Source of the DNA: an uncultured bacterium
GTDB lineage: Bacteria; Cyanobacteriota; Vampirovibrionia; Gastranaerophilales; Gastranaerophilaceae
DNA: 64,000 nt
NCBI GenBank assembly: GCA_902797985.1
Contig: CADBUZ010000001.1
Span: 522-64,521 of the forward strand
Reading direction: 5' to 3'
The notes beneath the pieces are model-generated. The model made no database searches. It saw only the letters and a program-made list of their open reading frames with translations, and was not told the origin of the DNA. The position numbers and the translations under genes were made by a program. Shown piece after piece: positions 1 to 64,000 of the stretch. How positions within the stretch are numbered: the stretch's first letter is position 1; each line of letters begins with the position of its first letter.

Positions 1-17
1 AAACCCTTCTTTTTTTT

Positions 18-181
18 ACGGGACGAGAACACACAAGGCGAAGCCTTGTCAGGGTTCGAGCGCGAGCGAGCCAAGTGCGGAGCCTTGAGCCTTTTGTCAA
101 GCTGTCCGCAGGACTAATAAGGCTCAAGCGGAGTCACGTCGAAGGCGAGCGAAGCAAGATAGTCACGTATCGCCCAAATAG
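18..181. other. GC-rich structured intergenic block, possible small RNA
   Basis: This block is far more GC-rich than its surroundings and is full of inverted repeats. Visible stems are 33-39 with 43-49 (7 bp, GAA loop), 84-93 with 119-128 (10 bp) and a nested stem 104-107 with 111-114. GTCACGT occurs twice (133-139 and 162-168). The block runs directly into the hairpin/U-tract at 182-206. A non-coding transcript is an inference; I do not recognise a known RNA family, and it could equally be an intergenic repeat unit. Confidence 0.4.
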
Positions 182-206
182 AGAAGGGGAAACCCTTCTT
201 TTTTTT
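182..206 (+). terminator. Intrinsic terminator
   Basis: A perfect 7-bp stem (182-188 with 193-199) closed by a GAAA loop is followed by an uninterrupted T run to 206. Bases 1-17 repeat 190-206 exactly, so a second copy of this terminator half lies at the window edge. Confidence 0.8.
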
Positions 207-214
207 GCCCAATG

Positions 215-239
215 AAAGAGGGAAAACCCCTCTTTTTTT
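215..239 (+). terminator. Second intrinsic terminator in tandem
   Basis: An 8-bp stem (215-222 with 228-235, A-rich loop) runs into a T tract ending at 239, only 8 nt after the previous terminator. Tandem terminators suggest strong insulation of the upstream transcript from the gene at 386. Confidence 0.7.
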
Positions 240-385
240 CATGATGACTTCGTTCTCGGATTTCAATTATACATTTACCCCTGACGAGAAGAATCAAATT
301 ATGTTACAAATTATTACAAATAGTCAATTAATTTAAAAAAGTTTACTTTTATATAATAAGTATATACAAAAGATATAGAGGTATT
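240..385. other. AT-rich spacer before the amidase-like gene
   Basis: No gene is visible. The stretch ends with a GAGG ribosome-binding site at about 377-381. A TATAAT-like hexamer lies around 352-357, a plausible promoter for the gene at 386, without a clear -35 element. Confidence 0.4.
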
Positions 386-1114
386 ATGCCATATCCAATT
401 CAAGGAAATAATGGTAGCTATTCAATATTTCCAAAAAAGAAACAACAACAATTTCCGGGTATAAAACTTGGTAACTATGTAAAAAGAACAACTACGTCGA
501 CAAGTAGCAGAAGCACACGTGCTGCAAAACTTGCCGTTAGCCAAATTGGAGTAAAAGAAGCTACCGGTAATAATGATGGACAACAAGTAGAAAAATATCA
601 GTATAATTCAAAAGGTCTAAAAGGAGCACCGTGGTGCTCATCCTTCTTCAACTGGTGCTACAATCCTAGACATATAAAAGGTAAAAATGTGCTAGGGATG
701 AACGACGCAGATGTACCAAGCTCACAGGCAGTATTAAGAAAAGCTAAAGAAGAAGGTTGTTTCGTTCAAGCAAGTTCCATTTCAACATACGTACCTCACG
801 TAGGAGATGGTATCGTATGGAGAAGCGACAAAGATCACGCAAAAGGACATATCGGAATTGTTGTTGAGGTTAGAAAAGATGGTTCTTTTGTAACAGTACA
901 GGGGAATAATCATGACGCAGTAGAACGAGTCGAATACAAATCCGTCCAAGACGCATACTTTATAGGACGCACTAGCAGTGGCGGATACGCACAAACCTTA
1001 CAGGGTTTTATAGACATGGAAAAATATAATAACAAACACAATCTTGCATCAACATTTGAAGCTCCATACGAGAACCACGATAATCCAAATGCCGAATATA
1101 ATTTGATGGCATAA
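386..1114 (+). CDS. CHAP/NlpC-P60-like cysteine amidase (peptidoglycan hydrolase-like)
   Basis: 242 residues. After a low-complexity N-terminus (1-48, Lys/Gln then Ser/Thr-rich) comes a domain with the pattern of the CHAP/TIGR02594 cysteine amidases: PWCSSFFNWC places the likely nucleophile at Cys84, HAKGHIGIVVEV places the likely general base at His155, and VQGNN at 171-175 supplies the polar third position. Such domains cleave peptide bonds in peptidoglycan stem peptides or cross-bridges. No signal peptide is visible, so export would need another route or the substrate is internal. A GAGG site sits about 5 nt before the ATG. Substrate and biological role are not deducible. Fold assignment is fairly secure, activity is inferred. 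Confidence 0.7.
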   Translation: MPYPIQGNNGSYSIFPKKKQQQFPGIKLGNYVKRTTTSTSSRSTRAAKLAVSQIGVKEATGNNDGQQVEKYQYNSKGLKGAPWCSSFFNWCYNPRHIKGKNVLGMNDADVPSSQAVLRKAKEEGCFVQASSISTYVPHVGDGIVWRSDKDHAKGHIGIVVEVRKDGSFVTVQGNNHDAVERVEYKSVQDAYFIGRTSSGGYAQTLQGFIDMEKYNNKHNLASTFEAPYENHDNPNAEYNLMA

Positions 1115-1116
1115 GT

Positions 1117-1827
1117 TTATCTATTCAATATACGTTTGACATAATAGTTATCATCCAATTCTAATATTTTTCTTATATCATCAAACTCCTCAATATTAAC
1201 ATTGGTTAGAATTTGAGCAACTTTTTCACGTACTGTATATTCATTCTGCTCTAAGGCTTTTTTAAGAATAAATTTTAAGAGATTTTTATCTAAAAATTCA
1301 TAGTAATTATTCAGCCCTTCCAGACACCAGTATAGTTTGAACAATTGTTTATTTACGGTATATTTTTTATCACGAAAAACAATTTTATCGAGTCCATCAA
1401 AAGCTTCTTTTATGTAATCGACTAAATTTTCTGCATATTTTAAACCAAAATCATTAAAGGATTTCATCAAAGCAAGACCGTCAATAACCATTCTTGAGAT
1501 ATTAGCATTGATATCTATTGTAGCTTTTGCCAAAACATTTGGGTACTTAGCAAAAAATTCTCTATAAGAACTATATTGAACAAATTCAGTGAACTTTTGG
1601 GCAACAGCTTCTCTAATCTTTCCGTCACAATTAATCAAGTTAGAGAGAAATATTTCAGCATCTTCTTGAGTTTTTAACTCCTTTAACATAAGTGCAGAGT
1701 ATTGCTTTTCAGGGATATTACCGTTTTTCAGAAGTTCTATAAGTTCTTCATAGAAATATTCATTAGAGCACAAATTCAATGCTTTATCAAAATTTTCATC
1801 CAAAGTTTTTTCGTAGTTTGACTTCAA
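1117..1827 (-). CDS. HEAT-like helical repeat protein, unknown function
   Basis: 236 residues, almost entirely predicted helix with repeating amphipathic helix pairs (for example IREAVAQKFTEFV, ANISRMVIDGLALM, EYTVREKVAQILTNV), as in HEAT/ARM-type scaffolds. Repeats of this kind usually bind other proteins. No signal peptide, membrane segment or catalytic motif is seen. The gene is convergent with the CHAP-like gene, with 2 nt between stop codons. Function unknown; the repeat assignment is by eye. Confidence 0.6.
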   Translation of the reverse strand: MKSNYEKTLDENFDKALNLCSNEYFYEELIELLKNGNIPEKQYSALMLKELKTQEDAEIFLSNLINCDGKIREAVAQKFTEFVQYSSYREFFAKYPNVLAKATIDINANISRMVIDGLALMKSFNDFGLKYAENLVDYIKEAFDGLDKIVFRDKKYTVNKQLFKLYWCLEGLNNYYEFLDKNLLKFILKKALEQNEYTVREKVAQILTNVNIEEFDDIRKILELDDNYYVKRILNR

Positions 1828-1953
1828 ATTTTCCTCAATTCTATCTTTTTAAAAATTATAGCATAACAGCTAATGAAAAAGTCAGAGAAAATAGTATTAA
1901 TGAATGATAATAAAAACAAAAAAAACGATATAATCAAAATAGGAGATTCAACT

Positions 1954-2124
1954 ATGAAAAATTTTGTAACATTTATCCAAGGCGTACTTTTAATCAACAA
2001 CAACGACAACAGACGAGTAGGTTTAACACAATTCAGAGAAGATTCTGCAAATGATTTTTCAGTTAACAAAAATTCTATTGCGAACAAAGATGTAAAACTC
2101 TCAGATTTATTACGCAGAGCATAA
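1954..2124 (+). CDS. Small hypothetical protein (56 aa)
   Basis: Starts MKNFVTFIQGVLLINNN and ends in a basic LSDLLRRA tail. An AGGAG at 1941-1945, 8 nt before the ATG at 1954, decides this start over an in-frame ATG at 1873, which has no ribosome-binding site. One hydrophobic patch at the N-terminus is too short and too polar-flanked to be a clear membrane helix. I do not recognise it. It is convergent with the winged-helix gene, 1 nt apart. Confidence 0.5.
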   Translation: MKNFVTFIQGVLLINNNDNRRVGLTQFREDSANDFSVNKNSIANKDVKLSDLLRRA

Positions 2125-2125
2125 A

Positions 2126-2440
2126 TTAGTAAGAAAAATATCTGTCAAAATCAACATCATCAAAACTACACAAAAGAAGGAATGTTTCATCATCCTCGTC
2201 CATTCTCTGGAAATTATATTCATCAAACAACCAGAATTTAGGGTTATTACCTTTAACTCTAACGATATTTTTCTCTTTGAGAATCGAGAGTTTTTTCTTA
2301 ACAGTATCAACAGGCAATTCGACAAGCTTAGAAAGTTCGACAGCAGTAATGCCAAACTCGCTGTCGTACTTCTCCGGAGTAAGAAACATGAGCTCTAACC
2401 CAACTTTTTTTAATTCAAGATCTTCCTCTGATGTATACAT
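2126..2440 (-). CDS. Winged-helix DNA-binding protein
   Basis: 104 residues. The core around 28-75 (GITAVELSKLVELPVDTVKKKL followed by a basic beta-wing, NIVRVKGNNPKFWLFDEY) has the helix-turn-helix plus wing arrangement of small MarR/ArsR-type regulators. The C-terminus is strongly acidic (MDEDDETF...DDVDFDRYF). No ligand or metal site is visible. It lies 64 nt downstream of the giant-protein gene on the same strand and could be co-transcribed with it. Target unknown. Confidence 0.6.
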   Translation of the reverse strand: MYTSEEDLELKKVGLELMFLTPEKYDSEFGITAVELSKLVELPVDTVKKKLSILKEKNIVRVKGNNPKFWLFDEYNFQRMDEDDETFLLLCSFDDVDFDRYFSY

Positions 2441-2504
2441 ACTATTATATTAACAATAAAAATTTAAACTTTTATCCTGTTAATGAAGTAGATTTAAATT
2501 AAAA

Positions 2505-5500
2505 TTATACAGTTGCCATAATATCGCCTGCAACTTCTTGAGTTTTCATCATTACATCCTGATTATATTGCTTTAATAGTTTATAATCGTTTTGGATTTC
2601 TTGTTGAATTTTATAGCCTTTTGAGTATTCAGGAAGATGCAAATCAATCAAAAATTCATAGAACAAATTAATTACATTCAAATAATCTTGATTTTCTTTT
2701 ATTTGCTTATTAATACTGTTTTGAATTTGGACAAGTGCATCATTTGTTTTTTGTGTAAATATTACAGATTTTGGCAAATCAGGGTTTTCAAGAATCATTT
2801 CTTTAGCTTCGTCTAATGCATCAAGATATGGTTTAACTTCTTTTTGTGCGCCGACTTCCTTAGCTTTTTGAATTATTCTTTTCTTCGCCAAAGTAAGAGT
2901 TTTATTTACGTCATCTGTTTCAGACAATTCATTATTAATTCGTTTATATTCATCAGTAAATATAGTAGTATATTTACCTGTTTTTTGAAGGATACCGGCA
3001 ACTTCATCAATCTTTTCTTTTGGATTTAAGTCTTTCAAAATATTTTGTTCAATTTTCATAACTCTATCGCCAAGACCAAGTTTTTCAACAAACATCTTAG
3101 CAGTCTTAGTATTATCTTCAACAATAAGACTTCTAACCATCCAATCGATAGAACTGTCAGAGTTCATACTAACCACATCATCCCCATTATAAGGTGTTAC
3201 ATAGTATTCATCGAAATAGTCTTTTACTTGTGCAGCATTACCTGTGCTAACTGCTTCCATAAGCAAATCTTGAATTTCGATCAATTTTGACAATTCTAAT
3301 TCACTTTGCAATGTTTTCCCATAGAATTTTGTATAATCATCTTTCTTAGCATCTGAAGCGTTTGCTAATAAAAATTCATTTAACAAATCAACAGGGTTAG
3401 ATAAAAGATTATATTTCACAAAATCTGCTCTATATTTTTGACGAGCATTTTCTAATTCATAGCCTAAATTATCCTTATTTTTCTTAGGTGAAATCAACTC
3501 TTTGCTAAGCCAATCATTAATATTAGCCTTGATATAATTTTTCTTGTCAGGCTCAATGAATCTGTCAACATACTTATCAGCATAATCGTTTATTTTATCT
3601 ATTTGATTAGCCAATTTTTCAGAATCAACTTTATCTGCTGATTTCATCATTTTTGCTTTGTTTACATAGGTCATTAATCTTACGAACTTATCTGTTTGGA
3701 TTTTATCATCAGGATTAATAGACGCATCAGAAATTTTAGATTGCAAAGATAACAACTCCTTGTTATTATCCAATCCATTGTTTTGCTTCCAAGCATATTC
3801 AAGCTTAATAAGGTTGTTTAAGTCTTCCTTAACGGTTCTTCTGTAACGAGGAGCAATATTCAATTTAACATGATTATCAATATACCCTTTTATTCCATCT
3901 GATTCAGCAGATATAGCTTCTTTAAGGACTTCTTCACTATTTATTTTTTCAATTGCATTTGTAGTATTAACAAGAGCATCAATTTCATCTTTGAAATCAT
4001 TTATAGTAGCGCCCTTATCCATTTCCATAATCTTATATGCTCCTGCTAATGTATCTTCCATATCAGGATCTTGCATGTTATCAGAAATGAATTGTCCTAC
4101 CATAGTAGTTAAAGTATCTCTTTCCATCTTTGATAAAGGTTTATTTGGATCAATACTATTTCTATAATCATCAATTTTATGAACTAACTGATAATCGAAT
4201 ATACAAGTTTTTTGAGCATTAATTTTTTCTAATGTCTCATTAATAATTTTTTCAGTTGAGTTCATTTTATATTCAATAGTGCCGTCACCCATCAAGTCAA
4301 CTTTAGGATATGCAGGGAAAACACCATGTTTTCTGAATGCTTCACTTTCATATTTTGCAAACATTTTTGGATATTCCAAAGTACTTAGAGCAAAATACAT
4401 ATTTCTGTATAAATCATCAAACGTTCTGCTTCCTTGATAATATGCACCATTTAATTTACGTTCTGTCTTTTTATATTTATACGCAGGTTTTGTTTTACTT
4501 AAAGACATATCTTTAGAATATTCATCAAAGAACAAAGTGTTCTTAAGCAAGGATTGAGCATCATCATTAGCCGCTTTAACCTTTCTTAAAACATCATAAC
4601 CACTGATAGGATTAATCCCTAATTCTTTGTCAGAAACATCTTTTGTTAAGTTTCTAAATTCTTCTAATGACATATCTTGAATTTTTCTATATGTTTCAAC
4701 AAATTCTTCATCGGTAGTCGGATTAAACTTACGATCTACCCAATCTCTGACACCTTGAGCTTTATCACTATTCAATTTCAAATCTTCTTTGTTGAAATAT
4801 AGATTTTCTTCTAATACATTTCTTAAATTGTTTAAAAATTCTTCTTTTGCTTTATCGGCATTTTCAGAATTAGGACGATTTTCATCGAATTGTTTTGATG
4901 CTTTTTTGACAGAATAATCAATCATGTCACAAACTCTGCCGGTAAATTTATTATTTTCATCTTCTTTGAATACAGCAATACCGCGCAAAATATCTGCTAA
5001 TTTATCAGCATCACATTTTATTCCGTTATCTTTTAAAGGTTTTACCAAAGTATTTGCCAATTTTTCTTTCAGTTCAAGTCCCGGATACAAAAGAATTTCT
5101 TTACTTTTACCGAAAGAGTATTCAAAATTTTCCATCGCTTGTTTATGCTGAGTCGCTCTAATTTTATCTAAATCTTTAACATTATTAACTTTTGCCAAAT
5201 CACGAACTGTTGTAGGTGAGTCAGGATAAGATTCTCTCAATGCAGCTTTTTCAAATGCAAGCTTAACAATATCAGTATCAGACAAATTATCAAAATCTTC
5301 TTTTGTATTGATACCCTTATTAAACGCATCAGCATTTATTCTTTTCATTATTTTTTCATAGTTATTTTTATAAGAAGTACCTGCATTTTGTACTCTAAAA
5401 ATTGCTTTTTCAATTTGAAGTTTTGTCATTCCTTCAGCCATTTTCTCTAATTTTGGAACATGAATTGCATCAGGAATATAAATAGCATCTTTGAGTCCGC

Positions 5501-8500
5501 CTGCGATAGTTTTATAATTTTCGTCAGCACCGCAGAGAATCATGTCACACATAATATTAAAATCATAATCTTCACGTCCTGAAGGATTTAATTTTTTATA
5601 AATTTTACTTTGAGTATCATCAGGAACAATATGGCCTTTTTTATAAAGAAGATTGTCAACATAATTACCGTTTCTCCAATCTTCATCGGTAATATAACCG
5701 AGTTCACCACCACGTCTGTCACTATAATCAGTACGTGTCAAACCTTCTGAGTCAACCCAAGTGTTCTCATGTTCAGATGGCCCCCAGCTGTTATCGTGAA
5801 ATAAAACATCTTTTCCGTTCACAGGCTTAATATCCGCAACATACATAGCATGCCCGCCAAGTCTGTCATGGAATACACTTGAAGAAGATGTACCTGAATG
5901 AACACCATTTTTGATAACATCAACAGCTTTTTCTATATCTTCTGTTGAATAATATGGTCTACCGGTAACTTGTTCAAATACTTTTACTTCTTGAGGAGTA
6001 AATAATCCACTTTGTCCATCTTTAGTAACCCAATATACACCCATATTAGTTCCAACATAGTTAGCCAACTTTTTGAGAGGTTCTTTCATATCTCTATATT
6101 CGGCAATTAAACTTGTATTTACATCTGAATACATCTTATTCAATTTTTTATCTATTTGCTTGATTGCATCTTTTTCTTCTTTTGTCATTTGATACAATTC
6201 AGGCTGAGAAATTTTTCCTTGTCTGCTTGAGAATTCATCAGAGGAACGAATTTTATCTATTTTAGTAAATCTGTCTTGAAGTTTTCTCATTGTTTTTGCA
6301 GGAACGAGAGTTCCTTCATTTTCAAGTTTTTTAATAAGCACATGAGGAGCGCTAACACTAAAATAAGGAGCTTCCTCACCAGGAACATACAACATTTGTT
6401 CCGCTGTACTTATTGCATTAGAGAACGTATTAAATTCTTGTTGTATTCCAACTATTACATTATTAATTTCTTCTATTGAAGATTCTCTTGAAATCCCGTT
6501 AGCTTCACAAAATCTATCAATAAAGAAATCTCTGTCTTCACTATCTTCTGATATAGAATCTACAAATGACTTAAAGATAGATACAAACATAACAGATTGA
6601 TCTTTATAACCCATTTTATTAATTGCTTCTAAATAAGCTTTTTCATCAGTCGGATTATTTTTTAATTTCTTTTCTAATTTTTCCAGTTCTTTTACTACAA
6701 CAGCTTTATCTTCTTTTACCCCGATACATGCTGCTGCTCTGCCAAGTTCATGTTTATCACCATTTATTATACTTGCCTTACTATCAGCGATATCACCCAT
6801 TATATAATCTCGTCTGTCTTTATAACCGAGCATGTGATATAGGCTGTCAAAACCATCTGTTGAAATAATTTCGATAGAATTTTTTGCTTGTTTTAATTTT
6901 TCTACGATTTCTGATTTATTTTCAGCAGGAATTTCTAAATACTGAGCAAAATGATTTATTAACTTTTGGTCATTTTTCTTTTCAATTCTATCAATTACAG
7001 TATCAAACCCTTTAACTATTCTTGACTCTTTATCCGGTATTTTGTTTGTAATTAAGTAGCTGTTCAAAGTTTCAGGTTCCATAAAACCAACAGTAAATTT
7101 TGCACGATAACTTGCTTCAGTTTCATACATTTGTCTTGCGTGTCTTATCTTTCCAGGCATTGACACAGAATGATTTATATCATTATCTATTTTATTTATT
7201 TCAGAAATATAACTAACTACAGACTCTGTTTTTGCTTTTAAAGATTTTGAATCAATTTTGTCTGCATAGTTTTCAAGGAAATAATTTTGAACTTTTTTTA
7301 ATTTTTGAGAATATTCTTCATTTGGTATATATGAATATTTTTGGATATACTTGTCGTTTTTCTTTATATCTTCAGAAATTGGTTTTTGAAGGTTTAATAG
7401 ATCTTTTTTTACATCTTGAATCAACTCTTTTGATTCGTTCGGTAAAATTTCTTTTATAACATTAGTGAACTGTTCATTTTTCTTGCTCAACAAATCAATA
7501 TTCGCATGATAAAGCTCTTTTCTTTGATTTGAAGCAATATCTGACTTTATCTTTGCAGATTTTGCATCTACAATAGTATCTTTCGCCTTAGTTAAAGCCT
7601 GAAAATATGATTGTTTACGCATTAACTCATCATCATCAATATTTCTTGTAAAATGTGAGTCATGGAAAGCGTCAAAATTATGTTTATCGAATGCATTAAA
7701 TTCAGTCATGCTTTCATTTTGGTTACCATACATACCTGCGATATTCATCCATTGCAAAGTTGAAGCGTCAACAATTCTATAGCCTTTATCCATTGCATAC
7801 TGAAAATCGATAGGTGCTTTTTTAACAGGGACACGTTTTCCTGAACCTAAATTTTGTCTGTCATAAACCATAACCTTGTCTGAGCTATCTAATTCTGAAA
7901 GGATAGCATCAACATAGTTTGGTTTATCTTCATATGCTATAGCCTTTCTAACAATGGAAATTGCAGCACACATACCATGTGTTTTTTGGTTGATTGATTT
8001 AATATTAGGAATTTTTGATTCAGGTGTATTTATTGTTATATCGTTTACCATTTCAGATAAAACTTGTGACTTTTTATCTTTTAACTGAGGATTAATTTCA
8101 TAATTTGGACTCATGAAATAATCCAATCGTTTTAGAATATATTTCTTTTGTTTAATAGGAGTTTCGGTTGAGGTAATAAAATAATCTAGGTTTTTATCAA
8201 TATTTTCATATTCTTTTTTATCATCAACTTTTTTAAGGATTTTTGACTTCATCCCAAACAAATATTTATCATCCTTACTCATTGTTTTATCAGAGAAAAC
8301 TCTATCAATTTCAGGTTGGTATTTTTGTTTCAAGATTGGATTTGAATTGTACAAAGACTCTTCTGCTGCATTTTTAAGCTTTGTTTTCCATTCATTTTTA
8401 GTAACTTTACCATTTTGAATATTTGTTTGATACTTAATATTTTCACCTACATCAAGTAAAAACTTTATATTTTCTTCGCCCTTTTGTTTTGCCAAAGCAT

Positions 8501-8648
8501 CTATAGCCTTATTAATTCTACGTTGGTTTGGCTCATTAAGTGAATAATCATTATCTTGTTTTAACTGTGCAACAGTATTTCTATCTTCTCTAACGCCTTT
8601 AAAATTTGTTGATTGAATTGGTTTTTGAATAAATAAATTAATTTTCAT
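2505..8648 (-). CDS. 2047-aa protein with split papain-like Cys/His/Asn residues
   Basis: A very large, mostly helical, Lys/Glu/Asp-rich protein. Near the N-terminus NQKTHGMCAA places Gln221 six residues before Cys227, the exact spacing of the oxyanion Gln and nucleophile Cys of papain (family C1). About 700 residues later GGHAMYVADI supplies His933 and HDNSWGP supplies Asn953, again as in papain (His...Asn-Ser-Trp-Gly). Residues between Cys227 and His933 are helical and would form a large insertion or separate domains. The rest (about 1000-2047) is helical with no family I recognise. No signal peptide; residues 1-20 contain NFKG, a short motif I cannot assign. Protease activity is inferred from the pattern. 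Substrate, localisation and the role of the long tail are unknown. Confidence 0.65.
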   Translation of the reverse strand: MKINLFIQKPIQSTNFKGVREDRNTVAQLKQDNDYSLNEPNQRRINKAIDALAKQKGEENIKFLLDVGENIKYQTNIQNGKVTKNEWKTKLKNAAEESLYNSNPILKQKYQPEIDRVFSDKTMSKDDKYLFGMKSKILKKVDDKKEYENIDKNLDYFITSTETPIKQKKYILKRLDYFMSPNYEINPQLKDKKSQVLSEMVNDITINTPESKIPNIKSINQKTHGMCAAISIVRKAIAYEDKPNYVDAILSELDSSDKVMVYDRQNLGSGKRVPVKKAPIDFQYAMDKGYRIVDASTLQWMNIAGMYGNQNESMTEFNAFDKHNFDAFHDSHFTRNIDDDELMRKQSYFQALTKAKDTIVDAKSAKIKSDIASNQRKELYHANIDLLSKKNEQFTNVIKEILPNESKELIQDVKKDLLNLQKPISEDIKKNDKYIQKYSYIPNEEYSQKLKKVQNYFLENYADKIDSKSLKAKTESVVSYISEINKIDNDINHSVSMPGKIRHARQMYETEASYRAKFTVGFMEPETLNSYLITNKIPDKESRIVKGFDTVIDRIEKKNDQKLINHFAQYLEIPAENKSEIVEKLKQAKNSIEIISTDGFDSLYHMLGYKDRRDYIMGDIADSKASIINGDKHELGRAAACIGVKEDKAVVVKELEKLEKKLKNNPTDEKAYLEAINKMGYKDQSVMFVSIFKSFVDSISEDSEDRDFFIDRFCEANGISRESSIEEINNVIVGIQQEFNTFSNAISTAEQMLYVPGEEAPYFSVSAPHVLIKKLENEGTLVPAKTMRKLQDRFTKIDKIRSSDEFSSRQGKISQPELYQMTKEEKDAIKQIDKKLNKMYSDVNTSLIAEYRDMKEPLKKLANYVGTNMGVYWVTKDGQSGLFTPQEVKVFEQVTGRPYYSTEDIEKAVDVIKNGVHSGTSSSSVFHDRLGGHAMYVADIKPVNGKDVLFHDNSWGPSEHENTWVDSEGLTRTDYSDRRGGELGYITDEDWRNGNYVDNLLYKKGHIVPDDTQSKIYKKLNPSGREDYDFNIMCDMILCGADENYKTIAGGLKDAIYIPDAIHVPKLEKMAEGMTKLQIEKAIFRVQNAGTSYKNNYEKIMKRINADAFNKGINTKEDFDNLSDTDIVKLAFEKAALRESYPDSPTTVRDLAKVNNVKDLDKIRATQHKQAMENFEYSFGKSKEILLYPGLELKEKLANTLVKPLKDNGIKCDADKLADILRGIAVFKEDENNKFTGRVCDMIDYSVKKASKQFDENRPNSENADKAKEEFLNNLRNVLEENLYFNKEDLKLNSDKAQGVRDWVDRKFNPTTDEEFVETYRKIQDMSLEEFRNLTKDVSDKELGINPISGYDVLRKVKAANDDAQSLLKNTLFFDEYSKDMSLSKTKPAYKYKKTERKLNGAYYQGSRTFDDLYRNMYFALSTLEYPKMFAKYESEAFRKHGVFPAYPKVDLMGDGTIEYKMNSTEKIINETLEKINAQKTCIFDYQLVHKIDDYRNSIDPNKPLSKMERDTLTTMVGQFISDNMQDPDMEDTLAGAYKIMEMDKGATINDFKDEIDALVNTTNAIEKINSEEVLKEAISAESDGIKGYIDNHVKLNIAPRYRRTVKEDLNNLIKLEYAWKQNNGLDNNKELLSLQSKISDASINPDDKIQTDKFVRLMTYVNKAKMMKSADKVDSEKLANQIDKINDYADKYVDRFIEPDKKNYIKANINDWLSKELISPKKNKDNLGYELENARQKYRADFVKYNLLSNPVDLLNEFLLANASDAKKDDYTKFYGKTLQSELELSKLIEIQDLLMEAVSTGNAAQVKDYFDEYYVTPYNGDDVVSMNSDSSIDWMVRSLIVEDNTKTAKMFVEKLGLGDRVMKIEQNILKDLNPKEKIDEVAGILQKTGKYTTIFTDEYKRINNELSETDDVNKTLTLAKKRIIQKAKEVGAQKEVKPYLDALDEAKEMILENPDLPKSVIFTQKTNDALVQIQNSINKQIKENQDYLNVINLFYEFLIDLHLPEYSKGYKIQQEIQNDYKLLKQYNQDVMMKTQEVAGDIMATV

Positions 8649-8688
8649 TTTTAATCCTTTATATGTACATAGTTGGTTTAAAGAGTAA

Positions 8689-8713
8689 ATGTATGTAAAA
8701 AAATTTTTTTGCC
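8689..8713 (-). promoter_or_regulatory. Shared upstream motif (GGC, A-run, T-run, ACAT)
   Basis: Read on the minus strand this is GGC, seven A, seven T, then ACATACATT, about 40 nt before the giant-protein start codon. A near match precedes the gene at 26883 and looser matches precede those at 20753 and 56514. It may be an upstream promoter element or regulator site; role unknown. Confidence 0.35.
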
Positions 8714-8856
8714 ATTTATAGTTGTCGAATTTACAATTTTTAACGAAAATTTATCCTTCAAAAATATGAAATTAGTTTCAAATTCTTTACGAAAAAAGTT
8801 GATTTTACCGTAAATATCATTATAAAGAAAGTAAGTGAAAGTATAGGTTCGGGAAA

Positions 8857-9381
8857 ATGGTAGTTTCATACACAAACAATTACGGGTACACAGATGCATA
8901 CGCACATCAACCTATAAACAACATGACCACAAATGCAGATGGTGGCGGAAACGGTGGCGGCGGAGCTTTCTTTAAAATGTTTGAAGAAAAAGAAGCTGAA
9001 AGAGATACATCTGTAAGCTCTAATCCTCTTGACGATTTGTACCCGCAACAAAACAACACTTACTATGCAAGCCAAAATGTTCTAAAGGATTATATTGATA
9101 ATTCACTATTATTAAACACAGAACAAGTGGCATGTACAAATATAACACAACATTTAGCACTAAAAAGCAACGTACAGGAAACATTAAAATTCTTAAATGT
9201 TCAAGCTGCCAAAACAATGGTAGACTCTAAAAAAAGAAATTATAAGTATCAATCAGAACCAAAATCACAAAATATACTTCCTATGAAACAAAATACATCT
9301 CAGTCAATTGTTTCTAGCGGGGCTAACTTCTTTGAAACAGGAGTAGGAAGCCCTAGAGTTAATTTCTTTATCGGGAAGTAA
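8857..9381 (+). CDS. Hypothetical protein, Gly/Asn-rich N-terminus
   Basis: 174 residues with low-complexity Asn/Gly/Tyr sequence (NADGGGNGGGGAFF at 26-39), a helical middle (90-125) and an Asn/Ser/Gln-rich tail ending VNFFIGK. There is no signal peptide, membrane segment or catalytic motif. The gene diverges from the giant-protein gene across about 208 nt. Only a weak GGGA precedes the ATG. Codon pattern and uninterrupted frame support it being real, but I do not recognise it. Confidence 0.5.
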   Translation: MVVSYTNNYGYTDAYAHQPINNMTTNADGGGNGGGGAFFKMFEEKEAERDTSVSSNPLDDLYPQQNNTYYASQNVLKDYIDNSLLLNTEQVACTNITQHLALKSNVQETLKFLNVQAAKTMVDSKKRNYKYQSEPKSQNILPMKQNTSQSIVSSGANFFETGVGSPRVNFFIGK

Positions 9382-9384
9382 ATT

Positions 9385-9516
9385 GTAGTTTATCAGCCGA
9401 AGGCTGATAAACTATAAAGTGATTAAGTAACTGAGTGACTATGTGAATAAGATTTATACTTAGTCACTTATTCACTATTCACCTATTCACTGTTTAGCAA
9501 ACTTCGTTTGCTAAAC
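9385..9516. repeat. Hairpin-flanked dispersed repeat, copy 1
   Basis: The element begins with a 12-13 bp stem and GAA loop (9387-9398 with 9402-9413). It ends with an 11-bp stem and TTC loop (9492-9502 with 9506-9516). The core between is built from GTGAATA/AGTGACT-type short repeats. A diverged copy in the opposite orientation lies at 43911-44036. The 3' hairpin is followed by a T-rich stretch and may also act as a terminator for the gene ending at 9381. Confidence 0.75.
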
Positions 9517-9531
9517 TTTAATTTAATTATA

Positions 9532-9540
9532 TGCTATAAT
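9532..9540 (+). promoter_or_regulatory. Extended -10 promoter for PC4-priA
   Basis: TGCTATAAT is a perfect extended -10 element, with TATAAT at 9535-9540. It lies about 32 nt before the PC4 start, which has its own AAAGGGGAG ribosome-binding site. No good -35 is visible, as expected for an extended -10. Confidence 0.6.
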
Positions 9541-9572
9541 AACCTTGTATTAGTTTAAAGGGGAGATTTAAC

Positions 9573-9809
9573 ATGGCAGATGAATCTAAATTATTAGCAA
9601 CTATCGATAGAAACGACAGAGAAAGATTACAAATAGCTATAAATGAATACAAAGGGAAAAGCTATCTGGATTTAAGAATATTTTACACAACAGATGGAGG
9701 AGATAGCTGGAGACCTACTCAAAAAGGTGTTACAGTAGCACCTGAAGGTTTAGAAACACTTAGAGATGCAGTAGAAGAAGCTATGAAAGAATTTTTGGCA
9801 ATAGAATAA
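9573..9809 (+). CDS. PC4/p15-type single-stranded DNA-binding protein
   Basis: 78 residues, the normal length of a bacterial PC4 domain. The sequence KGKSYLDLRIFYTTDGGDSW followed by RPTQKGVTVAPE is the conserved beta-sheet core of the PC4 (transcriptional coactivator p15) family, and the C-terminal helix (ETLRDAVEEAMKEFLA) is the dimerisation helix. These proteins bind single-stranded and melted DNA. The start follows AAAGGGGAGATTTAAC. Its stop codon overlaps the priA start (TAATG), so the two are translationally coupled, which suggests a role near replication restart or repair. Confidence 0.9.
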   Translation: MADESKLLATIDRNDRERLQIAINEYKGKSYLDLRIFYTTDGGDSWRPTQKGVTVAPEGLETLRDAVEEAMKEFLAIE

Positions 9810-12007
9810 TGAATTACGCTCTCGTTCTTGTAAACATAAAAGGTCTGGGAGTAAAAACTTTCGGGTATTTAATCCCCGACGAAATAAGAGATAAAATCAA
9901 AATCGGTCAAGCGGTAAATGTTCCGTTTGGCCGACAAGGTTTGACAAAAGCCTTTGTAGTAGGATTTTCTGACTACATAGGAGAAGGTATAAAACCAAAA
10001 AAAATAAAAGAAATCATTGATGAGAAACCACTTTTCACCCTAAAATACTTTAAACTTTTAGAATGGGTTGCAAACTATTATTGCACAGACCTAATCAATG
10101 TACTAAACCTCGCCATTCCTGTTAAACTTATAGATAAAAACTCTAAAACAGAATACTCAGTAGAATATTTATCCTCTAACGGGGCAACTAAAAGACAACT
10201 TGAAATACTTGAACAACTGAAAAACATTGGAAAAATATCGTTAATAGATTTTGAGAATAAAGTCAAAACCACTCGCACAACAATGAAAAAACTGGAAGAG
10301 TCAGGTTGCGTAAAAATCACAGAAGAAAATATCTACAGAAACCCTTTAACAATATTTGAAAATAACAAATTAGAACCCTTGTCAGAATTATCAGGCGAGC
10401 AAAAAGAAGCATACGAGGGAATTAAAAGAAAAATAAAATCGCCCAACCCAATATTACTCCACGGAGTGACCGCATCCGGTAAAACAGAAGTCTATTTCAA
10501 ACTAATAAAAGACACTATTGATGAAGGGAAAAACGTATTATTTCTGGCTCCTGAGATAGCATTGGCATCACAGTTAACTCAAAGAATTGCGAAAAAATTT
10601 GGGATAAATGATGTTGCAATCTGGCACAGCAGTATATCAGACGGAGAAAAATATGATGTGTGGCAAAGGCTTTATAACAATGAAATAAAAATTTTGGCAG
10701 GCGCAAGATCCGCCGTTTTTGCACCATTACAAAACATCGGTTTAATTATCATAGACGAAGAGCACGAAAGCGCATACAAACAAGCAAATCCTGCTCCTAG
10801 ATATGATGCAAAAGTTGTTGCTCAAAAACTTGCACAATTCCACAAAGCACCACTCATACTTGGTTCAGCAACCCCTGATGTAACAACTTACTATTATGCC
10901 TCAAACAATAATAATTTATTTGAAATGCCTCACAGATTTAACAATTCACCAATGGCACACATAGATATTATAAACATGCAAGATTACTCAAGAGCTGCAT
11001 ACAGAGGTGTAATTTCAAAACCATTGCAAACAGCAATTGAAGAAACTCTTGAAAATAAACAACAAGCCATAATCCTAATAAACAGACGAGGGTTTTCAAC
11101 CTCAACACAATGCAAAGCTTGCGGGAAAGTTGTAGAATGTCCGAATTGTGCCATTCCATTGATATGGCATGCCGGTGACAAACGCTTAAAATGCCATTAT
11201 TGTAACCATACAGAAGAGATGCCTGATGCTTGTCCCTCATGCGGGGCTGATGCCTTAAGAAATAGCGGACTTGGTTCACAAAAAGTTGAACTTTTACTAA
11301 AAGAACTCTATCCTGATGTAAATATAGAAAGAATTGACAGCGATGTATTGAACAGAAAAAATGCACACATTGAAATTCTAAACAGATTTCAAAAGAAAGA
11401 AATAGACATTCTAATAGGAACTCAAATGATTGCCAAAGGGCTTGATAATCCTAATGTGACATTAGTAGGAGTAATAAGCGCAGATTCAACCTTTAACCTG
11501 CCGGATTTCAGAGCTGCAGAAAGAGGTTTTCAATTACTCACACAAGTAGCCGGCAGAGCCGGAAGGGGTGAATACACCGGACGAGTATTATTCCAAACCT
11601 ACAACCCAGATTTTTATGCACTGGATAGCGCAAAAGAACAAAACTACGAAAAGTTCTACAACACAGAAATAAAAGCCAGACAAGAATTTGTATATCCTCC
11701 ATTCACGCAAATAATAAGAGTTATACTAAGCTGTGATAATAATGATAGAGCAGAAAAATCTGTTGAAGAAATTGCAAACAGGCTACAAGAATTAATTGAT
11801 GAATACGGTTTTTCTGAACACGTAGAAATGCTTGGACCTTCAAATTGTGTTATTGAAAGAATCAACGGTTTATACAGGTACCAAATACTTCTCAAAAATA
11901 AATTACACGAAAAAGGGCACAAATTCATATCAAAATTCTTTGGAACGATAAAACTTCCCAGAGATATACGAATGGCCATTGATGTTGATCCAATAGATAT
12001 ACTTTAA
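9809..12007 (+). CDS. priA: Primosomal protein N' (replication restart helicase)
   Basis: 732 residues, full length. PriA recognises stalled forks and reloads the replicative helicase. Visible parts: N-terminal DNA-binding region (1-200); Walker A GVTASGKTE with GKT at 224-226; DEEH box at 316-319; eight zinc-binding cysteines (435, 438, 444, 447, 462, 465, 475, 478); and helicase motifs including GTQMIAKGLDNP and QVAGRAGRG. All key residues are present, so it should be an active ATPase. It overlaps the PC4 gene by one base and is convergent with the TPR gene, 2 nt apart. Confidence 0.97.
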   Translation: MNYALVLVNIKGLGVKTFGYLIPDEIRDKIKIGQAVNVPFGRQGLTKAFVVGFSDYIGEGIKPKKIKEIIDEKPLFTLKYFKLLEWVANYYCTDLINVLNLAIPVKLIDKNSKTEYSVEYLSSNGATKRQLEILEQLKNIGKISLIDFENKVKTTRTTMKKLEESGCVKITEENIYRNPLTIFENNKLEPLSELSGEQKEAYEGIKRKIKSPNPILLHGVTASGKTEVYFKLIKDTIDEGKNVLFLAPEIALASQLTQRIAKKFGINDVAIWHSSISDGEKYDVWQRLYNNEIKILAGARSAVFAPLQNIGLIIIDEEHESAYKQANPAPRYDAKVVAQKLAQFHKAPLILGSATPDVTTYYYASNNNNLFEMPHRFNNSPMAHIDIINMQDYSRAAYRGVISKPLQTAIEETLENKQQAIILINRRGFSTSTQCKACGKVVECPNCAIPLIWHAGDKRLKCHYCNHTEEMPDACPSCGADALRNSGLGSQKVELLLKELYPDVNIERIDSDVLNRKNAHIEILNRFQKKEIDILIGTQMIAKGLDNPNVTLVGVISADSTFNLPDFRAAERGFQLLTQVAGRAGRGEYTGRVLFQTYNPDFYALDSAKEQNYEKFYNTEIKARQEFVYPPFTQIIRVILSCDNNDRAEKSVEEIANRLQELIDEYGFSEHVEMLGPSNCVIERINGLYRYQILLKNKLHEKGHKFISKFFGTIKLPRDIRMAIDVDPIDIL

Positions 12008-12009
12008 CT

Positions 12010-13095
12010 CTACGGCTCAATATCGTCTTCTATTTCAAACCCTTCTTCGATATTTTCAGAAGGTTCTTCACCCTCTAAAATCTCTGATGGTTCTTGTTCA
12101 TATTCTATTTCAGAAGGGGGTTCTTCTTCAATATTTTCAGAAACTGACTGTTCAGCAACAGCTCTAACCTCATCCATTTGAGCTTTAATCTTTGAATATT
12201 CAGCTTTTACCTTATCAAAAGGCAAAGACAACGTTTTATAATTAGCAACTGACTCACCGATATATTCTTCATAATGTTCCAAATCCCCATTCAATTTAAA
12301 AATTTGAGATAAAGCATACAACAAATCGCCGTTTTGCGGATTATTTTCTAACGCCAATGATATTACATCCATAGCTTCCGTAACTCTCATTTGAGTAATA
12401 AATATTTGAACAAGAAGCATATATGCCTGAACATCATGCGGATTATAATTAACCGTTTGCTGCAAATACTGTAATGCAGCCTCCGTCTGACCTTGCTCAT
12501 ACGCAATTGAACCAATATTATAATATGCCCAACTATAATCAGGGGCTATTTCTAAAACTTTTTGATACGATGAAATTGCAAAATCTGATTGTCCGAGAAT
12601 CTTAAATATATTCCCCAGATAAAAATATGCAAATAAATCTTGAGGATTTAATTCTGCAGCTTTTTGAAAATACTCGATTGCAACCTCATATTCTTCTTGA
12701 TTAAAAAAGCACAACCCTAAATTAAAAAATGTATTTGAATCATCTGTATCTACATCAACCACATGTTTAAGGGCAACAATAGCTTTTCCCCACTCTTTCA
12801 TTTCTATATATGTTAAGCCTAAATTATAATAAAAGTCTGTTTCAGGAGAAATAACAATAGCTCTAAGATAGGCACGTTCAGCCTTTTCATATTCTCCTAA
12901 TTTTTCATAAGCTATCCCCAAATTATAAAGCAACTCTGCATTATCAGGGAAAGTCCTCACTAAATATAACAGATTTTGTTTTGCTTCCTCATTAAAACCA
13001 TTATCCAATAAAACAATAGACAAGGTACGTCTTGCTTGAAAGTTATACGGATCATCTCTTAATATAGCTTGTAACTCTTCTATTTCTTCACTCAT
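12010..13095 (-). CDS. TPR-repeat protein with acidic tail
   Basis: 361 residues. Residues about 1-265 form roughly eight 34-residue tetratricopeptide repeats with the usual small/aromatic pattern (for example AELLYNLGIAYEKLGEYEKA, AYFYLGNIFKILGQ, AYYNIGSIAYEQGQ). TPR arrays are protein-binding scaffolds. The C-terminal 60 residues are very acidic, with imperfect SENIEE/PSEI repeats, and probably disordered. No signal peptide, so likely cytoplasmic. Partner unknown. It lies downstream of the sigma-factor gene on the same strand, but a terminator separates them. Confidence 0.85.
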   Translation of the reverse strand: MSEEIEELQAILRDDPYNFQARRTLSIVLLDNGFNEEAKQNLLYLVRTFPDNAELLYNLGIAYEKLGEYEKAERAYLRAIVISPETDFYYNLGLTYIEMKEWGKAIVALKHVVDVDTDDSNTFFNLGLCFFNQEEYEVAIEYFQKAAELNPQDLFAYFYLGNIFKILGQSDFAISSYQKVLEIAPDYSWAYYNIGSIAYEQGQTEAALQYLQQTVNYNPHDVQAYMLLVQIFITQMRVTEAMDVISLALENNPQNGDLLYALSQIFKLNGDLEHYEEYIGESVANYKTLSLPFDKVKAEYSKIKAQMDEVRAVAEQSVSENIEEEPPSEIEYEQEPSEILEGEEPSENIEEGFEIEDDIEP

Positions 13096-13159
13096 AAAAT
13101 AATGATATCAAATTATCAAAAAGGTATCAAGAAATTTAAGATACTAAACACTTTCCCCA

Positions 13160-13189
13160 AAAAAATAAAAGACTTTCAAAAAGAAAGTC
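13160..13189 (-). terminator. Intrinsic terminator after the sigma factor
   Basis: A 7-bp stem (13171-13177 with 13183-13189, A5 loop) is followed on the minus strand by a U-rich run. It lies just beyond the stop of the sigma-factor gene. Confidence 0.75.
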
Positions 13190-13223
13190 AGTATGCGATA
13201 TAGAGTATTATAGTATAGTGTAA

Positions 13224-14138
13224 TTATGTTATATAATCCCTGAACGAAAGAATATTCTCTTGTCCTCTCAATTTTTTCAAAGCTTGACTCTCAAGCTGTC
13301 TAATTCTTTCTTTTGAAAAACCCATCTCTGAACCAAGCTGTTCTAATGTCATATATTTTGAGTTGTTTATTTCAAATCTATGTTCGATTATTTTCTTTTC
13401 TCTATCGTCTAAATTTACAAATAATTGTTCGATATCTTCAGTCATACAATCATTCTCAACGTAAGAATCAGGAGAATGATATGTTGTATCTTCTATAAAA
13501 TCTGCAAGATTCAAATCATCAGTAACAGGGGTTTCTAAGCTTATCGGTTCATTAAAAATAGCCTTTTTAATTCCGTTAAGCTTCTTTTGTGTAACTTTTA
13601 ATTTTTTACACAATTCCTCTTCGCTCGGCTCTCGATTTAACTCTGATGTCATTTGAGAATATAATTTCTTATACATTTTTATTTTATCAATCATATGAAC
13701 AGGAATTCTAATTGTGCGTGAATGGTTAGCAACTGCTCTTGATATAGTCTGTCTAATCCACCAAGTTGCATAGGTAGAAAATTTAAAATTCTTTTTATAA
13801 TCAAATTTTTCTGCCGCTTTTATCAACCCCAATGCACCTTCTTGAACCAAATCCATAAATAAAACACCATTACCGATATAATGTTTTGCAATACTTATTA
13901 CAAGCCTTAAATTAGATTTTACAAGTTTTTGAATTGCCTGTTTTTTCTCTTTTTTATTACCTTCAAGTATTAATCTGCCAAGCTTCGCTTCCTCTATTCT
14001 TGATAACATTTTCGTTCTTCCTACATCTTTTAAATACATTTGCAATATATCATCATCAAATGAAATACAACTAAATGTCTTTGGCTCAGCTTCAACACAA
14101 AACTCGTCATCTTCTATATAATCCAAATTATTTTTCAT
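13224..14138 (-). CDS. RNA polymerase sigma factor, sigma-70 family without region 1.1
   Basis: 304 residues from the ATG at 14138. An upstream in-frame GTG (14156) is possible, but AGAGAGGGAAG sits directly before the ATG. Region 1.2 ([14 protein letters not shown]), region 2 ([52 protein letters not shown]), region 3 and region 4 ([33 protein letters not shown]) are all present, so it should direct promoter recognition. Lack of region 1.1 and the short length fit either a compact primary or a group 2 factor. I cannot tell which from this window. Confidence 0.93.
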
Positions 14139-14253
14139 CAACTTCCCTCTCTTCACACAAATTTTTACTTGCTATTATTAATCCTCTTATTTATACAGAC
14201 GATATATTTTTAAATTTGTTGCATTATTTAGAAATTACAGTAATAATAAATAT

Positions 14254-17178
14254 ATGGATCCATTATTTTTGCGGAAAATAAGAATAGACCGACAAGGCAT
14301 GGGGATAAAAAAAGACAACCCCGAACACCTTCAACAAAATAGGCAAAATACGGAAAATGCAGCCCCTACTCAAAATGAGGCTGATATTCAACAACCTGCG
14401 AAACAAGATGCAACGCAGAATATTCGTCCTGAACAACAAGTTAAGCCTCAAGATGAACATAAGCCAACGAACTTAAAAAATCAGTCTGAACAGTTAATGA
14501 AAGAAATGAGAGATGAAGTTCTCACTCCAAAACAGCTAAAAATGAATTATTTAGCAAGTATGGAACGCTCCGGATATGTAAAAAAGATAATGAACCTTCC
14601 CAGAACACTGCCGGAACTTCTTATTCAACTACAAAATCCTGCAATGGCAAAAGATATTCAAAATGTAATGATGCAGGCTATTCCACAACCTGACACACAA
14701 AGAACTGATAAAAATAAATCTACAGACAAAACTGACTCTGACGGGAAAAACCAACAAAGAGGAGAATCTGATTCTGATAACAAACAAGTACAAAAAAACA
14801 TTAATGGGTTTAATGAAGTTTTGGAAAAAGAAACAGCACGAAAACAAGCAATTCTTGAAAGATACAATATAGGAAATAAACAAGAACAACCACCAAAACA
14901 AATAACAAACCCTTCTCAAAACATTCAAGAAGATGAAAGTATCCCTAATAACATTTTAAAAGGAACTGTTGAAGTTGTTGAAGATGGAACAGAAGAAACA
15001 CAACAAAATCAACAATCGAATAAAAATACACTACCAGAGGGGAAACAAAACGACATAAAACAACAGGTAACACCTCAACCACAAGCTGAGAACAAACAGC
15101 CTGTTGATAATCGTCCACAGGTAACACCTCAACCGCAAGCTGAGAACAAACAACCTGTCGATAATCGTCCGCAGGTAACACCTCAACCGCAAGGTGAGAA
15201 CAAACAACCTGTCGATAATCGTCCACAGGTAACACCTCAACCGCAAGGTGAGAGCAAACAACCTGTTGATAATCGTCCGCAGGTGAACCCTCAACCGCAA
15301 GCTGAGAGCAAACAACCTGTTGATAACCGTCCGCAGGTGAACCCTCAACCACAAGCTGAGAACAAACAACCTATTGATAACCGTCCGCAGGTAAATCCTC
15401 AACCTCAAGTTGAAAACAGACAACCTGTTGATAACCGTCCGCAGGTAACACCTCAACCGCAAGTTGAGAACAAACAACCTGTCGATAACCGTCCGCAGGT
15501 AAATCCTCAACCTCAAGCTGAGAATAAACAACCTATTGATAACCGTCCGCAGGTAAATCCTCAACCACAAGTTGAGAACAGACAACCTGTTGATAATCGT
15601 CCGCAGGTGAACCCTCAACCGCAAGTTGAGAACAAACAACCTGTTGATAATCGTCCGCATGTGAACCCTCAACCGCAAGTTGAAAACAAACAACCTATTG
15701 ATAATCGTCCGCAGGTGAACCCTCAACCGCAAGCTGAGAACAAACAACCTGTTGATAATCATCCGCAGGTGAACCCTCAACCGCAAGTTGAAAACAGGCA
15801 ACCTGTCGATAACCGTCCGCAGGTAACACCTCAACCGCAAGCTGAAAACAAACAACCTGTCGATAACCGTCCGCAGGTGAACCCTCAGCCGCAAGCTGAG
15901 AACAAACAACCTGTTGATAATCGTCCACTGGTAACACCTCAACCACAAGCTGAGAACAAACAACCTGTTGATAATCGTCCGCAAGTAACACCTCAACCGC
16001 AAGTTGAGAACAGACAACCTGTTGATAACCGTCCGCAAGTAACACCTCAACCGCAAGTTGAGAACAGACAACCTGTTGATAACCGTCCGCAAGTAACACC
16101 TCAACCGCAAGTTGAGAACAAACAACCTATTGACAATCGTCCACAATTGAATAATCATCCGAGAACAGATAACCATTCTAATAATAAACCTATAAATACA
16201 CACCCACACCACGTAAACCCAAAAGATTTTCGTCCGGAAAACTTTAACAACAGAATCGCCTATGAAATGAACAGAGCATCACTGCAACCACTGATGCCTA
16301 ACAGAATGCCTATTTTAAACAACCCTCCGCAAGATCCAAGATTTATGAATAATCAACTATTAAACAATGATCTAAAGGCACACGAACACAGACACAGACC
16401 GGAAATGCATGAACCACCGCCACCTCCAAAAGCAGAAAATAAAGAATCTGAAGCAATAGCAAACTTATATGCAAATCTTTCAATGAATGACATGCAAAAT
16501 CCTACCTTATCTCAAATGCAACAAAGACTATCTGACGATGCAGTGGAACTTTTATTTAGAGGCCTTATAAATCTTAATGAACTGTCTGAAACAATAAAAC
16601 ACAACGGACAAGATGCAAGGTCAAAACTGATATTAGCAATGGCAAATGCATCTAAACAAGGGATTGATAATTCTCAATTAACAAGCACAATGAAGCTTGT
16701 AACTGAGAGCATGGCTGCAAAAGAAAATGATCCTTCATCAATTTTGAAAAATATAATTATGCTGTATCTTCCTTGGTACCCGCTTCAAGAAGGAGTAGGT
16801 TTTAATCTGTCTATTGAAACCATGCCTAATAGTTCAGATTTTTCATCCCTGTTAAAAGTTTATATACAAACAAGAAACTATGGAAATGTGAATGGTTCGA
16901 TGGTTCTATTATCAAGCAACAACGTTGATATGAATATCCAATGTAATGATGTCTTTCCAAAAGATGATTTACTGGACAGAATGCAAGATGTTACAAAAAA
17001 CCATTCTATTCAATCCAATATTACTGTAGAAGAATATTTACAACAAAACAATGATGTCAGAAACCAACAAGCAAAAGTGAATCTATCATCAACATATGAA
17101 CTAAACCCATTCTTACTGCTGATGGCTCACTCTTTCATAAAAAATACAATCATAATAGATAGCGGCGCAAACGCATAA
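14254..17178 (+). CDS. Large protein with twenty 18-aa Pro/Gln repeats
   Basis: 974 residues. The N-terminal 270 are polar, Gln/Asn/Lys-rich. A central array (271-630) has twenty 18-residue repeats of the type QVTPQPQAENKQPVDNRP, likely an extended linker. Residues about 730-974 are a folded domain, including LPWYPLQEGVGFNLSIE and LKVYIQTRNYGNVNGSMVLL. That domain weakly recalls the FliK C-terminal (Flg_hook) pattern, but no flagellar genes are nearby. No signal peptide. The ATG at 14254 lies 6 nt after AATAAT, so a leaderless start is possible; an ATG at 14299 is an alternative. Function unknown. Confidence 0.7.
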   Translation: MDPLFLRKIRIDRQGMGIKKDNPEHLQQNRQNTENAAPTQNEADIQQPAKQDATQNIRPEQQVKPQDEHKPTNLKNQSEQLMKEMRDEVLTPKQLKMNYLASMERSGYVKKIMNLPRTLPELLIQLQNPAMAKDIQNVMMQAIPQPDTQRTDKNKSTDKTDSDGKNQQRGESDSDNKQVQKNINGFNEVLEKETARKQAILERYNIGNKQEQPPKQITNPSQNIQEDESIPNNILKGTVEVVEDGTEETQQNQQSNKNTLPEGKQNDIKQQVTPQPQAENKQPVDNRPQVTPQPQAENKQPVDNRPQVTPQPQGENKQPVDNRPQVTPQPQGESKQPVDNRPQVNPQPQAESKQPVDNRPQVNPQPQAENKQPIDNRPQVNPQPQVENRQPVDNRPQVTPQPQVENKQPVDNRPQVNPQPQAENKQPIDNRPQVNPQPQVENRQPVDNRPQVNPQPQVENKQPVDNRPHVNPQPQVENKQPIDNRPQVNPQPQAENKQPVDNHPQVNPQPQVENRQPVDNRPQVTPQPQAENKQPVDNRPQVNPQPQAENKQPVDNRPLVTPQPQAENKQPVDNRPQVTPQPQVENRQPVDNRPQVTPQPQVENRQPVDNRPQVTPQPQVENKQPIDNRPQLNNHPRTDNHSNNKPINTHPHHVNPKDFRPENFNNRIAYEMNRASLQPLMPNRMPILNNPPQDPRFMNNQLLNNDLKAHEHRHRPEMHEPPPPPKAENKESEAIANLYANLSMNDMQNPTLSQMQQRLSDDAVELLFRGLINLNELSETIKHNGQDARSKLILAMANASKQGIDNSQLTSTMKLVTESMAAKENDPSSILKNIIMLYLPWYPLQEGVGFNLSIETMPNSSDFSSLLKVYIQTRNYGNVNGSMVLLSSNNVDMNIQCNDVFPKDDLLDRMQDVTKNHSIQSNITVEEYLQQNNDVRNQQAKVNLSSTYELNPFLLLMAHSFIKNTIIIDSGANA
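15064..16143 (+). repeat. 20 x 54-bp in-frame tandem repeat
   Basis: Exactly 1080 bp, i.e. twenty uninterrupted 54-bp units encoding the Pro/Gln-rich 18-mers. Variation between units is concentrated at three codons: Thr/Asn at position 3, Ala/Val/Gly at position 8 and Val/Ile at position 14. Blocks of near-identical units indicate expansion by slippage or unequal recombination. Confidence 0.95.
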
Positions 17179-17180
17179 AT

Positions 17181-17210
17181 AAACGGTTCCAATTTTAATT
17201 GGAACCGTTT
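17181..17210. terminator. Bidirectional terminator
   Basis: A perfect 14-bp inverted repeat (17181-17194 with 17197-17210) lies between convergent genes ending at 17178 and 17238. A/T-rich flanks on both sides allow it to work in both directions. Confidence 0.8.
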
Positions 17211-17237
17211 ATTATTATATAATTTTAATACTTAGAA

Positions 17238-17561
17238 TTAGTTATCCCAAATACTGCTTGATCTTGCCCATGCATCATCATCACCATCAATACCTGAGCC
17301 AGTTCCTACACCTGTATCAAACGGATCAGTTGTACCACCAGATGCTGCTTGCATATTTCTCTTTTTTATCTCAACCACCTTCATTTCCGGTTTAACGTAT
17401 GCTTTTTTAACCATAGCCTTACCTTGAGATGCCATAGCATCTTGTGCTGATTCTAATTTAGATGCGCCATCTTTTATTGATACAGTTACTGCTTTTTTAG
17501 CTTCTGGAGCTACCATACTCTTTGCTGCACTACCAATCATTTTTATTGCTTCTAATTTCAT
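17238..17561 (-). CDS. Leader-peptide-like small protein, paralogue 2
   Basis: 107 residues. A helical N-terminus is followed by a block shared almost exactly with the next gene (AQDAMASQGKAMVKK, 39-53), then YVKPEMK (55-61), then AASGGTTD (72-79). The C-terminal 30 residues are rich in Gly/Asp/Ser/Thr and end SSIWDN. A conserved Y-x-x-P motif, a conserved distance to an ASG site and a variable Gly/Asp tail resemble ribosomal peptide precursors or secreted substrates. This is inference only. AAAAGGAGGAAATATA before the ATG is an excellent ribosome-binding site, suggesting high expression. It lies downstream of its paralogue and the TpsB transporter. Confidence 0.6.
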   Translation of the reverse strand: MKLEAIKMIGSAAKSMVAPEAKKAVTVSIKDGASKLESAQDAMASQGKAMVKKAYVKPEMKVVEIKKRNMQAASGGTTDPFDTGVGTGSGIDGDDDAWARSSSIWDN

Positions 17562-17665
17562 TATATTTCCTCCTTTTGAAATTACATCTACATCTAGTTT
17601 AATGATTCTAAAAATATTATTTGTTATTTAATAAATCATGTCTTTACATTTTGTTACAAACATTT

Positions 17666-18007
17666 TTACTCCCAAGAAAACCCATTTGAAGAGCTCGGGA
17701 AGATATCATCATTGACAGTAGTGCTTCCACTATAATTAGTACCGTCATCAACAATATCAGTAGTACCTCGAGGACCTGAAGCGACTTCCAAACCATTTTT
17801 ATCAAGTTCTTCAAATTTCACTTCTGGCTTAACATAAGGTTTTTTAACCATAGCTTTACCTTGTGATGCCATTGCATCTTGTGCAGTAGCTAAAGCTTTT
17901 TCACCATTTTTAAACTCAATTTCCCCAACTTTTTCAGTGGTTTTTGGATTTATTTTTTTTAATATTACATTTGTTATATTTTTTGCTGTTATAGCATCTG
18001 TTTTCAT
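17666..18007 (-). CDS. Leader-peptide-like small protein, paralogue 1
   Basis: 113 residues, paralogous to the gene at 17238-17561. It shares AQDAMASQGKAMVKK (43-57), YVKPEVK (58-64), and ASG followed by GTTD (76-84). Tyr-to-Ser spacing is 19 residues in both. The N-terminal 40 and C-terminal 30 residues differ, so selection seems to hold the middle and the ASG/GTTD junction. The tail is Ser/Asp/Thr-rich and ends GFSWE. AAAGGAGG lies upstream of the ATG. It begins 40 nt after the transporter stop, and a TATAAT at 18047-18052 may give it its own promoter. Function unknown; a TpsB substrate or modified-peptide precursor are the leading ideas. Confidence 0.6.
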   Translation of the reverse strand: MKTDAITAKNITNVILKKINPKTTEKVGEIEFKNGEKALATAQDAMASQGKAMVKKPYVKPEVKFEELDKNGLEVASGPRGTTDIVDDGTNYSGSTTVNDDIFPSSSNGFSWE

Positions 18008-18046
18008 ATATTAGCCTCCTTTGAAAACATTTTATTTATTAGTAAT

Positions 18047-18052
18047 ATTATA
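18047..18052 (-). promoter_or_regulatory. -10 element before the small-protein pair
   Basis: TATAAT on the minus strand overlaps the stop codon of the transporter gene and lies about 40 nt before the first small-protein start. It would allow the two small proteins to be made in excess of the transporter. No clear -35. Confidence 0.4.
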
Positions 18053-19820
18053 ATTGTTCACTATGATTTTTCTTTGGTATTAAGTTATCCAATTCAGAAT
18101 TCAAACCAAAGTAGAATCTGGCTGAGTTTTCACCATAGTATTTTCTACCCAAAGGAATACCAACCCCGAACTGTAATGACATCCAATCAGTAATACTGAT
18201 ATATGAACCGAATCCAACACTGTGTAAGAAGTTTTGCGGATAATCATAGATATGACTATGCTCAGAAACCCAACCAAAATCATAGAATGCGGCTAATCTT
18301 AACTTGTCATCAATAAATTTAAGCTTGTTTGGTAATATACGTCTTAAACCTGGGATAGGAGTTCTAAACTCAACAGTACCAGTAACACCATAATCACCAA
18401 TCAACTCAGCAGGTTGATAACCTCTTAATGTATAAGGTCCCCCTATTTGCATTTGTTCTGCAGTGTACAATCTGTTAGGTGAATACTGACCGTTAACTCT
18501 TAAGATACCCAATGTTCTACCAAACAATCTTTGGACACGAGTAACTCCGGCAATAAACTTAAAGAATGTTCCTTGAGGGCCTTTACCAGCGGCTTTTGAA
18601 CCACCAGGTAAACCTACATCAAAACCTAAAGTTCCAATCCAACGACCATATTTATCGTCTGTTATACCATGGAAACCTGATCTTATTACATATAATTTAT
18701 AATCTGATAAAGTTGTATTTAAAGCATTTGATCTTGTTGAAGCATTTACAAAATCAATACCTGTGTATGCAACTAAGCTTGTTTTTGCAGTTTCTATCAA
18801 AGGATGGGATATTCTAATTGCCATGCTTTGAGCTTTACCTTTAACATTTAAAAACTTATATGGTCCGCCAAGGTTGATATTAGAATTTGAGAAATCAAAT
18901 GACAATCTTGTACCATAAGGACTGATTGGCACAGAATAACCTGCTAAAATACCTGTTGAACGACGAGCCAAAATAGCTCCACCATATATTTTGTCACCCA
19001 TACCGGTAACATTATCTAATCCCAGCAAGAATGAAGCTCTTTGTTCCCCTGTATATTTTCTGCCATAATCATCCCATGCAAAATCAAATTTCAATGGAAA
19101 TCTGTCTTTTACATCAAGTTTTAAAAGTGTATCATCACCTTCTTTTGATACAACTGATTGAGCTTCTATATAATCTTCTTCATTTATTTCTCTTAAGGCA
19201 CCTTGTAGTGCTTTAGCATTAAATACATCCCCTTCTCTTATACCGTTTTTACCCATAACAATATTTTTTAAATACCATTTACGAGCCCAACGATTCCCTT
19301 CTATAGAAATTGAATTAACTTTACTTTCTATAATACAAAGAGTAACTACCCCATTTTTAATATTTTGAGATGGAATAAAAGCATAACTTGTTAAAAAGCC
19401 TTTTGCCTGATAATATTTTGTAATTCTCTTTGTTAACTTAACTAAATCTTCAAAATAAATATCTTGTCCGATAATATCTTCAGCTAAAGCTTTCAAAGAA
19501 GCATCTTTAACTTTGGTATTACCTTCAAAAACAATATCATTCACTTTAAAATGAGGGTTATAGATAACCCCATCTTTAAAGAAATCTTTTTCAGCTTCCA
19601 TAATATATGTATCATCAATAAAACTATCAGTCTTATCGATAGGCTGCGCGATTTCTTTAGAACGTTCAAGTTCCAAAAGCTGATTACGGTTCATCTGATT
19701 ATATACACCGGCACCGTCACCATTAATCGGAGCTTCAGCACTTGCAGTCAATGGCAATGCTAATATAAATGCCGCTATTAATACTACTAATCTATTTATT
19801 TTCATTTCTATCTTTCCCAT
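18048..19820 (-). CDS. Outer-membrane TpsB/ShlB-FhaC-type transporter (Omp85 superfamily)
   Basis: 590 residues. A signal peptide (KINRLVVLIAAFILALPLTASA, cut near residue 28) is followed by a linker. POTRA-like domains come next (about 75-190: FKVNDIVFEGNTKVKDASL, then GVVTLCIIESKVNSISIEG), then a beta-barrel (about 230-590). The barrel carries GGPYTLRGYQPAELIGD, the RGY tip motif of the TpsB/Omp85 inward loop. Such proteins export a partner across the outer membrane or insert barrel proteins. No large TpsA exoprotein is adjacent; instead two small paralogous proteins follow directly. An alternative start is Met6, and TATAGT 5 nt before Met1 would fit a leaderless message. Confidence 0.9.
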   Translation of the reverse strand: MGKIEMKINRLVVLIAAFILALPLTASAEAPINGDGAGVYNQMNRNQLLELERSKEIAQPIDKTDSFIDDTYIMEAEKDFFKDGVIYNPHFKVNDIVFEGNTKVKDASLKALAEDIIGQDIYFEDLVKLTKRITKYYQAKGFLTSYAFIPSQNIKNGVVTLCIIESKVNSISIEGNRWARKWYLKNIVMGKNGIREGDVFNAKALQGALREINEEDYIEAQSVVSKEGDDTLLKLDVKDRFPLKFDFAWDDYGRKYTGEQRASFLLGLDNVTGMGDKIYGGAILARRSTGILAGYSVPISPYGTRLSFDFSNSNINLGGPYKFLNVKGKAQSMAIRISHPLIETAKTSLVAYTGIDFVNASTRSNALNTTLSDYKLYVIRSGFHGITDDKYGRWIGTLGFDVGLPGGSKAAGKGPQGTFFKFIAGVTRVQRLFGRTLGILRVNGQYSPNRLYTAEQMQIGGPYTLRGYQPAELIGDYGVTGTVEFRTPIPGLRRILPNKLKFIDDKLRLAAFYDFGWVSEHSHIYDYPQNFLHSVGFGSYISITDWMSLQFGVGIPLGRKYYGENSARFYFGLNSELDNLIPKKNHSEQL

Positions 19821-19958
19821 ACTTCACTATACTACTATCTGTTAATTAAAATTTCGGCTTACATCATTATGTTACAACTTCAAAAATATAAATCCAGCAA
19901 AAAATTCTTTATTCTTAATAAAATTTCATAATAATATTAATTCAAATATTAAGCTCTA

Positions 19959-20753
19959 TTAATGAACTTCCTTTTTAGTACCTGTTTCATAACCGGCAAC
20001 AAGTAATGCCATCGGAATCAACCTTGAAATACCCTTTGTAACAACGTTTTCAGGGGCGACAAATGTTGCAGCAACTGCAATATCATCCACGTGCGCTGAA
20101 AAATCTTTCCATTTCATAGGACGATTATCTTTTTTATTAAAAACTTTTTCGTTAAACTTGTTCGAACACCTATTTCCGATATACATACCAGTTATCAAAC
20201 CTGCGGCAGCACCTAACGCGGAAGGGAGTTTTGTTGCTGCTTGTTTTAGGATATTTGCGGATTTCGACCAGTTTGGCATCAATTTCCGAGACAAAGCTGT
20301 TCCGCAATAACTTAGCGCTTCTACAAAGGCGATAGGGAACGATATGTTTGCTATCTGAACAATACCTTCTCTCACTTTAGAATTAAAGTTTTTCTTATCA
20401 TCAAAAAGGCTTCCGCCTATTAATCCGCCTATAATAGAACCTGCACCCATTGTAACAATTTGAGCTGTTTTATATTCTGCTTTTGCAACGTACGAATTTA
20501 AGATATTACTTTTAACAATTTTTAAAGGATTTAATGAGTATTTTGCTCCTTTTGAGCATTTAGCTAACAGTGCCAATGAACTTGCCACCCCGACGAAAGC
20601 CCCTACTCCTGCACTTATTTTCTGAGCTTTTGACGGTTCATTAGCAGAATCTATAACAACCTCATTTTTAATATTTTGAGATTGTGCATTTGATTTCATA
20701 ATCTGCTGTGCTCTGTAAATAGCAGCTATATTGTCATTTATGCCAATTGTCAT
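19959..20753 (-). CDS. Hypothetical membrane-associated protein with Gly-rich helices
   Basis: 264 residues with several Gly/Ala-rich hydrophobic stretches (ISAGVGAFVGVASSLALLA; TMGAGSIIGGLIGG; ALGAAAGLITGMYIG; IPMALLVAGYE) separated by basic loops. This is the look of a small multi-pass or re-entrant membrane protein. No signal peptide or catalytic motif. I do not recognise the family. The upstream region (20781-20809) has the GGCAAA/T-run/ACATTATT motif also seen before other unknown genes. Single-gene unit. Confidence 0.55.
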   Translation of the reverse strand: MTIGINDNIAAIYRAQQIMKSNAQSQNIKNEVVIDSANEPSKAQKISAGVGAFVGVASSLALLAKCSKGAKYSLNPLKIVKSNILNSYVAKAEYKTAQIVTMGAGSIIGGLIGGSLFDDKKNFNSKVREGIVQIANISFPIAFVEALSYCGTALSRKLMPNWSKSANILKQAATKLPSALGAAAGLITGMYIGNRCSNKFNEKVFNKKDNRPMKWKDFSAHVDDIAVAATFVAPENVVTKGISRLIPMALLVAGYETGTKKEVH

Positions 20754-20780
20754 AATTAACCTTCAAAATTGTTACAGTTG

Positions 20781-20809
20781 AATAATGTTTAAAAATAAAA
20801 AAATTTGCC
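20781..20809 (-). promoter_or_regulatory. Shared upstream motif, second copy
   Basis: On the minus strand: GGCAAA followed by T-runs and ACATTATT, about 28 nt before the start at 20753. Looser match to the motif at 8689-8713. Confidence 0.25.
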
Positions 20810-20883
20810 TCTCTACATTATATCTGTAACATAAATTCATATTTACTGCAAAAAAAATAATAATGAAAATGCAACAGATTTGT

Positions 20884-20889
20884 TATAAT
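20884..20889 (+). promoter_or_regulatory. -10 element for nadE
   Basis: TATAAT lies 24 nt before the nadE start at 20914 and before its AAAGGGG ribosome-binding site. The position downstream of an in-frame ATG at 20863 argues against that earlier start. Confidence 0.5.
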
Positions 20890-20913
20890 ATATTTTCAAA
20901 GGGGATTTTAGAT

Positions 20914-22941
20914 ATGAACACAAACAAACTTTACGAATTATCAGAAAAAGCCGATAAAATATTAAACGGAGAATCTTCTGATAACATAAAAGATATAATA
21001 AAAGAATTAAAACCAATAATATCCCCTTTCAAACAGGGTTCAATAGGTATTGCTCAACTTAATCCAATAGTTGGTGATATAGAATATAACTCAAAAAAAA
21101 TTATGAAATATATATCATACGCAACATCAATTGATCTTGATATAATTGTATTTCCTGAGCTTGCAATAATGGGCTACCCTATAGAAGATACCATCGACAG
21201 ACATCCGATTATTGTTGATGAAAATATTAAATGGCTGAAAGAAATCGCAAAATTAACGACTACTACAACAGCAATAGTAGGATTTGTTGAACCACGGAAA
21301 ATTAAAAACAAAACAGGTAAAAAATATTATAACTCACTTGCCGTAATCTCAAACGGCAAAATACAAAGTATTATAAGAAAATCGCTTCTGCCAAATTATT
21401 CTGAATTTAATGATTACAGATACATAGAACCTTCTCCGATAGTAGGAGCACAACCGGCAGAAACCTTAGAAAATTTTGATGAAGAAAATATTATAACCCA
21501 GCCTAAAACAAACAAAATAAACAATATAAAATACGGGATTTCTATTTGCGAAGACTGTTGGAACAATAAAACCTTTTTCGCTTCAACTCTATATGAAAAA
21601 GATCCTATAGACGAATTGTCGAAAGAAAAACCTAATGTATTTATCAACTGTTCTGCATCTCCAAGCAGAGCAAAAAAAGAGCAACTCAAACACAATATGC
21701 TATCTTTTATATCAGAAAACTATAAAACTCCTATGGTATATGCAAATCAAGTTGGAGCAATAGATAACAGTTCTTTTGACGGTTCAAGTCGTGTATTTGA
21801 CAGAGATGGTAAACTTCTTGCGAGAGCAAAATCTTTTGAAGAACAGTTCTTAATTGTTAACCCGCTTCAAGGAATAGGGAAAATATATCCGCTCACAAAA
21901 GGACTTGAAAAATCTCTCACTGAAGAAAAAGTTTTCACACTAAACTATGAAAACGATCTTGAACGTACTTACAAAACAATAATTCAAGGAGTAAGAGATT
22001 ATTTCAACAAAAACGGATTAAAAAGAGCTTGTTTAGGACTATCAGGAGGACTAGACTCAACCGTATGTGCAGTGTTAATGGCAGATGCTCTTGGTAAAGA
22101 AAATATTTACGGAATTAGTATGCCTTCTAAAATTACAAGCAAAGAAAGCCGAAGTGATGCAGAAAAGCTGGCAAATAATCTGGGAATTAATTTTGCCGAA
22201 ATACCAATAAAAGAAATGGTTGATACAACAAATAAAATGTTTGATAATTTGTTTAAACAGGTTGAAAAGAACTGGGACTGTCGGTACAAAAAATCCTTCA
22301 CTCAAGACAATATACAAGCCCGTTCAAGAGCAATGTATTTATGGGGAATAGCGAATGAATTTGCTAGCTGCGTTCCTATTGCCACCTCTGATAAATCAGA
22401 GCTCTATATGGGTTATGCAACAATAAACGGAGATATGTCCGGCGGATTCGCGCCGATTGCTGATGTTCCTAAAACTAAATTGTTCGCATTTGCAAGATGG
22501 ATGAATAAAAACAGACCTGAGAAAAATGCAATACCGGAAGCTATTATTTTAAAACGTCCGGGAGCAGAACTTGCTATAGACGAAAGAACAGGAAAACCTC
22601 TTATCGCAGAGGATGCTCTTATGCCTTACGAATTTCTTGATGAAGTAATCTGGCGAATTGAAAACAAACACGAATATTACAAAGACATGATAAATTCTGA
22701 ATTTCTTTATGAAAAAAACAACGAAGTTTCTAAAGAACAAAAGGAAGAATGGCTTGATAAATTCTATAGGAGAATGTCAACCTCGCTATACAAGTGGTCA
22801 ATTTTACCGCCATCAGTAATTGTTGAATCCAGATCAATAAACAAATATGATTATAAACAACCTATAACATCTTCCCACATAAACTACAAAGGTTCTGATT
22901 CGAAAGAAATAGAGCAAAAATTAAAAGAAGTAATTTTATAA
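20914..22941 (+). CDS. nadE: Glutamine-dependent NAD+ synthetase
   Basis: 675 residues from the ATG with AAAGGGG upstream. The enzyme makes NAD+ from deamido-NAD+, ATP and glutamine. The N-terminal nitrilase-type glutaminase domain shows the Glu (PELAIMGYP), Lys (RKSLLPNY) and Cys (CEDCW, Cys212) catalytic triad. The C-terminal synthetase domain has the pyrophosphatase P-loop SGGLDS at 377-382 and downstream deamido-NAD-binding segments (SDKSELYMGY). Two-domain architecture and length match glutamine-dependent NadE. It is followed by a phosphoesterase-like gene 52 nt on. Confidence 0.96.
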   Translation: MNTNKLYELSEKADKILNGESSDNIKDIIKELKPIISPFKQGSIGIAQLNPIVGDIEYNSKKIMKYISYATSIDLDIIVFPELAIMGYPIEDTIDRHPIIVDENIKWLKEIAKLTTTTTAIVGFVEPRKIKNKTGKKYYNSLAVISNGKIQSIIRKSLLPNYSEFNDYRYIEPSPIVGAQPAETLENFDEENIITQPKTNKINNIKYGISICEDCWNNKTFFASTLYEKDPIDELSKEKPNVFINCSASPSRAKKEQLKHNMLSFISENYKTPMVYANQVGAIDNSSFDGSSRVFDRDGKLLARAKSFEEQFLIVNPLQGIGKIYPLTKGLEKSLTEEKVFTLNYENDLERTYKTIIQGVRDYFNKNGLKRACLGLSGGLDSTVCAVLMADALGKENIYGISMPSKITSKESRSDAEKLANNLGINFAEIPIKEMVDTTNKMFDNLFKQVEKNWDCRYKKSFTQDNIQARSRAMYLWGIANEFASCVPIATSDKSELYMGYATINGDMSGGFAPIADVPKTKLFAFARWMNKNRPEKNAIPEAIILKRPGAELAIDERTGKPLIAEDALMPYEFLDEVIWRIENKHEYYKDMINSEFLYEKNNEVSKEQKEEWLDKFYRRMSTSLYKWSILPPSVIVESRSINKYDYKQPITSSHINYKGSDSKEIEQKLKEVIL

Positions 22942-22993
22942 ACATACATATTTATGATAAAATAATACAAAATATGTGTATTGGAGAGCTAAT

Positions 22994-23776
22994 ATGAAAA
23001 AAATACTGACTTTATTTTTATCATTGTTTATAACGTTTACTATAACAAACATTTGCTTTGCACGTGATATTAAATTTGCACAAGTAACAGATGTTTATTT
23101 CAGAAATAACTCTGCAAATCTTTCAAAAATAATAAAAGATATAAATAAAAACTCTGACATCGATTTTGTTCTTTTTACAGGAAACAATATAGGAAAAGCA
23201 AATATCGACAATTTAGAAAGTTTTCTTAAAGCTTTAAAGAAATTAAACAAACCCTACTACCTTGTTTTAGGGAACAAAGATGTTTCAAAAAGTCATAATT
23301 TAGAAAAATCCACTTACTTAAAAACAGTAAGAAAATATAATAAACGTCACCCTAAATCTCCAAATTATGTTTTCAAAAAAGGAGATATAGTATTTCTTGT
23401 TGTAGACGGAAGTAAAGAACTCATTCCAAGCGTAAACGGATTTTACAGTCAAGATACTATAAAATGGGTTGATAAACAATTAACAAAATATAATACAAAT
23501 AAAGTTATAATCGCACAACATTTCCCCCTTATGAACAAACCAAATAACGAATATTACACAACATATAACATTCTTGAATATATGCAAATGCTTAGCAAAC
23601 ACTCAAATGTAATTGCTGTGATTTCCGGACACTACAATCAAAATGATGAAATAACATATAATGGGGTTTATCACATAACTACACCAAGAGCATCCGATGG
23701 ATATTATAAAATTATTGACATTGAAATGACAAATGGACCTTCTATCTACACTGTTTTAAAGGATATTAGACAATGA
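22994..23776 (+). CDS. Exported calcineurin-like phosphoesterase fold, degenerate active site
   Basis: 260 residues from Met at 22994 (GGAGAG upstream; an earlier in-frame ATG at 22976 is less likely). Signal peptide MKKILTLFLSLFITFTITNICFA, cut near residue 23. The rest follows the metallophosphoesterase outline, but metal ligands are replaced: usual DxH reads DVY, GD reads GN (FTGNN), GNH(D/E) reads GNKD and GHxH reads GHYN; only the AQH histidine remains clear. It may be a non-catalytic binding protein or use an altered metal site. Its stop overlaps the HAD phosphatase start by 4 nt, so the two are coupled. Confidence 0.75.
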   Translation: MKKILTLFLSLFITFTITNICFARDIKFAQVTDVYFRNNSANLSKIIKDINKNSDIDFVLFTGNNIGKANIDNLESFLKALKKLNKPYYLVLGNKDVSKSHNLEKSTYLKTVRKYNKRHPKSPNYVFKKGDIVFLVVDGSKELIPSVNGFYSQDTIKWVDKQLTKYNTNKVIIAQHFPLMNKPNNEYYTTYNILEYMQMLSKHSNVIAVISGHYNQNDEITYNGVYHITTPRASDGYYKIIDIEMTNGPSIYTVLKDIRQ

Positions 23777-24417
23777 CAATCAACACAATAATATTTGATT
23801 TAGACGGAACACTATTATATACAATAGAGGACTTAACTGATAGTACGAATTATGCACTTGAGCAGTTTGGGTATCCAAAAAGAACAATAAAAGAAATAAC
23901 CTCTTTTGTTGGGAACGGTGTTTCTCTATTAATAGAACGAGCTATTCCTAACGGGAAAAACAATCCTCATTTTAAAGAATGTCTGGAAATATTTAAAACT
24001 CACTACTCAAAAAATATGTACAATAAAACAAAACCCTTTGACGGAATAATAGAAGTTCTACAAACATTAAAAAATAACGGCTACAAACTTGCTGTTGTAT
24101 CAAACAAATTTGATAGTGCAGTAAAAGAATTATGCAAAAAATATTTCGACGGACTTATTATATCAGCAGTAGGGCAATCTGATAATATAAAACAAAAACC
24201 ATCCCCTGATTCTGTTCATCAAGTAATGAATGAATTGAATGTAACTCAAGAAGAATGTGTTTTTGTAGGTGATTCCGAAGTAGATATTCAAACAGCCCAA
24301 AACACAGGGATTCCTTGCATTAGCGTATCTTGGGGCTATAAAGATATTGATTTTCTATACAACAACGGAGCAGAAGTTATAATTTATACCCCTGATGAAT
24401 TATTAGAATTACTTTGA
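23773..24417 (+). CDS. gph: HAD-superfamily phosphatase, phosphoglycolate phosphatase-like
   Basis: 214 residues. Motif I DLDGTLLYT, motif II VVSNK, motif III Lys in KQKPSPDSV and motif IV GDSEVDIQTA are all intact, with the alpha-helical cap between. The family hydrolyses small phosphate esters, classically 2-phosphoglycolate from DNA repair, but substrates vary widely. ATGA overlap with the upstream phosphoesterase-like gene. Convergent 9-nt overlap with the next gene. Confidence 0.85.
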   Translation: MTINTIIFDLDGTLLYTIEDLTDSTNYALEQFGYPKRTIKEITSFVGNGVSLLIERAIPNGKNNPHFKECLEIFKTHYSKNMYNKTKPFDGIIEVLQTLKNNGYKLAVVSNKFDSAVKELCKKYFDGLIISAVGQSDNIKQKPSPDSVHQVMNELNVTQEECVFVGDSEVDIQTAQNTGIPCISVSWGYKDIDFLYNNGAEVIIYTPDELLELL

Positions 24418-24666
24418 GTCAAACCTTTTTCTTTTTTCAAAAATATCAACACGAGTATTCCAATCAATTTCTAATTTGTCAAAATAACTTTTCAAATCTT
24501 TTGGCAAAGTATCAGGAGCCGGAGTATATGAGGTTTTTCCTTTATACCCCACAAGTGTATTCATATTCAACCCAAAATGATCAATAACAGATTGAGATAT
24601 ACGACTTGCCTTAGCTGTTTTAGAAGAAAATCCGATTGGTCTTACATAGTTGTTAATTGTATTCAT
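24409..24666 (-). CDS. Hypothetical 85-aa protein
   Basis: A small basic protein (MNTINNYVRPIGFSSKTAK...). No recognisable domain, signal or membrane segment. It begins 19 nt after the asd stop on the same strand, so it may be the last gene of a dapB-asd transcript, and it overlaps the end of the HAD gene by 9 nt on the opposite strand. Moderate support as a real gene because of placement and start context. Confidence 0.45.
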   Translation of the reverse strand: MNTINNYVRPIGFSSKTAKASRISQSVIDHFGLNMNTLVGYKGKTSYTPAPDTLPKDLKSYFDKLEIDWNTRVDIFEKRKRFDSK

Positions 24667-24685
24667 TTTTCATCCTTATATTAAA

Positions 24686-25711
24686 TTATTTATTACCAAA
24701 CAAACCCATTTCTATAACTTTCTTACAAATTCTTACAGTATTTAATGCCGCGCCAATTCTTAAATTATCAGCAACACACCATAATGAAATACCATTTTTA
24801 AAAGCTATATTTTTTCTGATTCTTCCGACATAAACAGGATCTTTCCCATCAGCATCCCTCGTTGTCGGATAATCATAATTTTCTACATTATCAATAACTT
24901 CTACTCCGAAAGCACCTTTTAAAAGTTCTCTAACCTCATCAGGAGAAATTTCTTTTTCAAACTCAATGTCAACAGCTTCAGAGTGTCCACGATAAACAGG
25001 GACTCTTACTGCTGTACATGAAATAGGTGTTTCTTGCGGAAGATGAAGGATTTTCTTAGTTTCATTTGTAACCTTCATTTCCTCTTTCGTATACCCATTT
25101 TCTGTAAATACATCAATTTGAGGGATTACATTGAAAGATATTGGTTTTTTGAATGCTTCATTAACAAAAGCTTTACCTGCCATATGAGCTTCTGTATCAG
25201 CTGTAAGTTCATTCATGGCTTTTAAACCTGCACCGCTTACTGCTTGATAAGTTGATACAATCAATCTTTTTATCACAGCTTTCTCATGCAGAGGTTTTAA
25301 CACTAACATCAATTGAGAAGTTGAACAATTCGGATTAGCAATAATACCTTTATGCTTACGTAAATCTTCATCGTTAACACCTGCAATAACCAAAGGAACA
25401 TCTTTTTCCATACGGAAAGCACTTGAATTATCAATAATAACTCCGCCTCGTTTTACAATTTCCGGAGCGAAATGCTTACTAGTTCCCCCTCCGGCTGAAG
25501 CCATTACAATATCAACTCCGTCAAAACTTTCAGGAGTAGCTTCTTCTACAGTATATTCCTTGCCCTGAAAAGAAATTTTTGAACCTGCACTTTTTGCACT
25601 TGATAAAAATTTTATAGTTTCGTATTCCACTCCTAACTCAGTAGTAATACTTGTAATTTCTCTTCCTACAACACCTGTAGCCCCTAATATTGCAATGTTT
25701 GGTTTTCTCAT
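24686..25711 (-). CDS. asd: Aspartate-semialdehyde dehydrogenase
   Basis: 341 residues. Reduces aspartyl phosphate to aspartate semialdehyde with NADPH, the branch point to lysine/diaminopimelate, threonine and methionine. GATGVVGREI is the nucleotide-binding loop. Catalytic cysteine in NPNCSTSQL; substrate-binding RVPVYRGHSEA with the conserved Arg and His. Follows dapB with a 12-nt gap, so the pair acts as a diaminopimelate-lysine unit, consistent with the meso-DAP MurE in this window. Confidence 0.96.
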   Translation of the reverse strand: MRKPNIAILGATGVVGREITSITTELGVEYETIKFLSSAKSAGSKISFQGKEYTVEEATPESFDGVDIVMASAGGGTSKHFAPEIVKRGGVIIDNSSAFRMEKDVPLVIAGVNDEDLRKHKGIIANPNCSTSQLMLVLKPLHEKAVIKRLIVSTYQAVSGAGLKAMNELTADTEAHMAGKAFVNEAFKKPISFNVIPQIDVFTENGYTKEEMKVTNETKKILHLPQETPISCTAVRVPVYRGHSEAVDIEFEKEISPDEVRELLKGAFGVEVIDNVENYDYPTTRDADGKDPVYVGRIRKNIAFKNGISLWCVADNLRIGAALNTVRICKKVIEMGLFGNK

Positions 25712-25723
25712 TATTTACTCCCT

Positions 25724-26470
25724 CTATAAAATATTATCCAATCCGTAAACAAATCCGCCTTTGTCATAAACATATCTGACAGCAAGAAGGACTCCATCCA
25801 TATAACATTCTCTATTTGTAGAATCATGTCTGATTTTTAAAGTCTGTCCTGATGAACCGAATATAACCTCTTGTGAAGCCATAAATCCCGGCATACGAAC
25901 AGAATGTATATGTATATTATTATAAGAATTACCGCCTCTTGCACCTTCAATTGTTTCTTTTTCAGGACAATTACCAACGGTAAAATCAGAATTACTTTCT
26001 GCCATCATTTGTGCTGTTTTAATAGCAGTTCCTGATGGAGCATCTTTTTTCTGGTTATGATGAAGCTCAATAATTTCTGCATTATTAAAATATTTTGCAG
26101 CCATTTTTGAAAACATCATCATCAAAACCGCACCTGTTGAAAAATTAGGTGCAATAAAACAGGCTGTATCATTATCATTAGATAATGACTTTAACTCATT
26201 TAATTGCTCATCTTTCAAACCTGTTGTTCCAATAACTATGTTAATCTTATTATTCAAACAATATTTTGCATTTTCATAAATTGAATCAGGTTGAGTAAAA
26301 TCGATCAAAACATCAATAGCTTTAGCTTTGTGAGCATCTGCTATTGTACTAAACTCTCCCTCAAATAAATCTATTTTTGCGACTAATTCCATATCTGAAG
26401 AATTAGTAACAGCATTAACGACCTCTTTTCCCATTTTCCCGTTTGCTCCGCAAACAGCAACTTTAATCAT
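25724..26470 (-). CDS. dapB: 4-hydroxy-tetrahydrodipicolinate reductase
   Basis: 248 residues, typical length. NAD(P)H-dependent reductase of the diaminopimelate pathway. N-terminal Rossmann loop VCGANGKMGKEV and the family signature ELHHNQKKDAPSGTA with catalytic His and Lys are intact. First gene of a unit with asd (12 nt apart). Confidence 0.96.
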   Translation of the reverse strand: MIKVAVCGANGKMGKEVVNAVTNSSDMELVAKIDLFEGEFSTIADAHKAKAIDVLIDFTQPDSIYENAKYCLNNKINIVIGTTGLKDEQLNELKSLSNDNDTACFIAPNFSTGAVLMMMFSKMAAKYFNNAEIIELHHNQKKDAPSGTAIKTAQMMAESNSDFTVGNCPEKETIEGARGGNSYNNIHIHSVRMPGFMASQEVIFGSSGQTLKIRHDSTNRECYMDGVLLAVRYVYDKGGFVYGLDNIL

Positions 26471-26547
26471 TTCATTCCCCTATAAATTAGTGTTCTTATT
26501 CAGTATCGCATAACTTATAATAAAATCAAACATGAATGTTAAAAAGT

Positions 26548-26883
26548 TTAAGATTCTTGAACCATTTTACTCTTTTCTTTATTAACAGCTCTGGCACTCA
26601 AATAAGATTGAACACCAACAAAAAGACCAATTGCTCCACTTAATGCTAATGACATCTTTCTTGAAGTTTCCATCTTGAATAATTTATTAAAAACTCGGTC
26701 AATTCCATAACTCATTCCTGTCCATAAAACAGTATTAAATGCACCGTATTCTAGTGGTGTAAACTTATCGGTTATATCGGATAATATACCCTTTGCAGAC
26801 TGTTTTTCAGCTCCTTGCTTATTTATATTTTCGTTACTTCTTAATGCTACATAAGAATTATATTTTACAGGTGATACATTCAT
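26548..26883 (-). CDS. Hypothetical membrane-associated protein (111 aa)
   Basis: Starts MNVSPVKYNSYVALRSNEN. Residues 50-98 include two moderately hydrophobic helices (YGAFNTVLWTGMSYGIDRVF and ALSGAIGLFVGVQSYLSA), suggesting a small two-helix membrane protein. A GAAGGA ribosome-binding site precedes the start. The upstream region carries the GGCAAAA/T-run/ACATGCATT motif (26915-26940) shared with the giant-protein gene. Family not recognised. Confidence 0.5.
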   Translation of the reverse strand: MNVSPVKYNSYVALRSNENINKQGAEKQSAKGILSDITDKFTPLEYGAFNTVLWTGMSYGIDRVFNKLFKMETSRKMSLALSGAIGLFVGVQSYLSARAVNKEKSKMVQES

Positions 26884-26914
26884 TTTTAATTCCTTCTATT
26901 ACACGTACCTATAT

Positions 26915-26940
26915 AATGCATGTAAAAAAAATATTTTGCC
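26915..26940 (-). promoter_or_regulatory. Shared upstream motif, best second copy
   Basis: On the minus strand: GGCAAAATA, a run of T, then ACATGCATT, about 32 nt before the start at 26883. It matches 8689-8713 at nearly every position. Confidence 0.35.
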
Positions 26941-27003
26941 TTTTTAATTACAATTTTTTACAAAAATTAAAATGTAGAATATTTTATGTGATAAACTTTG
27001 ATT

Positions 27004-27672
27004 ATGAAATTTATTGATTACAAAATTTACACAGGCAAAGAAAATATGCAGATAGATTCTGACATATTAGAATCCTGTACAAAAAACAATACAGTAGAAC
27101 CCGTATTTAGACTGTATGGATGGAAACCTGCTTGCGTATCTCTTGGAAGGAATCAAGATTCTCAATTTATCAATAATGAACTTTTATCGAAAAATGGAAT
27201 AGATATTGTTAGAAGGTTGACCGGAGGACGAGCCTTATTACATGATATGGAATTAACATATAGCTATGTCACACCGGCTTCAATAATTCCAAATGGAGAA
27301 AATATCACGGCTTCCTACGAATTTATCTCACAAATATGGATTGATATCTTCAAAGAAATTGACATTAACTTAACAATAGGCGGATTACCACGGTATATCT
27401 CACACAATAATTATTGCATGTCTCTTTCCACAGGAGCAGATTTATGTTGGAACGGTAAAAAATTTATTGGTTCCGCTCAATGCAGAAAAAACGGATACAT
27501 TTTACAACACGGCTCTATCTTAATAGATTATAACAAGGAACTTATTGAAGAAATTTTTAGAGAAAACACCGACTTTTCAAAAATAGTAACGCTAAAAGAA
27601 ATAGATAATTCAATAACTATAAATGATATAGTAAATCTCTGTAAAAACCACTTTAGAGATATTATTTTGTAA
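27004..27672 (+). CDS. Lipoate/octanoate transferase (LipM/LplA family)
   Basis: 222 residues from the ATG at 27004 (a TTG at 26998 is also in frame). Biotin/lipoyl ligase fold: RRLTGGRALLHDMELTYSYV is the acyl-binding loop and GKKFIGSAQCRKNGYILQHG carries the catalytic-loop Lys. A cysteine in YCMSLSTGADL aligns with the acyl-accepting Cys of LipM octanoyltransferases, so LipM-type transfer of octanoate from ACP is more likely than ATP-dependent LplA activity. It attaches the cofactor precursor to GcvH or 2-oxoacid dehydrogenases, none of which lie nearby. Confidence 0.85.
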   Translation: MKFIDYKIYTGKENMQIDSDILESCTKNNTVEPVFRLYGWKPACVSLGRNQDSQFINNELLSKNGIDIVRRLTGGRALLHDMELTYSYVTPASIIPNGENITASYEFISQIWIDIFKEIDINLTIGGLPRYISHNNYCMSLSTGADLCWNGKKFIGSAQCRKNGYILQHGSILIDYNKELIEEIFRENTDFSKIVTLKEIDNSITINDIVNLCKNHFRDIIL

Positions 27673-27683
27673 ATTTTAATTAA

Positions 27684-27725
27684 TTACATTAGATATACAC
27701 TATTCACTATTCACTATTAGTAATA
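27684..27725. repeat. Fragment of the GTGAATA-type repeat
   Basis: Tandem CACTATT/TCACTATT copies resemble the core of the hairpin-flanked repeat, without its terminal hairpins. Probably a decayed remnant. Confidence 0.3.
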
Positions 27726-27729
27726 CAAT
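27724..27729 (+). promoter_or_regulatory. -10 element 7 nt before the DedA start
   Basis: TACAAT followed by seven bases and then ATG. No ribosome-binding site fits in between, so a leaderless transcript is likely. Confidence 0.45.
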
Positions 27730-27736
27730 ATAAAAT

Positions 27737-28360
27737 ATGATAGAACAAATTTTAGGGATATTAGTTGGTTTTATAGAGTGGGTAATCTCACATTTCGGGG
27801 CTTTTGGCATAAGTTTACTTATGGCGATTGAATCTTGTAACATTCCACTTCCAAGCGAAGCTATATTGCCGTTTGCGGGATATTTAATAACTATAAGTAA
27901 ACTCCCTAACATTCATATTGCAGCAATATTTGGAGCTTTAGGGTGTGTTCTGGGTTCTGTTCCTTCTTATTATTTAGGATATTTTGGCGGCAGAACATTT
28001 TTTGAAAAATATGGCAAATACGTACTTGTATCAAAAAAAGATTTGGAAGAAGCTGATAAATGGGTTGATAAATATGGAGATTGGGCATTTTTCTTATGCA
28101 GAATGCTTCCTGTGATAAGAACATTTATATCATTACCTGCAGGGATTCTAAGAGCAAGAAAAAGAACCTTTTTCACCTTAACTTTTTTAGGTTCTTTAAT
28201 TTGGAGTTATGTTCTTGTATATGTTGGAATTAAACTTGGCGAAAATTTTGAAACTTTAAAATCAATTTGGCACAAATTTGATGCAGCTATTATTATAACT
28301 TGTGCAATACTAGGTGTTATCTACATATACAAACATTTAAAAAACTTGAAAGAATCCTAA
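27737..28360 (+). CDS. DedA-family inner-membrane protein
   Basis: 207 residues with five to six hydrophobic segments. The family hallmarks are present: ESCNIPLPSEAILPFAGYL near the N-terminus, GSVPSYYLGYFGGR in the middle and the arginine-containing FFLCRMLPVIRTFISLPAG. DedA proteins act as lipid carriers, with undecaprenyl-phosphate or phospholipid flipping shown for some, and are linked to membrane potential homeostasis. Single gene upstream of trkA-trkH. Confidence 0.92.
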   Translation: MIEQILGILVGFIEWVISHFGAFGISLLMAIESCNIPLPSEAILPFAGYLITISKLPNIHIAAIFGALGCVLGSVPSYYLGYFGGRTFFEKYGKYVLVSKKDLEEADKWVDKYGDWAFFLCRMLPVIRTFISLPAGILRARKRTFFTLTFLGSLIWSYVLVYVGIKLGENFETLKSIWHKFDAAIIITCAILGVIYIYKHLKNLKES

Positions 28361-28371
28361 TTGTGTACTAA

Positions 28372-28400
28372 TTGACTTATTTTACCCTTTGGAGTATATT
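28372..28400 (+). promoter_or_regulatory. Promoter of trkA
   Basis: TTGACT at 28372-28377, a 17-nt spacer, then TATATT at 28395-28400. The trkA ATG follows 7 nt later, leaving no room for a ribosome-binding site. Confidence 0.75.
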
Positions 28401-28407
28401 TTGAACC

Positions 28408-29748
28408 ATGAATATTGTAATATATGGTGCGACTGAGCTTGGATGCTTAATTGCGACCGAATTTTTTGAAGATCACGACATAACAATAATAGACAAAGAA
28501 GAAAAATTTACTAACAATTTCTCTAAATTGGATATTGGATTTGTTGTAGGAAACGCTTCCAACGTTGATGTACTAAAAAAAGCAAATATCCAAGAAGCGA
28601 ACTTATTTCTTGCATGCTCAGATGTTGATGAAGTTAATATTGTTGCATGCCTGACCGCAAAAAGAATATCAGGGGTTAGAACAGTTTGTTTTGTAGGAAA
28701 AGAAGAATATAAAACATCTTTAGGATTAACAAAAGACAGCGATTTCTTTTCCGATTTATATATTGACGATATTATTTGGCCTGAAGAACTTCTTACTCAA
28801 GACATATTTAGGATAATAACCGTATCCGAAGCTCTCGACGTTGAAAACTTCGCAAACGGAAGAGCAAGACTTCTTGAATATAAAATACAAGATAACTCTG
28901 TCTTAGTAGATAAAAAAGTAAAAGAATGTGACTTTCCGAGAGATACACTTATTGTAGGTTTATCGAAGAATAGTGAATTATTTATTCCAAACGGAGATAC
29001 TGTTTTTGAATCAGACGACAAAGCTATTTTTATGGGACTTTCAGGTTCACTAGACAAACTTGCAGGGAGATTTTTCCACGAAAAAGGTGCTACAAAAAGT
29101 GTTACCATAATTGGGGGTGGAAACGTTGGAGAAATGCTTGCAGAAAATCTTGAAGACGTTCGTATAAAAACAAAAATAATAGAAAAAAATCAACAACGAT
29201 GTGAAAAACTTGACGAAAATTTATCTAACACATTGGTTCTACGTGGAGATGGAACAGATCTGGCTTTATTACATGAGGAAGACATTGCCTCAAGTGACGT
29301 AGTTGTTAGCGTAACTAATAATGATGAAAAAAATTTACTGTGTTCACTTCTTGCCAAACAATTAGGAGTAAAAAGAGTTATCTCAAGAGTAACGAAAAAT
29401 GTAAACATTCCACTATTTGAAAAAGTAGGAATAGATATCGCAGTATCAGCTAAAAACGCAGCTTTAAATGAAGTTAAGAATAGCATATCAGGTGGAAAAG
29501 CTGATATATTAGCTACCGTAGAACAAGGGAGAGGTGAAATTATTGAAATTTGCGTAAAAGATAATTTCAATAACATAAAAATCATGGATTTAAAAGTTCC
29601 TACAAAAGCTATTGTTGCAATAATTCAGAGAAGAAATAAAATAATTATCCCAAAAGGCGATACTCAACTTAAGACAAATGATAACATGATTATATTCACA
29701 ACAAGTGAAAATGCTTCTATTGTTAAAGAATTTTTCAACGTAATGTAA
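28408..29748 (+). CDS. trkA: Trk potassium uptake system, NAD-binding subunit
   Basis: 446 residues with two RCK modules in tandem: a Rossmann domain (IVIYGATELGCLIA, 3-16) plus TrkA-C, then a second Rossmann domain (TIIGGGNVGEMLAENL, about 233-248) plus TrkA-C. It gates the TrkH channel in response to nucleotide. The second glycine loop is canonical; the first reads GATELG, so nucleotide binding there may be weaker. trkH begins 65 nt downstream. Confidence 0.95.
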   Translation: MNIVIYGATELGCLIATEFFEDHDITIIDKEEKFTNNFSKLDIGFVVGNASNVDVLKKANIQEANLFLACSDVDEVNIVACLTAKRISGVRTVCFVGKEEYKTSLGLTKDSDFFSDLYIDDIIWPEELLTQDIFRIITVSEALDVENFANGRARLLEYKIQDNSVLVDKKVKECDFPRDTLIVGLSKNSELFIPNGDTVFESDDKAIFMGLSGSLDKLAGRFFHEKGATKSVTIIGGGNVGEMLAENLEDVRIKTKIIEKNQQRCEKLDENLSNTLVLRGDGTDLALLHEEDIASSDVVVSVTNNDEKNLLCSLLAKQLGVKRVISRVTKNVNIPLFEKVGIDIAVSAKNAALNEVKNSISGGKADILATVEQGRGEIIEICVKDNFNNIKIMDLKVPTKAIVAIIQRRNKIIIPKGDTQLKTNDNMIIFTTSENASIVKEFFNVM

Positions 29749-29801
29749 AAACATTAGTAATATTTCTACAAGATTTATCCTTCATAAAACACCATTTATG
29801 A

Positions 29802-29807
29802 TATAAT
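29802..29807 (+). promoter_or_regulatory. Extended -10 element 6 nt before trkH
   Basis: TGATATAAT is an extended -10; TATAAT ends 6 nt before the ATG at 29814. Leaderless start is likely. It would allow trkH transcription independent of trkA. Confidence 0.6.
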
Positions 29808-29813
29808 TTAAAA

Positions 29814-31277
29814 ATGAGAAAAAGTTATTTAGGATATGCGTTTGAAATTATTTTAAAGAGTTTTGCTCTAATGGTATTTTTACCTGTTATAATTGCTTTA
29901 ATATACAAACAATACGAATCAGCGATACCATTTATTTCTGCTTCAATTATTGCATATATATCAAGCCTTATTTGTAAATTATTTCATAGAGCAGAAAAGA
30001 TAGAAAACTTAAATGATATAAAAAAAAGTGAATGCTTATTTATAGTAGTTTTTGCTTGGGTTATAGCGGCAATTATCGCCGCAATTCCTTACCTATTTTT
30101 TGAAATTCCGCCTATTGATGCATTATTTGAAGCAATGTCCGGAATTACTACTACAGGAGCAGGAATAAATACCAGTTTTGATTACCCGAAGGCAGTATTT
30201 TTCTGGGGATCCTTAACCCAATGGTTGGGAGGGATGGGAATTATCGTTCTGTTTATTGCAGTATTACCTCAATTTGCAGTTGCCGGTCGTCAAATGTTTT
30301 TTGCAGAAACTCCCGGCCCTACAGAAGAAAAATTCACCCCTCGAATTAGAAGCACAGCTTCTTCTCTTTGGAAGATATATATTGCACTTACTCTAATTGA
30401 AATAGTTCTGTTAATTATTGCAGGAATGCCCATATTTGATGCTGTTTGTAATAGTTTTTCTACTTTATCAGCAGGTGGATTTTCTCCAAATGGGGAAAGT
30501 ATTATGGGGTATAACTCAATGTATATCACATGGATTGTTCTTATATTTATATTTCTCTCCGGTGCAAATTTTAATATTCAATACAAAGCTATTACAAAAT
30601 TTGATATAAGAATTTTATTTGAAAGCGAAGAATTTAGGGCATATCTGTTCGTATTCCTTGGAATTTCTGCACTTGTCGGGGGTTCTTTATTTTTAAACGA
30701 CCACTACAATATCACAGATGCTATTACTCATGGGATGTATCAAGTCATATCAATTATGTCCTCAACAGGAAGCGTAAGTGCAGATTATACTCAATGGCAT
30801 TTCACGACTAAAGTATTGTTATTTATTGCAATGTTCACCGGTGGTTGTGCAAGTTCTGCATCAGGAGGTATTAAAATAGCTCGTTGGGTTCTTATTGGTA
30901 AAATTATGAAAAACGAAGTTAAGAAAATCCTCCATCCGAACGCTGTTATAAATGTAAAAATGGATAATAACATTATTGCCAGAGACATTCTGGCTCAAAC
31001 AGTCATGTTTGTTTCATTCTTTATGGGATTAATTGCTATTTCTATAATAATAATATCTATCCTTGAGCAAGATATGGTTATAGGTATCTCAGGAAGTATT
31101 TCTGCAATTGGGAACATTGGTCCGGCCTTCGGAAATGTAATAGGTCCAATGGGTGGATATCAAACATTACATCCTTTATCTAAGATGATTATTATTATTG
31201 ATATGTTAATAGGCAGATTGGAACTAATACCATTTTTAGCATTACTTGAAAGAGATTTTTGGTCATTTAATAAATAA
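29814..31277 (+). CDS. trkH: Trk potassium transporter, membrane subunit
   Basis: 487 residues with the four-fold M1-P-M2 layout of the TrkH/KtrB family. Selectivity-filter segments are visible around SGITTTGAGI, SFSTLSAGGFSP, MSSTGSVSADY and SAIGNIGPAFG. Conducts K+ across the inner membrane under control of TrkA. The ferredoxin-nitroreductase follows 12 nt later and may be co-transcribed. Confidence 0.95.
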   Translation: MRKSYLGYAFEIILKSFALMVFLPVIIALIYKQYESAIPFISASIIAYISSLICKLFHRAEKIENLNDIKKSECLFIVVFAWVIAAIIAAIPYLFFEIPPIDALFEAMSGITTTGAGINTSFDYPKAVFFWGSLTQWLGGMGIIVLFIAVLPQFAVAGRQMFFAETPGPTEEKFTPRIRSTASSLWKIYIALTLIEIVLLIIAGMPIFDAVCNSFSTLSAGGFSPNGESIMGYNSMYITWIVLIFIFLSGANFNIQYKAITKFDIRILFESEEFRAYLFVFLGISALVGGSLFLNDHYNITDAITHGMYQVISIMSSTGSVSADYTQWHFTTKVLLFIAMFTGGCASSASGGIKIARWVLIGKIMKNEVKKILHPNAVINVKMDNNIIARDILAQTVMFVSFFMGLIAISIIIISILEQDMVIGISGSISAIGNIGPAFGNVIGPMGGYQTLHPLSKMIIIIDMLIGRLELIPFLALLERDFWSFNK

Positions 31278-31289
31278 AAGGAGTTTGAC

Positions 31290-32180
31290 ATGAATTATCC
31301 TGAATTAGTTATTGATAAAGAAAAATGTGTTCATTGCGAGCTATGTATAAAAGACTGCATCTGCGGATGTTTAGAACTAAACGAAAAGGAAAACATTCCT
31401 CAATTCAAAAAATATAAAGAAGGTGCTTGCATAAAGTGCCAACATTGTTTTGCAATATGCCCTACAGGGGCATTAAGTATATGGGGTAAACATCCTGAAA
31501 ACAATGACTCTAAAAACAATATAAATCCTGACGAACTATATAACTTAATCAAATCAAGAAGAAGTATAAGAAAATACAAACCAACAAACCTTGACAAAGA
31601 AAGATTGGCGAAACTCAAAGATATGTTAAAATACACCCCGACAGGAGTAAATAATCACAAACTTCATTTTGCCTTTGTTGATGATATAGAAGTTATGGAT
31701 GATATAAGAAACAAAGCAAATCCTAAAGTTGTAGAACTATTGGAGAATCCTGTTATAAAGAAAATGTTTCCTCATTTTGCGGGATTAAAAGATGCAATAG
31801 AGAGTGGAAACGATGTTATCTTTAGAGGGGCACCTCATATGGTAATTGTATCAACACCGACGGATGCTCCTTGTTCAAAAGAAGATCCAATAATTGCGCT
31901 ATCCTATTTTGAACTATTTGCCCAATCAATGGGTGTAGGAACCTTATGGTGCGGATTTGCATATTACTGTTTCAAGATGTTTCCATCTTTATGCGATTAT
32001 ATTGGAGTCCCAAAAGGTTATAAAGTCGGTTATGTTATGTTATTTGGAGAACCTGATGTAAAATATTCCAGAACAACTCAACCAAATGAACTTGAAATCT
32101 CATCTGTACCACTTGGAGGTAATCGTTTATCTGAATGGAGTTCTAACATTAAACAATTATTTAATAATTGGATTAGATAA
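31290..32180 (+). CDS. Ferredoxin-nitroreductase fusion protein
   Basis: 296 residues. The N-terminal part (1-70) carries two 4Fe-4S motifs (CVHCELCIKDCIC and CIKCQHCFAICPTGA). The C-terminal part (85-296) is a nitroreductase flavin domain starting with SRRSIRKYKPTN and including GVGTLWCGFAYY. Such fusions are common in anaerobes and probably pass electrons from the clusters to FMN; the substrate is unknown. AAAAGGAG precedes the ATG, 12 nt after trkH. Confidence 0.9.
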   Translation: MNYPELVIDKEKCVHCELCIKDCICGCLELNEKENIPQFKKYKEGACIKCQHCFAICPTGALSIWGKHPENNDSKNNINPDELYNLIKSRRSIRKYKPTNLDKERLAKLKDMLKYTPTGVNNHKLHFAFVDDIEVMDDIRNKANPKVVELLENPVIKKMFPHFAGLKDAIESGNDVIFRGAPHMVIVSTPTDAPCSKEDPIIALSYFELFAQSMGVGTLWCGFAYYCFKMFPSLCDYIGVPKGYKVGYVMLFGEPDVKYSRTTQPNELEISSVPLGGNRLSEWSSNIKQLFNNWIR

Positions 32181-32238
32181 AAATTTAAAATATTTTTTAA
32201 CAATAGCAAAAAAATATTTTACAGTATTTGATATAAAT

Positions 32239-33399
32239 ATGAATAGTAAATTTTCACTTATATCAAAAACTATAGGAACTAAATTTACAGAATACAAGGG
32301 TAACGCCGTTCGACTATCTCAATTTTCGCCTTACTCTGTTGATGAAGTGATATTGAAAAGCAATGCAAATCCCAAAGAGATAAGAAAAGTCACAACTTTT
32401 AGAGATTCAAAAGGTGATATTGTTGAACGTTCATTTGATTATACCGGACGACAATTAAAAAACAGATTATATTCTACTGTAGATAATGTTATAGGAAATG
32501 ATGAATTTGTAACATCAAAAACAACAAAAGACTACTCTATTGATAGAGGAATTTTGAGCACTTACAAAGAATTGATACAACGTCCTAAAATAAACAGATT
32601 TATATTTTGGTCACCTGATAAAACAACAACTCACCATATATCTGAAAACATAGAAACAGGTGAAAAAATATTGTCGCAAGTACAAATATCCTCAAAAAGA
32701 AAGTCTTTAAAACAACATCATTCTTTTATAGAATTTCCGAGAATAAAAAACGGGGAAAAAATAAACACAAAGAAAAAAGAATTATCCTTTGATGTTCAAC
32801 ATAACTCAAATGAGGTAATCGAAAACTCAATCATCGCAAATGGAGTAAAAGTTCCTAAAAACGATAGCTTTTTAGGATACAGAGCATTAACAATAGATGA
32901 TGCAAAAGTACCTTTTGCAAAAAGGTTTTTAAAAGAACGTGAAATGGATGAAAAAGAAATAAAAATATTACCGGATTATTTACCAATACGAGAGGATGAA
33001 AACTTTTGGGCAAAATTCAATGCGGAAGATGGTTCAATAGAATACAACAAACTCGCTAAATTTCCGTCTAAAACAAAATTGGTAGGAACATCAGCACACG
33101 AAGTAGAACATAGCTGGCAATACTTTTTGCAAGGATTATACAACAAAGAAGGAACTCCTTGGCAAACAGAAATGGTTCAAAAATTTGGAGAAATCAAGCC
33201 CGAAAACATAAAAGAAGCTGAAGGATACAATGAAGCTATAAACAATTATGTACCATATTACGTTAATGCAGAAGAATACAGAAATAATTTAATAGAACGA
33301 CTAGCTATGCATAAAGGCGCTGACACTAAAAATATATATGATACCGAAGGCTTAACCATTCGTTCTCAATTCAAACATATTCCAAAAGAACTACTTTAA
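32239..33399 (+). CDS. Predicted HEXXH zinc metallopeptidase-like protein
   Basis: 386 residues from the ATG at 32239. An earlier in-frame ATG at 32086 lies inside the nitroreductase gene and is less likely. The N-terminus contains a short YKGNAVRLSQFS segment. HEVEH at 287-291 within TSAHEVEHSWQYFLQG is a zincin zinc-binding helix; a candidate third ligand is a Glu in NAEEYRNNLIERL about 55 residues later. The N-terminal 250 residues are rich in strands and basic residues and match no family I know. No signal peptide or clear ribosome-binding site. Peptidase activity is inferred from the motif alone. Confidence 0.6.
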   Translation: MNSKFSLISKTIGTKFTEYKGNAVRLSQFSPYSVDEVILKSNANPKEIRKVTTFRDSKGDIVERSFDYTGRQLKNRLYSTVDNVIGNDEFVTSKTTKDYSIDRGILSTYKELIQRPKINRFIFWSPDKTTTHHISENIETGEKILSQVQISSKRKSLKQHHSFIEFPRIKNGEKINTKKKELSFDVQHNSNEVIENSIIANGVKVPKNDSFLGYRALTIDDAKVPFAKRFLKEREMDEKEIKILPDYLPIREDENFWAKFNAEDGSIEYNKLAKFPSKTKLVGTSAHEVEHSWQYFLQGLYNKEGTPWQTEMVQKFGEIKPENIKEAEGYNEAINNYVPYYVNAEEYRNNLIERLAMHKGADTKNIYDTEGLTIRSQFKHIPKELL

Positions 33400-33408
33400 T
33401 TTTTTTAT

Positions 33409-34704
33409 TTATAATCCAAATTTATTATAAATTTTATCAACGTTTCTTAAATATTCTTCCACTTGGAAACAATCATCCAAATCATCAGTTGAAAGTTGTT
33501 TTGTGACATCATCATCGTGTTCTAAATTGTATCTGAAATCCCCATCATTTTCAAAGGCATCAAGCGCATTTCTTTGAACAATGATATAAGCTTGTTCTCT
33601 CGTCAATCCGCTTTCTACCAATGCTAAAAGGACTTTTTGTGAATAAACGATTCCTCCAAACATATTTGTGTTCTGTTTCATATTATTTTCTTTAACAACA
33701 AGATTTGAAAAAATGTTTGTTAATCTGTTCAACATAAAATCAACAAGAATCAACGAATCAGGGAAAATAATTCTTTCTGCAGAACTGTGTGAAATATCTC
33801 TTTCATGCCAAAGAACAATATTTTCCATAGCGGTATTAACGTTATTTCTAACCACTCGAGCCAAACCGCAAAGATTTTCGGACAACACAGGATTTTTCTT
33901 ATGAGGCATTGCAGAAGAACCTTTTTGTTTTTTAGAGAATCCTTCTTCAACTTCTCTAACTTCTGTTCTTTGCAAATGCCTTATCTCGGTTGCAATTTGT
34001 TCAATTACTGACGCCACCAAACCTAAAGCCTGCATATACCTTGCATGATAATCTCTTGCTATTATTTGGGTTGAAATTCTTGCAGGTTTTAAATCCAAAT
34101 TTTCACAAACAATCGGTTCTAACTCGATTGGTAAATTACTATAAGTTCCAACAGGACCTGATATTTGACCTACTCTAACTTCTTCTGCGGAATCTTGAAA
34201 ATTCTTATACACTCTCTCAAGCATATCATACATATTCAAAAGCTTAACCCCAAATGTCGTTACCTCTGCATGTATTCCGTGAGAACGGCCGATACAAATA
34301 GTATTTTTATATTTTATAGCTAAATCTTTTATTGTTGATAAAAGCACATCAAAATCATCATTTATTATAAAAGAACTGTCTTTTATTTGTAGTGCAAAAG
34401 CTGTATCAATTACATCAGAACTCGTCATTCCGACATGCATATACTTAGACAAATTATCACCCAATGACTCATTTACACAAGTCAAAAAAGCAATCACATC
34501 ATGATGAACTTCTGCTTCAATCTTATCTATTCTTTCTATAGAAAACTTTGCTTTTTTATGAACTTTTTGGATATCTTCAACAGGGAAATAACCCAACTGA
34601 GCATAAGCATCACACACAGCAAGCTCTACTTTTAAATAGTAATCGAATTTTGAATTTAAATCCCAAATCTTTGACATTTCGGGACGAGAATATCTATCTA
34701 TCAT
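33409..34704 (-). CDS. purB: Adenylosuccinate lyase
   Basis: 431 residues. Catalyses two steps of purine synthesis: SAICAR to AICAR plus fumarate, and adenylosuccinate to AMP. The fumarase-superfamily signature SSAMPHKKNP is intact, as are GMTSSDVIDTA and GRSHGIHAE with the catalytic His. Length is normal. TATAAT lies 7 nt before the ATG with no ribosome-binding site between. Convergent with the zincin gene, 9 nt apart. Confidence 0.97.
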   Translation of the reverse strand: MIDRYSRPEMSKIWDLNSKFDYYLKVELAVCDAYAQLGYFPVEDIQKVHKKAKFSIERIDKIEAEVHHDVIAFLTCVNESLGDNLSKYMHVGMTSSDVIDTAFALQIKDSSFIINDDFDVLLSTIKDLAIKYKNTICIGRSHGIHAEVTTFGVKLLNMYDMLERVYKNFQDSAEEVRVGQISGPVGTYSNLPIELEPIVCENLDLKPARISTQIIARDYHARYMQALGLVASVIEQIATEIRHLQRTEVREVEEGFSKKQKGSSAMPHKKNPVLSENLCGLARVVRNNVNTAMENIVLWHERDISHSSAERIIFPDSLILVDFMLNRLTNIFSNLVVKENNMKQNTNMFGGIVYSQKVLLALVESGLTREQAYIIVQRNALDAFENDGDFRYNLEHDDDVTKQLSTDDLDDCFQVEEYLRNVDKIYNKFGL

Positions 34705-34711
34705 AACGCTA

Positions 34712-34717
34712 ATTATA
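34712..34717 (-). promoter_or_regulatory. -10 element 7 nt before purB
   Basis: TATAAT on the minus strand with seven bases to the purB ATG. No ribosome-binding site fits, so a leaderless message is likely. Bases just upstream contain a short AGTGAATAG fragment of the dispersed repeat. Confidence 0.55.
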
Positions 34718-34827
34718 ATATTAATAGTAAATAGTGAATAGCAAATACATATGAGAATTAATTAAAATTTACAATTAATTTAAAATAAAAAACTGTGGAA
34801 AAGACATATTACAATTTCTTAGTATTC

Positions 34828-34856
34828 TTGAAAAGAAAGATTTTTTCTATTAGAAT
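34828..34856 (+). promoter_or_regulatory. Promoter of the Gfo/pgsA/trmL/nnrD run
   Basis: TTGAAA (34828-34833), a 17-nt spacer, then TAGAAT (34851-34856). A GAGGTTGGGAG ribosome-binding region follows before the ATG at 34893, so this transcript has a conventional leader. Confidence 0.6.
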
Positions 34857-34892
34857 TATATTATAGTTTTATATGAGGTTGGGAGTTATAAA

Positions 34893-35897
34893 ATGGCTGA
34901 TAAACAACAAAAAATAGCAGTAATCGGTTATGGAATGTGGGGCAAAAACATTGTCCGTAATTTTTATAACCTTAATGTTTTAGATACAGTATGTGATTTA
35001 GATTCAGAAACAAGAGAAAAAATAAAAACACTCTATCCTAACATAAATGTAATTAGTGATATGCAAGAGATAATAGACAATCCTGACATCACATCCGTTG
35101 CAGTTGTAACTCCAAGCCATACTCACTACGGAATAGTTAAAAAAATGCTTGAAGCAGGCAAAAATGTATATGTTGAAAAACCTATTTCTACAGTAGCTCA
35201 AGAAGCTAAAGATCTTATGGATTTAGCGAATAAAAAAGGACTTGTTTTAATGGTAGGTCACTTATTACTTTACCACCCTGCTGTAAACAGATTAAAAATG
35301 CTTGTTGAGTCAGGTGAATTGGGAGAAATTGTCTACGCACAAAGTGACAGATTAAATGTAAATTACTTCAAAAATGATAGAAGTGTAATGTGGGATTTAG
35401 CTCCGCACGATGTCTCTATGATTTCATATGTAACAGGTAAAAACCCTGTAAAAGTTTTATCCGCAGTAGGTTGTTCAACAGAAAGAAATGTTGTAAAAGA
35501 TATAACTCATATCTGTATTGAATTTGAAGATGGAGTAATCGGTTATATTTCAGATAGTTGGATTACCCCTCAAAAACATGTAACTCTATTAGTTAGAGGC
35601 ACAAAAGCTACAGCAATTTTAGACGATACCGTACAAGAAAACAAATTAAAATTGTATGATAACTTCTCAGAAGGAAAAACACAAGATATTCCTCTTGACT
35701 ATCTTGAAATTGAACCGCTGAAACTTGAATGTCAGCATTTCATAAGATGCTGTGAACAAGGTATTCATGCCCGCTCAGACGGAGAAAACGGATATAATAT
35801 TACAAAAATTTTGGAAGAAGCTGAAAAAGTTATGCTTGGCGGAGATTTAGCGAAACTTAACGAAAAATCATTTGCTTTATCTCGTACAAAACAGTAA
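34893..35897 (+). CDS. Gfo/Idh/MocA-family NAD(P)-dependent oxidoreductase
   Basis: 334 residues. N-terminal Rossmann domain with AVIGYGMWGKNIVRNF; the family EKP motif is in VYVEKPISTV with the catalytic-type Lys; GHLLLYHPAV begins the C-terminal substrate domain. The closest functional types are sugar dehydrogenases such as UDP-sugar 3-dehydrogenases used for surface glycans, but the substrate cannot be read from sequence. First of a run with pgsA-like, trmL and nnrD genes (gaps 52, -14 and 8 nt). Confidence 0.85.
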   Translation: MADKQQKIAVIGYGMWGKNIVRNFYNLNVLDTVCDLDSETREKIKTLYPNINVISDMQEIIDNPDITSVAVVTPSHTHYGIVKKMLEAGKNVYVEKPISTVAQEAKDLMDLANKKGLVLMVGHLLLYHPAVNRLKMLVESGELGEIVYAQSDRLNVNYFKNDRSVMWDLAPHDVSMISYVTGKNPVKVLSAVGCSTERNVVKDITHICIEFEDGVIGYISDSWITPQKHVTLLVRGTKATAILDDTVQENKLKLYDNFSEGKTQDIPLDYLEIEPLKLECQHFIRCCEQGIHARSDGENGYNITKILEEAEKVMLGGDLAKLNEKSFALSRTKQ

Positions 35898-35949
35898 TAA
35901 AAGTACGTAGTACATAACAAATAAACAAATAAATTGAAAGGAAAATGTA

Positions 35950-36549
35950 ATGGCCAATTTTATAACTATATTTAGAGTATTTTTAATGTTTATCGGTGTA
36001 TATTTGATTATGGCACACCTTGATAGCACAAATGCATATTTATGGGCATTAATTCTTACTATATTAGCCTTTTCACTGGATGGTTTAGATGGTTATGTTG
36101 CCAGAAAATTCCATGAAGAATCAAAATTGGGGGCATTATTGGACATTATGAGTGACAGAATCGTGGAAAATACTTATTGGATTGTCTTTGCCGTTATGGG
36201 ATGGCTTCCTATATGGTTTTCTTTAGTTGCTCTAACAAGAGGTTTTGTTACAGATACAATTAGAAGTGCCGCTATGGAAAAAGGATTAACACCTTTTGGT
36301 ATGCAAAGAAATCCTATTTGCAAATGGATTACCGGCTCAAAATTCATGAGAATCACATATGCGGTAGCAAAAGTTCTTGCTTTCATCGTTATTATTGCAT
36401 CAAAAACACCTTGTCTTGACGAACATACAGCAAATAATTTATATCTAACAGGTTACATTTTAGCCTTAATTGCTATTATATTCTGTGTAGTAAGAGGATT
36501 ACCTGTTGTTATTGAAGCAAAGGCAGTTTTAAGCAATGACGAAAATTAA
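35950..36549 (+). CDS. pgsA: CDP-alcohol phosphatidyltransferase, PgsA-like
   Basis: 199 residues, multi-pass membrane protein. The signature D-G-x2-A-R-x8-G-x3-D-x3-D is complete in DGYVARKFHEESKLGALL plus DIMSD. Most likely makes phosphatidylglycerol phosphate from CDP-diacylglycerol, although inositol or other head groups cannot be excluded. GAAAGGAAA precedes the ATG. The end overlaps trmL by 14 nt. Confidence 0.8.
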   Translation: MANFITIFRVFLMFIGVYLIMAHLDSTNAYLWALILTILAFSLDGLDGYVARKFHEESKLGALLDIMSDRIVENTYWIVFAVMGWLPIWFSLVALTRGFVTDTIRSAAMEKGLTPFGMQRNPICKWITGSKFMRITYAVAKVLAFIVIIASKTPCLDEHTANNLYLTGYILALIAIIFCVVRGLPVVIEAKAVLSNDEN

Positions 36550-36985
36550 TGTAGCTTTATACGAACCGGAAATACCTCAAAACACAGGAAACATCGCTCG
36601 CTTATGTGCATGCTGTGGTGCGGATTTATATTTAGTAGGGAAGCTCGGTTTTGCTCTTACTGATAAATATACAAAAAGAGCAGGACTTGATTACTGGGAT
36701 AGCGTTAATATTAAACGAGTAAATTCAATAGAAGAATTACAAGAACAACATCCTAATTCTACTTTTTACTATTTGACAACAAAAAGTAAAAAATTATATA
36801 CTAATGTACAGTACAAAGAAGGGGATTTTATTGTATTTGGACCGGAATCACGCGGATTACCACAGGAATATGTAACTCAAGATACAGCAGTTACTATACC
36901 GATGAAGGAAGGTCAACGTAGTCTTAATTTATCAAATTCTGTTGCTATTACTGTTTATGAAGCAATACGACAAAATGGAATTTAG
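36536..36985 (+). CDS. trmL: tRNA (cytidine/uridine-34-2'-O)-methyltransferase
   Basis: 149 residues, the SPOUT-class minimal length. PEIPQNTGNIARLCA at the N-terminus, FGPESRGLP and the C-terminal knot segment MKEGQRSLNLSNSVAI are the TrmL signatures. Methylates the wobble ribose of tRNA-Leu isoacceptors. Start overlaps pgsA by 14 nt; nnrD begins 8 nt after the stop. Confidence 0.93.
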   Translation: MTKINVALYEPEIPQNTGNIARLCACCGADLYLVGKLGFALTDKYTKRAGLDYWDSVNIKRVNSIEELQEQHPNSTFYYLTTKSKKLYTNVQYKEGDFIVFGPESRGLPQEYVTQDTAVTIPMKEGQRSLNLSNSVAITVYEAIRQNGI

Positions 36986-36993
36986 GGGATTAA

Positions 36994-37833
36994 ATGGATA
37001 ATAATCTAAAACTACCAAAAAGAGAACAATTTTCTAATAAAGGAACTTTTGGGAAAGTTCTGAATATTGCAGGTTCTGAATACTACACTGGAGCAGCATA
37101 TCTCTCATCTATTTCAGCCTTAAAAACAGGCTGTGGATACGTTGCTTTATCAAGTTCTCCAAAAGTTTTAAACACAATTTCACTAAGATCATCAGATATT
37201 GTTTTTATACCTCTTGAAAACATAAAAAAACGTATAAACGATTTTAATGTTATCTCCATTGGATGCGGTCTTTCTACAGAATTGGGAGTATCTATTTTAT
37301 TTAAATCCATAATAGAAACTCTTTCCGAACTTGATAAAACAGTTATAATAGATGCGGACGGACTTAACCTTTTATCTAAAATGAAAGAAGATACAGTTCT
37401 TCCTAAAAATTTAATTATAACCCCTCATCCGAAAGAAGCCTCAAGACTTTTAAAAGTTGATGTTGAAGATATACTGGAAAAGCCAATGCAATATGCGAAA
37501 GAGTTGTCTGAAAAGTATAATTGTACAACTGTTTTAAAAATGCACAGTACAGTAGTTTGCTCAAAAGAGTTAGATATATATGTTAACAACACAGGTAATA
37601 GTGCTCTTGCAAAGGCAGGTTCAGGAGATGTTTTAACGGGGATGATATCCGGACTATGCGCTCAAGGAATGAATGAATTTGATGCTTCTAAATTAGGGGT
37701 TTATTTGCACGGCAAAACAGGAGAAATTGCATCCGGTATGCTTAGCGAATATTCTGTACTTGCGTCTGATTTATTAAAATACATTCCGCTTGCAATCATT
37801 GATTTTAACAGACGGGATTTAATTGAAGAATAA
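36994..37833 (+). CDS. nnrD: ADP/ATP-dependent NAD(P)H-hydrate dehydratase
   Basis: 279 residues, the C-terminal (ribokinase-like) half of YjeF-type proteins without the epimerase half. GTFGKVLNIAGSEYYTGAAY opens the domain; IDADGLNLL, ITPHPKEASRL and AKAGSGDVLTGMISGL are the substrate and catalytic motifs. Repairs hydrated NAD(P)H. Shorter at the N-terminus than full YjeF, so an epimerase should be elsewhere. Terminator follows at once. Confidence 0.93.
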   Translation: MDNNLKLPKREQFSNKGTFGKVLNIAGSEYYTGAAYLSSISALKTGCGYVALSSSPKVLNTISLRSSDIVFIPLENIKKRINDFNVISIGCGLSTELGVSILFKSIIETLSELDKTVIIDADGLNLLSKMKEDTVLPKNLIITPHPKEASRLLKVDVEDILEKPMQYAKELSEKYNCTTVLKMHSTVVCSKELDIYVNNTGNSALAKAGSGDVLTGMISGLCAQGMNEFDASKLGVYLHGKTGEIASGMLSEYSVLASDLLKYIPLAIIDFNRRDLIEE

Positions 37834-37860
37834 AAAGAACCGACTAATGTCGGCCCTTTT
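37834..37860. terminator. Terminator between convergent genes
   Basis: CCGAC/GTCGG stem (37840-37844 with 37849-37853), flanked by an A-run and a T-run, lies between genes ending at 37833 (+) and 37886 (-). It can serve both strands. Confidence 0.6.
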
Positions 37861-37885
37861 ATGTTTATCTAATGTTTGCTCAAAA

Positions 37886-39691
37886 TTACTTTACTTCATT
37901 ATTATTTGTGAAGTTTTGTCTGTGTACTTGAGACGGATCACAATATTTTTCGATATCAGGTGTATCTATTTCAAATACGTGCGCTCTTGATGGTCCAAGT
38001 TCTACTCTTAATTCATTCGGTTTTACTTGGAATTTACTAGGTTTTCCGTAGTTGTCAACAAGATTTTCAATTTGCTGATCCTCTCTTAATGTAGGAATCT
38101 TAATTACAGCAGATGAATCTCTGTTTTTATTCATGTTTGCAACTACTAAAATAGTTTTTCCATTCAAGTGTCTTGCATAAGCCCAGACTTGATCATTTTT
38201 ATCTTTTGATTTCTTAAGTTCGATATAATCACCCTTTGTTAATACATCAAGATGTTTTTCTCTGTTCTTAAATGCAGATGTCATAACTTTACCAATTTCA
38301 GGATGATCCCCTCCAGGTTTTCTTGATAAATTAAAGATATCCATCTTATAAGGGTGAACTGTCAATTTATGTAATCCGTTTGGAGTTTTTTCATCTTCAG
38401 GTAAATCTTTATTACCGTAACTATAGTTATAATAATCACCTGATTGGAAACCGTCTAAAACATATGGATTACACATTGGAATAGTTGACTGAACGATAGA
38501 TACTAAATTACAGAAATCAGCTCCGCCGTGATTCATCAATGATTCATCATCGTGAGTCATAAATGAACCGATAAGAGTTTTTCCTGCTGGTAATCTGTTA
38601 GACATTGCCAACATATCTGTTATGTAATTAGAAGCTTCTTTTGCATTTTTCAACTCATGGAAAATGTGATGTTGTCCATAAATCGCATCAAAGCCTGCTC
38701 TTAGTGAATCTTCAGGTCTATCATAAGGCATATTTGCTTGTGGAGATGCTGTTTCGTATGTATATGATTCCCCTAACATAGCAAATTCAGGATCTCTTTG
38801 TCTTGCATGACCAATTAAAATATCCCAAAATTCTGTAGGTTTAGCACGTGCTACGTCTGATCTTATACCGTCAATACCTAAATCAATACAAGAATCAACG
38901 TATTTAATGTGCATGTCTAATAAATCTTTATTTAATTCACGTTTTGATTTATCCTTCCAAGGATTAAACATTCTAATATCAAGCCATCCTTCAGGAGTTT
39001 CTGCCTCACCATTTTTGTCAATAGCCATCAACTCAGGATGTGCATTAAACATATCAACAGATGCACAGCTTGGTAAATCTAACATTACTTTTATATCTCG
39101 TTTATGGCATTCATTGATAAACGCTCTCATTTGTTCTTGAGGAGAACGCGGATCATTAGGATCAACTAAAGCCGGATCAATAGCTATTTGTCCGTCATCC
39201 TCAATATATTTCTCAGGTGCATACAATGAACCTGCCGTACCCATCGCATTTATCTTTCCTGTTGGGTGTATTGGAAGAATGTGGAAAGTATTAAATCCTT
39301 CTGCTTTGATTTCATCCAATCTATTAATTGCACTTAAGAATGTTCCCGGTTTTTCACCATCTTTTGCTTTAATTAATTCATCACCGTTTTTGTCTTCTGC
39401 TGTAAATATTCTTGGAACAATAGCAAGCATTACAGCTTCATTATTTCGGAACATTGTTCTTAAATTATTTTTATAATTAACAGGAGCGGAACCGACACCA
39501 TCCACAGCAGTAGGCTTATTCACGCTAGGTTTATTTATTTGAGCCTGATTTTCAAGATATTTATTAATTAAATCTGAACCTGTTTTTTCGCTTGAAGCAG
39601 GCTTAGGTTGCTCAGCAGGCTTTTTATCTGCCATCGTATTGAGCTTTAAATCTATTAAATTCCCTGTTTTTATATTTCCTATATCTGTCAT
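37886..39691 (-). CDS. GH13 alpha-amylase-family protein
   Basis: 601 residues. An extended polar N-terminus (1-80) precedes a TIM barrel (about 85-480) and a beta C-domain. Catalytic residues are intact: nucleophile Asp279 in GIRSDVAR, acid/base Glu308 in LGESYTYE, and stabilising His380-Asp381 in FMTHDDE. Region I reads VMLDLPSC rather than DVVxNH, so specificity is not predictable. No signal peptide, so it probably acts on internal alpha-glucan. Last gene of a three-gene unit, 8 nt after the preceding stop; the GH57 branching enzyme elsewhere in the window fits glycogen metabolism. Confidence 0.85.
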   Translation of the reverse strand: MTDIGNIKTGNLIDLKLNTMADKKPAEQPKPASSEKTGSDLINKYLENQAQINKPSVNKPTAVDGVGSAPVNYKNNLRTMFRNNEAVMLAIVPRIFTAEDKNGDELIKAKDGEKPGTFLSAINRLDEIKAEGFNTFHILPIHPTGKINAMGTAGSLYAPEKYIEDDGQIAIDPALVDPNDPRSPQEQMRAFINECHKRDIKVMLDLPSCASVDMFNAHPELMAIDKNGEAETPEGWLDIRMFNPWKDKSKRELNKDLLDMHIKYVDSCIDLGIDGIRSDVARAKPTEFWDILIGHARQRDPEFAMLGESYTYETASPQANMPYDRPEDSLRAGFDAIYGQHHIFHELKNAKEASNYITDMLAMSNRLPAGKTLIGSFMTHDDESLMNHGGADFCNLVSIVQSTIPMCNPYVLDGFQSGDYYNYSYGNKDLPEDEKTPNGLHKLTVHPYKMDIFNLSRKPGGDHPEIGKVMTSAFKNREKHLDVLTKGDYIELKKSKDKNDQVWAYARHLNGKTILVVANMNKNRDSSAVIKIPTLREDQQIENLVDNYGKPSKFQVKPNELRVELGPSRAHVFEIDTPDIEKYCDPSQVHRQNFTNNNEVK

Positions 39692-39699
39692 TATTTCAC

Positions 39700-42630
39700 C
39701 TATGCTCTTATGTCATCATCCTTTTTCCCGAAGAAAAATTGAGCTAAAACTGTTAATCCGAAGGTTGTTGCAAGTACCGGTGCAAACATCTTCATCCATT
39801 TTTTAGAATTGTACATTTGTTTTAAGGAATCTTGTAAAAGTTCTTTAGGAGCTTTACCTAACAGATTAAATCTTTTACAAGCTCTTGCATCAGCAGGAGA
39901 AACACCGCCATCTACTTTAGCAGTTTCTCTGCCCATTTGTAAAACACCACGTTCAATTGAACCGAAGCTGTTATACATTTGATTCATATGTTCTTTTAAT
40001 TTTTGACCTAAAGATCTTCTTTCAACACCTTCGAATACTCTTCTAGGATCTAAATTAGATTTTTCATCTTTGATTTTATCTAATGTGCTGATAGTTCTTT
40101 CTGTTACTTCACTCCAGTTAGCATCCCATTGAGCACTCTTATTAGGTCTATATACACACCACATCAATGACTTGAAGAAGTCTTTGTTGTTGTGTAATCC
40201 CATTTTATTATAAAATTTACCTGTATGCGCGTCAAGAAGAAGTTCTTTTCCTTTAGCAATGAGTTCTTTATTCATTTCTGCATTTTCGGTAAATCCGTAT
40301 TTTGCAGCGATTTCTGCTGTAACTCTTCCCCCATTTGCAGCAACTTCTGCTTCATAAGCATGTGAGCGGTGGAAAAATTCTGCAGATTGAAGTAATCTCA
40401 TATATGAGCTGTGGCATCCTTCTACTCTGCCGTGTAATCTTTCTAATTTAGATGACATAATAGAACCGATATTTGTATCAAGTTTACTATTTTTAGAAGA
40501 AACCATTTTTTTCTTCATTTCACTGAAACCTAATTGTTCAAATGCGCCACCAACACCTTCGCAATTTCTAGTTATACCTGATTCTATTTTGCTCATCATC
40601 CTGCCGTTTCCACCTGCATTTGGAGCATCCATTTTTTCATCAAGTTCAACCATTACTTTTCCAAGTTTTGTTATAAATTCATTATAACCTTTTTCATCAG
40701 AACAAACTTGTTCAAGTTTTCTTGCGAATAATTCTCTTGAATATACACTATCTTTACTTGCTACTTCTAATTCTTTATCTGTTATTTTTAATTCTTTTAC
40801 TAAAGTATTTGTTACTTTTTCCCAATTGTTTGCAACTAAAGTTTCTGCAGCTTTTTCTGTTTTAAAATGAGCCGCTGATGCTAAAACATCATCAATTGCA
40901 CTGAATTTTTTGATTTTCTTTGACGCAGTAGAAATTGTTTCAGCTGCAGTATCAGATATTACATAACCTCTATTTGCTTCAACATCTTTTGTAACCATAT
41001 CACCTACAGTTGAATACAATTTATCAAATTTTGGACCTCTAGGTGCTTCTGATTTATACAATTTACCTACTGATTGTCTAATATAATTTTCTCTGCCGTT
41101 ACCAATTGCCAATTCACCTTCATAATATTGTTTAGCAATCTTTTCAGCACCTTCTTGAAGTCTTGCATCAATAACTGATTTTACCCCTCTATCAGTTTGT
41201 TCTAACTCTGACATACCTGAAATAAAATCTTCTGCAGGATTAGAATTATTAACCTTCATAATTATTGATTTAATGTTATGAGCTAATCTGTCAACTTCAG
41301 ACATTCCTTTTGTTTCTTCGGTAACTTTAAAGAAATCAAGACCATCCATTTCTTTACATTTGAAGTTTGTAGAAACTCTTGAGAATCTATCATCATTTAT
41401 TGCAAAGCCAACATCAGTTAATAAATCACGAACTGCACCTGTTACAGCACCATTTGATACAGCTTTATTTAATTTTTCAGGTGTTATTTTTGCAGCTAAG
41501 CCTGCATCTTTTGCTGCTATTGCCGAATGAATATTTGATGTTAATTTTTCTACTGAAGATGCATTTGTTGTATATCTTTGTCCGCCGATTATGTTTTCAA
41601 TATCAGCTTTTGCTGCATCTTTCATTTCTGCATCGAAACCTTCAGCTAATGTATCAGCTAATGTATTTATTTCTTCTCTTGATACAGTTCTTCCTTTTAA
41701 ACCTTCTAACATTTTATCAACGTTATCTATAGGAGCGGTTTTGCCTTCTTCAGGAACAATTTTTAGAACTTTTGATTCATAAACTTTCTTTTGAGCTAAA
41801 TCCATTCTTCCGTTTAGATAATCATCAACTTTATCAATATTTTTGTTTACTTTTTCATTAGTATATTTTTCAGTAATTGGAGTAATATATTTTTCAGCTT
41901 GATTACAAGCTAATGCTGTCATAATAGGAGTAGCGATACCTGCTGTCAACATCCATAAAGTATTGTTTTGAACAGAAATTTTTCTCATTTGTTCTTTAAC
42001 TGCTTCATGCCTGTTTGGTATATCACGTTTGATACCTAATCTGTCACCTATTACATCTAAATCTTCAGATTTTTTATCACCTTTATATAAATCAAATGGG
42101 ATATAATTTGGATCTTGAGAAACATATTTTTTACGGCCTTGATCATCGATATATTGTTTTCTGAAATTGAAACCGTGAATAATTCTTGCAGGAATTTCAA
42201 GAGCAACTTTTGGCCACAAAGCCATAGATGCTAAGAAAGCACCGAACCCAATAAATTCCATTGCTTTAGTTTTAGGGGTAGCCTTCTTTGTCATAAGATA
42301 AGCTGCAATTGCAACACCACTAAGTTTAAGACCTAAATCATTCATCTTACCTAATTGGTGGTCATTAGCTTTTCCTCTTATTCCATCTGCAAGAGCTTTT
42401 GTTGTGTATACTGTATCTCTAGCAAATTCTTTTGGCATATGAACAAGGTCATTATTCACAAGATGACCTTTACCATCAAGAGGTTTAATTAACTTATCTG
42501 ATTCAATATCAAACGATTCCATTGTTGAGCTTACAGATGGCATGTTAAAATAACGTCTTTCACTCTTTTTGTGTGGGGTAGAGCTTTCGTTCAAAGTATT
42601 CAGATAGTTGTGAATCAAATTGTTTCCCAT
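39700..42630 (-). CDS. 976-aa membrane-associated helical protein, unknown
   Basis: Three hydrophobic regions: about 105-150 (LKLSGVAIAAYLM; FIGFGAFLASMALWP), 225-245 (TLWMLTAGIATPIMTALAC) and the C-terminus (MFAPVLATTFGLTVLAQFFFG followed by KKDDDIRA). Between them is a long Lys/Glu-rich helical segment of about 650 residues. The layout suggests an inner-membrane anchored coiled or helical-bundle protein. No enzymatic motif seen. Four bases separate its start from the upstream 361-aa gene, and the GH13 gene follows, so all three are probably one operon. Confidence 0.65.
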   Translation of the reverse strand: MGNNLIHNYLNTLNESSTPHKKSERRYFNMPSVSSTMESFDIESDKLIKPLDGKGHLVNNDLVHMPKEFARDTVYTTKALADGIRGKANDHQLGKMNDLGLKLSGVAIAAYLMTKKATPKTKAMEFIGFGAFLASMALWPKVALEIPARIIHGFNFRKQYIDDQGRKKYVSQDPNYIPFDLYKGDKKSEDLDVIGDRLGIKRDIPNRHEAVKEQMRKISVQNNTLWMLTAGIATPIMTALACNQAEKYITPITEKYTNEKVNKNIDKVDDYLNGRMDLAQKKVYESKVLKIVPEEGKTAPIDNVDKMLEGLKGRTVSREEINTLADTLAEGFDAEMKDAAKADIENIIGGQRYTTNASSVEKLTSNIHSAIAAKDAGLAAKITPEKLNKAVSNGAVTGAVRDLLTDVGFAINDDRFSRVSTNFKCKEMDGLDFFKVTEETKGMSEVDRLAHNIKSIIMKVNNSNPAEDFISGMSELEQTDRGVKSVIDARLQEGAEKIAKQYYEGELAIGNGRENYIRQSVGKLYKSEAPRGPKFDKLYSTVGDMVTKDVEANRGYVISDTAAETISTASKKIKKFSAIDDVLASAAHFKTEKAAETLVANNWEKVTNTLVKELKITDKELEVASKDSVYSRELFARKLEQVCSDEKGYNEFITKLGKVMVELDEKMDAPNAGGNGRMMSKIESGITRNCEGVGGAFEQLGFSEMKKKMVSSKNSKLDTNIGSIMSSKLERLHGRVEGCHSSYMRLLQSAEFFHRSHAYEAEVAANGGRVTAEIAAKYGFTENAEMNKELIAKGKELLLDAHTGKFYNKMGLHNNKDFFKSLMWCVYRPNKSAQWDANWSEVTERTISTLDKIKDEKSNLDPRRVFEGVERRSLGQKLKEHMNQMYNSFGSIERGVLQMGRETAKVDGGVSPADARACKRFNLLGKAPKELLQDSLKQMYNSKKWMKMFAPVLATTFGLTVLAQFFFGKKDDDIRA

Positions 42631-42633
42631 AAT

Positions 42634-43719
42634 CTACTGTACCGTAATCTTTCCTTTTTTGTCAAAAACATTCTTGTTTTGTTCTACAGCAGTTCTTGCT
42701 CCGTATATAGTGTTTATAACACCTAATATAGTAGCTGCAGCAGCTGTGCCAATAACTGCTTTACCTGCTTTTCCTTTATATAATTCCTTAGACGCATCTA
42801 CAAAACTACGTCCAAAACTTCCTGCTATTCTGCCTATATTTTTACCTGTGTTAGCAAGCTTTCCAATTGTATTTGTAATTAAATTACCATCTTGAGCCGG
42901 TTTAAATCTTTGCCAGTTTGATTTTGATGCAGCTCTAAAGAAATGATTCCAAGAATTTTGAACGGCAAGTGTTACACCAACTGCTGCCCATAAATATGAT
43001 GAAATACTTTTTGCTGTACTTGAACGAGAAATAACGTCTTTTATAAGAGGTTTAACCTCTGTATCAGAAGCTGCGAGATTTTCACCTAAGCCATTTTTCT
43101 TTGCTATTTTATCGAACAAATAATTATGTGGAAGAGGGTTTCCGTCTTTGTCTTTTTGTTTTTCTCCATACATCATGTCATATCTTGGGAAGTCATGGCT
43201 TTCCATCACTTTATGTTGTTCATATTCATGAATAGGATGTTTTAAATTTAAATCAGGATCTGAATAAGTATGTCTTTCATATGACATTTCTGTATCAATA
43301 CCTGTTGCCCATTTTACAGGAGTTGAAATAAGTGATTTTGAAAGAGTTTTAGCAACCCCATATAATACAACTCCAAGAGCCATTTTATTACCAATTGATT
43401 TGGCATTTTTCGTTGCAAAATTATTAAAGAAATGACTTGCGCCATTGAATACTGCCATAAATGTAGCACTACCAACTAAATATGGGACTATACCCATTGA
43501 TAAAAATTCGTAAAAATTTGACTTTTTACTGCCAGTAAGACCTTTTGCCGGATATTCAGTAAATGCACTCGTTGTTTTTTGATAAGCGGACATAAATCTG
43601 TTCTTTAACGTATTTGGCTTTAATGTTGTCTCTTCTTTCATGTCAGAGCTGGATACCTTTGTACTATTTACAAAGTTATTTACAGGAAAACCTGCCTTGT
43701 TTGAAACACTAATAGTCAT
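42634..43719 (-). CDS. 361-aa membrane protein, first gene of the GH13 unit
   Basis: Several hydrophobic segments: FLSMGIVPYLVGSATFMAVF (about 91-110), MALGVVLYGVAKTLS, SYLWAAVGVTLAVQNSW and AVIGTAAAATILGVINTIYG. The N-terminus is polar and a charged loop (170-235) lies in between. Shares the general look and the ...HPI/YER... loop style of the following 976-aa protein but not clear homology. No family recognised. Upstream sequence lacks an obvious -10, and the start at 43719 has TTAAGGAA before it. Confidence 0.6.
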   Translation of the reverse strand: MTISVSNKAGFPVNNFVNSTKVSSSDMKEETTLKPNTLKNRFMSAYQKTTSAFTEYPAKGLTGSKKSNFYEFLSMGIVPYLVGSATFMAVFNGASHFFNNFATKNAKSIGNKMALGVVLYGVAKTLSKSLISTPVKWATGIDTEMSYERHTYSDPDLNLKHPIHEYEQHKVMESHDFPRYDMMYGEKQKDKDGNPLPHNYLFDKIAKKNGLGENLAASDTEVKPLIKDVISRSSTAKSISSYLWAAVGVTLAVQNSWNHFFRAASKSNWQRFKPAQDGNLITNTIGKLANTGKNIGRIAGSFGRSFVDASKELYKGKAGKAVIGTAAAATILGVINTIYGARTAVEQNKNVFDKKGKITVQ

Positions 43720-43910
43720 TAATTCCTTAACTCCGAACTGCCATTACGTCTTACTAACTTACATATATATAAAGATTGCAAAACTTATCTTTTTGCTATT
43801 CATAATTACAAAATTTTACATTTGTTAACATAGCTGAAAACACAATACACATATGATTTTAAATGTATATTATCACAAAAAAAGTTAAATTAAAAGACAT
43901 GGTAAATTAT
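43720..43910. other. AT-rich intergenic stretch
   Basis: Nothing gene-like is visible. It should hold the promoter for the leftward GH13 unit; no convincing hexamer pair stands out. Confidence 0.4.
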
Positions 43911-44036
43911 AGTTTAGCAAACAAAGTTTGCTAAATAGTGAATAGGTGAATAGGTGACAAAGTATAATTCTTATTCACATAGTCACTTAGTCACTTAATC
44001 ACTTTAAAGTTTATCGAGCTTCGCTCGATAAACTTT
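43911..44036. repeat. Hairpin-flanked dispersed repeat, copy 2 (inverted)
   Basis: Reverse-complement orientation of the element at 9385-9516. Terminal hairpins: 43913-43922 with 43926-43935 (AAA loop) and 44006-44019 with 44023-44036 (14 bp, TTC loop). The core of GTGAATA/AGTGACT units is conserved in order. The hairpin arms differ in sequence from copy 1 (GAGC versus AGCC), yet each is self-complementary, so pairing has been kept by compensating changes. Confidence 0.75.
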
Positions 44037-44066
44037 AATTTACTATTCTAATTCCATCTATTGTGC

Positions 44067-44072
44067 TAAAAT
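44067..44072 (+). promoter_or_regulatory. Extended -10 element 7 nt before the PBP gene
   Basis: TGCTAAAAT with seven bases to the ATG at 44080; no ribosome-binding site fits. Leaderless start likely. Confidence 0.5.
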
Positions 44073-44079
44073 TTAATGT

Positions 44080-45825
44080 ATGAGAGATGATATTTATACT
44101 AAAAAAGAAAAACAAGTAAAAACATGCAATAGAAGAATGGGACATGTACAAGTTTTTATGGCGATATTTGGTATATGTCTGGTTTGCTATTTATTTTTTA
44201 TACAAGTATTTGACTTACGTCATTACAGAGCAAAAGCAAAACGTCAATATAGCCACAGTAACATAGTAATGCGAGGAGATATTTATGACAGAAACGGAAT
44301 AAAACTCGCTACTGATACTGTCTATTACGACGTTTATGCCAGGCCTGAGGACTTCAATGATAAAGTTCGCACTAAGGAGGAATTAGCTACATTATTAGCC
44401 CCTATTCTAAATATGCAACCGGCTGTTATTTTAAAAAAATTACAACAACAAAACACAAATGTAATTTTATTGAAAAAAGGAATAACAAGAGAACAGCATG
44501 ACGCTATTGCAAAATTAAAGCTTATGGAAATCCCGATGGATAAAAAAACAACAAGAGTTTATCCACAAGAGTGCATGGCTTCACACGTTCTTGGTTATTA
44601 CAATCACGATGCAGGTTCAGATGGCAGAGGGATTGCAGCTGGAGTAGAATACACAGCACGTGACATACTGGAAAAAACACCTCCACAAAAATCTGTAGAA
44701 AAAACTCCTACCGGAAATGTTATATATAATTTCACAACCGATCCTTTGGCCGTTGTGGAGCCAGTTAAAGGAGAAGATGTCACTTTAACAATAGATACTG
44801 CTATTCAACATATATGCGAAAGAGAATTGTACAAAGCTATCGGGAAGCATCATGCTAAACGTGGCGCTGTCATAGTTATGAATCCTAGAAATGGTGAGAT
44901 TTTGGCCTATGCAGTTTACCCATTCTATAACCCAAACAATTATAAAAATGCGTCAATGATTCAAATGAAAAATTGGACACTTACTGACATTTTCCCTCCG
45001 GGCTCTACTTTTAAAATTATTACAATATCATCAGCCATGATTTTAGGGAAAATAAACAAAAATGCTGTTATCTATGACCCTGGGAAAATGAAAATAGACA
45101 GATGGGTTATTGAAAACCACGATTATAAAACAAAGGGCGCCCCAGGGAATATTTCATTAGTTAAACTTTTTGAACATTCGAGTAACTGTGCATCTGTAAA
45201 AATTGCAATGATGATGACAGCAGGAGAATATTATCACGTTCTTAGGAAATTCGGATTTGGCTCTAAAACAGGAATTGACCTTCCTGGTGAATCTGTCGGA
45301 CTACTAAAACGTCCTTCTTCTTGGAGCAAATCTGATAAAGCTGCCATGAGCTACGGTTATGGAGCTTCTGTTACAGCCATTCAAATGGTTTCTGCCGTTG
45401 CAGCTATTGCTAATGACGGAGTAAGAGTTACGCCTCACGTCATTAAATATAAACAAGAAGAATATGATAAAAAAATACACCATACACAAGTTATGACAGC
45501 TGAACAAGCCAAAACTATAACTGATTTATTAAGACAAAGTGTTGAGCAAGGACACTATCCTATAAAAATGAATGATTATTATATTGCAGCAAAAACAGGT
45601 ACATCAAAAAAACCTAGAGAAGACGGTTTAGGTTATACAGGAAACTACTATACTTCTACTATCGGATTTTTACCTGCAACCAACCCGCAAGTGTTAATCT
45701 ATGTAGTTGTTGACTCTGCGCAAGGTGGTGAAGTATGGGGTAGTACAATTGCAGCACCTATATTCCATTCAGTTGCTACTCAAGTTGCAAGTATTCTTAA
45801 CTTAATACCTGATAAGCATTCTTAA
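44080..45825 (+). CDS. Class B penicillin-binding protein (FtsI/PBP2-type transpeptidase)
   Basis: 581 residues. One N-terminal membrane anchor (about 25-45), a dimerisation region beginning RGDIYDRNGIKLA, and a transpeptidase domain with SxxK (Ser309 in PPGSTFKII), SxN (Ser367-x-Asn369) and KTG (Lys505) all present. Cross-links peptidoglycan stem peptides at the outer face of the inner membrane. murE follows after 72 nt, the classical ftsI-murE order, so septal FtsI is the better guess than elongation PBP2. Confidence 0.92.
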   Translation: MRDDIYTKKEKQVKTCNRRMGHVQVFMAIFGICLVCYLFFIQVFDLRHYRAKAKRQYSHSNIVMRGDIYDRNGIKLATDTVYYDVYARPEDFNDKVRTKEELATLLAPILNMQPAVILKKLQQQNTNVILLKKGITREQHDAIAKLKLMEIPMDKKTTRVYPQECMASHVLGYYNHDAGSDGRGIAAGVEYTARDILEKTPPQKSVEKTPTGNVIYNFTTDPLAVVEPVKGEDVTLTIDTAIQHICERELYKAIGKHHAKRGAVIVMNPRNGEILAYAVYPFYNPNNYKNASMIQMKNWTLTDIFPPGSTFKIITISSAMILGKINKNAVIYDPGKMKIDRWVIENHDYKTKGAPGNISLVKLFEHSSNCASVKIAMMMTAGEYYHVLRKFGFGSKTGIDLPGESVGLLKRPSSWSKSDKAAMSYGYGASVTAIQMVSAVAAIANDGVRVTPHVIKYKQEEYDKKIHHTQVMTAEQAKTITDLLRQSVEQGHYPIKMNDYYIAAKTGTSKKPREDGLGYTGNYYTSTIGFLPATNPQVLIYVVVDSAQGGEVWGSTIAAPIFHSVATQVASILNLIPDKHS

Positions 45826-45897
45826 TTTTTATTGAAAAATATATACAGAAAGTAGTATAATAATTTAATAAGAAATATACAATTTAAGAGGGGAAAT

Positions 45898-47367
45898 ATG
45901 AATTTAAGTGAATTAATAAGCGAAGTTAACGTTAAAGAAAAATATAATTTTGAAGATGTAAATATTGAAGGAATCTCGTACAACTCGAAAACAACAAAAA
46001 AGGGTGATATATTCGTATGTTTAAGAGGGGAACACGTTGATGGGCACAATTTTGCAGAAAATGCTGTAACTGCAGGTGCAGTTGCGATTATGTGCGAAAC
46101 ACATCTTGAATTAAACGTGCCTCAAATCATTGTAGCTTCAACTGAACAATCAATTGCTCCGTTAGCAAATGTTTTTTATAACAAACCTTCAAAAGATATA
46201 AACTTAATTGGGGTAACCGGAACAAATGGTAAAACAACCGTTACACATTTAATTCAAAGAATTATTGAAGCTAATGACAAACCTTGCGCTCTTATCGGGA
46301 CATTAGGGTATAAATTATCATCAAATGGGGAATACAAAGAGGCAAAACACACAACTCCGCAAGCTCCTGAGCTGCAACATACTCTAACTGTTATAAAAGA
46401 TGAAGCAAAAATCAATTATGTATCAATGGAGGTTAGCTCACATTCATTAGTTCAAAATCGTGTAGGCGGTTGTCAATACAACTGTGGAGTATTTACTAAT
46501 TTAACTCAAGACCACCTTGATTACCACGTGACAATGGATAGATACTTTGATGCAAAAGCTCTTTTATTCAAACGATTAGGAACAAATGATATTGCAGTAA
46601 TAAACAAAGATGATTTATGGGCAGATAAACTCATTTCAACACTTGCAGGTGGGGTTAAATTATATACTTATGGAATAAAAACAGATGCAGATATAAAAGC
46701 AAAAAATATAACATTTTCACCTAAAGGAGTAAGCTTCGAATGCATTACCCCTAAAGGGACATATCCTATAAACCTTTCAATGAACGGTATGTTTAGTGTT
46801 TATAATGTACTTGCAGCCCTGACAGTTGCTTATTCATACGGATTTGACATTGAAAAATCCATAAAGATATTAGAACCGCTAAAAGGTGTTGCAGGAAGAT
46901 TTGAAATAGTTGTTCATCATCCGTTGGTAATAGTAGATTATGCTCACACTCCTGACGGATTAGAAAACGTTTTAAAAGCAGCTCGTGAAATCACTCCTAA
47001 AGATAGTAAGCTGTTATGTGTATTCGGATGCGGAGGGGACAGAGATGCTACAAAACGTCCTAAAATGGGTGCTATTGCTGAAAAATTAGCAGATAAAGTT
47101 ATTGTAACAAGTGACAACCCAAGAAGCGAAGATCCTCAACAAATTATTACAGATATATTAACAGGCTTCAAATCTGTTAATGATGTAGTTGTTGAACCTG
47201 ATAGAGGGAAAGCCATTGAATATATAAAAGAACTTGCAAAAAATAATGATGTGGTTGTTATTGCCGGAAAAGGACACGAAGATTATCAAATCTTAAAAGA
47301 CCGAACTATTCATTTTGATGATAGAGAAGAAGCCAGAAAAGTCTTTGGGGTTACTGTCGGAGTATAA
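45898..47367 (+). CDS. murE: UDP-MurNAc-tripeptide synthetase, meso-DAP adding
   Basis: 489 residues. Adds the third amino acid to UDP-MurNAc-dipeptide in the cytoplasm. P-loop GVTGTNGKTTV (about 104-114), central-domain MEVSSHSL and ligase residues are intact. DNPRSEDP carries the DNPR motif that marks meso-diaminopimelate specificity, agreeing with asd and dapB here. AGAGGGG precedes the ATG. nagA begins 7 nt after the stop. Confidence 0.97.
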   Translation: MNLSELISEVNVKEKYNFEDVNIEGISYNSKTTKKGDIFVCLRGEHVDGHNFAENAVTAGAVAIMCETHLELNVPQIIVASTEQSIAPLANVFYNKPSKDINLIGVTGTNGKTTVTHLIQRIIEANDKPCALIGTLGYKLSSNGEYKEAKHTTPQAPELQHTLTVIKDEAKINYVSMEVSSHSLVQNRVGGCQYNCGVFTNLTQDHLDYHVTMDRYFDAKALLFKRLGTNDIAVINKDDLWADKLISTLAGGVKLYTYGIKTDADIKAKNITFSPKGVSFECITPKGTYPINLSMNGMFSVYNVLAALTVAYSYGFDIEKSIKILEPLKGVAGRFEIVVHHPLVIVDYAHTPDGLENVLKAAREITPKDSKLLCVFGCGGDRDATKRPKMGAIAEKLADKVIVTSDNPRSEDPQQIITDILTGFKSVNDVVVEPDRGKAIEYIKELAKNNDVVVIAGKGHEDYQILKDRTIHFDDREEARKVFGVTVGV

Positions 47368-47373
47368 TTTACA

Positions 47374-48288
47374 ATGAAAACAAAATTATTGATAGAACCA
47401 CATATTCATGGATGCTTTGGGGTAGATTTTAATAAGGCTAAAGTAACTGAAGTTCTTGATGTAGCAAGAAAACTTCTTCTTCAAGGAGTAGGAGGATTCT
47501 TCCCAACACTTGTTACTGATAGCATTGATAACATTCGACGTCAAATTGATATAATTAAACAAGCTTCACAGGAACAAACATTTGATTGTGCAAAAATCTT
47601 GGGTATACACTTAGAAGGGATTTTCATAAATCCTGAAAAGAAGGGAATACACAACGAAAAACATTTTAAAAAATTAACCATCTCTAATTACAAAAAAATA
47701 GAAAATGATTTTATAAAAATAGTTACTCTAGCCCCTGAACTTGATGTTGATTTAATTGAATACTTAAAAGAAAAAGGAGTAAAAGTACAAGCAGGTCACT
47801 GTATAGGTTCTGATTTATCAAAATGCGACGGGGCAACGCACCTTTATAATGCAATGAAAGGGATTAGTCACAGAGAAGGTTCTACCGCTCTATCAGCTCT
47901 TTTGGATGATAACATTTACACAGAAGTAATAGCAGATGGGGTTCATTTATCTGATGAAATATTAGATTTAACTTTTAGAACAAAACCTGTAGATAAAATT
48001 ATATTAATAAGTGATGCCCTACCTATCACATATAGTGATTTAAAAGAAACTGTATTTGCAGACTCTAAAATATACTATGACGGAATAAAAGCAACTTCTA
48101 AAGATGGAACAATAGCAGGAAGTACAACGTTAGTGCCCGAAATAGTTAAAATATTAGGGCAAAAAGGAATGTTTCACCCGCAATTCATTGATAACACCTA
48201 TAATTATCTGGGAATTGATTATCTTGGAGATATTGAATGGGACGAAGATTTCAATATTATATCAGTTTCAACCCTTCAAACATATTAG
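47374..48288 (+). CDS. nagA: N-acetylglucosamine-6-phosphate deacetylase, short form
   Basis: 304 residues against roughly 380 for most NagA. The amidohydrolase barrel motifs are present: PHIHGCFGVDF, HLEGIFINPEKKGIH, QAGHCIGSD, THLYNAMKGISHREG and the catalytic Asp in ISDALP. What is missing is most of the small beta-sandwich domain formed by the two termini. Deacetylates GlcNAc-6-P for amino-sugar recycling into peptidoglycan. Sits 7 nt after murE, which fits cell-wall recycling. Confidence 0.85.
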   Translation: MKTKLLIEPHIHGCFGVDFNKAKVTEVLDVARKLLLQGVGGFFPTLVTDSIDNIRRQIDIIKQASQEQTFDCAKILGIHLEGIFINPEKKGIHNEKHFKKLTISNYKKIENDFIKIVTLAPELDVDLIEYLKEKGVKVQAGHCIGSDLSKCDGATHLYNAMKGISHREGSTALSALLDDNIYTEVIADGVHLSDEILDLTFRTKPVDKIILISDALPITYSDLKETVFADSKIYYDGIKATSKDGTIAGSTTLVPEIVKILGQKGMFHPQFIDNTYNYLGIDYLGDIEWDEDFNIISVSTLQTY

Positions 48289-48310
48289 TAATTTAACAAC
48301 TGTAAATAAT

Positions 48311-48338
48311 TTGCCAAAGTAAAAATTATTGGTACGAT
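48311..48338 (+). promoter_or_regulatory. Promoter of the histidine kinase gene
   Basis: TTGCCA (48311-48316), 16-nt spacer, TACGAT (48333-48338), then six bases to the ATG. Leaderless start likely. Confidence 0.5.
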
Positions 48339-48344
48339 AGTAAT

Positions 48345-50003
48345 ATGGCTAAGATATTATTGGTTACGGATGATAAAAAAATAGAAACCGTTGTTCAAAC
48401 AACACTATTAGACCACGAGTTTTTAATTTCAACAGACGGAGTAACAATACTTGATATAATGAAAGTTGAAGCTCCTGATATTGTTATGTTTGATTCAGAT
48501 ACGAATATTGATTTAAAACAGATTTATAGGAAATTAAAAGACTTCCAAACAATCATTATGCTTGTTATGGGAGAAAAAGAATTCCCGCCGGAAATAATAT
48601 CTACAGCCCATTTATTTATATCTAAGCCTATCAATCAAATATTATTAAAATCAACAATAGATTCAGGTTTAAAAGTAAGAAAAAGCATGGCAAAATTGGC
48701 TAAATCCAATAAAGAACTCGCAAACAGTCTATATCAATTAAACGTCTTGTACAATTCAAGTTCTCGGCTTGCAGGAAGTTTAAGCAGAGACAAACTTATT
48801 GACGAAATGAACGAAGGGTTAGATAAAGCACTAAATTCGAATATATCATGTACTTTGTCTTTTAAAGATAATAGAACACCTGTCCTTTTAATAAATTCCA
48901 ATTATAAACTATCATCAAGACTAATTGAAGCTTTAAAATTGAGAGCTGTTTTGAACTACAAAAACTCTAATATTGATGAAACAGAAATTTTCGGAATTGA
49001 TGAAATAGAAGTCGAAGAAACCGTAAAACATTCAATTACGGAATATGATTTTGAAATATTAAATTATCATAAACTTCTTTCATACATTACGGTTGATGAC
49101 AAATGTTACGGATACTCAGAAATTTTTAGAGAAAAAGAATTCTCATCAGATGATTCAAAATTCTTTCAAACTCTTGTTAATCAAGTAACTCTGCCTTTAA
49201 AAAGCGCTATTTTATATCAAGAAATTGCTCAAAAGAACAAAGAATTAGCAAGACTTGAAAGGTTAAAATCTGAATTTATATCTATTGTTTCGCACGAGCT
49301 AAAAACCCCGTTAACCTCAATAAAAAACTCACTTGATATAGTATCCGGAGGTAAGACAGGTGAAATTACAGAAGCTATGAAAAAATTCTTAGATATGGCT
49401 AAACGTAATGTTAAGAAACTTTCAAAAATCATTAATGATTTATTAGATATGTCTAAGATTGAAGCAGGGAAAATGGATTATACCTTTAAAACTACTTCTG
49501 TTGTTCCTGTTATAAATGATGTTGTTATGAACTTATTTCAAATAGCAACACAAAGAGACTTAAAGCTCAATATAAGAACAATCGGCGAATTAAAAAATGT
49601 ATATGCTGACACAGACAGAATTGAACAGGTTCTAACGAATTTAATATCAAATGCAATAAAATTCACTCCTGATAAAGGAACAATTGATATCTCAGCAAAG
49701 ATGATAAATGCAGAAGATATAAAAGTTGAAGATTGCTTTAAATCACAAATTTCCCAATTAAAAGGAGAATATGTACAGATATGTGTATCTGACCAAGGCA
49801 TAGGAATCGAAAAAGATAACCTTATCCACGTTTTTGATAAATTTGAACAAATTGAAAACTCTCTATCAAGAGAAGTTGGGGGCTCCGGACTGGGATTATC
49901 CATTGCAAAGCAACTAATATCTGCTCATAAAGGAGCTATTTGGTGTGATAGCATTATAAATAAAGGTTCTTCCTTCTATTTTGTTCTTCCTGTTGTTAAT
50001 TAA
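48345..50003 (+). CDS. Receiver-GAF-like-histidine kinase
   Basis: 552 residues. An N-terminal receiver-like domain (1-115) keeps the acidic pair (Asp9/Asp10), a candidate phospho-Asp50 and Lys94, but the usual Thr/Ser switch residue is missing. A GAF-like region (about 130-290) and a short coiled coil lead to the HisKA domain with His317 in SHELKTPLTS. The HATPase domain has an N box (NLISNAIKF) and G boxes (DQGIGI; GGSGLGLSIAK). No membrane segment, so a soluble sensor. No partner is adjacent on this strand; the CheY-like gene nearby is divergent in position and on the other strand. Confidence 0.9.
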   Translation: MAKILLVTDDKKIETVVQTTLLDHEFLISTDGVTILDIMKVEAPDIVMFDSDTNIDLKQIYRKLKDFQTIIMLVMGEKEFPPEIISTAHLFISKPINQILLKSTIDSGLKVRKSMAKLAKSNKELANSLYQLNVLYNSSSRLAGSLSRDKLIDEMNEGLDKALNSNISCTLSFKDNRTPVLLINSNYKLSSRLIEALKLRAVLNYKNSNIDETEIFGIDEIEVEETVKHSITEYDFEILNYHKLLSYITVDDKCYGYSEIFREKEFSSDDSKFFQTLVNQVTLPLKSAILYQEIAQKNKELARLERLKSEFISIVSHELKTPLTSIKNSLDIVSGGKTGEITEAMKKFLDMAKRNVKKLSKIINDLLDMSKIEAGKMDYTFKTTSVVPVINDVVMNLFQIATQRDLKLNIRTIGELKNVYADTDRIEQVLTNLISNAIKFTPDKGTIDISAKMINAEDIKVEDCFKSQISQLKGEYVQICVSDQGIGIEKDNLIHVFDKFEQIENSLSREVGGSGLGLSIAKQLISAHKGAIWCDSIINKGSSFYFVLPVVN

Positions 50004-50018
50004 CAATGCAAAATACTT

Positions 50019-51401
50019 CTAAGCTAAATATTTTTCAACTTTGTCCTTATCAAACACTTCAATACTATCTTTTGAGTGTATAAATACAATACAAGAAATT
50101 AATGATTTAAAAGATTGAAAGTCTGGGTAAGATAATTTTTCTCTTAAATCCGTCATATTATTCGCTAAAAATTCCGTAATTACGGTTTTATTATTATAAA
50201 CAAGCTCTGATAAGTAATCCAATCCATGTTTTGATTTTACCCCTTCTATATAAACAATATCCGGAGATTGAAATTCTATAAACCTTAATGCTTTATCAAG
50301 ATTAAACCCAACATTTTCATTTAACTCACATTGATTTACATTTCTCAAATCATATTTTGATATAGATTCTATTGTCATAATATTTTTAGAAAACTTGACA
50401 GCTTCCAGTAAAAGTGAATATATAACGTGAGTTTTTCCACTCAACTGAGCACCACAAACTAAAATTATTCCTGCATCTTCTAAAGATTTATGCAATATTT
50501 GTTTTTGTCTTTCATCATGAATAAGTTGCCCAAGCTCCATTGGCGGCTTATATATTTTAAGAGCAATTCTTTCGCCAATAATTGTTGGAAACGCTGATAT
50601 ACTAGCTATTAAAGTTATTTCATCAACTTTAAAGCAAAGCTTACCTAACTGCGGAACCTCACTCACAGATGGATCCAGGTTTGATAACATTTTTAACTTT
50701 GAAACAAATGATGAAACTAATATATACGGAATAGTTCCCTTATTTTCAAATCTGTTCTGTTGTTTAAAAATAAGATTCAACCCTGTATCAGACTGTTCAA
50801 AATATAATTCATGAACATTTTCAATAATTGCTTGTTTTAATATTGCTCTTATAATTTTTTGTATATGTTCTTCACTTAAATCTTCACTATGGAGCTCATC
50901 AGTCCAATCAAAACCGCTATCTTTTGCTGATGTATATATTTTGTCAACAGTATCAGGAGTATTATAATATTCATCTATTTTGGTCAATATTCCTGCCTCT
51001 GATGAAATTACAGGTTCAATTGAACATTCAGCCGTTTCTATTATCTTATCAATAACGAATAAATCTAACGGATCAGCCATAGCTACTGTTAATACATCTT
51101 CTATTTTAAACAACGGAATTACATTGTATTTTCTTGCATCAGCAAAATTTATATATTTTAAACATTTTGGATCAAGAGAATAATCTTCCAAATTCACATA
51201 AGGTATATGCAATTTTTTCTCTAAGAATTTTAATAAAGTAGCCTCATCAAGAATACCGGAAGATATTAATGCCTGCCCAATATTTATACCTTCTGCAGAC
51301 GCCAATCTTTGAGCCTTATCTAAAATATCATATTCAACAAGACCATCTCTAACCAGCTCATATTTTAATTTTTCTAACGTTTTATTTGTTATTGTTTCCA
51401 A
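50019..51401 (-). CDS. GspE/PilB-like protein with degenerate ATPase motifs
   Basis: 460 residues. Residues 10-70 look like an MshEN/GspE N-terminal domain (IGQALISSGILDEATLLKFL). The ATPase part keeps Walker A GAQLSGKT (317-324) and Walker B Asp381. However, the GEIRD segment reads EGVKS, the Asp box TIEDP reads TIESI, and the His box has no TLHTN counterpart. No zinc CxxC motif. It is therefore probably impaired or regulatory rather than a working pilus motor. The start appears to be TTG. It lies 21 nt after the CheY-like gene, so a phosphorylation-controlled switch is a reasonable guess. Confidence 0.8.
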   Translation of the reverse strand: METITNKTLEKLKYELVRDGLVEYDILDKAQRLASAEGINIGQALISSGILDEATLLKFLEKKLHIPYVNLEDYSLDPKCLKYINFADARKYNVIPLFKIEDVLTVAMADPLDLFVIDKIIETAECSIEPVISSEAGILTKIDEYYNTPDTVDKIYTSAKDSGFDWTDELHSEDLSEEHIQKIIRAILKQAIIENVHELYFEQSDTGLNLIFKQQNRFENKGTIPYILVSSFVSKLKMLSNLDPSVSEVPQLGKLCFKVDEITLIASISAFPTIIGERIALKIYKPPMELGQLIHDERQKQILHKSLEDAGIILVCGAQLSGKTHVIYSLLLEAVKFSKNIMTIESISKYDLRNVNQCELNENVGFNLDKALRFIEFQSPDIVYIEGVKSKHGLDYLSELVYNNKTVITEFLANNMTDLREKLSYPDFQSFKSLISCIVFIHSKDSIEVFDKDKVEKYLA

Positions 51402-51422
51402 CTCAACTACCCTATACTATAC

Positions 51423-51785
51423 TTATGCTAAATATTCTTTTACTTTATTTACAACAAAATCAATATCAAATGGTTTTGTAATATATTCGTTAGCACCCGT
51501 TTCTTCTCCAATCAACTTATCTTCTTCTTGAGAACGAGCCGTTAACATTATTATTGGAATATTTTTATATTTATTATCAAATTTTAAAAGACGACTAATT
51601 TTATAACCGTTCATTTTTGGCATCATAATATCTAAAATTATTAAATCCGGAATAACTTCTTTAGCAGTTTTTAAACCATCTTCCCCATTGAAAGCAGTAT
51701 AACATTCGTATCCATCAGCTTCAAGCACAAACTTTAAACTTTCGACAATGTCTTGTTCATCATCAACAATTAGTACTTTCTTCAT
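51423..51785 (-). CDS. Single-domain response regulator (CheY-like)
   Basis: 120 residues from the ATG at 51785 with AGAGGTG upstream (an in-frame GTG at 51794 is less likely). Acidic pair VDDE, phosphoacceptor Asp in LIILDIMMPKMNGY, switch Thr in IMLTA and Lys in ITKPF are all intact. There is no output domain, so it acts through protein contact. The next gene on the strand is the GspE-like protein, a likely partner. Confidence 0.93.
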   Translation of the reverse strand: MKKVLIVDDEQDIVESLKFVLEADGYECYTAFNGEDGLKTAKEVIPDLIILDIMMPKMNGYKISRLLKFDNKYKNIPIIMLTARSQEEDKLIGEETGANEYITKPFDIDFVVNKVKEYLA

Positions 51786-51806
51786 AACACACACCTCTTT
51801 TTCAAT

Positions 51807-51835
51807 ATTATAACATGTTTTATAAGGTTTGTCCT
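51807..51835 (-). promoter_or_regulatory. Promoter of the response regulator unit
   Basis: On the minus strand AGGACA (51830-51835), a 17-nt spacer, then TATAAT (51807-51812), about 21 nt before the ATG with an AGAGGTG site between. Confidence 0.55.
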
Positions 51836-51871
51836 AATTATTGCGTGAACTTAACGAATAAAAAACTAAAG

Positions 51872-51902
51872 AAAAAAAACTCGGTTTATATATTAAACCG
51901 AG
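51872..51902 (-). terminator. Intrinsic terminator after the branching enzyme
   Basis: 9-bp stem (51880-51888 with 51894-51902, TATAT loop); on the minus strand it is followed by a run of eight T. Directly downstream of the GH57 stop. Confidence 0.85.
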
Positions 51903-51923
51903 CCTTTTATCTATTAATTAATA

Positions 51924-53648
51924 TTAGTCAGTATATAGTGGTGCGAGTTTTTTCTCTTGTTGAGGAATCACACCTTCTTCAATTGGTAAATACACTCTGT
52001 AATCTATTACAGGGAAGCAATTATCAATTGATTCAATTTCTTGCAATTTCGCATCATCAATATTACCGGACTCAATCATATCAGCAATTGTGCTAAATCT
52101 TTCAACATGTTCGTTAAATCTATCAGTTGCATAATCTTTAGCCTGCCAAGTTGTAATCAAGAATGGCCAGTCAGAACTTTGCAACAACAAGTTTTCTCTT
52201 GCCATCTGATTTAACGCTCTATGTAACAACTTGTCGTCCGGAATATTTTCATATTTTGCTACAATCTCAGTAATACGTTTTTCACAAGAATGAATAATTG
52301 GCCACATCCATTCTGTAAGGTGATTCATCCATACATAGAAGTGACCACCTTGTCCCCAAGAACTTTCAGGAATTTGAATAGCTTCTTTTGGAGGATGTGC
52401 TTTGATATATTCACCTGCTGTCATTCTTTCTATATCAGGAATATATTGATTGAATTTCTTAATTACTTGCTTAATAAATTCAACCCCTTCAAACCACCAG
52501 TGACCGAACAACTCAGTATCAAATGATACCATAACAAGTCCTTCTTCACCGTTATGAGCTTTCTTATAATCATTTAACAAATGATAAATCAAAGTTGTAT
52601 AGTGATCCGAGTTTTCATTAATTTTGTTAAGCGCCAATACCGGATCATATAACATTTTATCGCCTAAATCTGTAGTAGGTGAAGTTATTCTCCAATAGTG
52701 CATACCTGATTTATCATCACGTTTGTGGAATTCTCTAAACACACCGTCACCAGGGTAACCGTCAGCAGCAGACCATACTTGATAACCTGCTCTATCATTT
52801 CTACCCATAACTGCAACTTGTGCATCAGGAAGCCAATATGCTGAATATGTATCATATCCTGTAGCTTCACGTTCCGGTAACGGAATATACTCTATATTTC
52901 CATACACGCCAATTACACGTCTGTTTCCAATAGAATTACCACCTTCTATCACGTGTGATTCTGTAAAGAAATATTCAATATCATTATTTTGAAGAGTTAC
53001 TTCAATTGCAGGTCGCCAATGTTTTTTACCATCTTTCCCTACAAATTCATAACCTTGTCTATACGCACATTCAGGAAGCCAAGCACCCATTGCTTTATGT
53101 CCAAACAATCTTTTTGTTGTATCTTGACCAACTTTAAATTGAGCATTCAAATTATTGTCAGTAGCTAATAATGGTGAAAAACCATGGGTTGCACCTGATG
53201 TTGTTATTTCAATACATCCTAAATCTTGATACTTTTTGAAATATTTTATTAAATTCTTTTCATATTTATTAACGAAATCATCTCTCAATTTATTCCATAA
53301 ATCAAAATAATATTTAGCTAAATACTTCAAATGTTGAGAATGAGGAACCTCCGGATCAGGATATCTTTCTAAATCTTTTGATACTGCTTTAATTTGAGCA
53401 TCAATATATTTAACAAAACCTTCTTGTAAATGTTCATCATTAAGCTGCTCAGCAAGAATAGGCGTAATACCTACTGTTAACTTTGCTTTTATCCCTTCAT
53501 CCCACAGTTCAGAAATTGCATTCAATAACGGAACGTATGTTTCTGCCATACATTCATACAAATTTTCCTCACCAAATGGCCACATACCAGCTTTTCTGTA
53601 ATATGGTAAATGACTGTGTAACATAAATACGAATTGCCCTACTGACAT
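51924..53648 (-). CDS. GH57 1,4-alpha-glucan branching enzyme-like protein
   Basis: 574 residues from the second ATG (GGAGG sits 6 nt upstream of it, inside the first four codons of a longer frame). GH57 motifs: HSHLPYY at 11-17, the nucleophile Glu in WLPECAYRQGYE and the acid Asp in SFDTELFGHWWFEG. The C-terminal helical domain (DUF1957) with WPFLITTWQAKDYA is the branching-enzyme type. Introduces alpha-1,6 branches into glycogen. Monocistronic, with its own terminator; functionally close to the GH13 protein in this window. Confidence 0.92.
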   Translation of the reverse strand: MSVGQFVFMLHSHLPYYRKAGMWPFGEENLYECMAETYVPLLNAISELWDEGIKAKLTVGITPILAEQLNDEHLQEGFVKYIDAQIKAVSKDLERYPDPEVPHSQHLKYLAKYYFDLWNKLRDDFVNKYEKNLIKYFKKYQDLGCIEITTSGATHGFSPLLATDNNLNAQFKVGQDTTKRLFGHKAMGAWLPECAYRQGYEFVGKDGKKHWRPAIEVTLQNNDIEYFFTESHVIEGGNSIGNRRVIGVYGNIEYIPLPEREATGYDTYSAYWLPDAQVAVMGRNDRAGYQVWSAADGYPGDGVFREFHKRDDKSGMHYWRITSPTTDLGDKMLYDPVLALNKINENSDHYTTLIYHLLNDYKKAHNGEEGLVMVSFDTELFGHWWFEGVEFIKQVIKKFNQYIPDIERMTAGEYIKAHPPKEAIQIPESSWGQGGHFYVWMNHLTEWMWPIIHSCEKRITEIVAKYENIPDDKLLHRALNQMARENLLLQSSDWPFLITTWQAKDYATDRFNEHVERFSTIADMIESGNIDDAKLQEIESIDNCFPVIDYRVYLPIEEGVIPQQEKKLAPLYTD

Positions 53649-53899
53649 TTTTGCCTCCATGTTTTTAGTGTTTCTACATAAGTATTATCGTATACAATTA
53701 GTAACATAAGTATAGTATAAATGTTTAAAAAATATAATACTTTAGAATTAGTTCTGGCGAATAATGTTACAATACTTAACGTTTCATGCGAAATATCATG
53801 GATATAAAAAATATGATTCTACTAAAATATAATAAAATTGATATTTTATCATATGTAAAATATTTTAAAAAATTTATTACAATATATTTTTGTTAAGGC

Positions 53900-53905
53900 T
53901 ACAAT
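53900..53905 (+). promoter_or_regulatory. -10 element for the DUF2229-type gene
   Basis: TACAAT lies 24 nt before the ATG, with TGGAGG at 53911-53916 in between. The rest of the 53649-53929 spacer shows only AT-rich sequence. Confidence 0.4.
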
Positions 53906-53929
53906 ATTATTGGAGGTATTGAAGAACAA

Positions 53930-55006
53930 ATGGCAAATGCAGTTTCACAAGATAACACAATAGGGATTCCAAGAGGAATGTCATATTATGAACATTATCC
54001 TTTTTGGTACGGCTTTTTTAGTGCATTAGGGATAAAAGTTATTCTATCCGATAAAACTACAAAACAAACTGTTTCAAAAGGAGCAGCTCTTGTTGTTACT
54101 GAAACTTGCTTACCTATAAAAATCTTTGTAGGACACGTTGTTGAACTACTTGAAAAAGGAGTTAAGCGAATATTTGTTCCATCTATTCAATCAATTGCTC
54201 CAAAAATATATAACTGTTCGAAAATAAGAGGGCTTCCTGATTTAATTAGAAATATTATAAAAGAAGATTTTGAACTAATTGAACCTACAATAGATAAATC
54301 AGAAAAAAATCAAGGTTTCTATGAGTTGTTAAAAGGAAGTGTCAAATGCTTTGGAATTACTGACTTTAACACAATTAGAAAAGCATCTAAGGAAGGCTGG
54401 AAATTATATAATATATTTCAAACGATGATGCGAAACGGAATTTCATACAAAGAAGCACTTAAAAATGCTTTAAATGGGAAAGTTATTCTAAAAGAAGACG
54501 ATGCAGAATATCCTATTAATGTTGCATTAGTTGCTCACGGATATGATGTATATGATGATCAGGCATCTATGAAAATTTTTGATAAATTAAAGAAAATGGG
54601 GGTTAAAGTATACTCTGCAAGCCAGTTAACTGATGAACAAAAAATAGAAGGTTTAAACACTCTCAATCAGAAAATGTATTGGGCAAATGAACTCGATATG
54701 ACAGGTACTGCAGGACACTATTTAAAAGATAATAATATTGATGGACTTATAACCGTTAACTCATTTGGATGTGGACCTGATTCGCTTATGATTGAAAAAA
54801 TCGTTAGAAAAGCAAAAGATTATAATAAACCGTTATTATGTTTAACAATTGATGAGCACACAGGCGAAGCAGGATTCGTTACTCGTTTAGAAGCTTTTGT
54901 TGATATGCTATATAGAAAAAAACATATTATTCAAGGTAAAACCAAATCTGAATCTAACAAAACATTTACACCTCAAACAAATATTTGCGAAACAGTTGTT
55001 AAATAA
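53930..55006 (+). CDS. Acyl-CoA dehydratase activase-related protein (DUF2229-type)
   Basis: 358 residues. IGIPRGMSYYEHYPFWYGFF and VTETCLPIKIFVGHV match the DUF2229/COG3580 family, which occurs in or beside 2-hydroxyacyl-CoA dehydratase activases and shares the dehydratase subunit fold. Cysteines in TETCLPIK and NSFGCGPDS could hold an Fe-S cluster. NIDGLITVNSFGCGPDS and DEHTGEAGFVTRLEAF are typical. No activase ATPase domain is fused or adjacent, so its role is open. Convergent 8-nt overlap with prmC. Confidence 0.8.
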   Translation: MANAVSQDNTIGIPRGMSYYEHYPFWYGFFSALGIKVILSDKTTKQTVSKGAALVVTETCLPIKIFVGHVVELLEKGVKRIFVPSIQSIAPKIYNCSKIRGLPDLIRNIIKEDFELIEPTIDKSEKNQGFYELLKGSVKCFGITDFNTIRKASKEGWKLYNIFQTMMRNGISYKEALKNALNGKVILKEDDAEYPINVALVAHGYDVYDDQASMKIFDKLKKMGVKVYSASQLTDEQKIEGLNTLNQKMYWANELDMTGTAGHYLKDNNIDGLITVNSFGCGPDSLMIEKIVRKAKDYNKPLLCLTIDEHTGEAGFVTRLEAFVDMLYRKKHIIQGKTKSESNKTFTPQTNICETVVK

Positions 55007-55820
55007 TTTTTGCAGAAATAACTCTATCTATTCCTGCTAAGTCTTTTTCAACTGTTATACCTGTATAACCATTTGTTTCAAAATACGTTTTTACCAAATC
55101 TGATTCATTTATACCTAATTCAAAAACAATATATCCGCCTTGATTAAGATAATGTTTTCCTTGCTCAATTATTTTCTTATAAAATTCACATCCGGTATTT
55201 TCTGATGTAAATAGTGCAATTGAAGGTTCATACTTTACTTCTTCTTGGAGTTCTGTACCCGCAGGAATATAAGGGGGATTAGAAATAATCAAATCAAATT
55301 TTTTATCTATAGGAATACTTAAAAACAAATTTGATTCAATAAAATCAACGCCTTTATCTAACCTTGCTGCGTTTTCTTTAGCAATGGTTAGAGCCTTTGA
55401 TGATATATCACAAGCAGTTACATTTACGTTTTTATCAGATATTGAACACGCAATACATCCGCTTCCTGTACCTATATCAAGAACTTCACTAAAATTATTT
55501 TTTTTGATTATATCAATCGCATGCAAAACAACTATCTCTGTTTCATCTCTTGGAATAAGCACATCTTTTGTTACTTTATAAAAATTACCCATAAAATAGG
55601 CTTTACCAATTATATATTGGATAGGTTGTTTCGTTTTCGCTCTCAATATAGCTTTTTCTTTGACTACATTAAGTCTTTCATAATCCAGAGGCCGTCCCAT
55701 TATTATATCTTTTGCACCATAATTACAAAAATGCTCTATAAGCATTTTTACCTCTTGCGCTGCTTCATTAGGCTCTATTCCGCTATTAGTCAATATTGAT
55801 ACTATTTCTTGAATACTCAT
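54999..55820 (-). CDS. prmC: Peptide chain release factor glutamine methyltransferase
   Basis: 273 residues, normal length. N-terminal helical domain, SAM-binding VLDIGTGSGCIACSIS and the catalytic NPPYIPAG. Methylates the GGQ glutamine of RF1/RF2. Its start overlaps the end of the upstream 172-aa gene by 35 nt, so translation may be coupled. Confidence 0.95.
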   Translation of the reverse strand: MSIQEIVSILTNSGIEPNEAAQEVKMLIEHFCNYGAKDIIMGRPLDYERLNVVKEKAILRAKTKQPIQYIIGKAYFMGNFYKVTKDVLIPRDETEIVVLHAIDIIKKNNFSEVLDIGTGSGCIACSISDKNVNVTACDISSKALTIAKENAARLDKGVDFIESNLFLSIPIDKKFDLIISNPPYIPAGTELQEEVKYEPSIALFTSENTGCEFYKKIIEQGKHYLNQGGYIVFELGINESDLVKTYFETNGYTGITVEKDLAGIDRVISAKII

Positions 55821-56304
55821 TTAATATTTTATCTATCTCATCTCTCATGTCTAATCTGGACATGCTTTCTACATCTTTCTTCTCTATATTATACCTTTTA
55901 CACAATTTTTCATAGTAATATATTTGCTTTTTTGTTGGAGTTTCTTTGGACATTTTTACTTCTTGCAAAAATTTCCTTTTTTTCTTTTCAAATTCTTTTT
56001 GTTTTGCAATTATTGGAGCTTGTGCTCTTTTATAATCATAATATTTCTTGCATGCTTTTATATACTCTTTTGTTTCTGATAAAAATTTGTCATCACTAAG
56101 ATACTCTTCCAAAAAAGGGAATCTTGATGAATTTATTTTTAAATAATACTCTTGTTCATCAAGAAATTTATACAAAACGTCTTCTACGGTAATATTATCG
56201 TTTGTCTTAACACAAACCCCGACAAAAGAACGCAGAAAAGTACATAACATACTTTTCTGCGTTTTATCAAAATATATATATATTCTCTGTTTTGTTGCGT
56301 ACAT
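55786..56304 (-). CDS. Hypothetical basic helical protein upstream of prmC
   Basis: 172 residues, rich in Lys and Tyr. A central coiled stretch (AKQKEFEKKKRKFLQEVKMS) is followed by PTKKQIYYYEKLCKRYNIE and DMRDEIDKIL, a pattern like small SAP/helix-extension-helix nucleic-acid binders, though this is only a resemblance. It begins one base after the upstream 69-aa gene and runs 35 nt into prmC. All three look co-transcribed. Confidence 0.6.
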   Translation of the reverse strand: MYATKQRIYIYFDKTQKSMLCTFLRSFVGVCVKTNDNITVEDVLYKFLDEQEYYLKINSSRFPFLEEYLSDDKFLSETKEYIKACKKYYDYKRAQAPIIAKQKEFEKKKRKFLQEVKMSKETPTKKQIYYYEKLCKRYNIEKKDVESMSRLDMRDEIDKILNEYSRNSINID

Positions 56305-56514
56305 TTACTTCAAATTATCTCGTATTAAGTCCTTGATTGTGAACTTTTTCTGAGATTGTTTATAAGCAAGCAATTTAGAATACAAATCACTTTTTATTGG
56401 ATCTGATTGATAAACTTTATCTTCAATAGGTTTTGTCAATTTAACTTCTGACGGATTTAATTCCGTAGATTCTTTAGTAATTAATTTCATTCTTTGATCT
56501 CTCTCTTTTTTCAT
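56305..56514 (-). CDS. Hypothetical 69-aa basic protein
   Basis: Lys-rich, predicted mainly helical (MKKERDQRMKLITKES...). An AGAGGT precedes the ATG, and the stop abuts the next start. No domain recognised. The upstream sequence (56541-56563) contains GGCAATTTTTTC, a loose match to the shared upstream motif. Confidence 0.45.
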   Translation of the reverse strand: MKKERDQRMKLITKESTELNPSEVKLTKPIEDKVYQSDPIKSDLYSKLLAYKQSQKKFTIKDLIRDNLK

Positions 56515-56643
56515 GTAATACCTCTTGAATATATAAAGTTTATATCTCAGAAAAAATTGCCTTTTTAAATTCCTAATATTAAGTATTGTAACAAATTGGT
56601 TAAATCTGTCAAGAAATTTGTTACAAAAACGAGGTATTTTTCT

Positions 56644-56651
56644 GGTAAAAT
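56644..56651 (+). promoter_or_regulatory. Extended -10 element for glmU
   Basis: TGGTAAAAT type extended -10 about 27 nt before the ATG, with AAGGGGAG as ribosome-binding site. Confidence 0.45.
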
Positions 56652-56677
56652 ATAGGAAAAAGAAGGGGAGTAAAACT

Positions 56678-57961
56678 ATGGTTAAATCAGTTATATTAGC
56701 GGCAGGTAAAGGAACAAGAATGAAATCTGATACCCCAAAAGTATTGCATCAAATATACAGCAAAACTTTATTGGGTTATGTTATTGACGCTGTAAATAAC
56801 ACGGACATGGCAGATGAAAATTATATTATAGTTGGACATCAAGCAGAAAAAGTAGAAGAATTTGTTAATTCAAATTACGACAATGCAAAAATAGTTGTAC
56901 AATCGCCTCAATTAGGGACAGGGCATGCTGTTAGCATGGTTTGCCCACATTTAGAAAATTATAGTGGAGAAGTTCTTATTTTATGCGGCGACACCCCTCT
57001 TATCACATCTGATACATTAAAGAGCTTTATAAATGCTCATAGAGAATTAAACTCTGATATAACAGTAATGAGTGCTGTATTTGAAAACCCAACTAATTAT
57101 GGAAGAATTGTTAGAAAAGCAGGTGGCTCAGTAGATTCAATTGTAGAAGAAAAAGATGCAACACAAGAACAAAAGGTTATAAAGGAAATTAATGCAGGAA
57201 TATATTGTTTAAACTGGGAAAAAGTAAAGGGTGCTTTTTCTGAATTAAAAACAAATAATGCACAAGGCGAATATTATCTAACCGATATTATTGCTTGGGG
57301 CAATAACAACAATTTGAGCGTAAATGCTCATATATTAGAAAATAATGAAGAAATATACGGAATTAATTCAAAGTCTAATTTAGCGCAAGCGACAAGCATG
57401 CTTACAAAAAGAACACTCGAAAAATATATGACTGACGGAATTACAATTGTCGATCCAAACAGCACATGGATTGATCCACAAACTGAAATAGGGAAAGACA
57501 CCATAATTTATCCGTCTTGTTATATTGAAGGCAAAAATAAAATTGGCGAAAACTGTAAAATTGGTCCTTTTGCACATCTTAGAGGGGATGTTACCCTTGA
57601 GGATTTCGTCAAAATCGGGAATTATGTTGAAGTAAAAAAAGCGACAATAAAAAGTCACACAAATGCATGTCACTTAACATATATCGGTGATAGCGAAATC
57701 GGTTCAGATGTAAATATTGGTGCCGGCACAATTACAGCAAATTACGATCCGCTTAGCAAAACTAAGAGTAAAACTATTATTGGAAACAATGCAAAAATCG
57801 GTTCTAACTCAGTACTTGTTGCACCTGTAGTAATTGAAGAAGGTGCTAATGTGGGGGCATTAAGCGTAATTACTAAAAACGTAAAACAATGGTCACTTGC
57901 TATAACAAGAGCTCCTATGAGAGTTTTTGAAGGATGGGTTTCTAAAAAATTAAATAAGTAA
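56678..57961 (+). CDS. glmU: Bifunctional GlcNAc-1-P uridyltransferase / GlcN-1-P acetyltransferase
   Basis: 427 residues from the ATG preceded by AAGGGGAG; an earlier in-frame start at 56618 has no such site. N-terminal pyrophosphorylase domain with LAAGKGTRMKS; C-terminal left-handed beta-helix acetyltransferase with hexapeptide repeats (IGPFAHLRGDVTLEDFVKIG; HLTYIGDSEIGSDVNIGAG). Makes UDP-GlcNAc for peptidoglycan and lipid A. Slightly shorter at the C-terminus than E. coli GlmU (456). Confidence 0.96.
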   Translation: MVKSVILAAGKGTRMKSDTPKVLHQIYSKTLLGYVIDAVNNTDMADENYIIVGHQAEKVEEFVNSNYDNAKIVVQSPQLGTGHAVSMVCPHLENYSGEVLILCGDTPLITSDTLKSFINAHRELNSDITVMSAVFENPTNYGRIVRKAGGSVDSIVEEKDATQEQKVIKEINAGIYCLNWEKVKGAFSELKTNNAQGEYYLTDIIAWGNNNNLSVNAHILENNEEIYGINSKSNLAQATSMLTKRTLEKYMTDGITIVDPNSTWIDPQTEIGKDTIIYPSCYIEGKNKIGENCKIGPFAHLRGDVTLEDFVKIGNYVEVKKATIKSHTNACHLTYIGDSEIGSDVNIGAGTITANYDPLSKTKSKTIIGNNAKIGSNSVLVAPVVIEEGANVGALSVITKNVKQWSLAITRAPMRVFEGWVSKKLNK

Positions 57962-57975
57962 AGTTGTGATTTTTA

Positions 57976-59091
57976 ATGCAAAAAGAAAATAAAAACTGCA
58001 AAAATTTATCTGATTTCAAAGAGATTATCCATCGTTGTTCTAAATGCGGACTTTGCCAATCGGTTTGTCCTATTTATAAGACAACGGGGAATGAATGTAC
58101 TGTTTCAAGAGGACAGTTTATTATGCTTGAAGGAATAATAAACAACAAACTCAAAATGTCTAAAACAGTCAATAAATATTTAGATTTATGTCTAAAATGC
58201 AATAAATGCTCTGATTTTTGCCCAAGTGATATAGATGTAGTAGATATTATTTTGAAAGCGAAACACGAATATTTTAAAAATTCGCTTAGCGGTAAAATCT
58301 ATTCTATTTTTGAGTCAAAGCTTGTTTTTAACACCTTTTTAAACCTTATGGGATTTATATCAGAGATTTTTCACAAACAAAATAAATCATCACAACACGA
58401 AACGAAAGCCGTTTATTTTGGAGGTTGTATTTCCAAAATAAAACCAAACATTAACAATTACGCTACAGTAATATTAAATAAAATAGGGATAGAATCTGTA
58501 AATAAAAAATTTAATTGCTGCGGAATGCCTTTCTTAACAACAGGTAACATAGATAGATTTTCCGAACAAGCAATTGAAAATATAAAGAAACTTCCTGATG
58601 ATATTTCGATGATTGTCACAGACTGTGCCAGTTGTGAATGGGCATGGAAGCAATATCCTAAATATATAAATGATGAAAAACTACTAAACAAATTCTCAAA
58701 AATTAAGATTGTCAGCATATATGACATAATTTCTGACAATAACATCAAATTCACTTCAAAAAAAGATTTAACAATAACCTATCATAAACCATGTCATGAA
58801 AAACATTCTGAGAAAATTTTTGAGATATTAAACAATATAAAAAATGTAACCTATAAAGAAATGGATGGATTTGATGAATGTTGCGGATTTGGAAGTTTAG
58901 AACATCCTACAACATTAAAAACCGCTCATCCTATACTAAAAAAGAAAAGAGATAATATAAAAAACACAAGTGCAAATATTGTTATTACAACATGTGTCGG
59001 ATGTCTTATGAACCTCAATCTTATCTCACTATTTAAATACAAAACCAGAAGATTATTAGCATTTTTAAAAGACAATTGCACAATTGATTAA
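57976..59091 (+). CDS. Fe-S oxidoreductase, GlcF/LutA-like with CCG domains
   Basis: 371 residues. Two 4Fe-4S motifs near the N-terminus (CSKCGLCQSVCPIY; CLKCNKCSDFCPSDI) and two cysteine-rich CCG domains (FNCCGMPF; DECCGFGSLEH). This is the architecture of the Fe-S subunit of glycolate/lactate oxidases and HdrD-like proteins. It would pass electrons from a partner flavoprotein, which is not in this window. Begins 14 nt after glmU, so probably co-transcribed. Confidence 0.88.
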   Translation: MQKENKNCKNLSDFKEIIHRCSKCGLCQSVCPIYKTTGNECTVSRGQFIMLEGIINNKLKMSKTVNKYLDLCLKCNKCSDFCPSDIDVVDIILKAKHEYFKNSLSGKIYSIFESKLVFNTFLNLMGFISEIFHKQNKSSQHETKAVYFGGCISKIKPNINNYATVILNKIGIESVNKKFNCCGMPFLTTGNIDRFSEQAIENIKKLPDDISMIVTDCASCEWAWKQYPKYINDEKLLNKFSKIKIVSIYDIISDNNIKFTSKKDLTITYHKPCHEKHSEKIFEILNNIKNVTYKEMDGFDECCGFGSLEHPTTLKTAHPILKKKRDNIKNTSANIVITTCVGCLMNLNLISLFKYKTRRLLAFLKDNCTID

Positions 59092-59253
59092 CATTATATT
59101 TAGCATTTTTAAACCTACACTATATGTACGAATTTTAGTTGTATTATTTCAAGTAAAAGATATTTTTGCCGATTGATTATTTGACTTATCAAAAAAAATA
59201 ATTAAATAAAAAAGCGTAGAAGTTAAGTAATCAATAAAAGGAGAAAGTTTGTC

Positions 59254-60834
59254 ATGGGAATGGCAGCATCACAGGCAAGATATCTGGCACTAACAGCAAG
59301 AAAGACTAACTGCGAATACGAAGGTCAACAAATTAACCAAGCTCGTGTTGCGTTAGCAAACCAATCAGCAGAATATTTTAATCAACTTTTAAACACAAAA
59401 GTTCCAACTTGTCCTGATAGTACAAATTATACAAAAACACAATACTCCTATAGCGATGGGTATAATGATACCGTATTAGATGATTGGTATCAATTATCAA
59501 CAGCCGATCCTGATTACAACTATGTTGTTAATACATACTATTTTGATGATATTTATACAGGTTCATTGAAAAAAATGGCAAATCCTGAGGTGCTATTCAA
59601 GAACCAAGCTACTAAATTCAACGAAGATGTAGACACATTAAGAAAGAACAAAGATGGTTCATACACTTTAAATGATAAAGTAACTTATAAACCTTTATCC
59701 AGCTATAAGCAAACAAAAGATTTAGAGAATGCTTTAAAAGATATGGAAGCCGAAGGATTGATTAAATTCCCTGATGGGAAAATCAATATGAAGGATTTGT
59801 ATGGATACAAAGATGACAATAATGTATGGCATATTTCAACAAAAACAGATTTGGAAAATGCTTTGTCAAATCATGGACTTAAACAAGGCTATATAGATAT
59901 TAGCAAATTAGGTCTAAATTTAAAAGACACATCTCAATGGACAGATGATGATTTTGCAAAGGTTGCAGCAACACTAGATAATGAAGGACTCCCTGGCGTA
60001 TCTAAAGATGACATAGTTCAAGGTGTTGCAAGCGGAGCATTTGCAACCGGATATGCAAGTTACACAACAACAACAGTTGAAGATGAAACAATATATATGT
60101 TTGAATCAGCAACAAAAGAAGAAGCTTATGAAAAAGGCACAGGCGGATTAACAGATTATTCTACAGTTTATTCTCCTGCTTATGTTGGTAACTGTAAATT
60201 AACAGAATTAACAGAACCGTTAACTCTTACCGATGAAACAGCACTTTTACAAATAGCAGCAGATTTACCGAAAGAAAGCATTGGCGACTATATAAAAAGA
60301 ATGCCTGACGGCACATATGAATACTATGGATCAGGTATTTATAGCTTTGAATATAATGGACATACAAGATACACAACTTATAAAGATTTGGTTAACAGTT
60401 TAACAACATATGATGAATATGGTAAACCAATTGAAAACCAAAACAAGTTGAAATATTATGATGCAACATATATCAATACTAAAATTAAAAATTCCAGCAA
60501 CGCATTGTTAGAAACAGACGGTTCGGGCAGATTTAAATCATTAAAACTTGAAGATTCAAGTGTCGTTTATGATTTGAACGTAGAATCTGTAACAGACGAA
60601 GACGCTTACAACAATGCAATGAACAAATATTATCATGACGTTCAAGTTTATGAAAAGAAAATAGCAGATATAAATGCTAAAACGGAAATCATTCAAAAAG
60701 AAGATAGAACTTTGGAATTAAGACTAAAACAATTAGATACAGAACAAAATGCTCTCCAAACAGAAATGGAAGCAGTAAAGAAAGTAATTTCAAAGAATAT
60801 CGAAATGACCTTCAAGACATTCGCCGGAAGCTAG
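59254..60834 (+). CDS. 526-aa protein with conserved N-terminus and C-terminal coiled coil
   Basis: Starts MGMAASQARYLALTARKTNC and ends in a coiled coil (about 460-526) with LRLKQLDTEQNALQTEMEAV near the end. The middle is beta-rich, Asp/Thr/Tyr-rich with short repeats (YKDLVNSLTTYDEYG). Helical ends with a beta middle recall flagellin- or needle-like filament proteins, but no sequence family is recognised and no secretion signal is seen. AAAGGAGAAAG precedes the ATG. Two copies of TTGACT-like and TAAATA-like sequence about 50-70 nt upstream may be the promoter. Confidence 0.6.
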   Translation: MGMAASQARYLALTARKTNCEYEGQQINQARVALANQSAEYFNQLLNTKVPTCPDSTNYTKTQYSYSDGYNDTVLDDWYQLSTADPDYNYVVNTYYFDDIYTGSLKKMANPEVLFKNQATKFNEDVDTLRKNKDGSYTLNDKVTYKPLSSYKQTKDLENALKDMEAEGLIKFPDGKINMKDLYGYKDDNNVWHISTKTDLENALSNHGLKQGYIDISKLGLNLKDTSQWTDDDFAKVAATLDNEGLPGVSKDDIVQGVASGAFATGYASYTTTTVEDETIYMFESATKEEAYEKGTGGLTDYSTVYSPAYVGNCKLTELTEPLTLTDETALLQIAADLPKESIGDYIKRMPDGTYEYYGSGIYSFEYNGHTRYTTYKDLVNSLTTYDEYGKPIENQNKLKYYDATYINTKIKNSSNALLETDGSGRFKSLKLEDSSVVYDLNVESVTDEDAYNNAMNKYYHDVQVYEKKIADINAKTEIIQKEDRTLELRLKQLDTEQNALQTEMEAVKKVISKNIEMTFKTFAGS

Positions 60835-60947
60835 GGGGTTATAAGGTAAGAATAAAAAATAGAACTTTTATGTTTATTTTTAATTCTTCATCGGAACAAA
60901 TTTACAAAAAGAAAAGAAATCCATTTATTGATACACGTACACACCTT

Positions 60948-60989
60948 TTACCCTGTTGCGCTTAGTTAGCGTGCAGGGTTTTATTTTTT
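60948..60989. terminator. Bidirectional terminator overlapping the lepB stop
   Basis: An imperfect hairpin (arms at 60950-60955 and 60974-60979 with an inner GCGCT/AGCGT stem) is followed on the + strand by a T-rich run. The lepB stop codon (60962-60964) lies in the hairpin. Confidence 0.6.
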
Positions 60990-61627
60990 AGGGTTAACAT
61001 TTTTATTCTTGTTAACGGCCAAAAAACAGTAACGGCTCTACCAACAATTCTATATTCAGGTAAAAATCCCCAAAAACGACTATCTTCGGAATTACCCCGA
61101 TTATCACCCATCATAAAATAATGTCCTTCCGGAATTGTTACAGGCCCGCAATACATAGTTTCACTACAAGGTATTGAATCATAGTCGCTCAATATATAAT
61201 TTTCTTCAAGAGGCTTATCGTTTATCAACACAACATTTTTACCATCAGGCAATGTTTTTATCTCTATTTTTTCACCAGGAAGCCCTACTACTCTTTTTAT
61301 AAAAGCAACATCATTACACCCTATACCTGTTCTTCGAGCAAGTATGCCTAACGGGGTTTTATTAATTTTAACAAATGGAGGATAAAAAACTAAAATATCA
61401 CCCCTTTGTGGTTTTTTATAAAAATGCGTGACTCTTTCAACAACAATTCTATCACCTTCCACTAATGTTGGTTTCATTGATGCTGACGGTATCCATCTGA
61501 TTTCACAAATAAAATATCTGATTATTATAACCATTACCAGAACGAATACAAACGTTTCAAACCATTCTTTTATTACAGGATGTTGTTTACCGTACTCATC
61601 ATATCTATCTTTTATTTTTTTAAACAT
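60962..61627 (-). CDS. lepB: Signal peptidase I
   Basis: 221 residues. One N-terminal membrane segment (about 22-42, FETFVFVLVMVIIIRYFI). Catalytic Ser in IPSASMKPTL, catalytic Lys in FIKRVVGLPGE and the GDNRGNSEDSRFWG signature are intact. Removes signal peptides at the periplasmic face. Start overlaps the end of the polyprenyl synthase gene by 16 nt. Confidence 0.96.
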   Translation of the reverse strand: MFKKIKDRYDEYGKQHPVIKEWFETFVFVLVMVIIIRYFICEIRWIPSASMKPTLVEGDRIVVERVTHFYKKPQRGDILVFYPPFVKINKTPLGILARRTGIGCNDVAFIKRVVGLPGEKIEIKTLPDGKNVVLINDKPLEENYILSDYDSIPCSETMYCGPVTIPEGHYFMMGDNRGNSEDSRFWGFLPEYRIVGRAVTVFWPLTRIKMLTLKNKTLHAN

Positions 61628-62400
61628 CTGACTATCCTAATCAATTCACTTTTATAAAGACTATCTTCTATAGAATTTAAAAGTGTTATCCCCTTTTCTA
61701 TATAATTATCTATTAAACCTTTTGTTTTTTCAATAGCAGTATTGTCAATGCTTATTGAATCAGAAAAGATGACAGGCGCAGTATAAATTCCATTTTCTAT
61801 ATCAGATTTTGTTGTCAAAATATTATCTAAATCATTTTTTATTTGAAAAGCTATCCCAAAACTTTCTGCAAAACCTTCTATATCAAAAGAGATATCATTA
61901 GATATTATTTTTAAAGCTTTTGCTTCTGCCAAAAATAAAGATGCCGTTTTCAACTTACATTTTTCAATGTAATCCTCAATTGTTGTTTTTTTATTTAAAG
62001 TTTCACTTTGTATAATTTCACCTTGACACATATTCTCTATTGCTGTGTTAAAAATGCTCAATAACTCTATATTCCCAATTTTAATTAATACACTCAAACA
62101 ATTTGATATAATTAAATTTCCATACAAAACAGATAATTTATTACCGTAAACTAAATTCGCAGATGGTGAATTTCTTCTCACTGTTTCATTATCAATAACA
62201 TCATCATGCAATAATGATGCTAAATGAATTAACTCAACAACGGTCAATATATCAATATAAGAACTATTTACATTTATATTCAATGATTTTAAAATAAGAA
62301 GCCCAATTTTAGAGCGAATCAACTTTCCAAAGTTATCCACCTTAAACGGTACATATTTTTTTATATTCAATTCGATTTGCTTAGAATATTTATCAACCAT
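61612..62400 (-). CDS. Polyprenyl diphosphate synthase family protein
   Basis: 262 residues, shorter than most (about 300-320). First Asp-rich motif LLHDDVIDNETVRR is intact; the second, usually DDxxD, reads QIKNDLDNIL with a changed leading Asp, so catalysis or product length may differ. Family members build the polyprenyl chain of quinones or undecaprenol. Overlaps lepB by 16 nt, so the two are probably coupled. Confidence 0.8.
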   Translation of the reverse strand: MVDKYSKQIELNIKKYVPFKVDNFGKLIRSKIGLLILKSLNINVNSSYIDILTVVELIHLASLLHDDVIDNETVRRNSPSANLVYGNKLSVLYGNLIISNCLSVLIKIGNIELLSIFNTAIENMCQGEIIQSETLNKKTTIEDYIEKCKLKTASLFLAEAKALKIISNDISFDIEGFAESFGIAFQIKNDLDNILTTKSDIENGIYTAPVIFSDSISIDNTAIEKTKGLIDNYIEKGITLLNSIEDSLYKSELIRIVRCLKK

Positions 62401-62529
62401 ACAACAAGTTTAACATAGTTGTTTTTTATACATTTGTAAACTTTTATTAATAGTAAAAATTGAAATAACAAAATCTATCTTTTATGAGTTTTAGACCAAA
62501 TACAAATACTGAAAAAAGGAATATATTTA

Positions 62530-63159
62530 ATGGATAATTTGAATTTAGTTAACAGAATAATATTACAATCACCAAAGAGATTTGAAGAAACAGTTAAAGG
62601 ATTTAAAGAAGTATCAAAATTCCCAAATTACTCAATAAAAGATAGTGTTGCATCATACAAAGACAAATATACCAGATGTGCAAACTCATGCGCAGAATTA
62701 GCAATGAGCAACGGGAAATATACATATCTTGGGCACTTTGCACCTGAGTTAAGAAAATATGATTTTAGAGATAAATTAGATTATATTATAAAGAAAATGA
62801 AAGACGAAACAGGAGAATTATCTGCGTTTGTAACAGGCGGACACGATGTTGGCACGGCAGGAAACAAATTTGCCGCAGATGAAAGTTTTAGACAATTAGC
62901 GGATATTGGAAATATTTTAGACAACAACAATGTCGAAAACTTAACAATGATAGCAGCTAAAAAGAAATTTGATATAAAAGATAATCTTGCAGTAACCGGG
63001 GATTCTTTTATTTTCTCTCATACTCCTACTGACTGTAGATTTAATCCTTTACAGATTGATAAACCAAATCCGACAAGAGAAGAATTAGAAGCTCTTTTGA
63101 AAACCAGATACGGAATTGTAGAAATAGCACCTGAACATACAATTGAATATATTGGATAA
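62530..63159 (+). CDS. Hypothetical 209-aa protein, possible Cys/His hydrolase
   Basis: NSCAELAMSNGKYTYLGHFAPE contains a Cys followed 15 residues later by a His, and a glycine-rich VTGGHDVGTAGNKFAAD follows. The spacing loosely recalls CheD-type deamidases (Cys...His), but similarity is weak and no chemotaxis genes are near. No signal peptide. AAAGGAA precedes the ATG. Convergent with the next gene (3 nt apart). Confidence 0.5.
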   Translation: MDNLNLVNRIILQSPKRFEETVKGFKEVSKFPNYSIKDSVASYKDKYTRCANSCAELAMSNGKYTYLGHFAPELRKYDFRDKLDYIIKKMKDETGELSAFVTGGHDVGTAGNKFAADESFRQLADIGNILDNNNVENLTMIAAKKKFDIKDNLAVTGDSFIFSHTPTDCRFNPLQIDKPNPTREELEALLKTRYGIVEIAPEHTIEYIG

Positions 63160-63162
63160 ATA

Positions 63163-63753
63163 TTAATAATTAAAACTATATAATTGATTTTGATATTTAA
63201 CCCCTAAGAAAGCACCTTTGTTAGAGAAAATATACATTGTTTCAGGATTTTGTAAATACATTGCTCTTATAAGCTTGCCATTAATTGAATATTTTTTTGT
63301 ATAAAATGGGCATTCCGGATACCCTCCATATCTAAAATCTATAAACTTCAATCTGCCTAAAGCATCATAATAAAATGTCTTTTGAGGAGAATTAGTATAC
63401 TGCAAAGCATACATATAAACAAATCTGTTTTTACCGGTATAAAAAGGCTGTAAATCTACATCTTTATAATGAGTTCTTCCTGAGCAAACAGCCTCATAGT
63501 GTATTTCGTGATTTTTATCTTTTAAATATCCTTTTAAACGCTCTTTTAAGAAACCTCTTGGAAAATTTGTTACATACCCTTTTGGAAACATAAGCTTAAA
63601 AATTGTAGAAATTCTTGCACGTCTTTCATCATTTGTAAGATATAGCCAATCAAAACTACCGCCAACATATTCAAAAGTTTCTGCAATGGCAGGTGCTCCA
63701 ATTGGTAAAATAATTCCTAATAACAAAAACCAGCTAATTATAAATTTCTTCAT
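63163..63753 (-). CDS. Exported hypothetical protein
   Basis: 196 residues from the ATG at 63753 (an in-frame start six codons earlier is less likely). Signal peptide [24 protein letters not shown] with an AIA cleavage site near residue 24. The mature part has strands and two cysteines (VCSGR; YPECPF) that could form a disulfide in the periplasm. No family recognised. TATAAT lies 6 nt before the ATG. Confidence 0.6.
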
Positions 63754-63759
63754 ACATAG

Positions 63760-63765
63760 ATTATA
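63760..63765 (-). promoter_or_regulatory. Extended -10 element for the exported protein gene
   Basis: TGTTATAAT on the minus strand, ending 6 nt before the ATG. Faces the mnmG promoter across about 20 nt. Confidence 0.55.
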
Positions 63766-63785
63766 ACACACAAAATAATTTGTTG

Positions 63786-63791
63786 TATAAT
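63786..63791 (+). promoter_or_regulatory. -10 element 6 nt before mnmG
   Basis: TATAAT followed by six bases and the mnmG ATG at 63798; no ribosome-binding site between. Confidence 0.55.
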
Positions 63792-63797
63792 CTAAAT

Positions 63798-64000
63798 ATG
63801 CGATATTTAGAGAACAACTTTGACGTAATAGTAGTAGGCGGCGGACACGCAGGTTGCGAAGCGGCTATATCAGCTGCAAGACTTGGTGCAAAAGTTTTGT
63901 TATGCTCTTTAAACCTTGATAACATTGCTCTAATGCCTTGTAACCCTGCAGTAGGAGGTCCTGCAAAATCAACTCTTGTAAGAGAAATAGATGCTCTCGG
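63798..64000 (+). CDS. mnmG: tRNA uridine-5-carboxymethylaminomethyl modification enzyme, N-terminal part
   Basis: Partial: the gene runs off the window end. The first 67 residues contain the FAD-binding loop [12 protein letters not shown] and the MnmG signature [12 protein letters not shown]. With MnmE it makes the cmnm5 modification at the wobble uridine of several tRNAs. TATAAT lies 6 nt before the ATG, so the message appears leaderless. Confidence 0.95.

Follow-up and report, generated by a model that had tools for sequence, protein, structure and literature searches.

The small proteins A and B, encoded directly behind a TpsB gene, are by their sequences members of a new, lineage-restricted family whose genes lie beside two-partner secretion genes in two sister genera. 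Secretion of this type across the outer membrane normally has two parts. We tentatively favor the reading that the family could be a lineage-specific third, accessory component of a split type Vb system, serving the secretion or display of TpsA. Gastranaerophilales are common in the gut and rumen, and our literature search found no published description of two-partner secretion in this group, with one review mentioning both terms. With their very strong ribosome-binding sites, the two small genes should show readily by proteomics, and they offer a target for studying surface assembly in these bacteria.

The TpsB gene and its two small neighbors

The window, i.e., the whole 64,000-nucleotide stretch that was analyzed, belongs to a genome of 1.86 Mb (97.7% complete); the genomes compared were drafts in many contigs. 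The features are collected in Table 1. The initial annotation had placed two small same-strand genes with very strong ribosome-binding sites behind TpsB, and this arrangement was confirmed, including the near-perfect Shine–Dalgarno sites of the two paralogues.

Table 1. Coordinates of the features in the window.
Feature	Position	Strand	Description
TpsB	18048..19820	-	590 aa; Sec-type signal peptide, POTRA_2, ShlB barrel, LRGY motif; CdiB/FhaC-like
Small protein A	17666..18007	-	113 aa; start 40 nt after the TpsB stop; ORF and Shine–Dalgarno; family member
Small protein B	17238..17561	-	107 aa; ORF and Shine–Dalgarno; paralogue of A
Shine–Dalgarno of A	18015..18022	-	AAAGGAGG
Shine–Dalgarno of B	17569..17576	-	AAAGGAGG
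Leader of A	17777..18007	-	77 aa, net charge +3; ends E-V-A-S; contains AQDAMASQGKAMVKK, YVKPE
Tail of A	17669..17776	-	36 aa, net charge -5: GPRGTTDIVDDGTNYSGSTTVNDDIFPSSSNGFSWE
Leader of B	17340..17561	-	74 aa, net charge +8; ends Q-A-A-S
Tail of B	17241..17339	-	33 aa, net charge -6: GGTTDPFDTGVGTGSGIDGDDDAWARSSSIWDN
Upstream element of B	17598..17658	-	TGTAACAAAATGTAA, then AACAAATAATATTTTTAG; common to several small genes of other genomes (upstream regions aligned)
Hairpin	17178..17213	.	separates small B from the convergent 974-aa gene; read from sequence

Both Pfam domains of the window TpsB were over the cut-off (ShlB, E = 2.2e-25; POTRA_2, E = 4.5e-19), and the most hydrophobic 12-mer of its N-terminus reached 3.4 by simple hydropathy. 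The closest solved structures, found by phmmer against the PDB, were CdiB (6wim, 4.6e-18) and FhaC (4qky, 6.7e-6). Signal peptide, POTRA domain, and barrel together identify this sequence as that of a two-partner secretion (type Vb) outer-membrane transporter. Its orthologues within the genus of the window (g1) were 76–82% identical. The AlphaFold model (pLDDT 39), built on too shallow an alignment, was too poor for use.

Small gene A is probably co-transcribed with TpsB, and a gap of 104 nt separates A from B. The AAAGGAGG element sits 7 nt before the ATG of both genes, which is an optimal spacing. About 519 kb of the window genome contained 402 ORFs with 100 aa or more, A and B themselves included; GGAGG occurred in only 18 of them and AAAGGAGG in 2, and the sites are therefore rightly called very strong. 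Exceptionally strong Shine–Dalgarno sites were a feature of most family members.

The conserved element upstream of B is a possible promoter of its own, as suggested by its recurrence ahead of small genes elsewhere. The exact TGTAACAAAnTGTAA occurred once in 519 kb of the window genome. A looser two-part pattern was counted no more often than in a Markov background, and a common promoter marking a regulon was rejected on that ground. Sequences similar to the conserved element (TGTAACAAAnTGTAA with [AT]A[GA]CAAA..ATTTTTA) precede other lineage-specific genes, again in numbers not above the Markov background. On the other side of B, the convergent gene (14254–17178, + strand) encodes a protein of 974 aa that has no Pfam match and contains about 20 copies of an 18-residue repeat (NPQPQVENKQPVDNRPQV) in tandem. 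The hairpin between the two genes was not reported by the terminator scan; from its sequence and position, it is probably a terminator common to both.

A and B, the only family copies in the window genome, matched each other with E = 2e-17 and 46% identity (36/74 in the leader and 11/33 in the tail). The finer points of the initial annotation also held: the exact AQDAMASQGKAMVKK is present in both proteins and is followed by YVKPE, in each protein the Ser of ASG stands 19 residues after the Tyr (Y55–S74 and Y58–S77), and the GTTD motif follows as ASGGTTD in one paralogue and ASGPRGTTD in the other.

A leader–tail family in two sister genera

The small proteins had no significant or credible match in Pfam, NCBIfam, PHROGs, or the PDB. 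Family members were found in two sister genera only. In g1, 7 of the 8 genomes carried one or two copies, and the eighth (82% complete) had neither a small gene nor this TpsB. In the sister genus g56, members were found in 7 genomes, including a minimal 73-aa form (L143). The g1 profile, run against 84,980 species genomes, returned only g1-like members. The named genomes with relatives were Candidatus Gastranaerophilales NALB_7823_10 and the uncultured isolates RUG770, RUG12841, RUG11040, and SRR11784292_bin.17; the carriers would thus be non-photosynthetic gut or rumen cyanobacteria, where "rumen" is taken from the RUG names. Searches at the class level (335 genomes) and the family level (276) gave no further full-length members, only weak N-terminal resemblances. 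A first contig scan with a single small protein as the query gave no match, and none was found in viral contigs and plasmids. The family may resemble small proteins of Bacteroidota with the pattern YxKP...LLAGSG...FDxDW, which were taken as a lead only.

All 17 members consist of a basic leader and an acidic tail. The leader has 63–79 residues (73–79 in 15 of the members, 63 in two) and a net charge of +2 to +10. It carries a [QE][DA]AxAxQGKAMV-like motif and usually YxKP, and it ends in A-x-S (V-A-S in A). The Gly-rich tail spans 10–47 residues with a net charge of -1 to -8, and its tip is usually aromatic/acidic (e.g., SIWDN, FSWE, LWD, and GGWY). The AlphaFold model of a small protein (pLDDT 54) showed, at low confidence, a helix over residues 3–51 and an unstructured tail; the basic leader is probably helical.

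It had been expected that the ASG site would be fixed and the remainder variable. The Ser was indeed invariant (17/17), lying 15–17 residues after KP where KP exists, and the Ala was nearly so, but the Gly was usual rather than constant. The [YF]xKP motif was found in 15 of the 17 members and lost in G161b and G069; the YxKP-type motif thus proved frequent but not universal. Within g1, mean pairwise identity was 45% for the leaders (54% over the last 45 leader residues) and 30% for the tails, barely above the 24% of shuffled tails. The G004 paralogues, however, were identical at 35/40 tail positions versus 39/76 leader positions. The tails are therefore not always the variable part, and they can apparently be conserved or homogenized.

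The N-terminal module was also found at the start of an unrelated 323-aa protein in another genus (genome G295, L195, 697–1668, - strand; LDALSVQGSAMIKKPYF), with E = 1.4e-21 for a profile that included this sequence and E = 3.6e-9 for one without it. The module may therefore be a general, modular recognition element. In lineage-specific proteins of other genera (L195, L201, L055, and L220), [QY][GN][KR]A/T-type motifs occur in an N-terminal extension; L201 resembles a phosphoesterase to which an N-terminus has been added. Bulk counts of these N-terminal motifs gave no clear enrichment, and a family-wide motif (FKG, YNKA) was dropped for this reason.

This anatomy raises the main rival to an accessory role, ranked before coincidence and direct export through TpsB: the small proteins could be precursors of secreted peptides, with the leader cut after A-x-S and the acidic tail as the mature, possibly modified product, while the two-partner secretion genes merely share a surface or competition neighborhood. 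A near-constant leader length beside tails of widely differing length, the invariant Ser, and the flip of charge from leader to tail all speak for it, and LPP and lasso precursors typically combine a YxxP leader motif with an N-terminus that is conserved and a C-terminus that varies (PMC13381572). The fixed leader and the conserved Ser are compatible with a cleaved precursor, the cleavage itself being putative.

The enzymes did not support the modified-peptide locus that the initial annotation had offered as an alternative. The lasso B2 protease (PF13471) was found in none of 16 genomes. A PqqD-like RRE (PF05402), a search by which divergent RREs can be missed, gave no credible match in g1; one genome each of g56 and g25 held a match above the cut-off. 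No maturase adjoined the small genes. The only C39-like domain of the window genome (G000), which also occurs in relatives, belongs to an HlyB-like transporter and by eye is missing its Cys and His; five g56 genomes with longer small genes (G161, G193, G202, G144, and G215) had no C39 match. As far as it could be tested, the lack of B2, the lack of a credible PqqD match in the genus, and the members without YxxP argue against a lasso-type RiPP. The small proteins do not fit a C39-processed double-glycine peptide, as the invariant residue is Ser, the second Gly varies, and no catalytic C39 was found in the genus. Considering also that YxKP was lost in two members and that in G004 the leaders differ far more than the tails, we place the precursor reading on the unlikely side.

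Two other loci came up in these searches. The g56 match to the PqqD-like RRE (L170; G144 C11, 12683–13281) has a weaker second match in a neighboring 502-aa frame, and the region is a possible RiPP cluster. On contig C5 of the window genome (L132/L136), the HlyB-like ABC transporter, whose C39-like domain apparently has no Cys/His, adjoins a TolC-like gene; the two are a possible type I secretion system.

Linkage to two-partner secretion genes

In all 7 g1 genomes that have this TpsB, a small gene follows it directly. The initial annotation had suggested that the small proteins may be substrates that leave through TpsB, and this immediate adjacency in the whole genus is what speaks for direct export. 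Substrates of two-partner secretion are made as preproteins for Sec export and carry a TPS domain, by which they bind the POTRA domains (PMC5422565); the small proteins have neither the Sec signal nor this domain. Their most hydrophobic N-terminal 12-mer scored 0.4–1.4 in 17/17 members by simple hydropathy, without a dedicated predictor, as compared with 3.4 for TpsB; no Sec signal was seen on this scale. The TPS (haemagglutination activity) domain PF05860 gave no match in the 17 members. The small proteins are therefore ruled out as ordinary TpsB substrates. The presence of a regular TpsA in the window genome and the position of the g56 small gene away from TpsB further weaken direct export, which we regard as highly improbable. 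A new class of two-partner secretion, in which small leader–tail proteins would be cleaved after the invariant Ser and their tails exported, or used to decorate the surface together with TpsA, by a Sec-independent route new to gut cyanobacteria, also appears very unlikely.

The adjacency to TpsB held throughout g1 but not in g56. There, 6 of the 7 genomes carrying the small gene have it directly upstream of TpsA, on the same strand. The large protein encoded 3' of it has a Sec signal peptide and a TPS-type domain (INWGxLNVGxGQxLNF...), which identifies it as TpsA. This position supports the link to two-partner secretion in a way that had not been foreseen.

The TpsA partner had been described as absent, which is correct for the surroundings of TpsB but not for the genome. 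The window genome has two TpsA genes: a 3289-aa frame, divergent with a second TpsB on C8 (L126), which makes a second complete pair, and a 1595-aa orphan on C25 (L115), whose orthologues across g1 range from 679 to 2764 aa. We assigned the partner by elimination and synteny. Because the other TpsA and TpsB are neighbors on C8, the window TpsB and the C25 orphan are left as the remaining pair. The g1 orphan lies beside OmpH-like, Maf, and S1-domain genes (named by reading the sequences), and in g56 the same slot holds the orthologue of the window TpsB (64–66% identity). The slot flanks were 52, 60, and 66% identical between the genera, in the same order and orientation. The shared slot suggests that the C25 orphan is the cognate partner of the window TpsB.

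One slot is thus filled by TpsA in g1 and by TpsB in g56, so the pair was separated oppositely in the two genera. The simplest history would start from an ancestral TpsA–TpsB cluster that split in these two directions; in each genus, the small gene now accompanies whichever partner is not in the slot. Several other genera have their TpsB orthologues next to TpsA. In g25 and other genera, TpsB orthologues come with no such small gene, so two-partner secretion works without it.

The linkage is supported by only two independent arrangements, and it has exceptions. The second G007 copy (L074) adjoins an unrelated gene, away from any two-partner secretion gene, and the G099 copy follows an MFS gene like its relatives but without TpsA. 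In g56, the MFS gene upstream of the small gene is an equally constant neighbor. These points, together with the leader module on another protein, would also fit an accidental link, in which an unrelated cytosolic small protein (e.g., an adaptor with an acidic-aromatic tail) landed by TpsB in one genus and by TpsA in another. By our own rough estimate, a gene placed at random among about 1,800 would come to lie next to one of about four two-partner secretion genes with a probability near 0.4%, and the small gene stands beside the split pair in both genera; we hold coincidence to be distinctly unlikely.

The accessory role is supported by the placement beside TpsB in 7/7 g1 genomes and beside TpsA in 6/7 g56 genomes, the slot swap, the 40-nt spacing, the strong Shine–Dalgarno sites, and the precedents of BcpO and HMW1C. 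The small number of arrangements, TpsB genes elsewhere without a small gene, the G007 and G099 exceptions, the equally constant MFS gene, and the module on the 323-aa protein count against it, as does the lack of a predicted signal peptide that would place the small protein where TpsA and TpsB meet. If the accessory role is correct, the small proteins would be made in large amounts in the cytosol, and the leader, with its QDAxAxQGKAMV and YxKP motifs, would be the part that the cell recognizes. Contact with a partner would fall to the tail, which is acidic, Gly-rich, and aromatic-acidic at its end, and which is perhaps released behind the invariant Ser of A-x-S. We infer these steps, i.e., leader recognition, cleavage after Ser, and contact with TpsA, with TpsB, or with an exporter of the inner membrane; the small proteins would then act with a TpsA encoded elsewhere in the genome, as BcpO or HMW1C do beside other TpsA/TpsB pairs.

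Comparison with known systems

The window TpsB resembles CdiB and FhaC in having POTRA_2 and ShlB domains and in matching their PDB chains. It differs from them in having small genes downstream and its TpsA gene at another site of the genome. The small proteins share with lasso/LPP precursors a YxxPx[L/V/I-like] motif in the leader, a conserved N-terminus, and a variable C-terminus (PMC13381572); unlike in those, their leader is longer, their YxKP motif is not universal, and neither an RRE nor a maturase was found nearby.

HMW1C is the third partner of HMW1A/HMW1B, a glycosyltransferase acting on TpsA (PMC3983070). The small genes resemble it as third genes accompanying a two-partner secretion pair, whereas their proteins are small and without a recognizable catalytic domain.

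BcpO, the product of the third gene in Burkholderia-type CDI (bcpAIOB) systems (PMC3415462), is likened to the small proteins by description and gene linkage. The best-studied BcpO is, unlike them, a lipoprotein, and its gene lies 5' of bcpB in one operon with toxin and immunity genes. Some BcpO alleles (57–172 aa) have no signal sequence and vary from one to another (PMC3415462). The small proteins have no hydrophobic signal. In both cases, a small gene in a TpsA/TpsB locus adjoins the transporter gene (PMC3415462). A family of small proteins linked to TpsA/TpsB would add to the few third partners of type Vb systems.
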